From assembly GCA_026399015.1 (NCBI GenBank), contig JAPLRS010000009.1, forward strand, positions 46,047 to 110,046: a DNA stretch of 64,000 bases. Reading direction: 5' to 3'. This DNA is from Methylococcales bacterium (GTDB lineage Bacteria; Pseudomonadota; Gammaproteobacteria; Methylococcales; Methylomonadaceae). A model generated the notes under the pieces. It was given only the letters and a program-made list of their open reading frames with translations, searched no databases and was not told the origin of the DNA. A program made the position numbers and the translations under genes. Positions 1 through 64,000 of the stretch are shown in pieces; within the stretch, counting starts at the first letter, position 1, and each line of letters opens with the position of its first letter.

Positions 1-3000
1 TAGGGATCGGAGAGTCCAGCATAAGATAAAACAGTATTTCTTACTGGTCTACGAGAAGCATTTACAGCCCATGAAAAGGCATTAACATCACCATCAATTC
101 TTAAACCACCGACAAAGTTGGATACTAAGAAATTATCAGGTGTTCTTCCGATATCAGCCACCCAATGGTTTCCCATCCAGCCCACATTATAACCAACGCC
201 AGTCGTCGTCGGGGTCGAAAAATTCTGTCCGTTGTAGTGTAATTGAGAGGTACCATAATCTTTAGCATAAATATTTTGATTAGCGCCCTCAAGTGAAACC
301 GGATTAACTCTAAAAACGGCAAAGCCTAGTTTATCAACAGGCACTTTCGCATCAATAGATGCGCCAACAGAATTAGTATTAGTACCAAAACGATAATCTG
401 GAAAAAATGTCACATAACCATCTGACTTTTTGCGCAATTCGTCAATATCTGATTTCACATTTTTAGCTAACCAATCACCACTAGTATTTTGATATAACCA
501 TTTTTTATCAGCGTTAGACAAGGCTATAGTTGAGGGTAGGGAAGTTGATAGATTTTCTTTTGGATTATTTTTTTCTTTATTGATTTGTAAAGCGGCATAA
601 CTCAATTGTTCAGCTAATTCCCATTTTTTAATGGCTAATGCTGATTGAGACGCCGTATATAAAGCACGATCTTCAGATGTTTTATCATTTACAAGATCAT
701 ACATTGCCCTTTCTGCTTGATCATATTGCTCCAAGTTAACAAGCAGTTGAATTCTTTTTACTTTTGGATAGTCTGAATATTGCTCTTGCATCACTAATTG
801 CTCAACATGCATATCTACCCAACGATGAATTAATTGATCAACTTTGTATGTTTGATCATTCCGTTTATCTGTAGCAGAAACTTTGTTTGATGAGTCAATG
901 TCGAATTGAGTTAATACGCTAAAATCAAACGTATTTGATTCTTTAAATATGGAGATGAATAATGGATCGTTTTTTAAGACACTAACATACAGATTTTTAG
1001 CTTCAACAATATTTCCTTTTGCAAATTGCTCTTTCGCTTTGTTAGTCTTGTAATCAAAAATAATTTGATAATATTGCTCAATTTGTTCTACCGAAGCAAG
1101 TTTTAGGTTTATCCCTTCGTCTACCTTGGCAAGATTGCTAAAGTCTTTAAGCTTAATTAATAACCTTGCATAATCTAATTGCAGGGAAATCGGCCATTTA
1201 TTACTGTACTTTAATTGATTAACAATTTTTCTTGTATGCTCATGTACATCAATGTCATATAAATTATTGGCTATCTTGATTAGTAAGATTGGATTATTTT
1301 CAGCGTTATCTTCCATCACACTTAAATAGTTTATTGCTTTTTCCCTATCTTGTTTCAATAAACCTTCAAAGTGATCAAATTGATAATTCATTGATAATCT
1401 TTGTTGTGCCTCAATCATTCCGATTGTTCTTTTTTCAGGATCTATTTTATTTATTTCATCAAGAGCAGCAATCAAGCGACCATTTTTTGATAAATAAAGT
1501 GCATAGGCATAACTAATCTCATCAGAGGACTTATTATTAGCCAAAAAAAGATTAACAAATTGATTTGCTTCATTTTGTCTATTTAATTGATTTAGAACAT
1601 TAGCAATTCTGAATGTTAACCAAGGATTTTGAGTTTTAAGATTATGATTGCTCTTCGATAAACTTAGATCGAATGGAGATATGGGAGACTCAGTTTTCTC
1701 AGATTCTTTAACTTCAATTGCAGAGCCTTTAGCACCTAATAGGGTATTAATAATACTTGTTGCTGTTTGTGTATCATGGTTTTGTAATGCAGATTCTGCA
1801 TTAGTTAAACTAGTTGCTAATTTTTTATCGGCTAAGTAACTTGAAATAACAGAAATTTGTTCTATATCAAAAGTACTGGCTAATATATATGCTTGATCTT
1901 CGTTATTATTATCAAATAATAAATCTAATTTACCGACTAATGCCTGATAGTTTGTCTTATCAATTTCTAGTGCTTTAGTAAAATACTGATCCGCTTTAAT
2001 TAAATATTCATCAGTCTTAACTAAGTTTTCTTTTGAATTAGTGTTGCTAATACCCTGATTATCTGCGGAATCATTAAGCGCTGTTGTATTAAATGACGGT
2101 TTTTCTGTGCCGCCTAACACTAACTGTTCTTTAGTTTTCTCTGAATTTACTGAAGATCTTGCAAGTTTAATATAAAGTTTTGCAATCGCGATATAGGGAG
2201 TAATTTCTTTAGGATTCTTTGCTATAGCAATATGATACAAATCAATAGCCGCTATAGGATTTTTTTCACTTAACTTGTCAGCGTTATCCAATTCTATTGA
2301 AAATTGTGCAGATGAAATTAAACTATCCCAATCAATAGGTGAGCCTTTAGATAACCTTAAGGCTTTACCCCTAGTAAAAATATCCAGTGCTTCTGTGTAT
2401 TTAGCTTGACCTAGTTTAGTTCTACCTAAACCTAAAAACACTTGAGGTTGAATAGGATGATAACGCTTAGCAGTTAAAAAACTTTGTTCAGCTAAGTCGT
2501 ATTCCGATTCGTCCAAATAACTAAAGCCTTTAATTAAAGCTTGGTAACCTGGTTCGTTAATTTTTTTGTTATATGCAGCCAAAGTTAGTTTTAAAACATT
2601 AGTTTTAGCTTTAACATTTGCGTCATAGGGATAAGCGCTAGTTAGTCTGTCAATATCTGTAGACTTTAAATCTTCAATAGGTGAATCTTCTAAAACTTTA
2701 AGCCATGAAGCCGCAGTATCTGGGTTATAAGGTTCTGACTGTGATAATTGTTCAAATAAAGTAAGAGAATTTTTTAGATCAACTGCGTTATTAGCAATTA
2801 AATTAGCGTAAGTTAATTTGTATTCTTTAATGTAGGGGAACTCAACTAAGCGTTCTTTAAGAATTTTTTTAGCTTTAGCATTATCTTGTGGCGTATTGAA
2901 GCTTAGTAAATTAATATATTCAACATCTAAAGCAACGGATGGCATTCCATAGGGAAATAACTCTTGATATAAAGCAATTGCCTCCGCTCTACGTTGATTT

Positions 3001-3377
3001 CCAGACAAAAATCGAGCTTGTTGCAGTTTTAATTTATCTGTGCTGTAGGCAGAGTAAAGGCTATTTATTTGTTTTAAGCGAGGATCATTAGGAAATTTTG
3101 TTTCAATATTTAAGATGTTTGTCTTAGCATCATCCAATTCACCCTTAAGTATATTGATCTGAGCCTGCAAATAGAGTACTTCTATACTTTCAGAATCAAT
3201 TGAAAGCCAGTGTTCTAAAGCAGATTCAGCAATATCGAATCTATTATTGCTCTCAGCTAATAATATCTGCTGCCTTAAGAATTGTATTTCGTTAACAGAT
3301 TCAGCATTAACATTAAAACTTACGTTTGCCATGATCAAACTAAACGTTAGTAATTTAATCTTTTTTTTACGTGGCAT
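1..3377 (-). CDS. bcsC: Cellulose synthase operon protein C-like (BcsC) TPR protein, truncated by the left window edge
   Basis: Absent from the ORF track because it runs off the window. Reverse-strand frame from ATG at 3377 (MPRKKKIKLLTFSLIMANVSFNVNAESVNEIQFLRQQILLAESN...) reads open to base 1. Signal peptide, many TPR-like helical repeats, then a BcsC C-terminal-like stretch (VGWMGNHWVADIGRTPDNFLVSNFVGGLRIDGDVNAFSWAVNASRRPVRNTVLSYAGLSDP). Confidence 0.85.
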   Translation of the reverse strand, partial: MPRKKKIKLLTFSLIMANVSFNVNAESVNEIQFLRQQILLAESNNRFDIAESALEHWLSIDSESIEVLYLQAQINILKGELDDAKTNILNIETKFPNDPRLKQINSLYSAYSTDKLKLQQARFLSGNQRRAEAIALYQELFPYGMPSVALDVEYINLLSFNTPQDNAKAKKILKERLVEFPYIKEYKLTYANLIANNAVDLKNSLTLFEQLSQSEPYNPDTAASWLKVLEDSPIEDLKSTDIDRLTSAYPYDANVKAKTNVLKLTLAAYNKKINEPGYQALIKGFSYLDESEYDLAEQSFLTAKRYHPIQPQVFLGLGRTKLGQAKYTEALDIFTRGKALRLSKGSPIDWDSLISSAQFSIELDNADKLSEKNPIAAIDLYHIAIAKNPKEITPYIAIAKLYIKLARSSVNSEKTKEQLVLGGTEKPSFNTTALNDSADNQGISNTNSKENLVKTDEYLIKADQYFTKALEIDKTNYQALVGKLDLLFDNNNEDQAYILASTFDIEQISVISSYLADKKLATSLTNAESALQNHDTQTATSIINTLLGAKGSAIEVKESEKTESPISPFDLSLSKSNHNLKTQNPWLTFRIANVLNQLNRQNEANQFVNLFLANNKSSDEISYAYALYLSKNGRLIAALDEINKIDPEKRTIGMIEAQQRLSMNYQFDHFEGLLKQDREKAINYLSVMEDNAENNPILLIKIANNLYDIDVHEHTRKIVNQLKYSNKWPISLQLDYARLLIKLKDFSNLAKVDEGINLKLASVEQIEQYYQIIFDYKTNKAKEQFAKGNIVEAKNLYVSVLKNDPLFISIFKESNTFDFSVLTQFDIDSSNKVSATDKRNDQTYKVDQLIHRWVDMHVEQLVMQEQYSDYPKVKRIQLLVNLEQYDQAERAMYDLVNDKTSEDRALYTASQSALAIKKWELAEQLSYAALQINKEKNNPKENLSTSLPSTIALSNADKKWLYQNTSGDWLAKNVKSDIDELRKKSDGYVTFFPDYRFGTNTNSVGASIDAKVPVDKLGFAVFRVNPVSLEGANQNIYAKDYGTSQLHYNGQNFSTPTTTGVGYNVGWMGNHWVADIGRTPDNFLVSNFVGGLRIDGDVNAFSWAVNASRRPVRNTVLSYAGLSDP

Positions 3378-3568
3378 TTACAATAAATCCTTTTTTTTGC
3401 CCTGATGAATTGGTTTTATAACGATATTCATAACTAGGAATGGTTTTTTCAATTAACAAAAAACAACAATTTATTCGTAATCTAACTAGATAGAATGTAT
3501 TTGTCAATTTAAAAAAACCATTTCAGATCAATACTAACTTAAAAATATTAAAACATAGGGTAGATTAC

Positions 3569-4591
3569 TTAAATATAATCTTTAATTAATAATTCTGCAA
3601 TTTGCACACTATTAAGTGCCGCCCCTTTTCTAACATTATCGCCGACCACCCATAAATCAATACCTTGAGGGTGCGAAATATCTTCTCTAATCCGACCAAC
3701 AAAGACATCATCATTTCCAGATGAATCCGTTACAGCAGTTGGATATCCACCATCAACACGCTCATCAACAACAGTAACCCCTGGTGCATTACTTAATAGT
3801 TTTTTAACATTATCCGCTGTTATTTTATCGATAGTTTCAATGTGTACAGCTTCTGAATGTCCATAGAAAACAGGAACACGTACCGCAGTCGCATTCACCT
3901 TAATATTTGCATCACCCAAAATCTTTTGGGTTTCCCACACCATTTTCATTTCTTCTTTAGTGTAGCCATTGTCCATAAAGACATCAATTTGAGGTAAAAC
4001 ATTAAAGGCTATTTGTTTAGGATAAACTTTTGGCGTAACAGGTTGTAAATTTAATAAATTCATTGTTTGTTTACCCAATTCCTCAATCGCTTCTTTACCA
4101 GTGCCTGATACAGCTTGGTAAGTACAAACGTTAATACGACTAATTCCAACCGCGTCATAAATCGGTTTAAGCGCGACTAACATTTGAATGGTTGAGCAAT
4201 TTGGATTCGCTATAATGCCTCTGTTAACATAATCCGCTACTTTATCGGGATTAACTTCAGGGACGATTAATGGAATGTCATCATCGTATCTAAATTGAGA
4301 GGTGTTATCGATCACTACACAACCAGCCGCCGCTGCAATAGGGGCATAAATTTCTGAAATAGAAGCGCCAGGTGAAAACAAGCCGATTTGAGCTTTTGAA
4401 AAATCAAAGGTGGCTAAATCTTCAACTTTTAATGAACCACCTTTAAAAGGAATACGCTTTCCAACCGAATTACTACTGGCTAAGGCATATACTTCACCTA
4501 CAGGAAAGTTACGCTCTTCTAAAATAGATAGCATTGCTTCACCTACAGCACCCGTAGCGCCAACCACGGCTACGTTATATACTTTACTCAT
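3569..4591 (-). CDS. asd: Aspartate-semialdehyde dehydrogenase
   Basis: VAVVGATGAVGEAML N-terminus, NPNCSTIQM active-site cysteine motif, full-length 340 aa. Confidence 0.96.
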   Translation of the reverse strand: MSKVYNVAVVGATGAVGEAMLSILEERNFPVGEVYALASSNSVGKRIPFKGGSLKVEDLATFDFSKAQIGLFSPGASISEIYAPIAAAAGCVVIDNTSQFRYDDDIPLIVPEVNPDKVADYVNRGIIANPNCSTIQMLVALKPIYDAVGISRINVCTYQAVSGTGKEAIEELGKQTMNLLNLQPVTPKVYPKQIAFNVLPQIDVFMDNGYTKEEMKMVWETQKILGDANIKVNATAVRVPVFYGHSEAVHIETIDKITADNVKKLLSNAPGVTVVDERVDGGYPTAVTDSSGNDDVFVGRIREDISHPQGIDLWVVGDNVRKGAALNSVQIAELLIKDYI

Positions 4592-4610
4592 TGATTTAAT
4601 ATCCTTAAAT

Positions 4611-4636
4611 TAAAAACGAGACCCAAAGGTCTCGTT
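4611..4636 (-). terminator. Rho-independent terminator downstream of adk
   Basis: AACGAGACC-loop-GGTCTCGTT perfect stem, followed by a T run when read on the minus strand (GGTCTCGTTTTTAA). Confidence 0.75.
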
Positions 4637-4668
4637 AACTGTTTAACTTCAATAGACTTATTGACGTC

Positions 4669-5310
<642 letters not shown>

Positions 5311-5565
5311 TTAACTCCAATGGCTAACGCTTATGTAGAATTGCACTTAATAACGTTAAGTTATATCGATGCATAAAGATAAATTACTCTTAATTAGAGT
5401 CTTATTTGCGTATATTTTATAACACAACACGCTTAATCTCTTGTAAAAATACGTTTACCTGCTTATTCTATTAAAAAATTTTTAATCATTAGCTGTTAAT
5501 AAGGTTGATAAGATAAAAATTACAGATAAGAAATTTACTCTTCTAATTAAATTGGATACCCATAA

Positions 5566-8394
5566 ATGAGTAACCTGATTAAACTTTTTCAAGATTCATC
5601 ATCTCTGCAAGGCAGTAATGCTAGTTACATTGAAAGCTTATACGAACAATATTTAGACGACCCAGAATCTGTAGAACTGAGTTGGCAAAAACAATTTAAA
5701 GAAATTCAGCAGGGCACTGCTTATGAAACTGCTCATAGTCTTGTAGTCGAAAGGTTTGCCGAACTCGCTACCCAATCTCATCGCCGCTTAGCGCAACTTC
5801 AGGGCTTTACAGAGGAAAGTGTTAAGAAACAAGCCGCTGTTTCACGCTTAATCAATCATTATCGTGTGCGTGGACATCAAATTGCTAATAGCAACCCACT
5901 TGGTAAAGGTACGCAAGCAGCCACTGATATGGATCCTTCTTACTACGGTTTAACCGAGTTAGATATGGATACCTTATTTGACACCGGCGCAATACAAGGT
6001 GGTGTTGATAGATTGCCTTTACGCAACATTATCGAAAATTTAAGAGCTATTTATTGTGCGAGTATTGGCTCAGAGTTTATGCATATTGTTGATACCCAAA
6101 CTAGACGCTGGTTAATCAATCGTTTAGAAACAACTAAAGCAAAAGTAAATCTTAATCCTGAACAAAAACATGAAATACTAAAACTGCTTACCGCAGCTGA
6201 GGGCATTGAAAGCCACCTACATCATCGCTTTGTAGGTCAAAAACGCTTTTCACTTGAAGGTGGCGAATCCTTAATTCCTATTCTAGATGAATTGATTCAA
6301 GTTTCAGGACATAAAGGTGTTAAAGAAATCGTTATTGGTATGGCGCATCGCGGCCGCTTAAATGTATTGGTTAATATTTTAGGTAAAAGCCCAGCCAGTT
6401 TATTCGACGAGTTTGCCGGTACGTCATCCTTACTACCCGGGGCGCGTTCTGGTGATGTTAAGTATCACATGGGATTTTCATCAAACTTAAAAACACCGGG
6501 TGGCCCAGTGCATGTCACCTTGGCATTTAATCCATCGCATTTAGAAATCATTAACCCCGTTGTCGAAGGTTCGGTTAGAGCAAGGCAAGATAGAGCTGGA
6601 GAAGAAGGTATCAGCAGCGTAATACCGGTATTAATACATGGTGATGCAGCTTTCTCTGGACAAGGTATTGTCATGGAGACTTTAAACATGTCCCAAACTC
6701 GGGCTTTTAATACCGGTGGCACCGTTCATATCGTAATAAATAATCAGATTGGTTTTACAACCAGCAACCCTTTAGATGCTAGATCTACATTGTATTGTAC
6801 AGATGTGGCTAGTATGATTCAGGCCCCTGTATTTCATGTAAATGGGGATGATCCTGAAGCCGTTATTTTTGTAACTCGACTCGCTTTAGATTACAGAATG
6901 ACCTTTAATAAAGATGTGGTAATCGATTTAGTTTGCTATAGACGTTTAGGTCATAACGAAGCCGATGAGCCGGCCGCAACTCAACCGGTGATGTACAAAA
7001 AAATTCGTAATCATAAAACGACGCGTAAGCTGTATTCTGAAAAACTAATACATGAGCAGGTACTTAGTCCAAGCGACTCCGTTAAAATGGAGCAAGACTA
7101 TCAAAAATTATTAGAAGCAGGAGAGGTGGTCTCCCGACCGATCTTAAAAAATCCTGAGTATTCATATACAAACCAATGGTTTAAATTTTTAAATACCAGT
7201 TGGGACACCCCAGGTAATACAGCTATTTCCATTGATTATTTGCGTTTTTGCAACGATAGAATGCAACGCTTACCCGCAGGATTTGAGTTACATCCTAGGG
7301 TTGCTAAAGTGATGGAAAATCGTCGAAAAATGGCGGCAGGTGCTTTGCCGTTAGACTGGGGGTTTGCAGAAAATCTAGCCTACGCCAGTTTATTATTAGA
7401 AAAACATCCGATAAGAATTACCGGTCAAGATGTGGGTAGAGGTACTTTCGTTCATAGACATGCAGTGTTGCATAATCAACTTAATAATAAGACCTATACG
7501 CCTTTAAAACATTTAGATAAAGATCAGGGTAGCGCACTTATATTTGATTCATTACTCTCAGAAGCGGGAGTACTTGGTTTTGAATATGGTTACAGTACAA
7601 CTACACCCAATACATTGGTTATATGGGAAGCTCAATTTGGTGATTTTGCTAACGGCGCACAAGTTGTAATCGATCAATTTATCAGTTCAGGTGAAACTAA
7701 ATGGGGCCGGCTTTGTGGTTTAGTTATGTTACTACCTCATGGATATGAAGGGCAGGGGCCAGAACATTCTTCCGCTCGTTTAGAACGATATTTGCAACTT
7801 TGTGCAGAACATAATATTCAGGTTTGTAACCCTACAAATCCAGCCCAAATATTTCATTTATTGCGTAGGCAGATTATTCGGCCTTATCGTAAACCGCTAG
7901 TCATCATGAGCCCTAAAAGCTTGTTAAGACATAAATTGGCGGTTTCTTCTTTAGAAGATTTAACAACAGGGCATTTTCAAGAAGTTATTGGTGAGCAAGA
8001 AAAAGTAGATGCTAAAAAGATTACCCGTTTTATTCTCTGTGCCGGTAAAGTTTATTATGATTTGCTAGAAGCGCGTAATCAAGACAAATTAGAGCATGTC
8101 GTTATCGTGCGTTTAGAGCAACTTTATCCTTTTCCTGATAAATTATTACGCCAAGAGTTCGCTAAATATCCAAAATTAAAAGAGTTCATTTGGTGTCAAG
8201 AAGAGCCAAAAAATCAAGGTGCTTGGTATCAATCCAAACATCATTTTACAGATAATGTTCCTGCCAATGTCAGTGTAAGTTATGCGGGGCGTGATGCTTC
8301 TGCAGCGCCTTCAGTAGGAAAGTTTCATGTACACATAGAACAACAAAAAGCTGTCGTTCAATCAGCCTTATACGGCAATACTTTAGGAAATTAA
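5566..8394 (+). CDS. sucA: 2-oxoglutarate dehydrogenase E1 component
   Basis: 942 aa; [23 protein letters not shown]-terminus, [56 protein letters not shown]. Confidence 0.97.
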
Positions 8395-8395
8395 T

Positions 8396-9658
8396 ATGAG
8401 CATCGAAGTACTAGTCCCCAACTTACCAGAATCTGTATCAGACGCGACTTTAATTAACTGGCAAAAAAAAGCTGGTGATTTTGTCAATAAAAACGAACAC
8501 TTAGTTGACCTAGAAACTGACAAAGTGGTCTTAGAAGTGACAGCAACTGAATCTGGGGTCTTAAGTCAAATTTTGAAAGAAAATGGGACAATCGTAACCA
8601 GCGGAGAAGTTCTAGCTATCATTCAATTAAAATCTGCTGAAGAATCAACGCCTATCGAGCCTATCGTCAACCAAACGCCAGTACACAAAAATGATGATGA
8701 CATACCGTTAAGTCCATCAGTAAGACGCTTAATTCACGAAAATAATTTAGATCCCACGCAAATTAATGGCTCAGGTAAAAGCGGTCGCCTAACTAAAGCT
8801 GATGTGCTTGAACACCTTAATCAATCAGAGACTAGCACTGTTACTGTGCAAACACCCGTCGCAGAGTCTCCTAAAATAGTTACAGCGAGTCATACCCCCA
8901 TCCAAGCTACTGAAACAACCTTTAGTAATGCGACTGACGTACCAAGAACTGCTGGCATTAGGCCAGAACAACGCGTACCTATGACTCGCTTAAGAGCTAA
9001 AGTGGCTGAAAGGTTGTTACAAGCACAACAAAATGCCGCCATGTTAACGACGTTTAATGAAGTTAACATGCAAAGCGTCATTGATTTACGCAATCAATAT
9101 AAAGATCGTTTTGATAAAAAACACGGTGTAAAGCTTGGCTTCATGTCGTTTTTTGTAAAAGCTTCTATCGAAGCTTTAAAACACTTTCCAGCTATTAATG
9201 CCTCAATTGACGGTAGTGACATTATTTATCACGGTTATTATGATTTAGGTATTGCCGTTAGTACACCACGCGGTTTAATCGTCCCGGTTTTACATGATGC
9301 GGATCAATTGGACTTTGCCGGTATCGAAAAAAGCATCGCTAATTATGGTGAAAAAGCTAGGTCAGGTACCTTAAGCTATGAAGATTTACAAGGTGGCACC
9401 TTTACTATTACAAATGGTGGTGTGTTTGGCTCCATGTTATCTACACCAATTCTTAACCCACCTCAATGTGCAATTTTAGGTATGCACGCCATAAAAGAAC
9501 GCCCAGTTGTTGAAAATGGTCAAATTGTAATTAGACCTATTATGTATTTAGCGCTGTCTTATGACCACCGTTTGGTTGATGGTCGTGAGGCCGTCCAGTT
9601 TTTAGTAACCATCAAAGAATGTCTTGAATCGCCAGCCCATTTATTACTAAATATCTAA
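8396..9658 (+). CDS. sucB: Dihydrolipoyllysine succinyltransferase (E2)
   Basis: Lipoyl domain with intact ETDKV lysine, peripheral subunit-binding domain ([16 protein letters not shown]), catalytic [16 protein letters not shown]. Confidence 0.97.
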
Positions 9659-9662
9659 TATT

Positions 9663-11105
9663 ATGACTACTATCACTAACGATTATTACGATGTAATTGT
9701 CATCGGCACAGGCCCAGCTGGGTTTGCCTGTGCAGTGCGCAGTGCCCAACTAGGTTTAAAAACAGCGTGTATTAATAATCGGCATGATGCTAATAATAAA
9801 GACACGCATTTAAATACTGGAGACATAGGTACGATGGCGCTATTAGATTCAGCTAAAAAATATCACAGCCTAATTCACGAATATGCAGAACACGGAATTT
9901 ATGCCAAAGATATCAAATTAGATCTGACAATAATGCTGCAAAGAAAAGATAAGATTCTTGCAGAAATTGGCAATAAAATGATCGATTTATTTAACAGTCA
10001 CAATATTGGCCACATCCATGCTAGTGCACGATTACTAAATCCACAACAAGTTGAAATTATTGCCGACGATACGCAAATAAAATCAGTACTTAATGCAAAA
10101 ACGATTGTCTTAGCCACGGGTTCAGAAGCCATAACATTAGCAAATATTGCGATTGATAACGAGTTTATATTTGATGCAAAAGCTGCCTTAAATATCAATG
10201 AAGTACCCTGTAAATTGGCTATTATTGGGGCAGGGGTGATGGGCTTAGAGTTGGCCAATATATGGAGTCGTTTAGGCTCAAAAACCGTGTTATTAGAAGC
10301 TCAAGACAACTTTTTATCCGTACTAGATCAACAAATTTCAGGCGCTGCCTTTAGCATGTACCAAGATCAAGGTTTGGATCTTCGCTTAGGTGCCAGAGTA
10401 ATTTCTGCCAAAAAGTCTAATAAAACCATAACGATAGAGTATCAAGATCAAGAAGGTACTCATACTTTAAAAGTTGATAAAGTAATCGTTGCTTGTGGCA
10501 GCAGGCCTAATACCGCAAATTTAGCCGCACCAGAAGCAAATTTACTTTTAGATCAAGATGGTTATGTGTATGTAGATAATAATTGTCGCACAAATTTGCC
10601 TGGTGTATATGCGGTCGGAGATTTAACTTTATTAGGACCTATGTTGGCGCATAAAGGCATAGAAGAGGGCATCTTTGTTGCTGATTTTATTGCAGGAATA
10701 AATAATCCGATTAATTATGACATTTTGCCGAGCGTAATCTACACAGAGCCAGAAATTGCTTGGATAGGCCAAACAGAACAAGCCTTAAGAGCGATGGGTG
10801 AACCTATAAAAATTGCCATTTATCCGTTAAATTCAAACATACGAGCCTTAGCCATAGACAAGCGCGAAGGTATAGTTAAAATTATAGCGCATGCTTATAC
10901 AGATCAAATTTTAGGCATTCACATTATTGGTACCCAAGCATCAGAACTTATTGCAGAAGCGGTATTAGCGATGGAATTTTCTGCAAGTAGTGAAGACTTA
11001 GCCAGAACAATTCATGCCAGACCCACATTATCAGAAGCCGTTCATGATGCAGCATTAACCTTAAAAGACCGAGTTTGGCATCATCCACAAAGCCTCACAA
11101 ATTAA
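9663..11105 (+). CDS. Dihydrolipoyl dehydrogenase-like flavoprotein (E3 position of the OGDH operon) lacking the CxxxxC redox motif
   Basis: FAD motif GTGPAGFACA, NAD motif IGAGVMGLELA and GVYAVGDLT are present. CLNVGCIPSK is replaced by HLNTGDIGTM and HAHPTLSE by HARPTLSE. Confidence 0.88.
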   Translation: MTTITNDYYDVIVIGTGPAGFACAVRSAQLGLKTACINNRHDANNKDTHLNTGDIGTMALLDSAKKYHSLIHEYAEHGIYAKDIKLDLTIMLQRKDKILAEIGNKMIDLFNSHNIGHIHASARLLNPQQVEIIADDTQIKSVLNAKTIVLATGSEAITLANIAIDNEFIFDAKAALNINEVPCKLAIIGAGVMGLELANIWSRLGSKTVLLEAQDNFLSVLDQQISGAAFSMYQDQGLDLRLGARVISAKKSNKTITIEYQDQEGTHTLKVDKVIVACGSRPNTANLAAPEANLLLDQDGYVYVDNNCRTNLPGVYAVGDLTLLGPMLAHKGIEEGIFVADFIAGINNPINYDILPSVIYTEPEIAWIGQTEQALRAMGEPIKIAIYPLNSNIRALAIDKREGIVKIIAHAYTDQILGIHIIGTQASELIAEAVLAMEFSASSEDLARTIHARPTLSEAVHDAALTLKDRVWHHPQSLTN

Positions 11106-11206
11106 TTTTAATTTAAAATAAACAACTATTTGATAAGCTGAATCCTTATATACATCCTGTAGTAAGAGTTAGTGCCTAAAAATTGTATAATTGTGAATAA
11201 TACTCA

Positions 11207-11234
11207 ATTTAACATAATATACATTATACGAAGT
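11207..11234 (-). other. dif: dif-like XerCD recombination site
   Basis: Minus strand ACTTCGTATAATGTATATTATGTTAAAT versus E. coli dif GGTGCGCATAATGTATATTATGTTAAAT: 24/28 identical. XerD arm and central hexamer are perfect. Intergenic, between convergent genes. Confidence 0.88.
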
Positions 11235-11316
11235 TATATAAATATCAACCCCAACCAAAAACTGGCTTAAATAAGAGTACCAGTTAGTTGCTAGTACCGG
11301 AGTTAATAAAAAAGTA

Positions 11317-11400
11317 ATCCGTTCGCTCTGAGCTTGTCGAAGAGTTTTTTTATTTTCACAGTTTGAAAATATCCTTCGACAGACTCAGGATGAACGGATT
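11317..11400. repeat. REP-like inverted repeat (TTCGACAAGCTCAG family)
   Basis: Arms AATCCGTTCGCTCTGAGCTTGTCGAAG and CTTCGACAGACTCAGGATGAACGGATT pair with about 22/27 matches. Related sequence recurs at 46866-46890 and 47084-47113. Confidence 0.8.
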
Positions 11401-11507
11401 TGCTCAGGATCTACAGATTGACTCAGCATGAACGCCTTATTAGGCCTCGAGATTATCGGATTATATAGTTTAGGATTATCTGATTAAATATTTTGTTTGT
11501 TATACGC

Positions 11508-12893
11508 TTAACCTAACAAGGCTAATAATTCAGCTGTTTTGGCTTGCATTAAGGCTTCATCAGCACGAGATTCAACATTTAACCGCACTAAAGGTTCAGT
11601 ATTTGAGCATCGTAAGTTAAAACGCCATTCACCCATATCCATACTTAAACCATCCGTATAATCAATGGCAACTGCTTGATTTTCATAATGGTTTTTAACC
11701 TTAGCAATTGCTTTATCTGCTTCTAAAATAGTGCGATTAATTTCACCACTGGCCGGAAACTTCAGCATACGTTCGTCCACTAATTGCGACAAACTTTTAC
11801 CAGATTGACTAATTAATTCAATGACTAATAGCCAAGGAATCATCCCGCTATCACAGTAAGAAAAATCTCTAAAATAATGATGTGCACTCATTTCACCACC
11901 ATACACAGCATCTTCTAAGCGCATACGTTCTTTAATAAAAGCATGTCCAGTTTTACTTTGTATCGGTATACCGGCTAAATAACTAACAATATCAACTGTA
12001 TTCCAAGTTAAGCGCGGATCGTGCACAATTTTAGCGCCTGGATATTGCTTAAGAAACGCCGCTGCTAATAAGCCAACGATATAATATCCCTCAATAAATC
12101 GACCATTTTCATCAAATAAAAAACAGCGATCAAAATCACCATCCCACGCAATACCTAAATCCGCCTTATGTTTGATAATGGCATTAATGGTACTGGCTCT
12201 GTTTTCAGGTAAAAGTGGATTAGGAATACCATTCGGAAAATTACCGTCTGGTTCATGATGAATTTTTATAAACTCTAAAGGTTGCGATGTTAGTTTTTGC
12301 AAGGCTGTTTCTAAATGATCAACAGCATGACCCGCGGCACCGTTGCCCGCATTAACAACAATCTTTAATGGCGCCAAGGCTTTATGGTTAATGTAGTTTA
12401 ATAAATGTGCAGTATAAGATTCTGATATATCAATATTTTTAAGAAGGCCTCTGGCGCTCGCCACTGCACCAAAGTCATTAACTTCAGCCAATTTTTTAAT
12501 ATCATTTAAACCGGTATCACCACTCACTGGTTTACTTAATTCTCTGACTAACTTCATGCCATTAAAATCTTTAGGATTATGACTCGCTGTCACCATAATA
12601 CCGCCATCCATAGCAACGCCAGCATCTTGATACGCAAATGTTGCGTAATAAACTTCTTCAGTACCCGATAAGCCAATGTCATAAACATCAACGCCACAAT
12701 CTTGCAAACCCTTGATTAAAGCATCCGCTAATTCATCACTTGATAAACGAATATCACGACCGACAATAACTCGTTTTGGTTTAATGCTTTCCGCATAAGC
12801 TCGACCAATACGGTAAGCAATATCGGTATTTAGTTCATCAGGTAAACGGCCACGGATATCGTAGGCTTTAAAACAGCTAAGAGTTTGAGTCAT
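11508..12893 (-). CDS. Phosphomannomutase/phosphoglucomutase
   Basis: [48 protein letters not shown]. The ORF opens at 12986 but the natural start is probably M32 (12893). Confidence 0.93.
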
Positions 12894-13093
12894 AATAATA
12901 AATTGATAATTAAGGGTGAGTTGAAAAAAACTAGCATTGCCAAGGTGCTTATTTTGCCGATAGTATAATAGACTTTGAATCGCCAATTAGCTTTTATGTT
13001 AAGAGTATAATATTGATAATTTCACTTATTTAATTTTTGAAATGAGTGTTTACACACAACAAACAGTCACAAAGCCCCCCTACTCTCTCAACT

Positions 13094-16000
13094 ATGAAAA
13101 AAACATCGACTTCTACAGTGCTAACTAAATTTAATGCGTTATTACTGCTAATCTTATTAACATGTTTTACTTCGCTTAGTGTCGGCGCTAAATCCCATAA
13201 TGCAGAGTCAAAAACATCATCAAACCCCAAGTCTCATACAACTGTTTTAGAGGTCACTAAAGACAGTTTGCAAGCAAAAATTGAATCTGTTAATAATCGT
13301 AAAGGCTTAGAAGAAGAGCTAAAAACCAAAGTCTTATCTATCTACCAAACGGCACAAGATAATCTAAATAATATTGAAAACTATAAGGCGCGTAATGCTA
13401 ATTTTAGCCAATCAACTAAACTGAGTTCGGATGCCTTAAAAAAATATCTTAAGGATATTGAACAAATATTAAGCCGAGTTAGTAAACAAAATGAAGTAGA
13501 CCTGAGTAAATTATCCACAGAAGAATTAGCCCAGCGTGAAATCTTAGAAAAAAGCAAAATCAGCGCCTTAGATGAACAATTAAAAACCACAGAAAATGAA
13601 TTAATATTACAAGAATCTCGGCCAGCTTTAATACGCGAAGAAATAGTTGTCGCTAAGCAAGATTTAGATTTAACCCAAAAGAAAATAGAACAACCGACCA
13701 ATAAATCCTTATCAAAATTGGAAGCCGAAGCCAATTTAGTCTTTTTAAAAACTCAAGTTGATGCGCGTTCTGCAGAATTAAAAATGCTAGAAATTGAAGC
13801 ATTAAGCAACCCTGCCCGCGTCGAATTATTAAAAGCCCAATACAAACTACTCGATTTACAAAAAAATGAATTAACCCCTATCATTACTGCAATTGATGGC
13901 TTATTAACTAACCGTCGCGAACAAGATGCTAAAAACATTCAAGCCGCTTTAGCGGCAGCAGAAAAAGAACTTGAAGGTAAACACCCTCTTATTCAAAACT
14001 TAACGCGCGAAAACATTCAATACACTCGGGATTTACAAGCCGTCAACTTAAAAATTGAAAGCTATACCGTTCAAAAAACCAAAGTAGATGCAGACAGCGC
14101 TGAAATTAATGCGCAATTTAAAAGTGCGGATAAACGCATTAACCTAGCAGCGATAAGTCCAGAATTAGGCAAAATACTGCGTGACCAGCGCCGTAATTTA
14201 GACTCGCTTGCGCAATCATCCCAAGAAAGTGAAAACATCCAAAAAGAAACGGCCTTCGCCAGTTTAGAGGCTTATAAATCCGAAGATAAATTAAAGAAAA
14301 TCAGTGAGCTAGATAGCTATATTAAAGTATTAGTTGAAGAGCAAGTCGATGCTAAATTACCTAATGATGAGCGTCTATTAATTCAAGCCGAGGCAAGAGC
14401 ATTATTAAGCAATCAAAAAGAATTACTCAATAAACTAGGGATAGATTACACCAACCTTATTCGTATATTAGGTGATTTTGATTTTTCTAAACAACAACTA
14501 AGTAGCTTAGCTGAAAAATTTTCTACCTACTTAGATGAAAACTTATTATGGGTTAAAAGTTCAGATCCGGTTAATTTAGACACTCCTATCAACCTTTTTT
14601 ATTCTGTACAGTGGTTTTTATCTCCTCTTAATTGGCTACACTTTATTAAAGATATTGGACACTTACTGATAGAAAAACCAGTGACCTTTATCTTAGGTAT
14701 TCTGCTGTTCTTTGGTTTTCAAGTTGCCAAAGCCTGGGCTCAAATCCAACTTAATCTGATTGCGGCTAATTTTAAAAAGAAATATTCAGAACACTTTGTT
14801 TACACCTTACAAGCACTAGCCTTTAGCTTATTAACCGTCTTACCTTACGCATTTTTATGTGGATTTATGGGCTGGTTATTAACTAAAGATTCCCATTTAG
14901 ATGACTTTAGTCACTCTTTAGGTTCTGGATTAAAAAGTACCGCTATCACACTGTTATTCTTGAATTACTTTTATTTATTATTTGAAGACAACGGCATTAT
15001 TCGTCGGCATTTTATGTGGCACAAAAGTCAGTGTCAGTTATTGCGCAAACAATTGCACTGGGTTAGATATTTAGCCATTTCAACCACCTTTATAGTAACC
15101 ACTACAGTCGCCTCAAACACGACGCTATCCAGTGACAACTTAGGAAGATTAGCTTATATCGTTAGTATGATTGCCATTGCTATATTTTGGGGACGCATTT
15201 TAAACCCCAAGACTGGGCTAGTGCATAATTATCTAGAGCAACATAAATTTACCCTGCTTAATCAATTACGCTATGTGTGGTTTGCTGCTATTTATATTAT
15301 TCCAGCCATCATGATTGGCTTTGCAATTGCCGGCTATTATTTAAGTGCTCTACAACTCCAAGGCCAATTGATTAGCTCAATGCGCTTAATCTTTAGTGCC
15401 ATTATTATTCATCAAATCGTGGTGCGCTGGTTAACACTGATTAATCATCAATTAGCTCTCAGTAACGCCGAAGAACAACGCAAAGCAGAATTAACAACCG
15501 AAAGACCTAACACAGCAGCGAGCGAAGATCCAATTTTACCGAACACAGAATCTATCATAGATATTCCTAAAATTAATGCCCAAACCACGCGCTTACTCAA
15601 TGTATTTATAAGCTTGAGTTTAGTAGTTGGTTTTTGGATGATTTGGAAGAATTTATTACCCGCTTTTTCATTTTTAGATGACATTGTGTTGTGGCAACAT
15701 TTAGTGACACATGAAGACCAAAAGGTTTATGAACCCATCACTCTAAGCAACTTATTAATCGCCTTTTTGTATTTATTTATTGCCGTCGTCTCAGTCATTA
15801 ACTTGTCAGGTGTTATGGAAATTGTGGTGTTTAGGCGTTTAGAAATAGAAGCGGGTACGCGTTATGCTTTTAACCAACTGGCCAATTATTTATTAATTAC
15901 CGTTGGATTTATTAGTATTTCGAATGAGCTTGGAGGCAGTTGGACCCAAGTGCAGTGGCTAGTAGCGGCATTGAGTGTGGGCTTAGGCTTTGGCTTACAA

Positions 16001-16537
16001 GAGATATTTGCCAACTTAGTCTCAGGGATCATTTTGTTATTTGAGCGGCCGATACGCGTCAGCGATACCGTAACAATAGGCTCAATCACCGGAAAAGTTA
16101 GTCGTATCCAAATGCGCGCTACTACTCTAATTGACTGGGACCAAAAAGAACATATCGTGCCCAATAAAAACTTTATTACCAATCAATTGGTTAATTGGAC
16201 CTTAAGCGACACTATTACGCGTTTAGAAATAATCATTAATATTGCCTATGGTTCTGATTTAGAACTTGCCAATCAAGTCATGTTTGATTGCGTCATGGCT
16301 ACGCCGCAAATTTTAAGAGAACCCGCTCCTAGCGTGTTAATAGTAGGGTTTGGTGATAGTTCGGTCGTATATTCAGTAAGAATATATGTCGATGAAATGA
16401 GTAATCGACTCCCCGTTACCCATGAATTATTTATAAATATTGAAAAAGCCCTACGTGCACATAATATTGAAATGCCCTACCCCCAACGCGATATTCATAT
16501 CAAATCATTACCTAAAGAATTTAATTACCAACCATAG
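13094..16537 (+). CDS. Large mechanosensitive ion channel (MscK/MscM-type, MscS C-terminal domain)
   Basis: N-terminal signal peptide after M17 of the ORF, coiled-coil periplasmic region, multiple TM helices, MscS core (VGLGFGLQEIFANLVSGIILLFERPIRVSDTVTIGSITGKV..IVPNKNFITNQLVNWTLSD). Confidence 0.92.
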   Translation: MKKTSTSTVLTKFNALLLLILLTCFTSLSVGAKSHNAESKTSSNPKSHTTVLEVTKDSLQAKIESVNNRKGLEEELKTKVLSIYQTAQDNLNNIENYKARNANFSQSTKLSSDALKKYLKDIEQILSRVSKQNEVDLSKLSTEELAQREILEKSKISALDEQLKTTENELILQESRPALIREEIVVAKQDLDLTQKKIEQPTNKSLSKLEAEANLVFLKTQVDARSAELKMLEIEALSNPARVELLKAQYKLLDLQKNELTPIITAIDGLLTNRREQDAKNIQAALAAAEKELEGKHPLIQNLTRENIQYTRDLQAVNLKIESYTVQKTKVDADSAEINAQFKSADKRINLAAISPELGKILRDQRRNLDSLAQSSQESENIQKETAFASLEAYKSEDKLKKISELDSYIKVLVEEQVDAKLPNDERLLIQAEARALLSNQKELLNKLGIDYTNLIRILGDFDFSKQQLSSLAEKFSTYLDENLLWVKSSDPVNLDTPINLFYSVQWFLSPLNWLHFIKDIGHLLIEKPVTFILGILLFFGFQVAKAWAQIQLNLIAANFKKKYSEHFVYTLQALAFSLLTVLPYAFLCGFMGWLLTKDSHLDDFSHSLGSGLKSTAITLLFLNYFYLLFEDNGIIRRHFMWHKSQCQLLRKQLHWVRYLAISTTFIVTTTVASNTTLSSDNLGRLAYIVSMIAIAIFWGRILNPKTGLVHNYLEQHKFTLLNQLRYVWFAAIYIIPAIMIGFAIAGYYLSALQLQGQLISSMRLIFSAIIIHQIVVRWLTLINHQLALSNAEEQRKAELTTERPNTAASEDPILPNTESIIDIPKINAQTTRLLNVFISLSLVVGFWMIWKNLLPAFSFLDDIVLWQHLVTHEDQKVYEPITLSNLLIAFLYLFIAVVSVINLSGVMEIVVFRRLEIEAGTRYAFNQLANYLLITVGFISISNELGGSWTQVQWLVAALSVGLGFGLQEIFANLVSGIILLFERPIRVSDTVTIGSITGKVSRIQMRATTLIDWDQKEHIVPNKNFITNQLVNWTLSDTITRLEIIINIAYGSDLELANQVMFDCVMATPQILREPAPSVLIVGFGDSSVVYSVRIYVDEMSNRLPVTHELFINIEKALRAHNIEMPYPQRDIHIKSLPKEFNYQP

Positions 16538-16741
16538 TGACAAAGATCACCCAATTTCATTTTATAGAGCAGAACACTAGTAGGTTATATTTGTTAAGCT
16601 CATTTGTGGAATTTAAACTGACGGGTCATGACAGTAATGATGCAATTTAAAATCACTTTTTTAAATAACTTTTAGTATCATTGCACTTAATACATGAAAC
16701 CAAAAAAGTAAGTTTTGTTAAGAAATTCTATTAACAGTTCA

Positions 16742-16767
16742 ATCGTCATGCTCACAGGAATGACGAT
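16742..16767. terminator. Hairpin between convergent genes
   Basis: ATCGTCAT-gctcacagga-ATGACGAT inverted repeat. Confidence 0.45.
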
Positions 16768-16785
16768 CGAAAATATTTGCTAGGC

Positions 16786-17400
16786 TTAATTGATTAACTT
16801 TGTAACAGGGGCGCAAAAATCAGTCATACCATCGGGGGTTACGGCAGAAACAATAAAATAACAATAAGTTGCCGGTATTAAGCCCTCAATAGTAAAAGTA
16901 GATTGAGTGGTGACAGCGATTAATTCAAAACCGTTTTCATGATCCGGCAAAACACCTTTAGCTATTTTCCAAACATAAGAAGCAGCTCTAGGAAAAGTAC
17001 TGGCATCTAATACGGCAGTACCTGAATGCACACCATCAGAAACCGTTAATACATCTTTACCCGAAAACACGGGTTGCTTGCTCATATTAAAACCACTACT
17101 TAAAATGATGGTTTCATTACCATTAGCAATCCTGTCTACATAATGTGCTAAGTTTTTAAACATCACAGTCACTTTTTTCTCAGCATCACGCAAAGCAGAT
17201 TTTGCAGTTTTTCCGCCATCTGCAGCTGCAATGATAGCCGCCTCGAATAGATCTAAGGCGATTTTAACTTCACTTAAGGGTACATCAGGACTGGTGAAAA
17301 GTGGATTGGCGGTTAATTTGGCTAGAATGTTAGTAAAAAATACCAGCTTAATAGCCACGACGAATTGTACAAAATCTAATAAAACTTTAAACTCTCTCAT
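16786..17400 (-). CDS. Hypothetical protein with fibronectin type III-like C-terminus
   Basis: Open frame; ITVEGLIPATYCYFIVSAVTPDG-like pattern resembles an FnIII strand F/G region (TIEGLIPATYCYFIVSAVTPDGMTDF). The ORF opens at 17439; M14 at 17400 is a likely alternative start. Confidence 0.6.
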   Translation of the reverse strand: MREFKVLLDFVQFVVAIKLVFFTNILAKLTANPLFTSPDVPLSEVKIALDLFEAAIIAAADGGKTAKSALRDAEKKVTVMFKNLAHYVDRIANGNETIILSSGFNMSKQPVFSGKDVLTVSDGVHSGTAVLDASTFPRAASYVWKIAKGVLPDHENGFELIAVTTQSTFTIEGLIPATYCYFIVSAVTPDGMTDFCAPVTKLIN

Positions 17401-17700
17401 AATTTGTACCTGGGTAATTAAAGTAAATGTCACGCACACACCTTAACCCATAAATTTTTAAATAGATATAACTATCTGAAAATAAAAAACATTTAATTAA
17501 AAAAAGGTATCATTTCTGCAACTTTGAAAGTGCAAATATGATACTTAATAGTCATTAAATATTATTTAAAAGCTTAATCACCCCATAGACACCAAGGCAA
17601 CGTCGTAACCGAAAGAGACAAATACTGATAACATCAAAGTTAAGTCGCTTATTTCGTAGGGAACACTATACCCTACCCGCACCGTTCTCCTGAGCTGATC

Positions 17701-18080
17701 GAAAGAAGCTTTAGTCGCGTGGATAAACGCTCTTTAAACCCAAAGAACGTCCATACCCGCCAACGGATATCCATACCAGCCAATTGACATCTATTTGTCT
17801 GAAAGAAACTTTAGTCACGTGGCTAAATGTTCTTTCAAGCCAAAGAGCGCCCTTTCGCCCGAAAGAAGCTTTAATTGCGTGGATAAATGTTCTTTCAAGC
17901 TAAAGAACATCCATACCCGACAAAGGACATCCATTTGTCTGAAAGAAACTTTAGTCGCTTGAATAAATGTTCTTTCAATCTAAAGAACGTCCATATCCGC
18001 CAACGGACATCCATTTGTCTGAAAGAAGCTTTAGTCGCGGGGATAAACGTTCTTTCAAGCCAAAGCAAGTCCATACCAGC
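17701..18080. repeat. Tandem array of 20-nt modules (mostly 80-nt higher-order repeat)
   Basis: GAAAGAAGCTTTAGTCGCGT-GGATAAATGTTCTTTCAAGC-CAAAGAACGTCCATACCCGC-CAACGGACATCCATTTGTCT, repeated five times with 100/60/80/80/60-nt unit lengths, all multiples of 20. Confidence 0.92.
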
Positions 18081-18611
18081 CAATGAAATACTTAATTTCC
18101 TATACATCGTACATCCACAAATGTAATTGTCGCCGAATAAGTCTTTATGTTTTCAGCAAGCTCAGAAACAGAAATACAATGAGACATTGATAATGTTGTG
18201 CTTGCAGGAAATCGTCTAGGTCAAATTGATAGACTCTACTAAATGTATATCTTATAAAAATATCATAATAGTGAGTTTTGATGATTTGTAATTTAAGTCT
18301 AATCATAGTTTAAATAACTTTTCAGCTATATTAGTATATGAAGTTTTTTCAGGAAAAAATTATTGGTAATATTGAATACAATATTTAGCGGTAAAACCTT
18401 AAGTAAAGTAGCATACGAAGACCAACTTAATATATATTTTAACAATTAACTGCTAATTATAAATATTTACCTTGATAAACACACAAGAAATAAGTTATCT
18501 TACTGATGAAATTAGCAAAATTCGTTAATAAATTAACTTTTCATTACAATATGCTATTTTCTATTTTCTGTAGATTTTATTAATAAAGTGAATTATAAGG
18601 TGCTAATCCAA

Positions 18612-18893
18612 ATGAATAAAAAAACATGTGTATTGCAATTTAAGATATTTATAGCTTGTTTAATTTTACCTTTTTCACTAAGTGCAAAAACAAATGCAGG
18701 TACTGAATCAGGGAAAATAAAAGTTAATTCTAATATCGAAAGATCAGACAGCCATACTATTCTTTCAAAAAGAGATGATAGATCCTCTTATAAAAAAGAG
18801 GATTCTAATAAAAAAGAACGAAATGAAAAAGAACACCATGAAAATGAATTCAAATATGATGAAGATCATCATCATTCAGTTAGTCCAAGCTAA
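18612..18893 (+). CDS. Small secreted charged/His-rich hypothetical protein
   Basis: MNKKTCVLQFKIFIACLILPFSLSAKT signal peptide, then Lys/Glu/Asp/His-rich tail. AAGGTG lies upstream of the internal start; the ORF itself opens at 18588. A terminator follows. Confidence 0.6.
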   Translation: MNKKTCVLQFKIFIACLILPFSLSAKTNAGTESGKIKVNSNIERSDSHTILSKRDDRSSYKKEDSNKKERNEKEHHENEFKYDEDHHHSVSPS

Positions 18894-18915
18894 TACATCT
18901 TTGAATAATATCTGA

Positions 18916-18948
18916 AACCTCAAAATGTAATAATTTTGAGGTTTTTTA
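18916..18948 (+). terminator. Rho-independent terminator
   Basis: AACCTCAAAATgtaataATTTTGAGGTTTTTTA hairpin with T tail, just after the small ORF. Confidence 0.85.
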
Positions 18949-19387
18949 TGTAGAGATCTTAATTTTATTTAATGCTGTTATCAGGGTCTCTCACTATTCT
19001 TTGCTAAAGTGGATATCATAATAATAATATGCAGTGACTTTACTATTAGAGTTATCACTATCAGTCATTAACATTGCAGACTTCACTATCAATATATTTA
19101 GTAGCATCCCCGTAATTTTCTTATTACCAGCACATAGACTTTCTCAGAACCGACGCTTTCACTTTCCGCTATTAAAATCTTAATAGCGCTTAAACAATCA
19201 TTATATTGATTGCAAAAAAAAATATAAAACCAACAAACAGAACTTAATTGCTACCATTAAATTTTGATATCCAACTGTAAAATGCGATTATAGAAGTTTA
19301 TTTTATTAAAAGTTACCAGAAATTCTGCGAGACACATTAAAATCGATAATAAAATAATAACTCATACTTAGAAAACCAGAATTATAA

Positions 19388-20392
19388 ATGACGATTAAAC
19401 GACCTTTTGGCCCTGTAATGTTAGACGTTGCAGGTCTTAGCCTAGCTGCGCATGAACATGAGTTACTTGACCACCCTAATACCGGCGCTGTTATTTTATT
19501 CTCGCGTAATTACGAAAGCCCCGAACAAATTACACAGCTAATTAAAGATATTCGCAAAGCGCGTCATGGGGATATTTTAATTGCTGTTGATCAAGAAGGT
19601 GGCCGAGTCCAACGCTTTAGAACCGGCTTTACGCGTTTACCACCTGCCGCACTTTATGCTAAAAACCCTAGTTTGACAGAAGCCGCAGGCTGGTTAATGG
19701 CCACTGAGTTATTAGCTGTGGGTGTAGATTTTAGCTTTGCCCCTGTGTTAGATATTGATTGCGGTGTCAGTCAAATTATTGGTGATCGGTCTTTTTCAAC
19801 GGATACAACTTTAGCTACCCAATTGGCTAGTAACTTTAGAAAAGGTATGGTTAGCGCCGGTATGGCAGCCACAGGTAAACACTTTCCTGGACATGGTGCA
19901 GTGGCTTTAGATTCACATTTAACTTTACCTATTGATGAGCGTGATTTAGACACGCTACGTAATAAAGATTTTATCCCGTTTAAACAATTAATCGCTGAGG
20001 GCTTAGAAGGCATTATGCCCGCGCATGTGTTGTATCCTAATATTGATAGTCAACAAGCTGGATTCTCTGAGTTTTGGATAAAACAAATATTGCGCACCGA
20101 GCTTAACTTTAACGGCACAGTATTTAGTGACGATTTAAGTATGGCAGGTGCCGCAACGGCGGGTGGTTTTGCCGATAGGGCTAAACGGGCGCAGTTAGCT
20201 GGTTGTGATATGTTATTAGTCTGTAATAATCCAAATGCCGCTGCCCAAGTCCTTGAAGCATTACCTATTACCATAGATCCCGAAAGAGAAGTAAGACTTA
20301 GACGCATGATAGGTACGCCAAAAGCAGATTTAAATTATCGTGCATCTGATAAATGGCAACAAACTTCCGCTTTACTTAACCAACTAATTTAA
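19388..20392 (+). CDS. nagZ: Beta-N-acetylhexosaminidase
   Basis: GPVMLDVAGLSL, DQEGGRVQRFRTGFTRLP, GKHFPGHGAVALDSHLTLP. Confidence 0.96.
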   Translation: MTIKRPFGPVMLDVAGLSLAAHEHELLDHPNTGAVILFSRNYESPEQITQLIKDIRKARHGDILIAVDQEGGRVQRFRTGFTRLPPAALYAKNPSLTEAAGWLMATELLAVGVDFSFAPVLDIDCGVSQIIGDRSFSTDTTLATQLASNFRKGMVSAGMAATGKHFPGHGAVALDSHLTLPIDERDLDTLRNKDFIPFKQLIAEGLEGIMPAHVLYPNIDSQQAGFSEFWIKQILRTELNFNGTVFSDDLSMAGAATAGGFADRAKRAQLAGCDMLLVCNNPNAAAQVLEALPITIDPEREVRLRRMIGTPKADLNYRASDKWQQTSALLNQLI

Positions 20393-20396
20393 ACAC

Positions 20397-20939
20397 ATGC
20401 TTAACGAAATAAAATCTGTCCAAGAAACAGCCGATTTACTCTTTAGTGAACAAGAGCTTGCCACTGCACTTGATGCCATGGCCGCTGATATTAACAACAC
20501 TTTAGCGGATTCTAATTTATTAGCTTTATGTGTGCTAAATGGCGGCATTATTACGGCAGGCCATTTACTCACGCGCTTAACATTTCCGTTAAATCTTGAT
20601 TCTATTAACGCCAGTCGTTATCAAAATAAAACCTCAGGTGGCACTATAGAGTGGTTGCTTAAACCTAAAACTGCGTTAGCAGGCAGAACTGTTTTATTAA
20701 TAGACGACATTCTAGATGAAGGTATAACCTTAGCGGCCATTAAAGCGTATTGCCTAGAACAAGGTGCTAGTAAAGTTTATTGTGCCGTTTTATTAGATAA
20801 ACAAATTGGTAAGGCTAAACCTGTTGCAGCAGATTTTGTGGGCTTATCAGTTGAAAACCGTTACTTATTTGGTTACGGCTTAGATTATAAGGGCTATTTA
20901 CGCAACGCAGCCGGCATTTTTGCTTGTAAAGATTTATAA
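20397..20939 (+). CDS. hpt: Hypoxanthine(-guanine) phosphoribosyltransferase
   Basis: PRPP motif VLLIDDILDEGITLAAIK; FVGLSVENRYLFGYGLDY. Confidence 0.92.
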   Translation: MLNEIKSVQETADLLFSEQELATALDAMAADINNTLADSNLLALCVLNGGIITAGHLLTRLTFPLNLDSINASRYQNKTSGGTIEWLLKPKTALAGRTVLLIDDILDEGITLAAIKAYCLEQGASKVYCAVLLDKQIGKAKPVAADFVGLSVENRYLFGYGLDYKGYLRNAAGIFACKDL

Positions 20940-20956
20940 ATATTACGGAACACACT

Positions 20957-21697
20957 ATGACAAAATTAGCGATTATTGGCGGTACCGGTCTTACACAATT
21001 AAGTGATCTGACTATTATCAAAACTGAAAAAATGGACACGCCTTACGGTGCTTCTTCTGCGGCATTTGTAACCGGTGAGCTGTGTGGTAAAGAAGTTATA
21101 TTTTTAGCCAGACATGGTAATCCACATACGATTGCCCCGCATAAAATAAACTACCGCGCAAATATTTGGGCGCTTAAACAATTAGGCGTAGAAAAAATTA
21201 TTGCCGTAGCGGCGGTAGGTGGCATTACTCAAGAGATGGTTCCAGCCCACATCGCTATTCCTGATCAAATTATTGATTACAGTTACGGGCGTTTACATAC
21301 TTTTTTTGATGATGAAAAGTACCCGTTAACGCATATAGATTTTAGTTATCCTTATAATCAAGCGTTACGTGCGGGGTTAATAACAGCGGCTGCAGCAGCA
21401 AATATTGGTATTAGTACCTATGGTACTTACGGTTGCACACAAGGCCCGCGCTTAGAAACTGCAGCAGAAATTAAACGCTTAGCCCAAGATGGTTGTGATT
21501 TGGTTGGTATGACAGGTATGCCAGAAGCTGCCTTAGCTAAAGAACTGGGCATTGAATATGCTGCGATTTCTGTGATTGCTAATTGGGGTGCCGGCATCAG
21601 CGCTGGTGAAATTACCATGGCAGAAATTGAAGAAAATCTGCATGTGGGCATGGCTAATATGGCGAAGGTTTTAAAAGCATTTATTGCTGCCACCTAA
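20957..21697 (+). CDS. S-methyl-5'-thioinosine phosphorylase (MTAP/PNP family)
   Basis: LAIIGGTGLTQL, FLARHGNPHTIAPHKINYRANIWALKQLGV, GMTGMPEAALAKELGIEYAAISVIANWGAG. ANWGAG and the nagZ neighbourhood favour MTIP over MTAP. Confidence 0.85.
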   Translation: MTKLAIIGGTGLTQLSDLTIIKTEKMDTPYGASSAAFVTGELCGKEVIFLARHGNPHTIAPHKINYRANIWALKQLGVEKIIAVAAVGGITQEMVPAHIAIPDQIIDYSYGRLHTFFDDEKYPLTHIDFSYPYNQALRAGLITAAAAANIGISTYGTYGCTQGPRLETAAEIKRLAQDGCDLVGMTGMPEAALAKELGIEYAAISVIANWGAGISAGEITMAEIEENLHVGMANMAKVLKAFIAAT

Positions 21698-21802
21698 TTA
21701 CGCTATATTTTTATGCTTGTGTCAGACACTTGTCATACTTTTCCTTAGTTTTTGTAGTAGTATTAAGTTATGTTTTGATAAGAATCAGGCCAAAGGTATA
21801 AA

Positions 21803-23581
21803 ATGCAGGTATTTATTCAAGATCTTATAAAAAATAATGGCTATCAAGCCACTGATTTATTAGCTGTCCTTAGAGCAGTTCAAGCACAATACCAGCACAT
21901 ACCTAAAGCCGCTATCGAACAGATAGCGGCTTTACTTTGTATATCAAGAACCCAAGTGATTGGGGTTATCGAGTTTTATAGTTTCTTTCATTTAAGCCCA
22001 CGCGGTCACTATGATTTATTAATCAGCGATTCGATTACCGATCATTTATTGGGCAAACATCAAATTACTGCTTATATAGAACAAGCCTTACAGGTTAAAT
22101 TAGGCGAAGTTAGGTCTGATGGTTTAGTCAGTTTTGATAATACGTCTTGCACCGGTCTATGTGATCAGGGCCCTGCTGCTTTAATTAACGGTTATGCCCT
22201 ACCCCATTTAACGCCAGCAAAAATTGATCAGATCACTGGCTTAATTAATCAACAAATCCCCGTATCAGCTTGGCCGGCTGATTTATTTGCCGTTAATGAC
22301 AATGTTTATCAAGCGGGTTTATTACTCAGCCAAACTATACAACACGGCGAAGCATTACACGCTGGCCTTGAACGCGGTTTTAAAGAAACTTTAAAAGAAC
22401 TGGATATTTCTGGCCTGCGTGGCCGAGGTGGTGCTGGTTTTAAAACCGCCACTAAATGGCAGTATTGCGCTGAAGAAACTGCCGATGCACGCATTGTGGT
22501 GTGTAATGCCGATGAAGGCGAACCGGGCACTTTTAAAGATCGAGTTTTATTAACGACACACGCCCATCAAGTATTTGAAGGCATGACCTTATGTGCCGCT
22601 ATTATTGGTGCTGAACAAGGCTTTTTATATTTACGCGGTGAATATTTACATTTATATGCACCTTTAAAAGCAGTTTTAGCAGAGCGTAAACAAGCGGGGT
22701 TATTAGGCAATAACATTATTAATGCCGGCTTTAATTTTGATATACAAATTTGTTTAGGAGCTGGGGCTTATATCTGTGGTGAGGAATCGGCTTTAATAGA
22801 ATCACTTGAGGGCAAAATGGGGATTCCTAGAAATCGCCCACCTTATCCAGTCACCCACGGCTATTTAGGTAAACCCACCGTCGTTAATAATGTTGAAACC
22901 TATATGGCTGCCGCTAAAATTGCGCTTAACGGCGGCGAGTGGTTTGCTAATGTGGGCACAGATAAATCAAAAGGCACTAAAATCTTGAGTATTTGTGGTG
23001 ATTGCGCAAAACCCGGTATTTATGAAGTCGACTTTGGCACATCTATTCAAACTATTCTGGATGATTGTGGGGCTAAAGATGTGTTGGGCATTCAGATTGG
23101 TGGGCCGTCAGGTACTTTTATATCAAATACTGAGTTTGCCAGAAAAATTGCTTTTGAAGATTTAGCCACAGGTGGCTCATTTATTATCTTTAATAACTCG
23201 CGCAATATCTTAGACATCGTTAATAATTTTACGCACTTCTTTGCCCATGAAAGTTGTGGTTTCTGTACCCCTTGTCGTGTTGGGACCTCTTTATTAAAGA
23301 ATCAACTGGATAAAATCGTTAATGGTCATGGTTCTGCCGGTGATGTGGTGGCTTTAGAGGAACTTTGCCAATTAGTTAAAACTCAAAGCCATTGTGGTTT
23401 AGGCCAAACAGCCGCTAACCCCATCTTAACAACCCTAGAGCGTTACCCTGAACTCTATCAAGCGCAATTAAAAAAGATAAGTTATGAACCCGGATTTGAT
23501 TTAGATGCCGCATTAGAAACAGCAAGGCAAATGGCAAATCGTAACGATGCCGCGGCGCATTTATCACAACTGGAGGATTGA
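21803..23581 (+). CDS. hoxF: NAD-reducing [NiFe] hydrogenase diaphorase subunit HoxF (NuoE-like N-terminus fused to NuoF-like domain)
   Basis: SGLRGRGGAGFKTATKWQYC, CNADEGEPGTFKDR, GAYICGEESALIESLEG, ESCGFCTPCRVGTSLL; followed by hoxUYHW. Confidence 0.95.
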   Translation: MQVFIQDLIKNNGYQATDLLAVLRAVQAQYQHIPKAAIEQIAALLCISRTQVIGVIEFYSFFHLSPRGHYDLLISDSITDHLLGKHQITAYIEQALQVKLGEVRSDGLVSFDNTSCTGLCDQGPAALINGYALPHLTPAKIDQITGLINQQIPVSAWPADLFAVNDNVYQAGLLLSQTIQHGEALHAGLERGFKETLKELDISGLRGRGGAGFKTATKWQYCAEETADARIVVCNADEGEPGTFKDRVLLTTHAHQVFEGMTLCAAIIGAEQGFLYLRGEYLHLYAPLKAVLAERKQAGLLGNNIINAGFNFDIQICLGAGAYICGEESALIESLEGKMGIPRNRPPYPVTHGYLGKPTVVNNVETYMAAAKIALNGGEWFANVGTDKSKGTKILSICGDCAKPGIYEVDFGTSIQTILDDCGAKDVLGIQIGGPSGTFISNTEFARKIAFEDLATGGSFIIFNNSRNILDIVNNFTHFFAHESCGFCTPCRVGTSLLKNQLDKIVNGHGSAGDVVALEELCQLVKTQSHCGLGQTAANPILTTLERYPELYQAQLKKISYEPGFDLDAALETARQMANRNDAAAHLSQLED

Positions 23582-24300
23582 TTATGACTAAAACACTGAC
23601 GATTGATGGTGTAACTATTCCTTTTGAAGACGGTCAAACTATCATCCAAGCCGCAACTGCTGCGGGTATTTACATTCCGCATTTATGTCATAACCCAGAG
23701 TTTACTCCCCATGGTAGTTGCAAACTCTGTACGGTAAAAGTTAATGGCCGAAACTGTTCTGCGTGTACGTTTCCAGCAATGGATGGTCAAGAAGTTATCA
23801 ATAACGCTAAAGACTTAAATGCTGATCGCCAAAAAATCACCCAAATGCTGTTTGTTGAGGGTAATCACTTTTGCCCTTCTTGTGAAAAAACCGGTAATTG
23901 TCAGTTGCAAGCCGTGGCCTATCATTTAAACATGCTGGATGATCACTTTCCGTTATTTTATCCACACCGAGAATTGGATGCCTCGCATGAGGAAATTTTA
24001 ATTGATCATAACCGGTGCATTTTTTGCACTCTATGTGTAAGAGCCAGCCATGAGCAGGATGGAAAAGATGTATTTGCTATCAGTGGCCGCGGCATTAATA
24101 AACATTTAATCGTTAATTCAGAAACCGGGTTATTAAAAGATACTGATATTTCTGCAAGCGATAAAGCCGCTCATATATGCCCTACTGGCGCCATTTTAAT
24201 TAAACACACCGCTTATCAAGTCCCAATTGGCAAACGGATATACGATCATCAGCAAATTGATCAAGTCACGCTTAATTCGGAGTCTGAACATGACAAATAA
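23578..24300 (+). CDS. hoxU: NAD-reducing hydrogenase subunit HoxU
   Basis: 2Fe-2S ferredoxin fold, HFCPSCEKTGNCQLQA, CIFCTLCVRA, ICPTGAI. Confidence 0.95.
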   Translation: MIMTKTLTIDGVTIPFEDGQTIIQAATAAGIYIPHLCHNPEFTPHGSCKLCTVKVNGRNCSACTFPAMDGQEVINNAKDLNADRQKITQMLFVEGNHFCPSCEKTGNCQLQAVAYHLNMLDDHFPLFYPHRELDASHEEILIDHNRCIFCTLCVRASHEQDGKDVFAISGRGINKHLIVNSETGLLKDTDISASDKAAHICPTGAILIKHTAYQVPIGKRIYDHQQIDQVTLNSESEHDK

Positions 24301-24832
24301 AATTAGAGTCGCCACAACTTCTTTAGCAGGATGTTTTGGTTGTCACATGTCGTTTTTAGATATTGATGAGCGCATTCTAGAACTAGCTGAAGTGGTGGTG
24401 TTCGACCGCTCACCTATTACAGACATTGAACACTGTAGTGCCGACTGTGATATTGGATTAATAGAAGGCGGGGTTTGCAACTCAGAAAATGTCCATACAC
24501 TCAGAGAGTTTAGAAAAAATTGTAAGATTTTAGTGGCAGTTGGTGCCTGTTCTATTAATGGTGGTTTACCTGCTATGCGAAATTTTATACCTTTAGAAGA
24601 ATGTCTAAACGAAGCCTACATTAATGGTATTGGGGTTGAAAATGCTCAAATCCCCAGTGATCCAGAATTACCTTTATTACTAGATAAAGTTCGACCTATT
24701 CATGAAGTGGTCAAAGTTGATTATTTCTTACCTGGTTGTCCGCCCTCTGCCGATGTATTCTGGAAATTTTTAACTGATTTAATCGCCGGAAAAGAACCCT
24801 CTTTACCCTACGATCTAGTCCATTATGATTGA
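24290..24832 (+). CDS. hoxY: NAD-reducing hydrogenase small subunit HoxY
   Basis: TTSLAGCFGCHMSFLDIDE, VAVGACSINGGLPAMRN, FLPGCPPSADVFW. ATG at 24290 overlaps the hoxU end; the ORF track start (24227) is upstream. Confidence 0.95.
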   Translation: MTNKIRVATTSLAGCFGCHMSFLDIDERILELAEVVVFDRSPITDIEHCSADCDIGLIEGGVCNSENVHTLREFRKNCKILVAVGACSINGGLPAMRNFIPLEECLNEAYINGIGVENAQIPSDPELPLLLDKVRPIHEVVKVDYFLPGCPPSADVFWKFLTDLIAGKEPSLPYDLVHYD

Positions 24833-24872
24833 TAAAATCGTCTTGTTGTACTAAATCATATTAGAGAAAATT

Positions 24873-26375
24873 ATGTACGAACATTTAGAAACTGCTGAAA
24901 ACCAAGAAAACCTTAAACGCGTAGTTGTAGAACCTGTTTCTCGCGTAGAGGGACACGGAAAAGTTACGCTGCTCTTGGATCAAGACAATAAGGTTAAACA
25001 AGCTCGCCTACATATTGTTGAATTTAGAGGCTTTGAACGTTTTATTCAAGGTCGACCCTATTGGGAACTACCGGTCTTAGTGCAACGCTTATGTGGCATT
25101 TGCCCAGTCAGTCATCATCTTGCTGCTGCAAAAGCGATTGATCAGTTGGTGGGAATTGATCCAGCTAATCTTCCGGTTGCCGCTGATAAACTGCGCCGCT
25201 TATTACATTTTGGGCAAGTATTACAATCCCATGCTTTGCACTTTTTTCATTTATCCAGCCCCGATTTACTTTTTGGCTTTGAAAGCGACATTAGCAAACG
25301 CTCTATTATTGCCGTGATTGATGCTTATCCAGATTTAGCGGTACAAGGCGTTATGTTACGCAAGTATGGTCAAGAAGTGATCCGTATGGTGTCTGGTAAA
25401 CGCGTCCATGGTACTGGCGCTATTCCTGGTGGCATGAATAAATCTTTAAATAAAGAGGAACGCGATTATTTATTAAAAGATATTGAACAGATCATCAGTT
25501 GGTCAGCTGCTTCTGTTGATTTAATTAAAAATGTACATTGCTCCAACCTCCCCTACTATGATGATTTTGCGACCATAAAAACTAATTATTTAGGTTTAAC
25601 CAAACCCGATGGCGCCTTAGAACTCTATCATGGCGGCATTCGCGCTAAAAATGCTAAGGGTGAAACCATTATTGATCATGTCGATTATTGTAAATATAAC
25701 GATTATATTCATGAAGAAGTCAGGTCTTGGTCTTATATGAAATTCCCTTACCTGTTGTCTGAAGGTAAAGAAAATGGCTGGTATCGTGTTGGCCCCTTAG
25801 CTCGGGTAAATAACTGTGATTATATTGATACACCTTTAGCAGAAGCTGCGCGATTAGAATTTAAAGCCCATGGCAACTCTGCTATGGTGCACAGTACATT
25901 AGCTTTTCATTGGGCGCGTTTAATTGAACTCTTACATTGCGCCGAAAGCATTAGAACCCTGTTACACGATCCTGACATTATGAGCAATGACTTGGTTGCT
26001 AGAGGTGAAAAGCGTTATGAAGGTGTTGGGGTTATTGAAGCGCCTAGAGGCACCTTATTTCATCATTATCAAGTGGATGAAAACGATATAGTCACTAAGG
26101 CTAATTTAATCGTTTCAACAACCAGTAATAATATGGCAATGAACGAATCTGTAAGACAAGTGGCCGCTGAATATTTATCGGGTCAAGAACTAACCGAACC
26201 TTTATTAAATAATTTAGAAGTCGCTATTAGAGCTTATGATCCTTGTTTGTCTTGTGCTACTCATGCCATGGGTAAAATGCCCTTGCAACTAGAGTTGATA
26301 AATGCAGATGGTCAGTTAATTGATAAGTTGGTCAAAGGTAGCGATGGTCATATTAATCGAGTAGCTAGTGCTTAA
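24873..26375 (+). CDS. hoxH: NAD-reducing hydrogenase large subunit HoxH
   Basis: RLCGICPVSHHLAAAKA (L1/L2 motif) and DPCLSCATHAMG C-terminal NiFe ligands with a cleavable tail. Confidence 0.96.
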   Translation: MYEHLETAENQENLKRVVVEPVSRVEGHGKVTLLLDQDNKVKQARLHIVEFRGFERFIQGRPYWELPVLVQRLCGICPVSHHLAAAKAIDQLVGIDPANLPVAADKLRRLLHFGQVLQSHALHFFHLSSPDLLFGFESDISKRSIIAVIDAYPDLAVQGVMLRKYGQEVIRMVSGKRVHGTGAIPGGMNKSLNKEERDYLLKDIEQIISWSAASVDLIKNVHCSNLPYYDDFATIKTNYLGLTKPDGALELYHGGIRAKNAKGETIIDHVDYCKYNDYIHEEVRSWSYMKFPYLLSEGKENGWYRVGPLARVNNCDYIDTPLAEAARLEFKAHGNSAMVHSTLAFHWARLIELLHCAESIRTLLHDPDIMSNDLVARGEKRYEGVGVIEAPRGTLFHHYQVDENDIVTKANLIVSTTSNNMAMNESVRQVAAEYLSGQELTEPLLNNLEVAIRAYDPCLSCATHAMGKMPLQLELINADGQLIDKLVKGSDGHINRVASA

Positions 26376-26853
26376 ACCTATTCTTATTTTTGGCTACGGG
26401 AATTTAAGTCGAGGAGATGATGCCTTAGGGCCATTATTACTTGAGTACATTGAGCAACATTGTGACTTAAATCAAATCGATATTTTATGTGACTTTCAAT
26501 TACAAATTGAACACGCACTGGATATAAAAAATAGAACCTTAGTGTTATTTGTGGATGCATCTGTTGCAGGTCAGCAAGCCATACATTTTTCGCAACTGCA
26601 GGCATCTAAAGATAGAACTTACACAACGCATGCCATGAGTCCTGCTGCTATCTTGGATGTGTATCAATCTATACAAAAACAAGCACCTCCTCCCAGTTTT
26701 CTGTTAACTATCAAAGCTGAAAAACTAGAATTAGGAGAAGGCTTAAGTCCAGTAGCGACTCAAAATTTACAAGCCGCCTGTGTTTTTACCGAACAATTAT
26801 TGGAAACTCCAAACCTTAAAGAGTGGTTACAAAAAGTCGATTCAGTGGGCTAA
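26368..26853 (+). CDS. hoxW: Hydrogenase maturation protease HoxW
   Basis: FGYGNLSRGDDALGPLLLEYIE, THAMSPAAIL; overlaps the hoxH end. Confidence 0.92.
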   Translation: MLKPILIFGYGNLSRGDDALGPLLLEYIEQHCDLNQIDILCDFQLQIEHALDIKNRTLVLFVDASVAGQQAIHFSQLQASKDRTYTTHAMSPAAILDVYQSIQKQAPPPSFLLTIKAEKLELGEGLSPVATQNLQAACVFTEQLLETPNLKEWLQKVDSVG

Positions 26854-26855
26854 TT

Positions 26856-27194
26856 TTATCTTATAAAATTAATCGTGAATGGGTATTGGTAATATTCGCC
26901 ATTACTTGATCTAATCGCCGCAACTAAACAAAAAATTAAATTTAAAACCACGATTAACCAGGGCAAAAAAAATCCAATTAAAACGATGACTAATACCCAA
27001 CTAATGGCGTAATAGAGCAAAGTGGTTAACTGCCAATTGAGGGCATTGCGGGCATTTTCTTTTACCCAACCTTCGTTCTTGACTAAATAAACAACTAAGG
27101 CTGGAATAAAACCAAAAAAGATACCGCCTAAATGTGTCAAAACGATAATTAATTTATCGGTTTCTGAGTTTCTATTAATGGGTCTGCGATTCAT
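26856..27194 (-). CDS. DUF4870-type small membrane protein
   Basis: THLGGIFFGFIPALVVYLVKNEGWVKENARNALNWQ pattern with TM helices. Confidence 0.85.
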   Translation of the reverse strand: MNRRPINRNSETDKLIIVLTHLGGIFFGFIPALVVYLVKNEGWVKENARNALNWQLTTLLYYAISWVLVIVLIGFFLPWLIVVLNLIFCLVAAIRSSNGEYYQYPFTINFIR

Positions 27195-27196
27195 TT

Positions 27197-27703
27197 TTAA
27201 TAGCTTCCAATGTAATCCATTTTTCCAATATCGACACCATTATGACGCAGAATGGCATAGGTACAGCTTAAGTGGAAATGAAAATTGGGGATCACAAAAT
27301 CAAGTAGATACGCTTCGCCTAAAAAGCTAAAAGTTCGACTGCCAAACTTTAATGTGATTTCACGTGCTTCGTTGCCATCTATTTGTTCTGCAGTTAGGGT
27401 TTGTAAAAAGGCTTTTGTTTTAGCGACGCGGGCTTGTAACTCAGCAAAGGTCGCTTCATTATCTTCGTAACTTGGCACTTCTATACCTGCTAAACGTGCG
27501 CCACACCCTTTCACCATATCGGTGGCAATTTGAATTTGTTTACTTAAAGGAAACATATCCGGGGCTAAACGAGCATTAACAAAGATAGACTCATTAATAT
27601 TTTTAGCTTCCGCATGCGCTTGCGCTTTATCTAAAATAACGCTTAAGTTGTCTAGCATACGAATAAAAGTAGGAACTGACGCTTTATAAAGGGTAATCGA
27701 CAT
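27197..27703 (-). CDS. DUF1993-family protein
   Basis: MSITLYKASVPTFIRMLDNLSVILDKAQAHAEAK..., PNFHFHLSCTYAILRHNGVDIGKMDYIG. Confidence 0.85.
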   Translation of the reverse strand: MSITLYKASVPTFIRMLDNLSVILDKAQAHAEAKNINESIFVNARLAPDMFPLSKQIQIATDMVKGCGARLAGIEVPSYEDNEATFAELQARVAKTKAFLQTLTAEQIDGNEAREITLKFGSRTFSFLGEAYLLDFVIPNFHFHLSCTYAILRHNGVDIGKMDYIGSY

Positions 27704-27820
27704 AGAAACAACTCCAGGAATACAGATAAATGGTGAATTTATTTAAGATGCCTTATTATAAATCAGTTTGCCCAGTGTCTACTTGTACATTAATTAAATA
27801 ACCCCATTGCCATCTCATCC

Positions 27821-28516
27821 ATGAAACAGATACTCTTTAGCATTTATTTACTACTCTTTACTACATTAGCCTTTGCTAATGATTTTGAAGATGGTTTGCA
27901 CGCAGCCCAAAAAGAAAATTACAAAACCGCCATACCTTTACTTAATAAGGCTGCTCAACAAAACAACTCCATGGCCCATGTCGTTTTAGGCTTAATGTAT
28001 AAAAATGGTAAAGGTATTAAACAAAATCAAAAAACCGCGTTTCAACATTTCTTAACAGCGGCAAAACTAAATGACGCTGACGGACAATTTAATGTGGCAC
28101 AAATGTACGAACATGGCAAAGGCGTAGCAAAAGACGATACCGAAGCGGTTAAATGGTATCAATTATCAGCAGATCAAGGTGTTACAGATGCTCAACTGCG
28201 CTTAGGATTGTTGTATCAGTATGGCCAAAACGGTGTTACTCAAGATTATAAATTAGCTGAGAAATGGTTTCGTTTAGCGGCTCAACAAGGCGATCCAGAT
28301 GCTCAATTATTGCTAGGTTTAGCCTATTTAAATGGTAATGGTCTGCCAAAAGATATTATCAGAGCCTACGCCTGGACTTATCTAGCGGCAAATAACGAAA
28401 GTCATGAAGCCATAAAAGAACGCGATGCCATTGATAAAATATTGGATGCAAAACAACGTCAGGAAGCTCAAGAATTAAGTCGTAAATGTTCAGCATCAAA
28501 CTTCACTGATTGTTAA
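27821..28516 (+). CDS. Secreted Sel1-like repeat (tetratricopeptide-like) protein
   Basis: Signal peptide plus repeats such as AHVVLGLMYKNGKGIKQNQKTAFQHF and AQMYEHGKGVAKDDTEAVKWYQLSADQG. Confidence 0.9.
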   Translation: MKQILFSIYLLLFTTLAFANDFEDGLHAAQKENYKTAIPLLNKAAQQNNSMAHVVLGLMYKNGKGIKQNQKTAFQHFLTAAKLNDADGQFNVAQMYEHGKGVAKDDTEAVKWYQLSADQGVTDAQLRLGLLYQYGQNGVTQDYKLAEKWFRLAAQQGDPDAQLLLGLAYLNGNGLPKDIIRAYAWTYLAANNESHEAIKERDAIDKILDAKQRQEAQELSRKCSASNFTDC

Positions 28517-28528
28517 TTTTCAAGTTAA

Positions 28529-29317
28529 ATGAGCGCATCTAAGCCTAATTTTTTAAGATTAAATACCCTAGCAATTATGCTATTAGTGAGTGTTACATTG
28601 ACGCTAGGTTTAACAAACGCCAGTGGTGCGAATAAATCAGCAGGCAAAGGTAAAGACAAAGTAGCAAATTTAAAGCACATGAATGCCAACTCGGGTTCCT
28701 GGTCTGCTAATGTTGAACCGGATGATAAGGGGACCTGGACTTATAACACCGAAACCAATGTGTATAAATCCGCAAACTATCAAAACGTATCGGCCGGTTA
28801 CGCGTCTACTAATGGCTGGAGTGGAAGTTTATCCGTGTTAAATACACAATTTACCGGCGCTAATAATCATTTTATGGGCAATACCTTCGCTAATATTGCC
28901 AAAGAAGTTGATCTTAATGAAACTGTTGCATTGACAGTGGGTTCTATGAACGGTGTGGCATTAGTTAATAACTCACGACAGCAGTGGTTTAACTATAATT
29001 ATTTAGATGCACAGTACCAAATTACCCCCGCCTTTATGCTGCATGGCGGTACTTATTTTGCCAATAAACCTTTAACAGGCACTTCATCACAAGTGGGTTA
29101 TCTGTTGGGTTCTGAAATAACTTTTATAAAAGATAGATTGGCACTGCAAATTGATTACACCAGCGGTCAACAATCTTTATCAGGGACTGCCGTACATTTG
29201 TTACTTGATATCACTCCTGTTTATCAAGTTTATATGGGGATTTTTGTTCCTGATCCACAAAGTGGCTATGAATACACAGGCATTGTTGGATTTAATGTCA
29301 CCTCACACAATACCTAA
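28529..29317 (+). CDS. Hypothetical exported protein, probable outer-membrane beta-barrel
   Basis: N-terminal signal segment, alternating amphipathic strands (FMLHGGTYFANKPL, VGYLLGSEITFIKDRLALQIDYTSG). Confidence 0.6.
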   Translation: MSASKPNFLRLNTLAIMLLVSVTLTLGLTNASGANKSAGKGKDKVANLKHMNANSGSWSANVEPDDKGTWTYNTETNVYKSANYQNVSAGYASTNGWSGSLSVLNTQFTGANNHFMGNTFANIAKEVDLNETVALTVGSMNGVALVNNSRQQWFNYNYLDAQYQITPAFMLHGGTYFANKPLTGTSSQVGYLLGSEITFIKDRLALQIDYTSGQQSLSGTAVHLLLDITPVYQVYMGIFVPDPQSGYEYTGIVGFNVTSHNT

Positions 29318-30307
29318 TTAAAAATCAATCTGATTCTGACAATTGGCATTATTAATAACACAGTTATACAGTTTGATGGTTTTCTTATAAATATGATTGA
29401 TGCACTCTACCTCAGTACCGCAGGCATATTTGTACTTTATAGACTCACGCCAAATTTCATGTGTTTTAGTTGGGTTAGTTAATTTAGCTTTTTTATAAAG
29501 CGTCATATTTTCTAGGTCTAAGCCGGCTAAGTCACGGCTGGTGCAAATTGTTTTATCGGTGGGTTTAGTGGCATTATTACAATCAAAACTAGGTCCCGTT
29601 AGTTTAGTTATTGATTTATTGTTATCTATCAAACTCCCTTCTATTTTTGGAGTCATGATCGGTTTTATTGGCTTTATCACTGGTTCTGTTAGCGTTTCTT
29701 CTTGTGAAATGACTTTCTCATCAGGCTGGATTTCTTGATAATTCTTAACAGGTTTAACATGACTCAATATTGGTTGATCAAGTAACGGAGTCAGCATTTG
29801 ATTGAGTAAATGCTCCCATGCATAACTATCAAAAAGCACACTTACATCTAGGGATTTATTGACAACTTTAACCACGTAATCTATGGATTGCGTATAGGTA
29901 TTTTCTTTATTCTCAATACCTAACTCTTTAGCATACTGAGCGATTAGATTTAGCTTGGCATATTTTCGAAAATCTTCAATATCATCAAGCATAGGGGGTG
30001 GCACAGATATTTTAATTTTGCCAGTACATTGACTGGCTTGTTTTGCTGAGTCTTGGCTTAAAGTTTTTATATCTTCTACATCCAAGTCCATCAAAGCCAA
30101 CACGTTTTTAACCTTAGCATCAATCAAAGCCAAATTATTTGAGTCTTTATTTTGTGCGGTGTTAGACAGTAATTTTGTTAGTTGTTCCGTTAAATAAACT
30201 TTGAACAATTGTTCTATATCAGCTCTACCACAATGTTCATTTGAAGGCGTACAGGCTAGTAAAGTTAGTGCACTCAACAGCACGATGATAAACAATTTTT
30301 TAAACAT
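29318..30307 (-). CDS. Hypothetical lipoprotein
   Basis: Lipobox-like MFKKLFIIVLLSALTLLAC; Cys-containing C-terminal domain (FDCNNATKPTDKTICTSRDLAGLD). Confidence 0.7.
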   Translation of the reverse strand: MFKKLFIIVLLSALTLLACTPSNEHCGRADIEQLFKVYLTEQLTKLLSNTAQNKDSNNLALIDAKVKNVLALMDLDVEDIKTLSQDSAKQASQCTGKIKISVPPPMLDDIEDFRKYAKLNLIAQYAKELGIENKENTYTQSIDYVVKVVNKSLDVSVLFDSYAWEHLLNQMLTPLLDQPILSHVKPVKNYQEIQPDEKVISQEETLTEPVIKPIKPIMTPKIEGSLIDNNKSITKLTGPSFDCNNATKPTDKTICTSRDLAGLDLENMTLYKKAKLTNPTKTHEIWRESIKYKYACGTEVECINHIYKKTIKLYNCVINNANCQNQIDF

Positions 30308-30326
30308 AAATCAGTAAGAGTATCAA

Positions 30327-33300
30327 TTAACGAGCCACATTTGGCGAGGGTGCTGGAGTTGTGGCGGGTGTTGGATAATGGAAATATCGAGATGCACTAT
30401 CATTTTTAGGTGCTACTGGAGGTACTGGTTGAGTCGATTTAACTGTGGCGGGTTGTCCTAATGGTGTGGCTGGTTTGTTATTCTGTGGTGTTTGTCCCTG
30501 AGAATTTTTATTATTAACACTTTGAGGTGCAACATTGATAGTGGGTTTAGTTACAATTGCTGAGTTTTGTGGTGCCACAGTATTATTGGATTTAGGAATA
30601 GTATTATTGAGCTTAGGAACACTGTTATTGGGAACGGCACCAATACTTGGTTTATTAGTTAATGGCGCAACCACATTAGATTTTGGTTTATTAATATCTG
30701 CAGGAAGTTGCGTAGGTCCAACTTTACTATCAGGCAAAGGCGCGATAGCTGTGTTTGGCTTAACTCCAGTAGGTGTACTCGGTTTGTTGTTAGGCACTGG
30801 CGTGCTAACAGCATTTGGCTGATTAATGCTGGGTTTAGTGCTATTTAAATTGCTACCACCAATATTGTTGACAGGTACTGCGTTATGTAGGGTTTGATTA
30901 ACCGTAGCTTTAATCTGCTCAGTTTTTGCAGGTTGCTGGTTAATTATAGTAGGCGCAGGTTTTGAAACCGGATTTACTGCCTGCGCTGGCTTATTCAGAT
31001 TAATAACGGAAGGCAACGTAGCTTTAATCTGATCATTTTTAACTGGCGTTTGCTGATATTTTGGGGCAACTTTTGCACTCTCAGACATATCAGGTTTTAT
31101 TAAAGATTTATTCTCTTCAGTTGGATTTAGCTGTTTAGGTATTGTCTTAATTTCAACTTGTTTATCAACAATTTTAATCAGGGTTTTATCTGCTTGAATA
31201 GTTTGGCTAGGATTTGCCGGAACAGTAGGTGCGCTAACAGGCTTGGTAAGCTTAGTTACAACAGGAGCTGGTTCAGTGGCTTCTTGCTCAACTGAAGGTT
31301 TATCGGTAACTAATTTACTGATTGGCACCTCTTCAACAGGTAAAGAAGTTGAAATAACCGTTTTTTTAATGTCATTAACCGCCACGCCATTCGTTCCGGC
31401 TTTAATAATTATTTTATTATCAAGTGGATTAGCGGGGTTAAGCGATAGCGAATTATTGATTAAGGGCGACAAAACTGGCTTTAAAAATTTAACGATTTGT
31501 ACAGGTAAGGAGCTTGTAAAATGATATTGACCGGCATTATCACCTTCTACGTAAGCAGTAATCACTCCAAAATAGCGTTCCCCAATAAAAAATGTAAACG
31601 TAGCTGCTCGACTAATAAATTTAGATTCAATCACTTCGCCATTAGCGCTTAAAGATTGTTTACGATGATCACCTGTACCCGTTTTACCACCCACGGTCAT
31701 GGGTAAACCGTCAATGTTGGTATACACATTATTTAACCGAACTGCAGTACCACCGGCCACTACGCCTACCAAAGCACCTCTAGCGGCTTTCGCAATTTCT
31801 GGCGCAAAGATACGTTCACCCTGATCAACACCTTTCTTTAAGATTGTTTCATAAGGCGTACCTTGAGCATAATGAAAACTCTCAAAACGCACCACCGGTA
31901 ATCTCACACCATCGTTAACAACAATACCCATCAAGTCTGCTAACGCAGCAGGTCTATCACCTGACGCACCAATTGACGTTGCATAAGAAGGTGTTAACTC
32001 TTCAAATGGATAGCCCACTCGTTTCCAAGCTTCATGAATTTTATTAAAGGCTTCTTCTTCAAGCAGCGTCATAATGCGTTGTTGTTGGGCGTTATGCCGG
32101 TTATTTTTAAACAACCAGCGATACACTTGCTGACGTGGTTCCGCACTTGCCTCGATTACTTCTTTACGCGTTGCATTGGGATGTTTAGATAAATAACCCA
32201 CTAACCAAAGTTCTAAGGGATGAATTTTTGTAATGTACCCTTGATCTTGTAAATCAAATTTTTCAATTGAATATTTATTATATAAATCATAAATATCATC
32301 ACTGGCCAACTCAGCTTTGTCTAAATGTTTATTTAAAAAAGCCGTTAAGGCCATCTCATCTGCTTCTGGATTTATCGCTCTAAATAACATAGTAAAACGA
32401 GAGGCTTTAGGAAAAACTCGCTTCGTTAACATATCCAAAATTTCTGCAGAAGTTTTACCTTCATAACGCGCGTAAAACCGATTTAAATAAACCTGCCCCT
32501 CATTGTCGGCAAATTTTTGTAAATATTCTGCGCGCTTAGGACTTTCATCACTGTCTAGCCAACGCGCTATACCGTCAGGCTTGTAAAGATGATGATAAAC
32601 AATTTCACGCATTAACCGAATAAACACTAAGTTAACTGAGTCTCTAAGTGCATCACGAATCGACATAATTTTGCCATCTTCATCTGGCGTAAAATTATTA
32701 AAATGATGTAAACCACCACCGGTAAAAAAGTATTCACCAGGATTAGCAGAATAAGGTTTATCAAGGGCATTATTTAGTAAGTCTTCTAAATTAATCTTAG
32801 GATTTCTTATTAACTGTTCAATAACCCAACTCGACAAAGTATCTTTGGGATGTAACTCAACCTGTTGCAAGGCTTGGGCCGAAAAACCTTTATGTTGCTG
32901 ATAAACTTCGGTGACTAATTCTAAGTAATGCACCATCGTTCTAAATTTTGAAGTAGACCCTAAATCGATACGAATACCTTCATTGATGTCTAACGGCTGA
33001 TCATAGTTATCGGTTTGTACGCGTAGTAAATTACCTACCTTACTTTTTTCAAAGAGCATTAAGCTGTAAATAATAGGTTTAAGATTGGTTGTTTCATTCA
33101 ACATCCTAAATCCGATAATGCCTGCATTACGAGCTTCTGCGGGTTGGCTTAATTTTTTAAGACCATGCATAACGGCTTGCTGAGTCGTATAATCCAGCGT
33201 GCTCTTAACTGTTAAATCTAAACGATCCAAATCGTAATTCGATTTAACCCCTAGCGTATTAGCTAACCTTGCTCGCAATACATTTTGCGTCTTTTTCTCT

Positions 33301-34472
33301 GTGTAAAACTGCGTAGGCAAAGAATCAATCACTGAGGGTCTTAAACTCGGTGCTTTTAAGGCTGCGTCTCTTAAGGCAGGCGAAATAATGCCTTGGGTGG
33401 TCATGATGCCAAGGTATTTATCGGTCAAGCGCTGCAAAGCATCATAACCTCGACCTAACAAATAAGACGGGCGTCTTTGAGATAAAAATATACTTAATAC
33501 TTGTCTGTAAGCAATGGCTTGCTGTTCAGTGATTCTTTTAGGGGCTTTTAAGGCCTCTGTATTTAATAAACGATTAACTTGGGTAATATCAGTACCAAAC
33601 CACGCTGACAGACCATCCCCTAAACCATGAATTTCACCGAGTTTAGCGGTAGCGGCTAATGGCATTGAATTTAAATACGATAAAGCAATTTCTTGACGCA
33701 TGGCTCGGGTATCCGGCCCCATCATATAAGCTCTTAAAGAGGCAGTACCCATCTGCCTAAACTTATCGATTACCCCATTGGTATAACCATTTTTTGAGTG
33801 ACGATACTTTTCTAACTGAGTAGCTAAAGTACTTCCACCTGGTACGGCTTTGGTGGCTCCAAGTTTATGAGCCATTAATTGAATGCCCGCAAAACCTAAT
33901 CTATCCCATTCAATAGCTGGGTTTACCGTTATGTTATCTTTACCTAGTAACTCTCTATTCTCAATATAAATCAATGTATCCATGATAATGGGTGGCACAG
34001 ATTTAAAATCTGGATATCCATAAGCAGGATAAATCGCATTAAAAATAACTTGATCTGACTTATCGGTAATTTTTAAGCCCGCTTGTGCCTTTTCATGATA
34101 AATATTGAACAGACCGTAATCTGCTAACTCAGTCATCATGGGTGAAAAAGTGGCTTGCGAGGTAATTTTATACCCGGTTTTTTCTAGGCGTTTAATAACC
34201 TCTGGGATTAATGTATAACCTAAGCGTTGATCATAGGGGCCGTATTCAGGATAACGGATAGAAGTGCTGGGGCCTTTATTTAAAGAAAAACCCAACTGTT
34301 GTGATATTGCAGACAGATAATAAGCCTGTAATCTTGAGGTTTTAACCTCCATACGGATCAATTGTGCGATAGCCAAACAGACTATAACGCCGACAATCAC
34401 AATATAAATAGTTAAATAGCGCGACAAGCTATTACTAGATTGTTTGCCTCTAGGAACGGGACGCCTCTGCAT
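30327..34472 (-). CDS. Large class A-like penicillin-binding protein (GT51 transglycosylase plus transpeptidase) with long Pro/Asn/Lys-rich C-terminal tail
   Basis: VPGGSTLATQLEKYRHS (GT51-like), GSTSKFRT (SxxK), SVNLVF (SxN), GGKTGTGDHR (KTG); about 330 residues of low-complexity tail. Confidence 0.85.
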   Translation of the reverse strand: MQRRPVPRGKQSSNSLSRYLTIYIVIVGVIVCLAIAQLIRMEVKTSRLQAYYLSAISQQLGFSLNKGPSTSIRYPEYGPYDQRLGYTLIPEVIKRLEKTGYKITSQATFSPMMTELADYGLFNIYHEKAQAGLKITDKSDQVIFNAIYPAYGYPDFKSVPPIIMDTLIYIENRELLGKDNITVNPAIEWDRLGFAGIQLMAHKLGATKAVPGGSTLATQLEKYRHSKNGYTNGVIDKFRQMGTASLRAYMMGPDTRAMRQEIALSYLNSMPLAATAKLGEIHGLGDGLSAWFGTDITQVNRLLNTEALKAPKRITEQQAIAYRQVLSIFLSQRRPSYLLGRGYDALQRLTDKYLGIMTTQGIISPALRDAALKAPSLRPSVIDSLPTQFYTEKKTQNVLRARLANTLGVKSNYDLDRLDLTVKSTLDYTTQQAVMHGLKKLSQPAEARNAGIIGFRMLNETTNLKPIIYSLMLFEKSKVGNLLRVQTDNYDQPLDINEGIRIDLGSTSKFRTMVHYLELVTEVYQQHKGFSAQALQQVELHPKDTLSSWVIEQLIRNPKINLEDLLNNALDKPYSANPGEYFFTGGGLHHFNNFTPDEDGKIMSIRDALRDSVNLVFIRLMREIVYHHLYKPDGIARWLDSDESPKRAEYLQKFADNEGQVYLNRFYARYEGKTSAEILDMLTKRVFPKASRFTMLFRAINPEADEMALTAFLNKHLDKAELASDDIYDLYNKYSIEKFDLQDQGYITKIHPLELWLVGYLSKHPNATRKEVIEASAEPRQQVYRWLFKNNRHNAQQQRIMTLLEEEAFNKIHEAWKRVGYPFEELTPSYATSIGASGDRPAALADLMGIVVNDGVRLPVVRFESFHYAQGTPYETILKKGVDQGERIFAPEIAKAARGALVGVVAGGTAVRLNNVYTNIDGLPMTVGGKTGTGDHRKQSLSANGEVIESKFISRAATFTFFIGERYFGVITAYVEGDNAGQYHFTSSLPVQIVKFLKPVLSPLINNSLSLNPANPLDNKIIIKAGTNGVAVNDIKKTVISTSLPVEEVPISKLVTDKPSVEQEATEPAPVVTKLTKPVSAPTVPANPSQTIQADKTLIKIVDKQVEIKTIPKQLNPTEENKSLIKPDMSESAKVAPKYQQTPVKNDQIKATLPSVINLNKPAQAVNPVSKPAPTIINQQPAKTEQIKATVNQTLHNAVPVNNIGGSNLNSTKPSINQPNAVSTPVPNNKPSTPTGVKPNTAIAPLPDSKVGPTQLPADINKPKSNVVAPLTNKPSIGAVPNNSVPKLNNTIPKSNNTVAPQNSAIVTKPTINVAPQSVNNKNSQGQTPQNNKPATPLGQPATVKSTQPVPPVAPKNDSASRYFHYPTPATTPAPSPNVAR

Positions 34473-34652
34473 ATTTAGCTTATAAATAACAAAATTAACA
34501 TTCCTCTTACAAAGCTATTCATAAATTTAGTCTTATATTGGAATGTTAACGATAGGTGATAGTTTAATTGTAGTCTATTGGTGTGGCGTTGAATTTTAGC
34601 CCTGGGTTATTATACCAAACAATACTGTTAATATTAGTCTAGTGTTTATTAA

Positions 34653-35471
34653 TTAGTCATTAAAATCGATTTCATAACCCGTATATTTACGAATATTAAT
34701 CACCCCCGTGTCTAATAATAAATATTGACCCTTAATTCCTTGCAAAACGCCCGCAACTTCAGGGTCTTTATCCATATTAAACGACTTTACTTTGACAGGG
34801 TATTGCGCAATAGGATAATTGATGTCAAGCACTTCAGCATCCGAAAGGAGCGTAAACTCTGAATCAGAAAATCGTGTTTTAAGAGCAGCTAAATCATCAG
34901 CACATAAAGCAATTAATTCATCGCGTCTTGCTACTAAATCAATAGGTTCCGCCTGACTCTTTAACATTTGTTGCCAACTGGTTTTATCACTAATATGCTT
35001 AGCAAATATAACTTCAACTAAACCAGATAGTTGTCGCGTAGGCACTTGAAATATGGGTAATGCCTGCACAGCTCCTTGATCTATCCACCGCGTTGGCACT
35101 TGGGTATGACGCGTAATCCCCACTTTAATACCACTTGAATTTGCTAAATAGATAAAATGCGGTTGAAAGCAAAACTCCTCTCCCCAAGCCGGTTCTCTGC
35201 AAGTACCCGCCGCATAGTGGCAGGTTTCTGGCTTCATGATACACATATCGCATTGAGCTAGTTTTATAAAACAAGGATAACAATAGCCCTGATTAAAACT
35301 CTTTTTTGTCGTTTTTTGACATTCAATACAAGTAATACGTCCGGTATGCTTAAACAGAATGCTTTTACCGATTAAACTATTTAAATCAACAAACTCAGCA
35401 CCAACAGGTAACTGATACTGCACCTTGCCATTTTCTAAATGGGTGCGCATTTTTTTTAAAGACCCCTGCAT
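34653..35471 (-). CDS. DUF2797-family protein
   Basis: Cys-rich N-terminus (CIECQKTTKKSFNQGYCYPCFIKLAQCDMCIMKPETCHYAAGTCREP), FIYLANSSGIKVGITR. Confidence 0.85.
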   Translation of the reverse strand: MQGSLKKMRTHLENGKVQYQLPVGAEFVDLNSLIGKSILFKHTGRITCIECQKTTKKSFNQGYCYPCFIKLAQCDMCIMKPETCHYAAGTCREPAWGEEFCFQPHFIYLANSSGIKVGITRHTQVPTRWIDQGAVQALPIFQVPTRQLSGLVEVIFAKHISDKTSWQQMLKSQAEPIDLVARRDELIALCADDLAALKTRFSDSEFTLLSDAEVLDINYPIAQYPVKVKSFNMDKDPEVAGVLQGIKGQYLLLDTGVINIRKYTGYEIDFND

Positions 35472-35519
35472 TTTTTCTATCCTGTTCTTTAATGTGCTGT
35501 CATCTAAATGATTAGGGTA

Positions 35520-36485
35520 TTAGAGCTCTAACCAATTCTGTGGTTTTAAATAGGTCTCATAAAGAGCGGCTTCTGGTGTTCCTGGCTCGGGTGTCCAGTT
35601 GTATTGCCAACGCGCTAAAGGTGGCATAGACATTAAAATTGATTCGGTACGCCCATTTGACTGTAAACCAAACAAAGTTCCACGATCATAAACCAAATTA
35701 AATTCCACATAACGACCGCGACGATATAATTGAAAATCTCGCTCTCTGTCCGTATAAGGCGTTTCTTTTCGTTTTTGCACGATAGGTAAATAAGCTTGAA
35801 TATAATGATCCCCAACACTGCGCATAAAAGCAAAACAATCTGCAAAACTGCCTTCGTTTAAATCATCAAAAAACAATCCACCGACGCCACGCGTTTCTTT
35901 TCTATGTGGTAAATAAAAGTATTCATCACACCATTTTTTATAATCTGCATAAGCTGTATCACCAAATTCAGCACAGGCTTTTTGAGCCGTTTTATGCCAA
36001 TGTAATACATCTTCTTTAAAGGGATAAAAAGGCGTTAAATCGAAACCACCGCCAAACCACCAGATAGCCGGCGCACCTGGCTTTTCGGCAATTAAAAATC
36101 GTACATTTGCATGTGAAGTGGGTACATATGGATTTCTTGGATGAATAACTAACGACACCCCCATCGCTTGAAAATTTCTATTTGCCAATTCAGGACGTTT
36201 AGCAGTAGCAGAAGCAGGTAAACTAAGTCCACTAACATGAGAAAAATTAACCCCTGCTTGTTCAAAAACTAGGCCGTTTTCAAGAATTCGACTTTGACCA
36301 CCACCACCTTCTGGTCTTTGCCATACATCTTCAACAAAACGCACGTCTGGTTCTTCTTGTTCTAAGCCAGCACAAATATGGTTTTGTAAATTTAATAGAT
36401 AATTTTTTACTGTATTAATATCTTCAATGTTCATGGATGTTGGTGCTAAATTTTGCGGTGAGTATTTAGTAAATCTTTCTAACAT
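35520..36485 (-). CDS. hemF: Oxygen-dependent coproporphyrinogen III oxidase
   Basis: [62 protein letters not shown]. Confidence 0.97.
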
Positions 36486-36571
36486 AATAACTCAAAAATA
36501 GGGCTAGACCTATGTGGTAGCCTCATTTTATGGGATAATTTACCCATCCCAGCTTAAATGAATCAAATACT

Positions 36572-37462
36572 ATGACTTTTCCTACTATCGAATCTTTTGT
36601 GCGTGACGCCCCTTTAGTTAGATTACAACGCCTACCGGGTAACACGAGTAACGTTATCCTAGCAAAAATGGAAGGTAATAATCCAGCTGGCTCAGTTAAA
36701 GATTTACCCGCTTTAAGCATGATAAAACATGCAGAAGCTCGAGGAGAAATTAAGCCTGGTGATACTTTAATTGAAGCAACTAGTGGTAATACAGGTATCG
36801 CACTGGCTATGGTTGCGGCCATCAAAGGTTACAAAATGATTCTCATTATGCCGGATAATATGAGTGACGAACGCAAAGCTTCTATGAAAGCCTACGGCGC
36901 TGAAATCATATTAACGCCAGCTGCAGGCAGTATGGAAGCCGCTATTGATTTAGCTCGCGCTATGGAATCCGAAGGCAAAGGTCGAATTTTGGATCAATTT
37001 GCTAACCCTGATAATCCTTTAGCCCATTACGAAAGCACTGGGCCTGAAATCTGGAAAGATACCCAAGGGAAAGTAACGCACTTTGTAAGTTCTATGGGAA
37101 CTACAGGGACTATTATGGGTACTTCAAGATATTTAAAAGAACAAAATCCTAATATCCAAATTATTGGCGTGCAACCTGAAGGCGATTCAAAAATCCCTGG
37201 CATCAGACGTTGGCCTAAAGAATATTTACCCAAAATTTATCAACCTGAACGCGTCAACACCATCATCGATATTAATCAAGAAACGGCTGAAAACACCACT
37301 CGCGCTTTAGCGGTACAAGAAGGCATCTTTGCGGGTGTTTCATCAGGTGGCGCAGTAGCGGCGGCTCTTAAATTATCAGAAACTGTTGAAAATTCAGTGA
37401 TTGTAGTCATTATCTGTGACCGTGGTGACCGCTACTTATCAACCGGTATTTTTCCTGCTTAA
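36572..37462 (+). CDS. cysM: Cysteine synthase B
   Basis: MEGNNPAGSVKDLPALSMI (PLP lysine), EATSGNTGIALAMVAA, MGTTGTIMG. Confidence 0.95.
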   Translation: MTFPTIESFVRDAPLVRLQRLPGNTSNVILAKMEGNNPAGSVKDLPALSMIKHAEARGEIKPGDTLIEATSGNTGIALAMVAAIKGYKMILIMPDNMSDERKASMKAYGAEIILTPAAGSMEAAIDLARAMESEGKGRILDQFANPDNPLAHYESTGPEIWKDTQGKVTHFVSSMGTTGTIMGTSRYLKEQNPNIQIIGVQPEGDSKIPGIRRWPKEYLPKIYQPERVNTIIDINQETAENTTRALAVQEGIFAGVSSGGAVAAALKLSETVENSVIVVIICDRGDRYLSTGIFPA

Positions 37463-37512
37463 ACAGCCAGTAAATCAACAGCAACCAACCCCTAATCACT
37501 ATTTATAAACGC

Positions 37513-38847
37513 ATGAGCAAAAGAAGACCCCGTAAAAAACAATTACCCGAAACACCTGTAAAAGTATTAATTGAATCACTAGCCCATGATGGTCGTGGCG
37601 TAGCTCATGTTGAAGGTAAAGTTGTTTTTATTGATGAAGCGTTACCCGGCGAAGAAGTTGAATTTATCTATACAGAAATTCGTAAAGATTACGCTGAAGG
37701 CAAAGTTGTAAATTTAATCACTCGTGCAGCAGACAGAGTTGAAGCTAAATGTGCACACTACGGTCTCTGTGGCGGATGTAGCTTTCAGCATGTTGAATCC
37801 TCTGCCCAAATCAGAATCAAACAAGAATTATTACATGAACAATTCAAACGCATTGGCAAAGTTGAAATACCAGAACTCTGGGAACCCTTAATTGGACCGC
37901 ACTGGGGTTACAGACGCAAAGCCCGTATGGGAGTCAAATATGTTGAGAAAAAAGGCCGAGTATTAGTAGGCTTTAGAGAAAGACGTCACCCTTATCTTGC
38001 AGAAATTGATAGTTGTGTCGTGATGCATCCTATTGTCGGTACCAAACTATTAGCTCTGGGTGAAATGATCAGTGGGTTATCAATTAGAGACAAAATACCG
38101 CAAATTGAAGTAGCTATTGGTGATGATCAATGCGTATTATCCATCCGGGAACTTGAACCAGCTACAGCAGCAGACCATCAATTGCTGAGTGCTTTTGGCA
38201 AAGAGCACAATATGACTATTTGTCTGCAATCTAAAGGTCCCGATACTATCGTGCCATTACCCGGCGAACCTGAAGTTATTCCTACTTATTCATTACCAGA
38301 TCAAGATATCGAGTTTAAATTTAGACCCGCTATGTTTACGCAAGTTAATTATGAAATTAACAAGCAAATGATTAATAGGGTTTTAGACACCTTACAACTT
38401 AACGAAAACGATACCGTCTTAGATTTATTCTGTGGCTTAGGTAACTTTACTTTACCTATGGCAAAGTTCGCTGGCAAAGTAATTGGTGTTGAGGGAGATC
38501 AACCTTTAGTGAATCACGCTAAAGAAAATGCCCGTCACAATAATATTACTAATGTTGAGTTTTATGCTGCTGATTTAAGTAAAGATATTAGCGATATGCC
38601 TTGGGCTAGACAAAAGTTTAATAAAATCATGTTAGACCCCTCTAGAGCCGGCGCATCCGAAGTTTTAAAATATTTTAAAAAATGGCAGCCTGATCAAATT
38701 GTTTATGTATCTTGTAATCCCTCAACTTTAGCAAGAGATGCGGGCATCTTGGTAAATGAGTTAGGCTATAAATTAATCAAAGCCGGTGTGATGGATATGT
38801 TCCCACAAACGGGTCACGTTGAATCCATTGCCTTATTTACTAAATAA
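37513..38847 (+). CDS. rlmD: 23S rRNA (uracil(1939)-C5)-methyltransferase
   Basis: TRAM-like N-terminus, CAHYGLCGGCSFQHV, LDLFCGLGNFTLPMA, VYVSCNPSTLARDAG. Confidence 0.95.
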   Translation: MSKRRPRKKQLPETPVKVLIESLAHDGRGVAHVEGKVVFIDEALPGEEVEFIYTEIRKDYAEGKVVNLITRAADRVEAKCAHYGLCGGCSFQHVESSAQIRIKQELLHEQFKRIGKVEIPELWEPLIGPHWGYRRKARMGVKYVEKKGRVLVGFRERRHPYLAEIDSCVVMHPIVGTKLLALGEMISGLSIRDKIPQIEVAIGDDQCVLSIRELEPATAADHQLLSAFGKEHNMTICLQSKGPDTIVPLPGEPEVIPTYSLPDQDIEFKFRPAMFTQVNYEINKQMINRVLDTLQLNENDTVLDLFCGLGNFTLPMAKFAGKVIGVEGDQPLVNHAKENARHNNITNVEFYAADLSKDISDMPWARQKFNKIMLDPSRAGASEVLKYFKKWQPDQIVYVSCNPSTLARDAGILVNELGYKLIKAGVMDMFPQTGHVESIALFTK

Positions 38848-39376
38848 CTCTAATAGTAATCGTCCACCTTTGAAACACACAACCTTAATTCAAGCAGTTG
38901 ATTATCTAGATATTTGCATTGCTACCCAAGTGCTGACGGTTATAAAAAACAGTCAGTGCCTAAAACAATATGCGATTTCGACAGCAAAAAATGGTGCAGG
39001 TGAACAACGTGGTAGCGCATGTACGCCCCGAGGTTGGCATTGTATACGCGCAAAAATTGGTGCTCAGCAATTGATCAATAGTGTTTTTATTGGTAGGCGC
39101 CCCACAGGGGAAATATACAGCCCTGAACTAGGTAAACAATTTCCAGAACGCGATTGGATACTCTCCAGAATACTTTGGCTATGCGGTCTTGAGCCTAACA
39201 TAAATCGCTATGGCAAAGTTGATAGTACCTGGCGTTACATTTACATACATGGAACGCCAGATGAATTAATGGATGGCACACCCCAATCGCATGGCTGCGT
39301 GCGTATGCATAACCAAGACTTACTCGAGTTATTTGCTAGCATTCCTATAAGATTTAAAGTGTACATACATGAATAA
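38819..39376 (+). CDS. L,D-transpeptidase (ErfK/YbiS family)
   Basis: YIYIHGTPDELMDGTPQSHGCVRMHNQDLLELF (HGT...SHGCVR). Start uncertain: TTG at 38819 overlaps rlmD; TTG at about 38870 is an alternative. Confidence 0.87.
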   Translation: MNPLPYLLNNSNSNRPPLKHTTLIQAVDYLDICIATQVLTVIKNSQCLKQYAISTAKNGAGEQRGSACTPRGWHCIRAKIGAQQLINSVFIGRRPTGEIYSPELGKQFPERDWILSRILWLCGLEPNINRYGKVDSTWRYIYIHGTPDELMDGTPQSHGCVRMHNQDLLELFASIPIRFKVYIHE

Positions 39377-40178
39377 AACCCGATTAGTGCTTGGCATTGA
39401 ATACGATGGCAGCAGTTTTTATGGCTGGCAATGGCAAACCAGGCATCGCAGTGTGCAACAAGTGCTCGAAACTGCTTTATCTAAAATTGCAGATCATAAA
39501 GTTACAGTACAATGCGCAGGCAGAACTGACACAGGGGTGCATGCGCTGGAACAAGTTGTGCATTTTGATGTAACGACTGAACGCGACGCACTGGCGTGGG
39601 TCAGAGGCGGAAATAGCCAACTGCCTGATGATGTCAGAATTACTTGGCTAAAACCGGCTATTGCCGATTTTCATGCGCGATACAGTGCAATTGCGCGCTT
39701 CTATCGATACGTTATTCTTAATCGCCCCATAAAATCAGCATTATTGCGTAATCAAGTCACTTGGTGCCCTGCCCCTTTAGATGAAAAACTTATGCATCAG
39801 GCTGCACAAACACTGATTGGTCATCATGATTTTACGTCTTTTCGTGCCCAAGGCTGTCAATCAAAAAGCCCTTGTCGAACGATGTACTTTATTGAAGTGT
39901 ATCGGGAAGATGATAAAGTGATTATAGATATTTCTGCCAATGCCTTTTTACATCATATGGTAAGAAATATCGCCGGCGTGTTAATTGCAATAGGTTCAGG
40001 TAAGGCGAATGTTGATTGGACGGCAGAATTACTGGAAGTTAAATCTCGTAAATTAGGCGGCATAACTGCGCCACCGGACGGTTTGCATTTAGGTGCGGTT
40101 TATTATCCAGAGCAATATGGCATTCCAAAACACCCTATTTTTAATAAACTCCCAACTGATGCTCGGCGTCATGATTAA
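39369..40178 (+). CDS. truA: tRNA pseudouridine(38-40) synthase
   Basis: LGIEYDGSSFYGWQWQ, CAGRTDTGVHALEQVVHFD. Confidence 0.96.
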   Translation: MNKTRLVLGIEYDGSSFYGWQWQTRHRSVQQVLETALSKIADHKVTVQCAGRTDTGVHALEQVVHFDVTTERDALAWVRGGNSQLPDDVRITWLKPAIADFHARYSAIARFYRYVILNRPIKSALLRNQVTWCPAPLDEKLMHQAAQTLIGHHDFTSFRAQGCQSKSPCRTMYFIEVYREDDKVIIDISANAFLHHMVRNIAGVLIAIGSGKANVDWTAELLEVKSRKLGGITAPPDGLHLGAVYYPEQYGIPKHPIFNKLPTDARRHD

Positions 40179-40271
40179 AATATTCAGAAAAAATCGTACA
40201 ATCTATTTGCATTCATTGCACTTTAAAGTAGATTGTACTGCCATCAACTTAATAATATCTAAGGCTTAATA

Positions 40272-40985
40272 ATGGATAACTTTATTTCTTTTCAAATACA
40301 CGGTGGTGAACGCCATGATGGTCTATTAGAAGCTGTTTCTAGCTTTTTAAGTCTATTAGAAGGTAGCTCTGAAACTAATTCTTCCGACTTACTTTCAAAT
40401 TTGTTACCCGGCATTGCCAGCTTAGATAATTTACATCCCTTATTTGTACATTTTCCTATAGCCTTACTGAGTGCTTTTTTTATTGTAAACCTGATTGCAC
40501 AAATCTTTAAAAAAGAGCAATTACATACAGTGGCAAGTTGGTTACTTTATTTAGGGGCATTTTCTGCTATTTTTACCGTATTAGCCGGATTTAATGCCGC
40601 TGAAAGTGTAGAGCATGGTGAAAATGTGCACGACATCATGGAACATCATGAAGAGGTTGGCGTTTCTATCTTATCGTTATCATTGGGTTTAGCTGCTTGG
40701 CGAATTAAAAGTGGCGTATTAAAAAACTGGTTAAATAGCGTATTTTTGCTACTTTCTGCTCTATTATTTGGGCTTGTAGTGCAAGGTGCTGATTTAGGTG
40801 GCTTAATGGTTTATAAGTATGGCGTTGCCGTGCACCCTGCTGTTGCTGAACCAGCCGCTTTAACAACCCATACATCAGAAACTGGCGTATTGAGTCCTAG
40901 CACTCAATCAGCAGAATTACCCGCGCCAACAACTGAAGCAGAGACTGAGCATCACCACCATGATCATGGGCACCATCACCATTAA
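40272..40985 (+). CDS. DUF2231-type membrane protein with His-rich C-terminus
   Basis: LHPLFVHFPIALLSAFFIVNLIA plus 4 TM-like segments; tail TEHHHHDHGHHHH. Confidence 0.8.
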   Translation: MDNFISFQIHGGERHDGLLEAVSSFLSLLEGSSETNSSDLLSNLLPGIASLDNLHPLFVHFPIALLSAFFIVNLIAQIFKKEQLHTVASWLLYLGAFSAIFTVLAGFNAAESVEHGENVHDIMEHHEEVGVSILSLSLGLAAWRIKSGVLKNWLNSVFLLLSALLFGLVVQGADLGGLMVYKYGVAVHPAVAEPAALTTHTSETGVLSPSTQSAELPAPTTEAETEHHHHDHGHHHH

Positions 40986-41023
40986 TCTAGATAGATCACA
41001 GCCTATTACAGAAAATGCTGGAT

Positions 41024-41066
41024 AGCCTCTTATTAGTATATAAATTTTAAAATTAAATAAGAGGCT
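41024..41066. terminator. Bidirectional terminator-like hairpin between convergent genes
   Basis: AGCCTCTTATT ... AATAAGAGGCT, 11-bp perfect stem. Confidence 0.65.
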
Positions 41067-41174
41067 CAGACCCTACAACTTTACTTTTACACACCAAACT
41101 TGCGATTCTTGAACAGCTTTTGGCGACATTCAAATTTAGTTAGTTTAAAAGTATGCTTGTTAATTATTCTGCAA

Positions 41175-41930
41175 CTAAGGATAATCCTGACGTGTTGGTC
41201 GCACCATAATCTCACTAATATGCACATGGGGTGGTTGACTCACCATAAAGTGAATAGTATTAGCAATGTCTTCGCCAATCAGTAATGGGCCAAATTTTTC
41301 TTTAAAAGTAGACACCATAGCATCACTATAACCGGCCGCTTCTTGAAAACCGCTCAACAATAATCCTGGTTCAACTAAAGACACTCGAATGCCTTTAGGG
41401 CCTACTTCACGGCGCAAACCTTCTGCTAATGCATGCACGGCAAATTTTGTAGCGCCATAAACTGCACTGAACGGTGAAATATTACGTCCAACTACGGAAC
41501 CGATAATGATAATGTCGGCTGCAGCGTTTGGATATTGCTCTACGGATGATTCCAGCATTAATTGCGCGGACTTTTGCAATAATGAAAGAGTGCTAGTGAC
41601 ATTTAGATGCAACACCTTTTGAAACTCACTTAGATCACTTTCTAGCACTGAGCCACCTAAGCCCTGACCAGCATTAGCTATAACAATATCAGGATGTTGA
41701 CCATATTGTGTTTTGGCAGCTTCAAATAAAGCGTCTATCACGAAACTTTCAGTGATATCACCGGCAACGCCATGAAAGTCATTGCCCAACTCAGACTCTA
41801 GTTGTTTTAATTTTATTGCATTACGGCCAGTCCCAATGACGCGGATACCTTCTGCAACCAATTTTTTTGCAGTTGCTTCTCCAATCCCCGATGTTGCACC
41901 AGTAACTAAAGCGATACGTTTTTGTGACAT
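41175..41930 (-). CDS. Short-chain dehydrogenase/reductase
   Basis: ALVTGATSGIGEATAKKL, NAGQGLGG, YGATKFAVHALAEGLRRE. Confidence 0.93.
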   Translation of the reverse strand: MSQKRIALVTGATSGIGEATAKKLVAEGIRVIGTGRNAIKLKQLESELGNDFHGVAGDITESFVIDALFEAAKTQYGQHPDIVIANAGQGLGGSVLESDLSEFQKVLHLNVTSTLSLLQKSAQLMLESSVEQYPNAAADIIIIGSVVGRNISPFSAVYGATKFAVHALAEGLRREVGPKGIRVSLVEPGLLLSGFQEAAGYSDAMVSTFKEKFGPLLIGEDIANTIHFMVSQPPHVHISEIMVRPTRQDYP

Positions 41931-42006
41931 GTTTACTTCCTTTATATTTTATGGATAACTAAACAGTTATAAAAAATTCAGGCAACGATTCTATAATCGT
42001 GAGATT

Positions 42007-44799
42007 TTAATTGGTAAAGTCAAGCAACTTTAAGCCAGGAGGCAGTGCTTCACCAAACATTTGTTTTTCAGCTTTTTCATCAAGTTCTTTGTATTGCTCT
42101 ACCATTTCTATCCATGTGACGGGTGCTTTGCTTAATTTTAATTTAGTTATAATTTGCTCACGCATGTCGCTATCAATATCCTGATCACGATCACCACTCA
42201 TTCTAGCAATTAAGGTTGCTGCAAAAGCAGCATGTAGATTCTTTTTCCAGTCTTCAGTTAATATTTGCGCTAACCATTGTTCGGCTACTTTTGCGGAAAT
42301 CAAGTTATGTTGACTACCATAAAAAGGCACTCGGGCACCAATTCTACCAACAGCCCACCAAGACTGTTTAGGCTCTGCGGATTTTTCTAATCGGCTTAAT
42401 AGCCAGTCACCTAATTGTTGTTTCTTATCTACAGGTAATCGCTCCAAAACCGCCGCTAAACGCACAATATCATCATAACTACGGATTTTTATTTGCTTTG
42501 CAACTCCGGCCTGCCTTGCTGCCGAAGGGTTAATGTATTTTGAAATATCAGCAAAGATTTGTTCTTGGGCCGCAACGGATAATCCACCAGCAATTCGGCG
42601 CCATAAGGTCCACCATTCCGTCCAATTTTGGGTTTCGTTTACATACTGAATACCATGCGCATAATGTTTCCATAATTGATCGACGCGCCAATCATCTAAG
42701 CTATCGCCCAATCCTGGTCTTAAACAAAAGCCAACTAAACTCAACCATACTCTTTCATGTTGCTCAGATCGACGATTAGATTTGGTATTATCAATGAGTG
42801 CAGAAAACAAAGCTCTTAATAAGGGTAATTGCCATTCATATCTATCAGCGCCTAATTGTTTTTCAAGTTCTGCACGTAAATTTTTAACCGCGTTGGCTTC
42901 TATGTATTTTGATTTAGAACCAAATATGGCTTGGATTCTCACCACAGCGGCGCCAAACTGGGCCGGTAAACTAAAATCTTTAGCAGACATGTCTGTCGCG
43001 GATTTTTTTCTAAGTTGAAACTCAACATTCCAACGTTGCTGTGAGTTTTCAACTGAAACACATTCTATTTTTAACACCCCCATTTCAGTTTGGGTGACCG
43101 CCAGTTTAACAATCACTTCAGTCATGGCATTTTCTGCCGATGTTTCAAAAGCAACCGCTAGAGGAGGTAAAAAATTAAAATCATCCGTTAGTGGCGTAAT
43201 ATCGCCAGCTTTAAACTCAAGATCACCGGTAGTTGACGCTAAATGAAATCTAACTGGCACGCCTAAACGTAAAGAAAACTGGCGATCTTTTAAGATAACT
43301 TCATCACCTTCTTCACTGCCTTTGGGTAAGATACACACGCCTTGAGGTGCATCAGTTTGAGCACTATCCAATACTAAGAAATAACTACGTGCTGCACCGC
43401 CACCAATCTTTAGTTTATTGTTTCTCTTGGCTAAAGCATAACTCAATGCACCATAAGCAACCGATAATTCTGGGTGCTTATTCTCTAAGAGAGTTGTGGG
43501 CTTATTCCCCCAGGAGTCAAGTAAACTTTTTAATCGACTGCTAATCAAATGGCTACGAAACACCCCGCCATTAAGTAATAAGGCATCGGGCACACTCCCT
43601 TCACCTTTCATGGCTTCAAGTGATGCATGACTGTGATGTTTTAAGAAACCAGCAATATGTTTGCTAATGGCTGGATCAGATGCATAAGGTAAACCAAACT
43701 CAACCACACCACTGCGTTTAATATTAGGCAATTCAGATTGCATTGATAAGGGAAAAAAGCCATCCAGTGCGAGGGTTCTTACTTCTTCTTTTGTAAATAC
43801 CACACTACGAGAACTACCAATCAGTTTTGAGCCACCTCCCAGTAAGGTCACTGTTGTTTGTTCAGGGGCGTCTGTCGCTAATAAGTGTTCTTTTGCTAAG
43901 CGACATTGTTCTAATAATTGGGATAAATCGGCTTGTGATAAACGTTTTTGTTTATCAACTAATCTACTTTCAGCGAGATGCGCAAGGGCTAAATCAATGT
44001 TATCCCCACCCAACATTAAATGATCACCCACACCTATACGGGTTAACTTAGGTTCTTGTGCTCCCGTTTCCACTTTAATTAAGGTTAAATCTGTGGTCCC
44101 GCCTCCGACATCGCACACTAACAATAAATGCACATCATTGAGTGTTTGTTTTAAATTTGCTGCGTTAATCCGTAACCAGTCGTAACAGACGGCTTGGGGT
44201 TCTTCTAATAAACGTACTTTTTTTAAACCTGCCATTTCTGCTGCGGCTAAGGTTAGCGATCTGGCTTCTTCATCAAAAGATGCTGGTACGGTTATAACGA
44301 TATCTTGATATTCTAATGGAGATTGAGGAAATTTATGGCCCCATACGGTGCGAATATGCGCCAAATAACTGGCACTGGCTTCAATGGGTGATACTTTAGC
44401 TACGTCTTCATTACTGCCCCAAGGTAATATATTGGCAGTATGGTCAACGCCAGGATGTGATAACCAACTTTTGGCGCTGGTAACAAATCGACCTTTAGAT
44501 TTTGCACCCAATAATCGAGCGGCCTCACCCAGAACGACAGGCATTTCTGAAAAGTCACCACCTTTGTTGTAACTAAGGAAATTTATTTCATTATTATTAA
44601 GTTCTTCAAGCGCAGGATGATAACGTACTGAGGGTAATAAAGGCCTTTCAGAGACTTGTCCAGGTGCAATTAATTGCTCAATTTGAAATAATTGTATGTC
44701 TTGATGATGGGTATCAGTACTCGCGAAAGCAACAACAGTATGTGTTGTACCCAAGTCTATCCCTACTACATAATTTTGAGATTGCATTTTTTCGATCAA
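42007..44799 (-). CDS. Hsp70-family protein with long divergent C-terminal extension
   Basis: VVGIDLGTTHTVVAFA, LLEEPQAVCYDWL, LLVCDVGGGTTDLTLI ATPase motifs; about 350 aa of non-DnaK C-terminus. Confidence 0.88.
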   Translation of the reverse strand: MIEKMQSQNYVVGIDLGTTHTVVAFASTDTHHQDIQLFQIEQLIAPGQVSERPLLPSVRYHPALEELNNNEINFLSYNKGGDFSEMPVVLGEAARLLGAKSKGRFVTSAKSWLSHPGVDHTANILPWGSNEDVAKVSPIEASASYLAHIRTVWGHKFPQSPLEYQDIVITVPASFDEEARSLTLAAAEMAGLKKVRLLEEPQAVCYDWLRINAANLKQTLNDVHLLLVCDVGGGTTDLTLIKVETGAQEPKLTRIGVGDHLMLGGDNIDLALAHLAESRLVDKQKRLSQADLSQLLEQCRLAKEHLLATDAPEQTTVTLLGGGSKLIGSSRSVVFTKEEVRTLALDGFFPLSMQSELPNIKRSGVVEFGLPYASDPAISKHIAGFLKHHSHASLEAMKGEGSVPDALLLNGGVFRSHLISSRLKSLLDSWGNKPTTLLENKHPELSVAYGALSYALAKRNNKLKIGGGAARSYFLVLDSAQTDAPQGVCILPKGSEEGDEVILKDRQFSLRLGVPVRFHLASTTGDLEFKAGDITPLTDDFNFLPPLAVAFETSAENAMTEVIVKLAVTQTEMGVLKIECVSVENSQQRWNVEFQLRKKSATDMSAKDFSLPAQFGAAVVRIQAIFGSKSKYIEANAVKNLRAELEKQLGADRYEWQLPLLRALFSALIDNTKSNRRSEQHERVWLSLVGFCLRPGLGDSLDDWRVDQLWKHYAHGIQYVNETQNWTEWWTLWRRIAGGLSVAAQEQIFADISKYINPSAARQAGVAKQIKIRSYDDIVRLAAVLERLPVDKKQQLGDWLLSRLEKSAEPKQSWWAVGRIGARVPFYGSQHNLISAKVAEQWLAQILTEDWKKNLHAAFAATLIARMSGDRDQDIDSDMREQIITKLKLSKAPVTWIEMVEQYKELDEKAEKQMFGEALPPGLKLLDFTN

Positions 44800-45013
44800 A
44801 GGATATGTTTAACGTTATAACCGAATGTGTTCGGCAACAAAATAGTAATTAAACGGCTTAAGTTAACGAGATATCTGGTGCAATGCAACAATAATCTATC
44901 TAAAAATTTTAAACGATAACCCTTGTAAAAGTTTTTAGAAAAAAAATTATTCCAGCAACAATGAGTCAAAGTAAGACTTAATACAATTTATCAGTTAAAA
45001 TAACCGTAATAAT

Positions 45014-45037
45014 ATAAGCCTATTTTTATGGGCTTAT
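45014..45037. promoter_or_regulatory. Hairpin upstream of the multicopper oxidase gene
   Basis: ATAAGCC tattttta(tg) GGCTTAT inverted repeat about 35 nt before the ATG. Confidence 0.35.
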
Positions 45038-45070
45038 CGTTTCTTAAAACAGTACATTAGAGGTCGTTGT

Positions 45071-46834
45071 ATGCGTAAAACACTCATTACTTTTACCGGG
45101 GGCGCGGCATTAGCCCTTATGCACACCTTTTCTCATGCGGCGACAGATTTACCTCCTTCAGCAAAAGTTGAATTAGGTCCAGTCGAAGAGGTCTGCTCAG
45201 AGTTCACTGATCCTGCATGGCGTAAAGAACAAACAGTTGATGGCGTTAAAATCCAAGAATCAAAGCTATGTAATCCTGATAATCCAGCTGATATTGCGGC
45301 CTTTGTAAAAGGTACAAATGGCATATCTATGGATACGCTAATGGCAACGCAACTTGCTGCCGATGCGATTACTTTATCTGATGATACTGATGGAGATGGC
45401 GACCCAGACAAAATAGTTATTAAACTTGAAGTTGTAGAACTTAACGGGCATTCACCCGACATGAAAGACCAAACTACAACTTTTGATATCGCACCAGGTA
45501 TTCAACCCACTTTTTGGGTTTATGCCCCAAAAACCCGTGATATGTCTACTAAAAGCCTCTATGAACTAGAAGCTAATCCTTTATTAAGAGCGCCCTCACC
45601 AGTAATCCGTGTTGAACAAGATGACGTGGTATGGATAGTTTTAGAAAATACGCATTATTTACCGCACTCTATTCATTTGCACGGCATTGATCATCCGTTT
45701 ATGAATCATGCGGGTAACGGCAATGATGGTGTTGGGCAAACCAGTAACATGGATACCATGCCAGGCCAAAGTAAAACGTACGTAATAAAACCACGTCAAC
45801 CTGGCACTATGTATTATCACTGCCATGTTCAACCTCATACCCATATTCCTATGGGCTTACAAGGTATTTTTATCGTTGAAGAAAACCGTCCTAACAACTG
45901 GGTGCAAACTCTTAACGTTGGTGCCGGACAAGTACGTCATCCTTCTGTTGCTGTACTTGAAAAATATGCTCGCGAATATGACCTACATTATCAATCAGCG
46001 GATAAAGAATTACATGAGCTAGTTGCTAGATCAGCTAATGATCCACGCTTAATCGCTAAGCACATGAATACTGAGTACGACACAACTGATGCTACTGATG
46101 ATTACTTTATGCTAAATGGTAGATCATTCCCTTATACATTAAGAGAATCTTTGATCCATATGGAAGAAAATCAACAGGTCAAATTACGTGTTTTAAACGG
46201 TCATACTGAATCTTTAGCATTGCATATTCATGGCCATAAACCGACTGTTACACATTATGATGGCGTTGATAATGGCCCTAGTTCTTACATTCAGCGCGAC
46301 GTACATGGTATGGTGCCTGCACAGCGTATAGACTTGTCATTAAGTGGTGTTGATGATGGCTTAAATAGTTACGGTCAAGGTATTTGGATGTTCCATGACC
46401 ACGTTGAAAAATCATTTACAACGGACGGACATGGTGAAGGTGGTGATATCAGCTTAGTTGTGTATAAAGGCTTTGTTGATGATAAAGGTATTCCGTCAGC
46501 ACATGGAATGAGCCTTGCCCCATACTTCTCTAAATCATTATGGAAAGGTCAATACCCCATTTGGCAAGATTATGATGCTTGGCGTAGTTTAGGTCTTCCA
46601 GACTTAAAAGCGGATATAACGCCAGCTAAAGTTGCCGTGCAAACGCCAGTAGCTAAAGCTTCAGAAATTGAGATGGCTGCTAGATTACAAGAAAATGATA
46701 CCTCTGCTTTTACTAAATTAATTTATGGTCTATTTTTAGGTTTATTTGCTTACACAATAATATTAAAACGCCAAGTTATCATTGAGGGTGTTAAGAAATT
46801 TATTACCTCTAAAGGTCCTACTATTCCACATTAA
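45071..46834 (+). CDS. Membrane-anchored two-domain multicopper oxidase
   Basis: HSIHLHGIDHPF, MYYHCHVQPHTHIPMGLQG (T1 site in domain 1), LALHIHGHKP, IWMFHDHVEKSF (no Cys in domain 2); N-terminal signal and C-terminal TM helix. Confidence 0.88.
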   Translation: MRKTLITFTGGAALALMHTFSHAATDLPPSAKVELGPVEEVCSEFTDPAWRKEQTVDGVKIQESKLCNPDNPADIAAFVKGTNGISMDTLMATQLAADAITLSDDTDGDGDPDKIVIKLEVVELNGHSPDMKDQTTTFDIAPGIQPTFWVYAPKTRDMSTKSLYELEANPLLRAPSPVIRVEQDDVVWIVLENTHYLPHSIHLHGIDHPFMNHAGNGNDGVGQTSNMDTMPGQSKTYVIKPRQPGTMYYHCHVQPHTHIPMGLQGIFIVEENRPNNWVQTLNVGAGQVRHPSVAVLEKYAREYDLHYQSADKELHELVARSANDPRLIAKHMNTEYDTTDATDDYFMLNGRSFPYTLRESLIHMEENQQVKLRVLNGHTESLALHIHGHKPTVTHYDGVDNGPSSYIQRDVHGMVPAQRIDLSLSGVDDGLNSYGQGIWMFHDHVEKSFTTDGHGEGGDISLVVYKGFVDDKGIPSAHGMSLAPYFSKSLWKGQYPIWQDYDAWRSLGLPDLKADITPAKVAVQTPVAKASEIEMAARLQENDTSAFTKLIYGLFLGLFAYTIILKRQVIIEGVKKFITSKGPTIPH

Positions 46835-46865
46835 GCGGATGTATTGATTTACTAAGAGTTATAAC

Positions 46866-47113
46866 TCCTCGACAAGCTCAGAGCGAACGGACTAACCATT
46901 TATTCCGTTCGCTTTTATCTGACCAAGAAGTTCAGTGAAAGGACTATTAATTTAATCCGTTCACATTTATCTGATCCAGTCCTCGGTATACTTGGTTAAT
47001 TCGTATAATTTAACCAAACCCATTTTTAGTGCATTTCTCTACACACGTAAATTTAATATAATCCGATTAGGTATACTTGCCCCATTCCGTTCGTGGTGAG
47101 CTTGTCGAACCAC
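46866..47113. repeat. REP-like repeats flanking a convergent intergenic region
   Basis: CTCCTCGACAAGCTCAGAGCGAACGGA (46866...) and ATTCCGTTCGTGGTGAGCTTGTCGAACCAC (about 47084-47113), same family as 11317-11400. Confidence 0.75.
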
Positions 47114-47126
47114 CTGCCAGTTCTAT

Positions 47127-47909
47127 TTATTCATTCGCTAAAAAAACTTCCACTTGCTGTAAAAATTCAACAGGTTGTTGCACATGCAACCAATGACCCG
47201 CATTTTTAATATATTTTAATATTGCAGTTGGAAATAGCTCGCTTAATTGTTCTGGCTTTACATAATTAGAATCCCCACCCGCTAGAAACATTACTTGACC
47301 TTGATAAGGACTTAAGTTGCCAGTGTCAGGAAAGGCAATAATATTGTCCCCTGTCGCATAGAAGATATCTAAGTTAACTCGCCAACTATATTCACCCGCC
47401 ATTAACACCAAATTTTGCAATAAAAACTGTCGATAAGTTAACTCAGGTATATAGGGCTCTAACCATTGCTCAGCTTGTTTGCGATTTTTAATTTCATGCA
47501 AAGGCAGAGCTTTTAAGGCCCCAATTAAATGATCAAAGGAATGTTGATAAGTAACTGGGGCAATGTCCGCAACTAGCAACTTATGGACTCGTTCAGGATG
47601 GTTTAATGCAAACCACATAGCAACCTTCCCACCCATGCTATGTCCCAATAAACTAGCTGTTTTTAGATGTTGCGACTCCATAAACGCGAGTAAATCAGCA
47701 GCCATGTTTGGATAATCCATTTGCTCATGATGGAAAGACAGCCCGTGATTACGCATATCTAAGACAAATACTTGATATTGATTAGATAACTTCTCCGCGA
47801 CTTGTCGCCAATTACGCGAAGAAGCAAAAAATCCGTGCAAAATAATTAACGGACTTTTATTGACATCAGCCTGCCCTACGCTTTCAAAAGCTAAGATATT
47901 TACTTCCAT
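47127..47909 (-). CDS. Alpha/beta hydrolase (YbfF-like esterase)
   Basis: IILHGFFASSRNWRQVAEKL, LGHSMGGKVAMWFAL, NAGHWLHVQQP. M22 of the ORF (47909) overlaps the upstream stop (TAATG). Confidence 0.9.
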   Translation of the reverse strand: MEVNILAFESVGQADVNKSPLIILHGFFASSRNWRQVAEKLSNQYQVFVLDMRNHGLSFHHEQMDYPNMAADLLAFMESQHLKTASLLGHSMGGKVAMWFALNHPERVHKLLVADIAPVTYQHSFDHLIGALKALPLHEIKNRKQAEQWLEPYIPELTYRQFLLQNLVLMAGEYSWRVNLDIFYATGDNIIAFPDTGNLSPYQGQVMFLAGGDSNYVKPEQLSELFPTAILKYIKNAGHWLHVQQPVEFLQQVEVFLANE

Positions 47910-48631
47910 TAGGCAAATACGAACAAGGCACCCATTATTGCGCCAAAGATACCGCCCCAAACAACCAACCAACCAAGATGCTCTCTAATAATGGCTTGTA
48001 CCATTTCTTTAACCAGTTGTGGGGTTAATTCACTCAAACGTTTGTCTATAACACTTTCAATTTTATCGATAATATCCACACCAATTTTATGCGCGTCCAA
48101 ACCTTCTTTAAGTGCAGATTTAAACCGTTCTGACTCGATCATATCAACTAAGGTTATTTTCATTTTGTCTGTAAATGGATCTTTTAAAGGCGCTAAAGCT
48201 TCTTGACCGCCCATCATCATTAACATACCCCCAAATGAAGATTCCATAATCGCAGACACTAAGCTTTCAAAAATTCGATCATAATCAACGGCATTTAAAA
48301 AAGGCTCAAGATTCAGCATCTTGCTACCTTGCTGTTCTTCTTTTTGAATAAATTGCTCTATATTTTCAGCTGTAAAAAATTGATTCATCATCAATTGTTT
48401 AATAGACAATTTAAATTCTTCAAAACGGGCTGGAATGACACCTGACCCATACAATCCAGGTACTTTTTCAAATAACATGTAAATGGCTAGCCAGTTGGTA
48501 ATTGCACCTGAAAGCGCAAAAAAACCAATAGATTTTATTAACTCTGGTTGAACAGGGCTGATATAGCCAATGCCAATGACGACGACTGAAAGTAAATTGG
48601 TGACAAAGCTTTTATTAAATAATTTTCTCAT
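47909..48631 (-). CDS. DUF445-family membrane protein
   Basis: GALTNWLAIYMLFEKVPGLYGSGVIPARFEEFK-like motif (GAITNWLAIYMLFEKVPGLYGSGVIPARFEEFK), terminal TM helices. Confidence 0.88.
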   Translation of the reverse strand: MRKLFNKSFVTNLLSVVVIGIGYISPVQPELIKSIGFFALSGAITNWLAIYMLFEKVPGLYGSGVIPARFEEFKLSIKQLMMNQFFTAENIEQFIQKEEQQGSKMLNLEPFLNAVDYDRIFESLVSAIMESSFGGMLMMMGGQEALAPLKDPFTDKMKITLVDMIESERFKSALKEGLDAHKIGVDIIDKIESVIDKRLSELTPQLVKEMVQAIIREHLGWLVVWGGIFGAIMGALFVFA

Positions 48632-48813
48632 TGATATATTGATGTTCTCAATTAAATAGGTTTAAAAATACAAAACATATTATAAAACATCAAGCTAACA
48701 TTCTGGAGATGGATATCAAGCATGGCATTTGGTTTGATAAATATTTATTACCTAAAACTAATACCTCTGAATTTATCGAAAAGATTATTAACTGGTTTTT
48801 AGAAAAAGTAGAG

Positions 48814-48861
48814 TGTTACCGAATTATAGAAGAAAACCTAAGTTTCTATAATTCAGTAACA
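48814..48861 (-). terminator. Strong hairpin downstream of the glycine-zipper gene
   Basis: TGTTACCGAATTATAGAA / TTTCTATAATTCAGTAACA: 17 of 18 paired, followed on the minus strand by CTCTACTTTTTC. Confidence 0.7.
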
Positions 48862-48874
48862 TTAAACAATTGCT

Positions 48875-49429
48875 TTATTTACTGGGTGGCGGAGGCGGTG
48901 GTGTGCCTGGGGGGGGTGGAGGTATAGGTTTTGAAGGCGGTGGAGGTGGAGGTGGTGGCGTTTGTGCATTTGTATGTTGCGGGACCACACCAGAAAATTG
49001 GCCAGTGACAGGAACTTGATGACCTTTAGCATACATACACTGTATAAAAGCACTATCGTAACGCTGTTGATCTGCATAGCTTGCGTAGTTAGGTGTTGAA
49101 TTAGCTCCAATAAGACCGCCAGCAACTAATCCACTACCCGCACCAATTGCAGCCCCAGTGCCTCCACCTATAACTGCACCCGTAAGGGCACCTGCTGCTG
49201 TGCCAATTGCGGCGCCTCCAATTGTATTAGTGGTAGGAAATTGACTATTTGTTGCCCCATTGGCTTGAAAATAAGCATATTGACGACAAATTGCATCATC
49301 ATTACGAAATTGATCAAAAGACAAACCATTACCTGGTAAAACCATAACTGATGGTGCGTTGGGTGTCATTGCACACCCAGATAACAATAATGGCAAAATA
49401 ATTAAAACAGATTTATTTATAAACTTCAT
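48875..49429 (-). CDS. Glycine-zipper lipoprotein-like protein with polyproline C-terminus
   Basis: LLLSGCAM lipobox; GGAAIGTAAGALTGAVIGGGTGAAIGAGSGLVAGGLIGA; tail TPPPPPPPPSKPIPPPPPGTPPPPPPSK. Confidence 0.85.
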   Translation of the reverse strand: MKFINKSVLIILPLLLSGCAMTPNAPSVMVLPGNGLSFDQFRNDDAICRQYAYFQANGATNSQFPTTNTIGGAAIGTAAGALTGAVIGGGTGAAIGAGSGLVAGGLIGANSTPNYASYADQQRYDSAFIQCMYAKGHQVPVTGQFSGVVPQHTNAQTPPPPPPPPSKPIPPPPPGTPPPPPPSK

Positions 49430-49437
49430 AAAATCCC

Positions 49438-49869
49438 CTATCGTTTATTACTTGGAGTGGGTTCAACTTGCTGCCATCCAGTTGAGCACTCTTTAACATA
49501 AGGATAATAACCCTCTGGATTACTACAGTGATACCAAAACCCCGCAGGATACTGTTGTTGTGTCACTGGTGGACTCTGTTGAATATAAACAGGCGGGCTG
49601 GTAGGAACTGGTACCGTGACAACTGCAGGTGGATAATTATAATACGAAGGGTAATTATAATAGGAATATGGATAAGGATACGGTGAAAAACCACCATAAC
49701 CCAAGCCAATACCACCAAAATAAATATCTGTTCCATAGCCCCATCCACCTCCAAAATGATGACCACCATGATGTCCGTGATGTCCCCCGCCCCAACCGCC
49801 TCTATCGGCATTAGCAACATTGCTAACCATAAAAACTAACAAAAACATAGACAAAAATCTAAATTTCAT
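49438..49869 (-). CDS. Secreted Gly/His/Tyr/Pro-rich hypothetical protein
   Basis: Signal peptide from M5 (MKFRFLSMFLLVFMVSNVANA), GGGHHGHHGGHHFGGG, PYPYPYSYYNYPSYYNYPP, FWYHCSNPEGYYPYVKECSTGWQQV. Confidence 0.75.
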   Translation of the reverse strand: MKFRFLSMFLLVFMVSNVANADRGGWGGGHHGHHGGHHFGGGWGYGTDIYFGGIGLGYGGFSPYPYPYSYYNYPSYYNYPPAVVTVPVPTSPPVYIQQSPPVTQQQYPAGFWYHCSNPEGYYPYVKECSTGWQQVEPTPSNKR

Positions 49870-49939
49870 AACACCTTTCACCTTATATTAATCAAGTTTT
49901 AGTAAATCTTGTTATCTTTGAATAATAGCTTAAAACTAA

Positions 49940-50395
49940 TTATGCCTTTGGTAAATAGTCAGTAATGTTAGCAGACCCCGTTATGACCCATGTAGTACCC
50001 GTATCCGTATTACAAGTAGCGGTATATACAATAGTATCACCCGCTATAACGCCAGAACCAATGGCTTTTAAAACAATAGTTATAGTACTTGACGTTGCTG
50101 ATAAGCCCACAGCAGTAACAGAAGTGGTATATTTTCCTGTATATGCCGCAGGAAGTGCTAAACCTAAAGTGGTATGCGTTGATAATGCGCTTAATGTCCC
50201 TTCGCTACAAGCGACCCCAATTGCGGTTCTTGCGGGTGTAGACAAACTGACGGCTTCTAAGATTTTTGCCTTTATGGTGTAATCTTGATATGCAGGCATT
50301 GCAACAGCCGCTAAAATACCAACGATTGCGACAACAATCATCAGTTCAATCAAGGTAAAACCACGTGAAATTTTTATAGCTATTAAATAGTACAT
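49940..50395 (-). CDS. Type IV pilin (PilA-like)
   Basis: Prepilin motif [41 protein letters not shown]-terminal Cys pair. Confidence 0.93.
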
Positions 50396-50731
50396 GTTTA
50401 GATCCTTATTTAGATAAATTTAGACATAATGCCTAACGGAGTAAATCACATAAACATTATGGAGAAGAATTGCTGCTTTTAAAGAGAGCTAAGAAAGGCG
50501 ACTAAATAAAGAAGGCTAGCGAATCGTAACTGACGCTAGATTTATACCATACAACGATTAATATTAGCTACAGACTTTTGATGTTTGATTTTTACTAACT
50601 TGTAGAATTAACTGCACAATACAAAATAAAGGTATTTCACGAATTTAACAAAACTAACATTTTTAATGTGCAGACTATTTTGTCACTCAAGTTAAATCGT
50701 TACTATAACCAGATATAACAATGACTCAAAT

Positions 50732-51382
50732 TTAATCAGATGACTGAGTTAAACATTCCTGAATGTTTATAAAAACCTCCGTAAACATTTCCTTTGTTAA
50801 GCGTTTAGTCTGCACGTTATAACGACTTGTATGATAAGAATCTATTAACGTTAAATTTCTTGGTAGCGCATGTACAGCATTATGAGAAAAAGTAGCCGCA
50901 GATTGTTTTACATTTAAAGCCTTTAACACAGATAAATGCGCAATTGATCCTAAAGCTAAAATTACGCTATTCTCTGTTAAAGAATTTAATTCAGCCGTCA
51001 AATAATGATTGCATTGCTTTATTTCATCACTATTCGGTTTATTTTGCGGTGGTAAACATTTAACTGCATTGGTGATACGACAATTGCTCAGTACTAAGCC
51101 ATCATTTAAAGATTCTGAGGTCATTTTATTACTAAAACCAAACTCATAGAGTGCTTCATAAAGCAAAATACCGGCGTAATCTTGAGTAAAAGGTCGCCCT
51201 GTTGCATTTGCGCCATGCATACCAGGCGCTAAACCGACCACCAGTAAATGAGCATCCAAATCACCAAAAGGCGCTACTGGCCTCGCATGATACATTGGAT
51301 ATTTCTGCTTAACTGCACATAAAAAATCGTCTAATCGAGGACATTGATGGCAATCTATATCAAATATTTCTTTTGAAAACAT
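50732..51382 (-). CDS. Uracil-DNA glycosylase, family 5-like (UdgB type)
   Basis: VVGLAPGMHGANATGRPFTQDYAG, Cys residues for Fe-S cluster (CHQCP, NAVKCLPPQNKP, C), SYHTSRYNVQT. Confidence 0.88.
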   Translation of the reverse strand: MFSKEIFDIDCHQCPRLDDFLCAVKQKYPMYHARPVAPFGDLDAHLLVVGLAPGMHGANATGRPFTQDYAGILLYEALYEFGFSNKMTSESLNDGLVLSNCRITNAVKCLPPQNKPNSDEIKQCNHYLTAELNSLTENSVILALGSIAHLSVLKALNVKQSAATFSHNAVHALPRNLTLIDSYHTSRYNVQTKRLTKEMFTEVFINIQECLTQSSD

Positions 51383-51413
51383 AAGTCTATATTTAAGGAT
51401 AATGTACTTCTAG

Positions 51414-51962
51414 TTATTCTCTGACGGGTCTTTTATCTAACTTTCTTTGCAAAGTTCGTCTATGCATATTTAGCGCTCGGGCCGCACTAGAAATATTACC
51501 CTCATGTTGCATCAATACTTTTTGTAAATGCTCCCACTCAAGCCGCTTAACTGATAGAGGTGTTTCACTTATTAACACAGAAGAATCGCCTTCATTCTTA
51601 TGTAAAGCACTGACTATTTCATCTGCATTGGCGGGTTTTGTTAAATAATGTATAGCACCCAACTTAATTGCTTCAACTGCCGTTGCAATACTGGCAAACC
51701 CAGTTAACATAACAATTTGGGTATTATCGTCCAAACTAATTAACTTTTTTACTAGTTCAAGCCCCGATTCATGACCAATTCTTAAATCAATAACGGCATA
51801 TTCAGGAATATTTTTTTCAGCCTGAAAAATCCCATCTCTTACATTATTAGCCACAATAACTTCATAAGATCTTTTTTCTAAAGCAGATTTTAATACACTA
51901 CAAAAAGTTTCATCATCATCAACCAACAAAAGTCGAGGGTTATCTTCTTCAATAATCGTCAT
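51414..51962 (-). CDS. regA: Redox response regulator RegA/PrrA/ActR type
   Basis: LLVDDDETFCSVL receiver, AVIDLRIGHESGLELV, Fis-type HTH GNISSAARALNMHRRTLQRKLDKRPVRE. Confidence 0.92.
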   Translation of the reverse strand: MTIIEEDNPRLLLVDDDETFCSVLKSALEKRSYEVIVANNVRDGIFQAEKNIPEYAVIDLRIGHESGLELVKKLISLDDNTQIVMLTGFASIATAVEAIKLGAIHYLTKPANADEIVSALHKNEGDSSVLISETPLSVKRLEWEHLQKVLMQHEGNISSAARALNMHRRTLQRKLDKRPVRE

Positions 51963-53322
51963 TAGTTGTCTCTGTATTCAATAAAGGTAAGGTAATTTCT
52001 ACAACAGCCCCGCCAGATTCAGAATTATAAAGTTTAATAATCCCTCCTAAACGATTAATGGTTGAATAGGTTAAAAATAAACCTACACCTAAGCCACGTT
52101 TCTTACTGACAACAGGCTGTTTACCTGCAGAGTCAACTATATCTTGTGGAAATCCTGGTCCAAAATCTCTGATTTTAATAGTAATGTTATCTAAATCCCA
52201 AGAGGCATGAAACTCAACCCCTAAATTTGAAGGGGAAGCCTCGGCGGCATTATTTAAAATATTAATCAAAGAATGCGTTAATGTGAGCTCAGCAATAATT
52301 TTAGCTTCAACTGCTACATCTGAATCTATAAAATAATTTAACTTAGTATCAGGCTGGTGAGAGCGCCATTGCATAATGACATCATCAATATAATCAATTA
52401 ACCGAATCACCCCACCCGATTCAGCACGCATTTCACCTGCTGAAGCAGACATAACAGATAGCGCTTCTTTACAACGAGAAATTTGTTGTTGGATAATCCG
52501 CATTTTGTCGTACAACTCAGGATATCTATGATTTGGATACTCTTGCTCTAACTCATAAGATAGAATCGCAATGGTACCTAAAGGTGTACCCATATCATGT
52601 GCAGCACTAGCTGCTAAAGTACCTAACGCAACCACTCGCTCGTCACGCAAAGCGTTCTCACGCGCTTGAGACAAACTTCTTTCTTGTACTCTTAAAGTTC
52701 TAGCCAACTCAACCACAAAAAAGGCAACTAGACCCGCACTAAATACAAAACCAAACCACATCCCAAATAAATGTAAACTAAAGTAGCTCTTATCACTCAT
52801 ATCATGAGCATGTTGAATCATTTGGTAACTTTCCATATTGGACATCATTACCGTTGAATCAGGAATATGAGGTTCAATTGAAGGTAATGGCACATTAAAA
52901 GCAATTAACATGGTGTACATGGAGGTTGTTAAAATCACCATATACCAAGCATAAGCTTGAGGTAACATAATCGCAGTAATAATTAAAGGTAACAAAAACA
53001 CCCATGTAATCGGATTTGAAGCGCCACCCGTCAAATATAATAAAGCCGCAATCGCAAAGACATCGATACATATTTGAGAAAAAATCTCTAACTCTGTGAC
53101 CGGTTCTTCAGCTTGCATCCGCATAGAGGTGTATACATTAACTGCAGATGTCGACAAAACAATCAACCATAACTGTTGTTCTGGCAGTTTTATACTTAAG
53201 AGATGTACGGTTAACAGAATCAGTACAACTTCACACAAAATCATTAAATTCCTAAGGATAAAGAGCCATTTAAGATTTTGACGCGCTGAAACTTGTGATT
53301 TGGGACTGATATGAGAGAGCAT
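51949..53322 (-). CDS. regB: Redox sensor histidine kinase RegB/PrrB type
   Basis: GGASNPITWVFLLPLIITA (quinone-motif region), VALGTLAASAAHDMGTPLGTIAIL H-box, QQISRCKEAL redox-Cys region, GLGVGLFLTYSTINRLGG. Confidence 0.92.
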   Translation of the reverse strand: MLSHISPKSQVSARQNLKWLFILRNLMILCEVVLILLTVHLLSIKLPEQQLWLIVLSTSAVNVYTSMRMQAEEPVTELEIFSQICIDVFAIAALLYLTGGASNPITWVFLLPLIITAIMLPQAYAWYMVILTTSMYTMLIAFNVPLPSIEPHIPDSTVMMSNMESYQMIQHAHDMSDKSYFSLHLFGMWFGFVFSAGLVAFFVVELARTLRVQERSLSQARENALRDERVVALGTLAASAAHDMGTPLGTIAILSYELEQEYPNHRYPELYDKMRIIQQQISRCKEALSVMSASAGEMRAESGGVIRLIDYIDDVIMQWRSHQPDTKLNYFIDSDVAVEAKIIAELTLTHSLINILNNAAEASPSNLGVEFHASWDLDNITIKIRDFGPGFPQDIVDSAGKQPVVSKKRGLGVGLFLTYSTINRLGGIIKLYNSESGGAVVEITLPLLNTETTNDDY

Positions 53323-53351
53323 AATGCGTGATGATTAAAAATATTTGTGGG

Positions 53352-54746
53352 TTAATTATTTTGTACAGTAATCGTTTTCAAATCCAGAGATTTTTTAATT
53401 TTATTTGCATAAGACTGAGCGGCTTCTTTATTTTTAAAACCATTCACACTGAGTTGATACCATTGGGTATTTTTTGCATTAAATGTACTGATCTTTACTG
53501 GTATACCTTGTGCAATTAAGTTAACAGATTTTTTTTTTGCTTCATTTTGCACCTTAAAGGTAACTAAATTAACGAACCAACCAGACTTTGCCACTTGATT
53601 TTTAGGGTTTTTTTTGAATTCTTTTACAGCAAGTTTCTTATCAACTACTAGTTTCTTGGGTGCCGTCGGTGCCGTTTGTAACTTGGTCAACTTTTTTGAC
53701 TCAGAATCATGATCAAGTGGTTTTGACACTTCTTGAATTATATTAACTGGTTCTGGAATCCGTTTAACCTCCTCAGCAATTGGCTTTTCCTCTTTAATTA
53801 TTGCTTGGCCACTCTGCGGAATGGCTTCAGATGAAACGTGATTAGATTCAGATTCTAAAACACTTTTTTTCTCATGCAGAATACTTACATCCTCTTCAAG
53901 AATGGAAGTTAAGGACTGCAATTTTGAAATTTCAGCAGATAATAAATATACTTTTATTGATAATGCTATCAATATAACAACTAACAATCCGCCGACCACT
54001 ACCACAAAAGTTTTTTTACGCGGATCATTATTATCAACAGGTTGCTCAAGTTTTGGCTTTTTTTTCTGTAAATTGGCAAGACGAACTCTACTCTCTATAG
54101 ATGTAATAAAAGCAGTATCGGTTAACAAAGCACGCTTAATTAGCAGTAAAGCATTATTGTTGGCGTTGACTTCAGCTTCAGTTAATTGCTCTTGATTAAT
54201 ATCATCCTCGTTAGAATAATCATTATCACCATCTGGTTTATCAGGTATTGGCGTACCCAGTTTTGTTGAATCTCTCTCACTTAATTCATCAGTAGCTGTA
54301 TTCAAAGACGCCTCATCATCAACTTGCTTTAATTGCACATTGTCAGCATTGATTAGTAAACCATCGTTTGTTACTTCGTGTTCTCTTGTATCTATTACAC
54401 TGTATGCTTTATCAATAATTGAAGTTGGCTCAATTTCAACTTCTTCATCATCGTCAACAGGTCCTATATTAAATTGTGTCGTAGTATCAACCTCATCAAC
54501 CAAATCTAAATCTTCAACAAATTTATCATCATCCAACTCTTGATCTATTTCTTCATGACTATTCGCATATTTATCTACCAATAAAGTATCGATAATTTCT
54601 TCATCATCTAGATAATTATTCAGAGGAACAGGTGTAATATCTGTATCATCTAACCCCACCTCTAAATCAGCTAACTCAATATCTTCTTCAGTGGAAATTG
54701 GAGAGTTGAAGCGACTTTTAGGTGAATATTTTTGTTTTTTTGTCAT
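53352..54746 (-). CDS. SPOR-domain membrane protein with long acidic N-terminus
   Basis: Acidic N-terminus, one TM helix (VVVVGGLLVVILIALSIKVYLL), C-terminal GWFVNLVTFKVQNEAKKKSVNLIAQGIPVKI...WYQLSVNGFKNKEAAQSYANKIK. Confidence 0.88.
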   Translation of the reverse strand: MTKKQKYSPKSRFNSPISTEEDIELADLEVGLDDTDITPVPLNNYLDDEEIIDTLLVDKYANSHEEIDQELDDDKFVEDLDLVDEVDTTTQFNIGPVDDDEEVEIEPTSIIDKAYSVIDTREHEVTNDGLLINADNVQLKQVDDEASLNTATDELSERDSTKLGTPIPDKPDGDNDYSNEDDINQEQLTEAEVNANNNALLLIKRALLTDTAFITSIESRVRLANLQKKKPKLEQPVDNNDPRKKTFVVVVGGLLVVILIALSIKVYLLSAEISKLQSLTSILEEDVSILHEKKSVLESESNHVSSEAIPQSGQAIIKEEKPIAEEVKRIPEPVNIIQEVSKPLDHDSESKKLTKLQTAPTAPKKLVVDKKLAVKEFKKNPKNQVAKSGWFVNLVTFKVQNEAKKKSVNLIAQGIPVKISTFNAKNTQWYQLSVNGFKNKEAAQSYANKIKKSLDLKTITVQNN

Positions 54747-54902
54747 ATTTAAACTATAAAAATATTTAATTGAGAGTAAAAGCGAAAAACTAAGACAGTT
54801 TTAATAAATATAACCTATTTTTATCAGATAAATATGAATGTTTTTAACCTTTTAATGTTTATGATGCTAAAATCAGCAAAAATAAACTTATAAAAATCAC
54901 AA

Positions 54903-55433
54903 ATGCAACTGATAATATCTGTTTTAAGTAATAATCAAACCAATCTCATTGGTGAAATTTTACCGATTATTCGAGACTGCAATTGCAATATTATTGAGAT
55001 TAGATCCTCGCAATTATCTAAATCCGCTGCGGCTTATCTGCTTATCCAAGGAAATTGGAACCAAATCGCTAAAGTTGAAACTACGCTTGAACATCTTAGA
55101 AAGCGTTTAGATATTAAGATACAAACCCTTAGACCCGACGCAAAAGATAAAGAAAAAACGCTCGATTGCATTCCTTACTCCCTCGAAACCATTTCACTTG
55201 ATAAAGACGGCGTTGTTGAATCAATCACCTCTTTTCTAACAGATCGTGATGTGATAATTGAAGAAATAACAGGCAGTTCATACCAAGCACCTTATATACA
55301 ATCCTTTGTTTTTTCTACAAAATTTATCATTTTAGCGCCACCTCAATTAGCTTTATTATCACTACGTGAAGAATTTTTAGATTTTTGTGATCAATTAAAC
55401 ATAGATGCTATTCTTGAACCCATTAAACGCTAA
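54903..55433 (+). CDS. Glycine cleavage system regulator GcvR-like, two ACT domains
   Basis: ACT-like N-terminal half and second ACT-like half; immediately upstream of bcp, as is common for gcvR. Confidence 0.8.
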   Translation: MQLIISVLSNNQTNLIGEILPIIRDCNCNIIEIRSSQLSKSAAAYLLIQGNWNQIAKVETTLEHLRKRLDIKIQTLRPDAKDKEKTLDCIPYSLETISLDKDGVVESITSFLTDRDVIIEEITGSSYQAPYIQSFVFSTKFIILAPPQLALLSLREEFLDFCDQLNIDAILEPIKR

Positions 55434-55439
55434 ATCATT

Positions 55440-55913
55440 ATGACTTCTATTACTATTGGCCAAGCCATCCCGGATTTTGAAATACCAGCAACAGGTGACA
55501 AAACCATTCACCTCAGTGACTATAAAAATAAATTAATCGTGTTGTATTTTTACCCTAAAGACAGTACGCCGGGATGTACGCTCGAAGGCCAAGCCTTTAG
55601 AGATGCTAGTGATGCATTAACGGCATTAAACGCAGTCGTTTTAGGTGTATCACGTGATTCCTTACGTAGCCACGAAAACTTTAAAACAAAACAATGCTTT
55701 AACTTCGATTTATTGTCTGATGCTGATGAACAACTCTGTACTTTATTCGATGTGATAAAAATGAAGAATATGTATGGAAAAGAAGTGAGAGGTATTGAGC
55801 GCAGTACTTTTATCATAGATACTCAGCGGGTACTGATAAAAGAATGGCGAAAAGTTAAAGTCAAAAATCACCTAGAAGAAGTCCTCGAGTTTCTAAAAAC
55901 CCAACAAGCTTAA
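55440..55913 (+). CDS. bcp: Thioredoxin-dependent peroxiredoxin
   Basis: VLYFYPKDSTPGCTLEGQAFRDA. Confidence 0.95.
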   Translation: MTSITIGQAIPDFEIPATGDKTIHLSDYKNKLIVLYFYPKDSTPGCTLEGQAFRDASDALTALNAVVLGVSRDSLRSHENFKTKQCFNFDLLSDADEQLCTLFDVIKMKNMYGKEVRGIERSTFIIDTQRVLIKEWRKVKVKNHLEEVLEFLKTQQA

Positions 55914-55929
55914 ATTATTTAAAGTTTGC

Positions 55930-55964
55930 TTTTGTACCATATAAATATTTTCTATGGCACAAAA
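55930..55964. terminator. Terminator-like hairpin between convergent genes
   Basis: TTTTGTaCCATA ... TATGGcACAAAA. Confidence 0.55.
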
Positions 55965-56035
55965 CTCAAAACTTAAGCGTCAAATAATCATCAATAATAA
56001 CTCGCTCTAAAAATTAAAAAATTAAGATTTTTTCT

Positions 56036-57136
56036 TCAGACTTGAATTGCTAACATATTATCTAAAGCTAGTTTAGCTAACTTAGCTTGGGACTCAGGCA
56101 CTGTAATTTGATTAATCACATGCCCCGCCGCTAAATTTTCAAGCACCCAAGCTAAATGCTGAGGATCGGTTCTAAACATTGTTGAACACATACATAAAGT
56201 AGGTGACATAAAATGCACATTCTTACCCTGCCCTTTACATTCTTCATGTAAACGATTCACTAAATTTAATTCTGTCGCTACTAACCAACGCGTATTAGGC
56301 TCTGCTTCACGTACTGTTTTTAAAATATACTCTGTTGAACCGACATATTCTGCTTTCTCACAGACTTCAAAACAAGCTTCAGGATGGGAAATAACTTTGG
56401 TTTCAGGATAGCGTTGTAAAAAATTATCAATTTGCTCAGGTTTAAACACTTGATGTACAGAACAATAGCCATTCCAAAGTATCATCTTCGCATTACGAAT
56501 TTGCTCAACCGTTAAACCACCTTGTGGCTTATTAAAATCCCAAGTGACCATTTCCTCTAACGGTATACCCATACGGTAACCCGTATTGCGACCTAGATGC
56601 TGATCTGGGAAAAACAGAATCTTTGGTCGTCTTGCAAAGCTCCATTCCAAAATCTTTTTTGCATTAGATGAAGTACACACAATTCCATCATGCTCACCAC
56701 AGAACGCTTTTAAATCAGCAGCAGAATTAATGTAAGTAACTGGCGTTACCTCGTTTTCTACATCTATAATTCCAGACAACTCTTGCCAGCACTTTTGAAC
56801 TTTAATCAAATTAGCCATGTCGGCCATTGAACATCCAGCCGCTAAATCTGGCAGGATAGCGATTTGCTCAGGGCGAGATAAGATATCAGCAACTTCAGCC
56901 ATGAAATGCACGCCACAAAATACAATATATTCTGCTTCTGATTGTGCCGCATCTCTAGAGAGCTTTAAAGAATCCCCAGAAAAATCAGCATGCTTAAAGA
57001 CCTCATCTCTTTGATAGTGATGTCCCAAAACTACACAGCGTTTACCTAGTATTGCTTTAGCCGCAATAATACGGGCATCACATTCTTCGTCATCAAGTAA
57101 GGCATAGTCTTGGATAAGAAAAGGTGTTGACGTCAT
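56036..57136 (-). CDS. nadA: Quinolinate synthase A
   Basis: VLGHHYQRDEVFKHADFSGDSLKLSR, FPDQHLGRNTGYRMG, SHPEACFEVCEKAEYVGST, SPTLCMCSTMFRTDPQHL. Confidence 0.97.
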   Translation of the reverse strand: MTSTPFLIQDYALLDDEECDARIIAAKAILGKRCVVLGHHYQRDEVFKHADFSGDSLKLSRDAAQSEAEYIVFCGVHFMAEVADILSRPEQIAILPDLAAGCSMADMANLIKVQKCWQELSGIIDVENEVTPVTYINSAADLKAFCGEHDGIVCTSSNAKKILEWSFARRPKILFFPDQHLGRNTGYRMGIPLEEMVTWDFNKPQGGLTVEQIRNAKMILWNGYCSVHQVFKPEQIDNFLQRYPETKVISHPEACFEVCEKAEYVGSTEYILKTVREAEPNTRWLVATELNLVNRLHEECKGQGKNVHFMSPTLCMCSTMFRTDPQHLAWVLENLAAGHVINQITVPESQAKLAKLALDNMLAIQV

Positions 57137-57243
57137 TTATTTACCAGTAAAAAGTTTTAAAAAGATAACACACACATTATGCCGGTTATCAGTTGAATTC
57201 AGAAGTAATACCAACAGAAAAATTACTACTACATATCTTACTA

Positions 57244-57594
57244 TTACTCAGTAGATTGAGTAAAAACAGCATGTAACTTTTTTGGGGCTTTAATACGTAG
57301 TTGTTTATTAATATTCTCACGACCAAATACGACTTCTATGTCTCGGGGTGCAACCTGCATTTCTTTTGCTAAAAAGCGCACCATATGGTCAGTTGCTTTT
57401 CCGTCTTTGGGTTCGGCAGTCACACTAATTTTAAGTTGTGTGCCCTTTACTTTACCAATAGCATCTTTCTTTGCTGCAGGCGTACCCAACACATTAAGAA
57501 TCAAAACATCATCTTCCCAAGCAAAAAATGAAGTCATCTGCTTAGATTGCGCGGATAGCTTAGCTCTTGAATCTTTGGTGGCTTTTTTTGCCAT
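57244..57594 (-). CDS. DUF167 (YggU-like) family protein
   Basis: LNVLGTPAAKKDAIGKVKGTQLKISVTAEPKDGKATDHMVRFLAKEMQV. Confidence 0.88.
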   Translation of the reverse strand: MAKKATKDSRAKLSAQSKQMTSFFAWEDDVLILNVLGTPAAKKDAIGKVKGTQLKISVTAEPKDGKATDHMVRFLAKEMQVAPRDIEVVFGRENINKQLRIKAPKKLHAVFTQSTE

Positions 57595-57608
57595 AATTCA
57601 TAAAAGGT

Positions 57609-57636
57609 GTTGGGCAATTATAATTAATTACCCAAC
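57609..57636 (-). terminator. Terminator-like hairpin downstream of aspS
   Basis: GTTGGGcAATTA ... TAATTaCCCAAC. Confidence 0.5.
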
Positions 57637-57658
57637 TTATGAGTTTTAATTAATCTAG

Positions 57659-59443
57659 TTAGGCTTTATCTTTGCCAGCAGGTTTAATTAAACGAATGCC
57701 TAATTCTTTAAGTTGCTCATCAGTCACAACCGCAGGCGCACTCACTAATGGACATGCTGCGGATTGAGTTTTAGGGAACGCAATCACATCACGAATAGAC
57801 GTTGAACCGGTCATTAACATAACTAAACGATCTAAACCAAACGCTAAACCACCGTGTGGAGGCGCGCCATATTTTAAAGCGTCTAACAAGAAGCCAAATT
57901 TCTCTCTCGCTTCATCTTCACCGATACCTAAAATCTCAAATACAGTTTGCTGCATAGAAGTACGGTTGATACGAATAGAGCCACCACCCACTTCAGTACC
58001 GTTTAATACTAAGTCGTAAGCACGTGATAAGGCTGCACCTGGGTTAGCCACCAATTCTGCAACAGAACAACTAGGCGCTGTAAAAGGATGATGAATCGCA
58101 TTAAAACGACCGGCTTTTTCATCCCAATCAAACATTGGAAAATCAACCACCCAAACCGGTTTCCATTCGCCTTGTAACATATTTAAATCATGCCCCAACT
58201 TAACGCGTAAGGCGCCCATTGCTTCATTAACAATGCTAGCTTTATCTGCGCCAAAGAAAATTAAATCGCCGTTTTGTGCGCCTGTTTTAGCTAATACGCT
58301 ATCCCAAACTTCTTTAGGAGCAAATTTAACAATCGGTGATTGTAAACCATCCAAACCAGCGGCTAAATCATTAACTTTGATATACGCTAAGCCTTTAGCA
58401 CCATAAATACTCACGTATTTAGTTAAATCATCAATGTCTTTACGACTTAAATCACTTGCATTTGGTACGCGCATTGCAACAACTCGACCTTTAGGGTCAT
58501 TAGCAGGTGCTGAGAATACTTTAAAATCCACATCCTTCATGTCATCAGCAATATCAACTAACTCTAGAGGTATTCGTAGATCAGGACGATCGATACCAAA
58601 ACGCGAAATGGCTTCTTGATAAGTCATGCGTGGGAATTCAGCATCCAACTCCACATTAATCACTTTCGCGAATAACTGGCGAATCATTTCTTCCATCACA
58701 TTCATGATTTCATGCTCATCCATGAAAGATGTCTCAATATCAAGTTGTGTAAACTCTGGCTGTCTATCCGCACGCAAATCTTCATCTCGGAAACAACGCA
58801 CTACTTGATAATAACGATCAAAACCCGCAATCATCAACATTTGTTTATACAACTGTGGTGATTGAGGCAATGCAAAGAATGAGTTTTCGTGGGTACGACT
58901 AGGTACGATATAGTCACGAGCGCCTTCAGGCGTCGCTTTAGTCAAATAAGGCGTTTCAATTTCAAAAAACTCATTATCATCTAAATAGTTTCTTAAAACG
59001 CGAGTCACGTCACGGCGTACTCTCATTTTTTCTTGCATAGCGACACGACGTAAATCAACGTATCGGTAACGTAAACGCAATTCTTCGTTAACTTCTATTT
59101 CGCTTTCAATTGGGAATGGTGGCGTTTCTGATTCATTTAAAACTTCAATTTCTTTAGCCAAAATTTCAATCGCACCAGATACCATGTTTTTATTAACCGT
59201 CCCTTCAGGACGATCACGCACAATACCGGTAATTCTTAAAACATACTCACTACGAACGTGTTCAGCAGTAGCAAAAGTATCTTCTACATCTGGATCAACA
59301 ACCACTTGAACCAATCCAGCGCGATCTCTAAGATCGATAAAAATAACGCCACCATGATCACGACGTCTATGAACCCAGCCACATATAGATACTGTTTCGC
59401 CTAACTGTTGTGTATTTAATTCTCCGCACTTGTGAGTACGCAT
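57659..59443 (-). CDS. aspS: Aspartyl-tRNA synthetase
   Basis: [41 protein letters not shown], class II motifs [18 protein letters not shown] and [13 protein letters not shown]. Confidence 0.98.
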
Positions 59444-59503
59444 AGATTTTCCCTGTTTATTAAAAATTTAGTTTTATATATTGAAGCACAGTGCACTTAA
59501 AAA

Positions 59504-59773
59504 TTAATGGCTCTTGCATCCACCAGTTGATGGACAAGTGTGTGCTTTAGATGAACTTGCGGCAGACTCACCCGCTACGTTTTTCTTGGTACCGCTTTTA
59601 AAATCTGTTTCATACCACCCGTTGCCTTTTAATCTAAAACCAGCGGCTGATATTTTTTTTATTAATTCCGGCTTAGAGCAAGCAGGACAAATAACTATAG
59701 GGTCAGCACCTAGCTTTTGTAATGCCTCATGCTCATGACCGCAAGACTGACATTGATATTCGTAAATTGGCAT
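59504..59773 (-). CDS. FmdB-family zinc ribbon protein
   Basis: MPIYEYQCQSCGHEHEALQKLGADPIVICPACSKPELIKKISAAGFRLKGNGWYETDFK. Confidence 0.95.
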   Translation of the reverse strand: MPIYEYQCQSCGHEHEALQKLGADPIVICPACSKPELIKKISAAGFRLKGNGWYETDFKSGTKKNVAGESAASSSKAHTCPSTGGCKSH

Positions 59774-59879
59774 TTACCACTCCGAGAACTAAAAATAACG
59801 ACTACTATAAGGACTGTATTTAATTTTTCCAAGTACTTACTATAGAATACCTGACTATTTTACAGATTCAGCGCCAACA

Positions 59880-60911
59880 ATGAAAACATTAACCTTAACA
59901 AAACCTGATGATTGGCATATTCATGTCCGAAATGCCGCTGTTTTAAAGACTGTATTACCTCATACAGCAAAACAATTTGGACGGGCTATCATTATGCCCA
60001 ATCTTAAACCACCGGTTACCACCGTTGCAGATGCACTAAACTATAGAGAAGAAATATTATCGGCTCTACCTGATGAAACCCAATTTGAACCATTAATGAC
60101 ACTCTACTTAACGGCACAAACTGAATTGTCAGAAATTAAAAAAGCAGCAGAATCAGAGTTTGTCCATGCTTTTAAAATGTATCCTGCAGGCGCCACAACA
60201 AATTCTGATGCTGGTGTTGCCAATATTTGTGGCATTTATCCTTTATTAGCAGAACTAGAAAAGTACGATATTCCATTACTCATCCATGGTGAGGTCACCG
60301 ATCCACTGAGTGACATATTTGACAGAGAACACCTCTTTGTAAAAAGCACGCTAACTGAAATCGTTGATAAATTCCCTAACTTAAGAATTGTTTTAGAACA
60401 TGTCACCACGACAGAAGCTGTTGAATTTGTTTTAAGCGCAGGCCCCAACATTGCGGCAACCATTACCCCTCAACATCTTTTATATAATCGCAATGCACTG
60501 TTAGCAGGTGGCATAAGGCCACATTACTATTGCTTACCTATTATTAAGCGAGAAAGTCATCGACAGTCATTAATAAAAGCCGCAACTAGTGGCAACCCAA
60601 AGTTCTTTTTAGGCACAGATAGCGCTCCTCATTTAACTCACACTAAAGAAAATGCTTGTGGTTGTGCTGGTTGCTTTAGCGCCCATGCAGCAATTGAACT
60701 TTATGCAGAAGCTTTTGAATTAGCAAATGCGTTGGATAAATTAGAAGGCTTCGCTAGCTTTTATGGCGCGGATTTTTATCACTTACCCAGAAATACAGAT
60801 ACAATAACCCTAGAAAAAACACCATGGAGTGTACCTCTCTCATACGGAGAGGATGAGATTCACATCACTCCATTAAAAGCAGGCGAAGAAATAAATTGGA
60901 AAATAATTTAG
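59880..60911 (+). CDS. pyrC: Dihydroorotase
   Basis: DDWHIHVRNAAVLKTVLPHTAKQFGRAIIMPNLKPPVTT, FKMYPAGATTNSDAGV, LGTDSAPHL. Confidence 0.96.
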   Translation: MKTLTLTKPDDWHIHVRNAAVLKTVLPHTAKQFGRAIIMPNLKPPVTTVADALNYREEILSALPDETQFEPLMTLYLTAQTELSEIKKAAESEFVHAFKMYPAGATTNSDAGVANICGIYPLLAELEKYDIPLLIHGEVTDPLSDIFDREHLFVKSTLTEIVDKFPNLRIVLEHVTTTEAVEFVLSAGPNIAATITPQHLLYNRNALLAGGIRPHYYCLPIIKRESHRQSLIKAATSGNPKFFLGTDSAPHLTHTKENACGCAGCFSAHAAIELYAEAFELANALDKLEGFASFYGADFYHLPRNTDTITLEKTPWSVPLSYGEDEIHITPLKAGEEINWKII

Positions 60912-61546
60912 AAACTAAGGGCATGGATGCAGCTCCTGCTATCCAATTAAACCAGCGCTTTAGAGGTTATCTACCGGTTATCGTAGACATTGAAACCGCT
61001 GGTTTTAATCCTAAAAAAAATGCCATGTTAGAAATTGCAGCCGTTATTGTTGAATACGACAATAAGCAAGATCTGCACATTACAGAAAGACATACAACCC
61101 ATGTTGTACCATTCAAAAATGCTGAATTAGACCCTTCTGCACTTAAATTTAACGGCATTGATCCACATCACCCGTTCAGAATGGCGCTAGAAGAAAAAGA
61201 AGCACTAGATTTGATTTTTAAACCTATTCGGGCGGCAATTAAACGTAATGATTGTACCCGAGCCATATTAGTTGGCCATAATCCTGCTTTTGATATCGCG
61301 TTTCTAAATGCTGCAATTCAACGCACCCAAATAAAACGCAGTCCGTTTCATCCATTTAGTACTTTTGATACAGCGACATTAGGCGGGTTAGTTTATCAAC
61401 AAACCGTACTGGCAAAAATTGCCCAAGCAGCAGAAATGGAATGGGATAATGAAAAAGCCCACTCAGCTTTATATGATGCTGAGATGACGGCCGAAATTTT
61501 TTGTAAGATTGTGAATCGCTGGAAACAACTCACAGAAATTTCTTAA
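60896..61546 (+). CDS. rnt: Ribonuclease T
   Basis: RGYLPVIVDIETAGFNPKKNAMLEIAAV, LVGHNPAFDIAFLNAAIQR. Start uncertain (TTG at 60896 or ATG at 60923). Confidence 0.92.
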   Translation: MENNLETKGMDAAPAIQLNQRFRGYLPVIVDIETAGFNPKKNAMLEIAAVIVEYDNKQDLHITERHTTHVVPFKNAELDPSALKFNGIDPHHPFRMALEEKEALDLIFKPIRAAIKRNDCTRAILVGHNPAFDIAFLNAAIQRTQIKRSPFHPFSTFDTATLGGLVYQQTVLAKIAQAAEMEWDNEKAHSALYDAEMTAEIFCKIVNRWKQLTEIS

Positions 61547-61647
61547 AGAACTAGAATCATGACTCTATTCTCTTTACCCCTACAAGTCTTAGTTCCTAAA
61601 AAATAAGTATTTTTACAGTACAAAATTGATTTATAGAGAGGATTAAT

Positions 61648-62505
61648 ATGCTACCGGATAAATTTTCTTTTGGTGTTATGGAAGATCATGAGGCGCTCAT
61701 CTTAAATGAATGGGCAACAATAGAAGGCTGGAATCCTGGTTTATGTGATCAAAAAGTGGCTAGAGAATTTGATCCAGAAGCTTTTATAGCCTTGCGAAAA
61801 GATAATGAACTCATCGGCGGTGGATCAATTATTTCTTACAATGGTTTGTATGGCTTCATGGGCCTCTTTATTATGCGAACCGATTTTAGAGGCCAAGGTT
61901 TAGGGGCCAAGTTATGGACCTATCGACGAGATCAATTAATTAATCGTTTGCAACCAACAGCAGCCATTGGCATGGATGGTGTCTTTAATATGGCGCCGTT
62001 TTACGCCAAAGGTGGCTTTAAATTAGCACATCGCGACCTAAGATATGAAGGCATAGCCCTAGCTAATAAATCCGCTGGAGTAACGGAACTCAGAGATATC
62101 AAATTTGATGCACTAGATGCTTACGACCAAAAACATTTTCCAGTTCCACGCTCTGCCTTTATCAAAGCCTGGATAAATCAAGAAGGTGTTTTTGGCTATG
62201 CAGTCGTTAAGCAGGATCAGTTATTAGGCTACGGTGTTGCCCGACCCTGTCATAAGGGTTACAAAATTGGGCCATTATTCGCCGATTCTGCAGATATAGC
62301 AGAAACAATCCTATCAAATATAATGGGTGATATTAAGGGAGAATTTGTCCAAATTGATATTCCAGAACCCAATATTGCTGGGCTACAATTAGCCACAAAA
62401 TATGGCTTAATTGAATCTTTCGGCTGTGCACGAATGTATTTAGGACACGTAAATCCAGTCCCATTACAAAATATATATAGTGTTACCTCTTATGAGTTTG
62501 GCTAG
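61648..62505 (+). CDS. GNAT-family acetyltransferase with second C-terminal GNAT-like domain
   Basis: FIMRTDFRGQGLGAKLWTYRRDQL, NMAPFYAKGGFKLAHRDLRYEG. Confidence 0.87.
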   Translation: MLPDKFSFGVMEDHEALILNEWATIEGWNPGLCDQKVAREFDPEAFIALRKDNELIGGGSIISYNGLYGFMGLFIMRTDFRGQGLGAKLWTYRRDQLINRLQPTAAIGMDGVFNMAPFYAKGGFKLAHRDLRYEGIALANKSAGVTELRDIKFDALDAYDQKHFPVPRSAFIKAWINQEGVFGYAVVKQDQLLGYGVARPCHKGYKIGPLFADSADIAETILSNIMGDIKGEFVQIDIPEPNIAGLQLATKYGLIESFGCARMYLGHVNPVPLQNIYSVTSYEFG

Positions 62506-62752
62506 TGAATCAATTGCACTCATCTTGCTGAACAATTTCACGCTCGGATGAGTCATTTATGTTTAAATCAACCATCATTTCTTGAGCCATTGATAAGAAA
62601 GTAGCAAACCAACTTTCAGTCAAAAGCATGCATTAATAGCAAATAATAAATATTTTTTATAGCACCCATTAGTAATAATAGTATTAATGAATTTTGGAAT
62701 TGTTTGACTAAATCCGCTAGAATACTTATTAAACAGTAATCTATATATTAAT

Positions 62753-63862
62753 ATGTCAGAAGATCCGAAATTAGAAGCAATCATAGCCCTCCTCTATGAA
62801 TCAGTGCTTGATCCAAAGCTTTTAAAAGAAGCATTAGGACTTTGTGCTATTTATGCTGGAGCGGATGAGGCAATGGTTGTCACTTATGACAAAATGACAC
62901 AATTACAAATAGGAGCGCTGGTAGCAGGCTCTCGTTTCGCGCCCAATGGTTTTGATGATTATATGAATCACTATTGGAAAATTGACCCCAGAAAACATGT
63001 TAACCTTGGTAAAATTAGAGAATGGCGATGTTGTACTGATTTTAACGATCAAAAGTTCGTTAGCAAAAATGAATTTTATCAAGATTTTCTAATTCCAAAC
63101 GAAGTTAGATATATTATGGGAGCGAGACTTTGCTCCGATGATAATGAGTTTATTGTAAATGGTTTTATACGAGCTATTGATCGAGAGCCATTCGATATTA
63201 ATAATATTTCTGCTGCAAATAGTTTTTTTGATCATTTGCAACGAACATTAAGATTACATAAACAAACTCAAACCCTACAGACTAAAATTGATCTGGGTGC
63301 TATCGCTATAGATAATCTGCCTATATCAATGATCATAACTAATCATAAAGGCCAAATTGAGCATTTAAATTCCAAAGCAGAAAAAACTCTCATAACTAGC
63401 AACTCAGGCTTACACAGTGTAATGGGAAATTTAGTGGCTACCAATCCAGTAGATAGGCACAAACTGAGTAACCTCATTTCAAACGCGGCAATAACTAATG
63501 GCCGAGGTGGGCAAATGCTACTTAATAGCGAAAGTCCAAAATACATTTTTGTTACCCCAATAACTCCTAAATCTACTATAGCCAATAACTGGCAAATACC
63601 CTTAGCACTTATAATCATAAATGAAAGTGACAACGTAAGATCTCAATTAGAATTTTTTAAAAGTTTATATCATTTCACACCAGCTGAATTGCGCTTAGCA
63701 CAGGCATTATTAAATGGAATATCAGTTGATAAATATGCCCAAGAAATGGGAGTTACTATCAACACCATTCGCACACAACTCAGCGCTTTATTCAAAAAAA
63801 CAAATACCTCTCGGCAAGGAGAACTTATCGCTCTCTTAAAATCAAATCCTAGTTTCCATTAA
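62753..63862 (+). CDS. LuxR-family transcriptional regulator with PAS-like N-terminus
   Basis: C-terminal HTH FTPAELRLAQALLNGISVDKYAQEMGVTINTIRTQLSALFKKTNTSRQGELIALL. Confidence 0.88.
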   Translation: MSEDPKLEAIIALLYESVLDPKLLKEALGLCAIYAGADEAMVVTYDKMTQLQIGALVAGSRFAPNGFDDYMNHYWKIDPRKHVNLGKIREWRCCTDFNDQKFVSKNEFYQDFLIPNEVRYIMGARLCSDDNEFIVNGFIRAIDREPFDINNISAANSFFDHLQRTLRLHKQTQTLQTKIDLGAIAIDNLPISMIITNHKGQIEHLNSKAEKTLITSNSGLHSVMGNLVATNPVDRHKLSNLISNAAITNGRGGQMLLNSESPKYIFVTPITPKSTIANNWQIPLALIIINESDNVRSQLEFFKSLYHFTPAELRLAQALLNGISVDKYAQEMGVTINTIRTQLSALFKKTNTSRQGELIALLKSNPSFH

Positions 63863-63863
63863 T

Positions 63864-64000
63864 TGTCTGGCGTCAATTACTTTGACCGGTTCGCGACAAC
63901 TATCTTGTCCGGTTAGTGGTTAAAAAAATGCTATTTTTTTATGCTTTGTTTCTTTCGATAACTCTCTCCGTTTAATTCAATAATAGTGGCATGATGGATA
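63864..64000 (-). mobile_element. End of an IS21-family-like insertion sequence, truncated by the window edge
   Basis: Contains an IstB-like C-terminus. The putative end starts TGTCTGGCGTCAATTACTTTGACCGGTTCGCGACAACTATCTTGTCCGGTTAGTGG, with internally repeated CCGGTT blocks, as in IS21 termini. Confidence 0.7.
63931..64000 (-). CDS. istB: IstB-like ATP-binding protein of an IS21-family element, C-terminal fragment
   Basis: Minus strand translation IHHATIIELNGESYRKKQSIKK* matches the conserved IstB C-terminal pattern (xHHAxxIxxxGESYRxK). Absent from the ORF track because it is edge-truncated. Confidence 0.75.
   Translation of the reverse strand, partial: IHHATIIELNGESYRKKQSIKK

Follow-up and report, generated by a model that had tools for sequence, protein, structure and literature searches.

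The gene directly behind sucA and sucB in the 64,000-nt stretch of Methylococcales DNA analysed here (the window) encodes a dihydrolipoyl dehydrogenase-like protein that has lost the redox dithiol, the PSK lysine and the catalytic base of E3. Its homologues throughout the family form a single clade under purifying selection. We give a probability of about 0.55 to the reading that this protein is a maintained pseudo-E3, dead for lipoamide, that partners SucB in a structural or regulatory capacity, while the Lpd of PDH does the chemistry. This would make it a conserved bacterial pseudoenzyme within a core metabolic complex.

The frame at 9663-11105 is open on the forward strand and encodes 480 aa. 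A sequence-only reading of this DNA had placed replacements at the two redox cysteines and at the C-terminal base, and its coordinates and residues proved exact to the base when the frame was translated and aligned by HMMER with the solved E3s 1lpf, 5u8u and 3lad. The redox motif is KDTHLNTGDIGTM compared to GGTCLNVGCIPSK in canonical E3. His49 and Asp54 align to the two redox cysteines (Cys1 and Cys2) and Arg453 to the catalytic base His; the C-terminal motif reads HARPTLSE instead of the canonical HAHPTLSE, with Glu458 kept. The alignment thus confirmed the loss of dithiol and base, and it revealed changes that had gone unmentioned: Met58 where canonical E3s have the lysine of the PSK segment that follows Cys2, Gly56 in place of Pro, a four-residue deletion before the motif, and Asn38, which in the window subclade replaces the acidic residue after the second FAD strand. 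A displaced cysteine pair was rejected, since there is no CxxxxC anywhere in the 480-aa product (its cysteines are at 23, 36, 183, 278 and 308), and the cysteine loss stands. In nine relatives a CxxxxC does occur, but it lies at the second FAD strand, distant from the active site. The product therefore has no CxxxxC redox disulfide beside the flavin, no PSK lysine and no C-terminal His-Glu dyad. Invariant catalytic columns were preferentially lost relative to 141 other invariant columns (Mann-Whitney p = 0.003, an optimistic value because the sequences are related). By established E3 chemistry the lost groups are needed for dihydrolipoamide oxidation. For this reason, and because the Cys-less yeast protein Irc15p binds FAD, accepts electrons from NADH and reduces quinones but cannot reduce lipoamide (PMC6296175), the pseudo-E3 is very likely inactive with lipoamide.

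Table 1. Features of the sucAB locus in the window (window coordinates).
Feature	Position	Strand	Evidence
sucA, 2-oxoglutarate dehydrogenase E1	5566..8394	+	NF006914 1346 bits, cutoff 764; single copy in genome
sucB, E2 succinyltransferase, lipoyl + E3-binding + catalytic domains	8396..9658	+	NF004309 585 bits; PF00364, PF02817, PF00198
SucB lipoyl lysine codon (ETDK)	8522..8524	+	lysine retained in 111/111 SucB compared
SucB peripheral subunit-binding (E3-binding) domain, consensus intact	8705..8809	+	PF02817; group comparison
pseudo-E3, dihydrolipoyl dehydrogenase-like, without lipoamide-active site	9663..11105	+	TIGR01350 419.7 bits, cutoff 408.8; AF2 model
FAD-binding GTGPAG, retained	9705..9722	+	Gly15, 17, 20 invariant across 81 members and 34 canonical E3s
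4-residue deletion immediately before redox motif	9798..9803	+	relatives' alignment; confined to window subclade
His49 replacing Cys1	9807..9809	+	Cys1 in 0/116 members
Asp54 replacing Cys2	9822..9824	+	Cys2 retained in 82/116 members
Met58 replacing PSK lysine	9834..9836	+	Lys in 0/116 members
NAD-binding GAGVMG, retained	10227..10244	+	
FAD-binding Gly-Asp (VGD), retained	10617..10622	+	Gly319, Asp320 invariant
dimerisation / interface domain, retained	10713..11078	+	PF02852 113 bits; window clade keeps 35/41 canonical-invariant columns
Arg453 replacing catalytic base His	11019..11021	+	of 114 members: His 89, Arg 20, Tyr 5

The E1 and E2 genes had been described as intact, and the lipoyl, E3-binding and catalytic domains of SucB are indeed all present. 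The pseudo-E3 is co-encoded with E1o and E2o, as a subunit of 2-oxoglutarate dehydrogenase would be, and starts 4 nt after sucB in the window, which is also the common gap in relatives. Elsewhere in the window, 21803-26375 (+) encodes a NuoF-like flavoprotein subunit with an N-terminal extension, followed at 24873-26375 by a relative of the [NiFe]-hydrogenase large subunit; this region looks like a HoxFUYH-type NAD-linked hydrogenase cluster, with model scores below the curated cutoffs. Two large ORFs of 1381 and 930 aa, at 30327-34472 (-) and 42007-44799 (-), have no NCBIfam match at E <= 1e-30.

All 201 genomes sampled from the window's family gave a match, mostly with a full-length homologue. 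A named scan yielded 80 loci, two titled Gammaproteobacteria and nearly all the others Methylococcales, Methylococcaceae or genera of that group, including Methylobacter, Methylovulum, Crenothrix, Methylomicrobium, Methylomonas-labelled MAGs and Methylotuvimicrobium buryatense 5G. Cys1 and the PSK lysine were missing in 80/80, and sucB, or sucA and sucB, preceded the gene wherever the contig extended upstream. Forty more genomes were added for divergence and genus coverage; the 35 that could be aligned all lacked Cys1 and the lysine, and the other five, read by tblastn, also lacked the canonical motif. Across the 116 alignable members, from ~25 genera, Cys1 and the lysine occur in none and Cys2 in 82, and His and Glu are each found in 89 of 114. 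All five residues are present in 34/34 canonical E3s from the gammaproteobacterial class and the order. Sequencing error or chance was rejected, as separate MAGs of near relatives share the same or similar replacements. At one locus (L180 of G008, genus g9; 4299-5517) the pseudo-E3 behind sucAB is broken into two overlapping ORFs, and sister lineages have it intact. In genus g13 (L170 and related loci) sucA and sucB are unlinked and the pseudo-E3 was not found; joint loss of pseudo-E3 and SucB was rejected there because SucB is present on another contig.

The protein outside the active site is recognisably that of an E3, with FAD- and NAD-binding motifs and a dimerisation domain (PF07992, PF00070, PF02852). 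Its score lies above the curated NCBIfam TIGR01350 cutoff, but barely, so automatic pipelines would label 9663-11105 an active dihydrolipoyl dehydrogenase; annotation and metabolic models are suggested to assign E3 to the wrong gene. An AF2 model (pLDDT 81.5, pTM 0.81) best matched P. aeruginosa LpdG in the PDB, with TM 0.92, and was of low confidence at 325-328 and 452-454, close to the former active site. At least 90% of the pseudo-E3 members retain 98 of the 147 columns that are invariant in canonical E3s (21/43 in the FAD domain, 30/40 in the NAD domain, 19/21 in the central domain and 27/41 in the interface domain). Losses are heaviest at Cys1, Pro and Lys of the motif and at a few FAD-domain positions. 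The window clade retains 21/21 of these columns in the central domain and 28/43 in the FAD domain. Within the window subclade the central domain has hardly changed (mean difference 0.03) compared to the FAD domain (0.20), a contrast that is much smaller in the canonical sets; the interface domain, at 0.19, is under no special constraint. The most eroded pseudo-E3s, L261-L266 of genus g18, have a strongly changed redox loop and FAD domain with recognisable NAD and central domains, and are well suited to testing for a non-redox role.

These retained motifs bear on the main rival explanation, in which the protein is a neofunctionalised NADH-dependent flavoenzyme (a diaphorase, quinone reductase or H2O2-forming oxidase) that is independent of lipoamide and merely inherited its place in the operon. 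NADH would reduce FAD, which would hand the electrons to a quinone or to oxygen. The FAD GxGxxG, the Gly-Asp and the NAD GxGxxG are all kept, and they are compatible with an FAD-bound, NADH-reduced protein of the Irc15p or M. tuberculosis LpdA type, two Cys-deficient Lpd paralogues that act in this way (PMC6296175; LpdA as described there). However, the copies remain behind sucAB, erosion of the protein is greatest in the FAD domain, to an extreme in genus g18, and in the window subclade Asn has taken the place of the acidic residue after the second FAD strand. We regard an independent flavoenzyme as possible but on balance doubtful.

The sequence-only reading had reasoned that the complex would need E3 from elsewhere, and the genome search located such a protein. 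The window's own genome (assembly 86% complete) has two strong Lpd-type proteins, the pseudo-E3 and, on another contig, a canonical Lpd (GGVCLNVGCIPSK ... HPHPTLAE) that is encoded directly behind the PDH-type E2 gene aceF and is 31% identical to the pseudo-E3. A second canonical sucAB-type E3 was not found in this 86% complete assembly, where the search gave only the PDH-linked Lpd. A near relative (containing L036) likewise has only two Lpd matches at E <= 1e-60. Canonical PDH-type Lpd was present in 18/18 genomes checked as well as in the window's own, and M. buryatense 5G has both proteins. A bypass by 2-oxoglutarate:ferredoxin oxidoreductase was rejected, as this enzyme scored above cutoff in only 2/10 genomes (those of L098 and L102, Methylomicrobium sp. 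wino1 and M. buryatense 5G) and not in the window's own. The pseudo-E3 might still be active by other chemistry, or in heterodimer half-sites that pair the cysteines of PDH-linked Lpd with its own His-Glu dyad; both subunits build E3 active sites, and both dyad residues are indeed retained in 36/79 members. This is improbable: the two proteins share only 31% identity, and the dyad is broken by different residues in two clades, by His-to-Arg in that of the window and by Glu-to-Lys in a second that includes M. tundripaludum.

An E3 tree was built quickly, without bootstrap and with the motif columns excluded. In it the degenerate E3s group as one clade (SH-aLRT 100), whose copies with readable upstream DNA all lie behind sucB. 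Nearest to it are canonical E3s behind sucAB from families f7 and f8 of the order (support 86). The minimum number of changes on this tree is one for Cys1, one for Lys, four or more for Cys2 and one for His-to-Arg. Judged by the tree, the loss of Cys1 and Lys is a single old event common to the whole family, and Cys2 and the His-Glu dyad disappeared afterwards in independent steps, so that in many relatives Cys1 and Lys are the only ones missing. The isolated triple loss that had been described for this gene is thus not upheld. In a SucA tree, the E3-less genus g12 is nested among pseudo-E3 carriers, indicating secondary loss, and the broken copy L180 adjoins an intact one. Pairwise dN/dS of the pseudo-E3 was 0.03-0.13, near that of sucB and above that of sucA (NG86, with several pairs dS-saturated). 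These values and the open frames across ~25 genera agree with the earlier view of a maintained rather than decaying protein, and a one-off pseudogene was rejected on the same grounds. Ordinary decay of a redundant lpd under relaxed selection, to which the second Lpd, the broken or absent copies of some lineages and the stepwise erosion might point, is very improbable, being already contradicted by the low dN/dS, the open frames, the retained invariant columns and the age of the clade.

Several lines of evidence favour the reading of the pseudo-E3 as a partner of SucB. Cys1 and Lys are absent from every alignable member and present in every canonical E3 compared, the members form one clade, and dN/dS is low and near that of sucB. 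The gene lies behind sucB, whose product has an intact lipoyl lysine and E3-binding domain, and a canonical Lpd is encoded elsewhere; the central domain is highly constrained while the FAD domain erodes. Together, conservation, operon linkage and the E3-like surface still present point to a role alongside SucB. Against this, the FAD/NAD signatures kept in most members fit a redox role no less than a scaffold, some lineages with sucAB have lost the pseudo-E3 or carry it broken, so that it is dispensable there, and the operon linkage could reflect co-expression alone.

In the mechanism that we propose, an ancestral sucA-sucB-lpd operon would have contained a canonical lpd that turned into a pseudo-E3 once the PDH-encoded Lpd could serve both complexes. 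Loss of Cys1 and the PSK lysine would have abolished dihydrolipoamide oxidation, with Cys2 and the His-Glu dyad eroding afterwards in separate lineages and the E3 fold, NAD domain, central domain and dimer interface persisting. The E3-shaped dimer would most likely still dock on the E3-binding domain of SucB; this domain (PF02817) is present and conserved in SucB. Once docked, it may act as a structural or regulatory subunit that restricts how much active Lpd the complex holds, and could in this way have a regulatory effect on 2-oxoglutarate dehydrogenase, with the PDH-linked Lpd reoxidising the lipoyl groups. A more specific version, which we consider rather unlikely, is a dedicated brake: the pseudo-E3 would compete for SucB with PDH-linked Lpd, perhaps responding to bound NADH or FAD state, and would thereby determine how type I methanotrophs divide 2-oxoglutarate between the TCA cycle and glutamate synthesis.

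It has been disputed for decades whether 2-oxoglutarate dehydrogenase runs in type I methanotrophs. The activity was reported missing in these bacteria despite the genes (PMC517821, PMC5023229) and was undetected in M. alcaliphilum 20ZR (PMC5802761); for M. buryatense 5GB1 a complete cycle on methane was reported (cited in PMC10602362). Judged by sequence, the E3 encoded with sucAB is unfit for its own reaction throughout the family, M. buryatense 5G included, and may bear on the difficulty of detecting 2-oxoglutarate dehydrogenase in methane-eating bacteria. The link to low flux drawn by the sequence-only reading is possible, but it cannot be the whole story. Low or missing activity is also reported for Methylococcus capsulatus, for which the genome paper lists only MCA1952-MCA1953 (PMC517821). 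In line with this, many genera of family f4, probably the family of Methylococcus, and family f6 have sucAB without an adjacent E3. The pseudo-E3 thus cannot alone explain missing activity in species that do not have it.

Compared to LpdG-type E3 (P. aeruginosa 5u8v, A. vinelandii 3lad), the pseudo-E3 shares the fold (TM 0.91-0.92), the length, the FAD/NAD and dimerisation domains and ~42% identity, but is without the redox dithiol, the PSK lysine and the catalytic His. To our knowledge, the gene for M. tuberculosis LpdA does not lie behind sucAB. LpdA resembles Lpd, is missing one cysteine together with the catalytic His and Glu, and does not reduce disulfides, but differs in having a demonstrated quinone reductase activity (as described in PMC6296175). 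The soluble transhydrogenase SthA belongs to the same superfamily and lacks at least one redox cysteine (PMC6296175); however, the 9663-11105 product scores 274 bits against the NF003585 cutoff of 465, far below it. In the literature that was searched, we found no account of a sucAB-linked Cys-less E3 in methanotrophs. Cys-deficient Lpd proteins are already known; a pseudo-E3 that occupies the sucAB locus throughout a family is, as far as we know, a novel variant. Another parallel is Irc15p of Saccharomyces cerevisiae, an Lpd paralogue without both redox cysteines that exists alongside a canonical Lpd (PMC6296175). Irc15p arose after the yeast genome duplication and is associated with microtubules, whereas here the sucAB-linked gene itself was altered and stayed in its operon.
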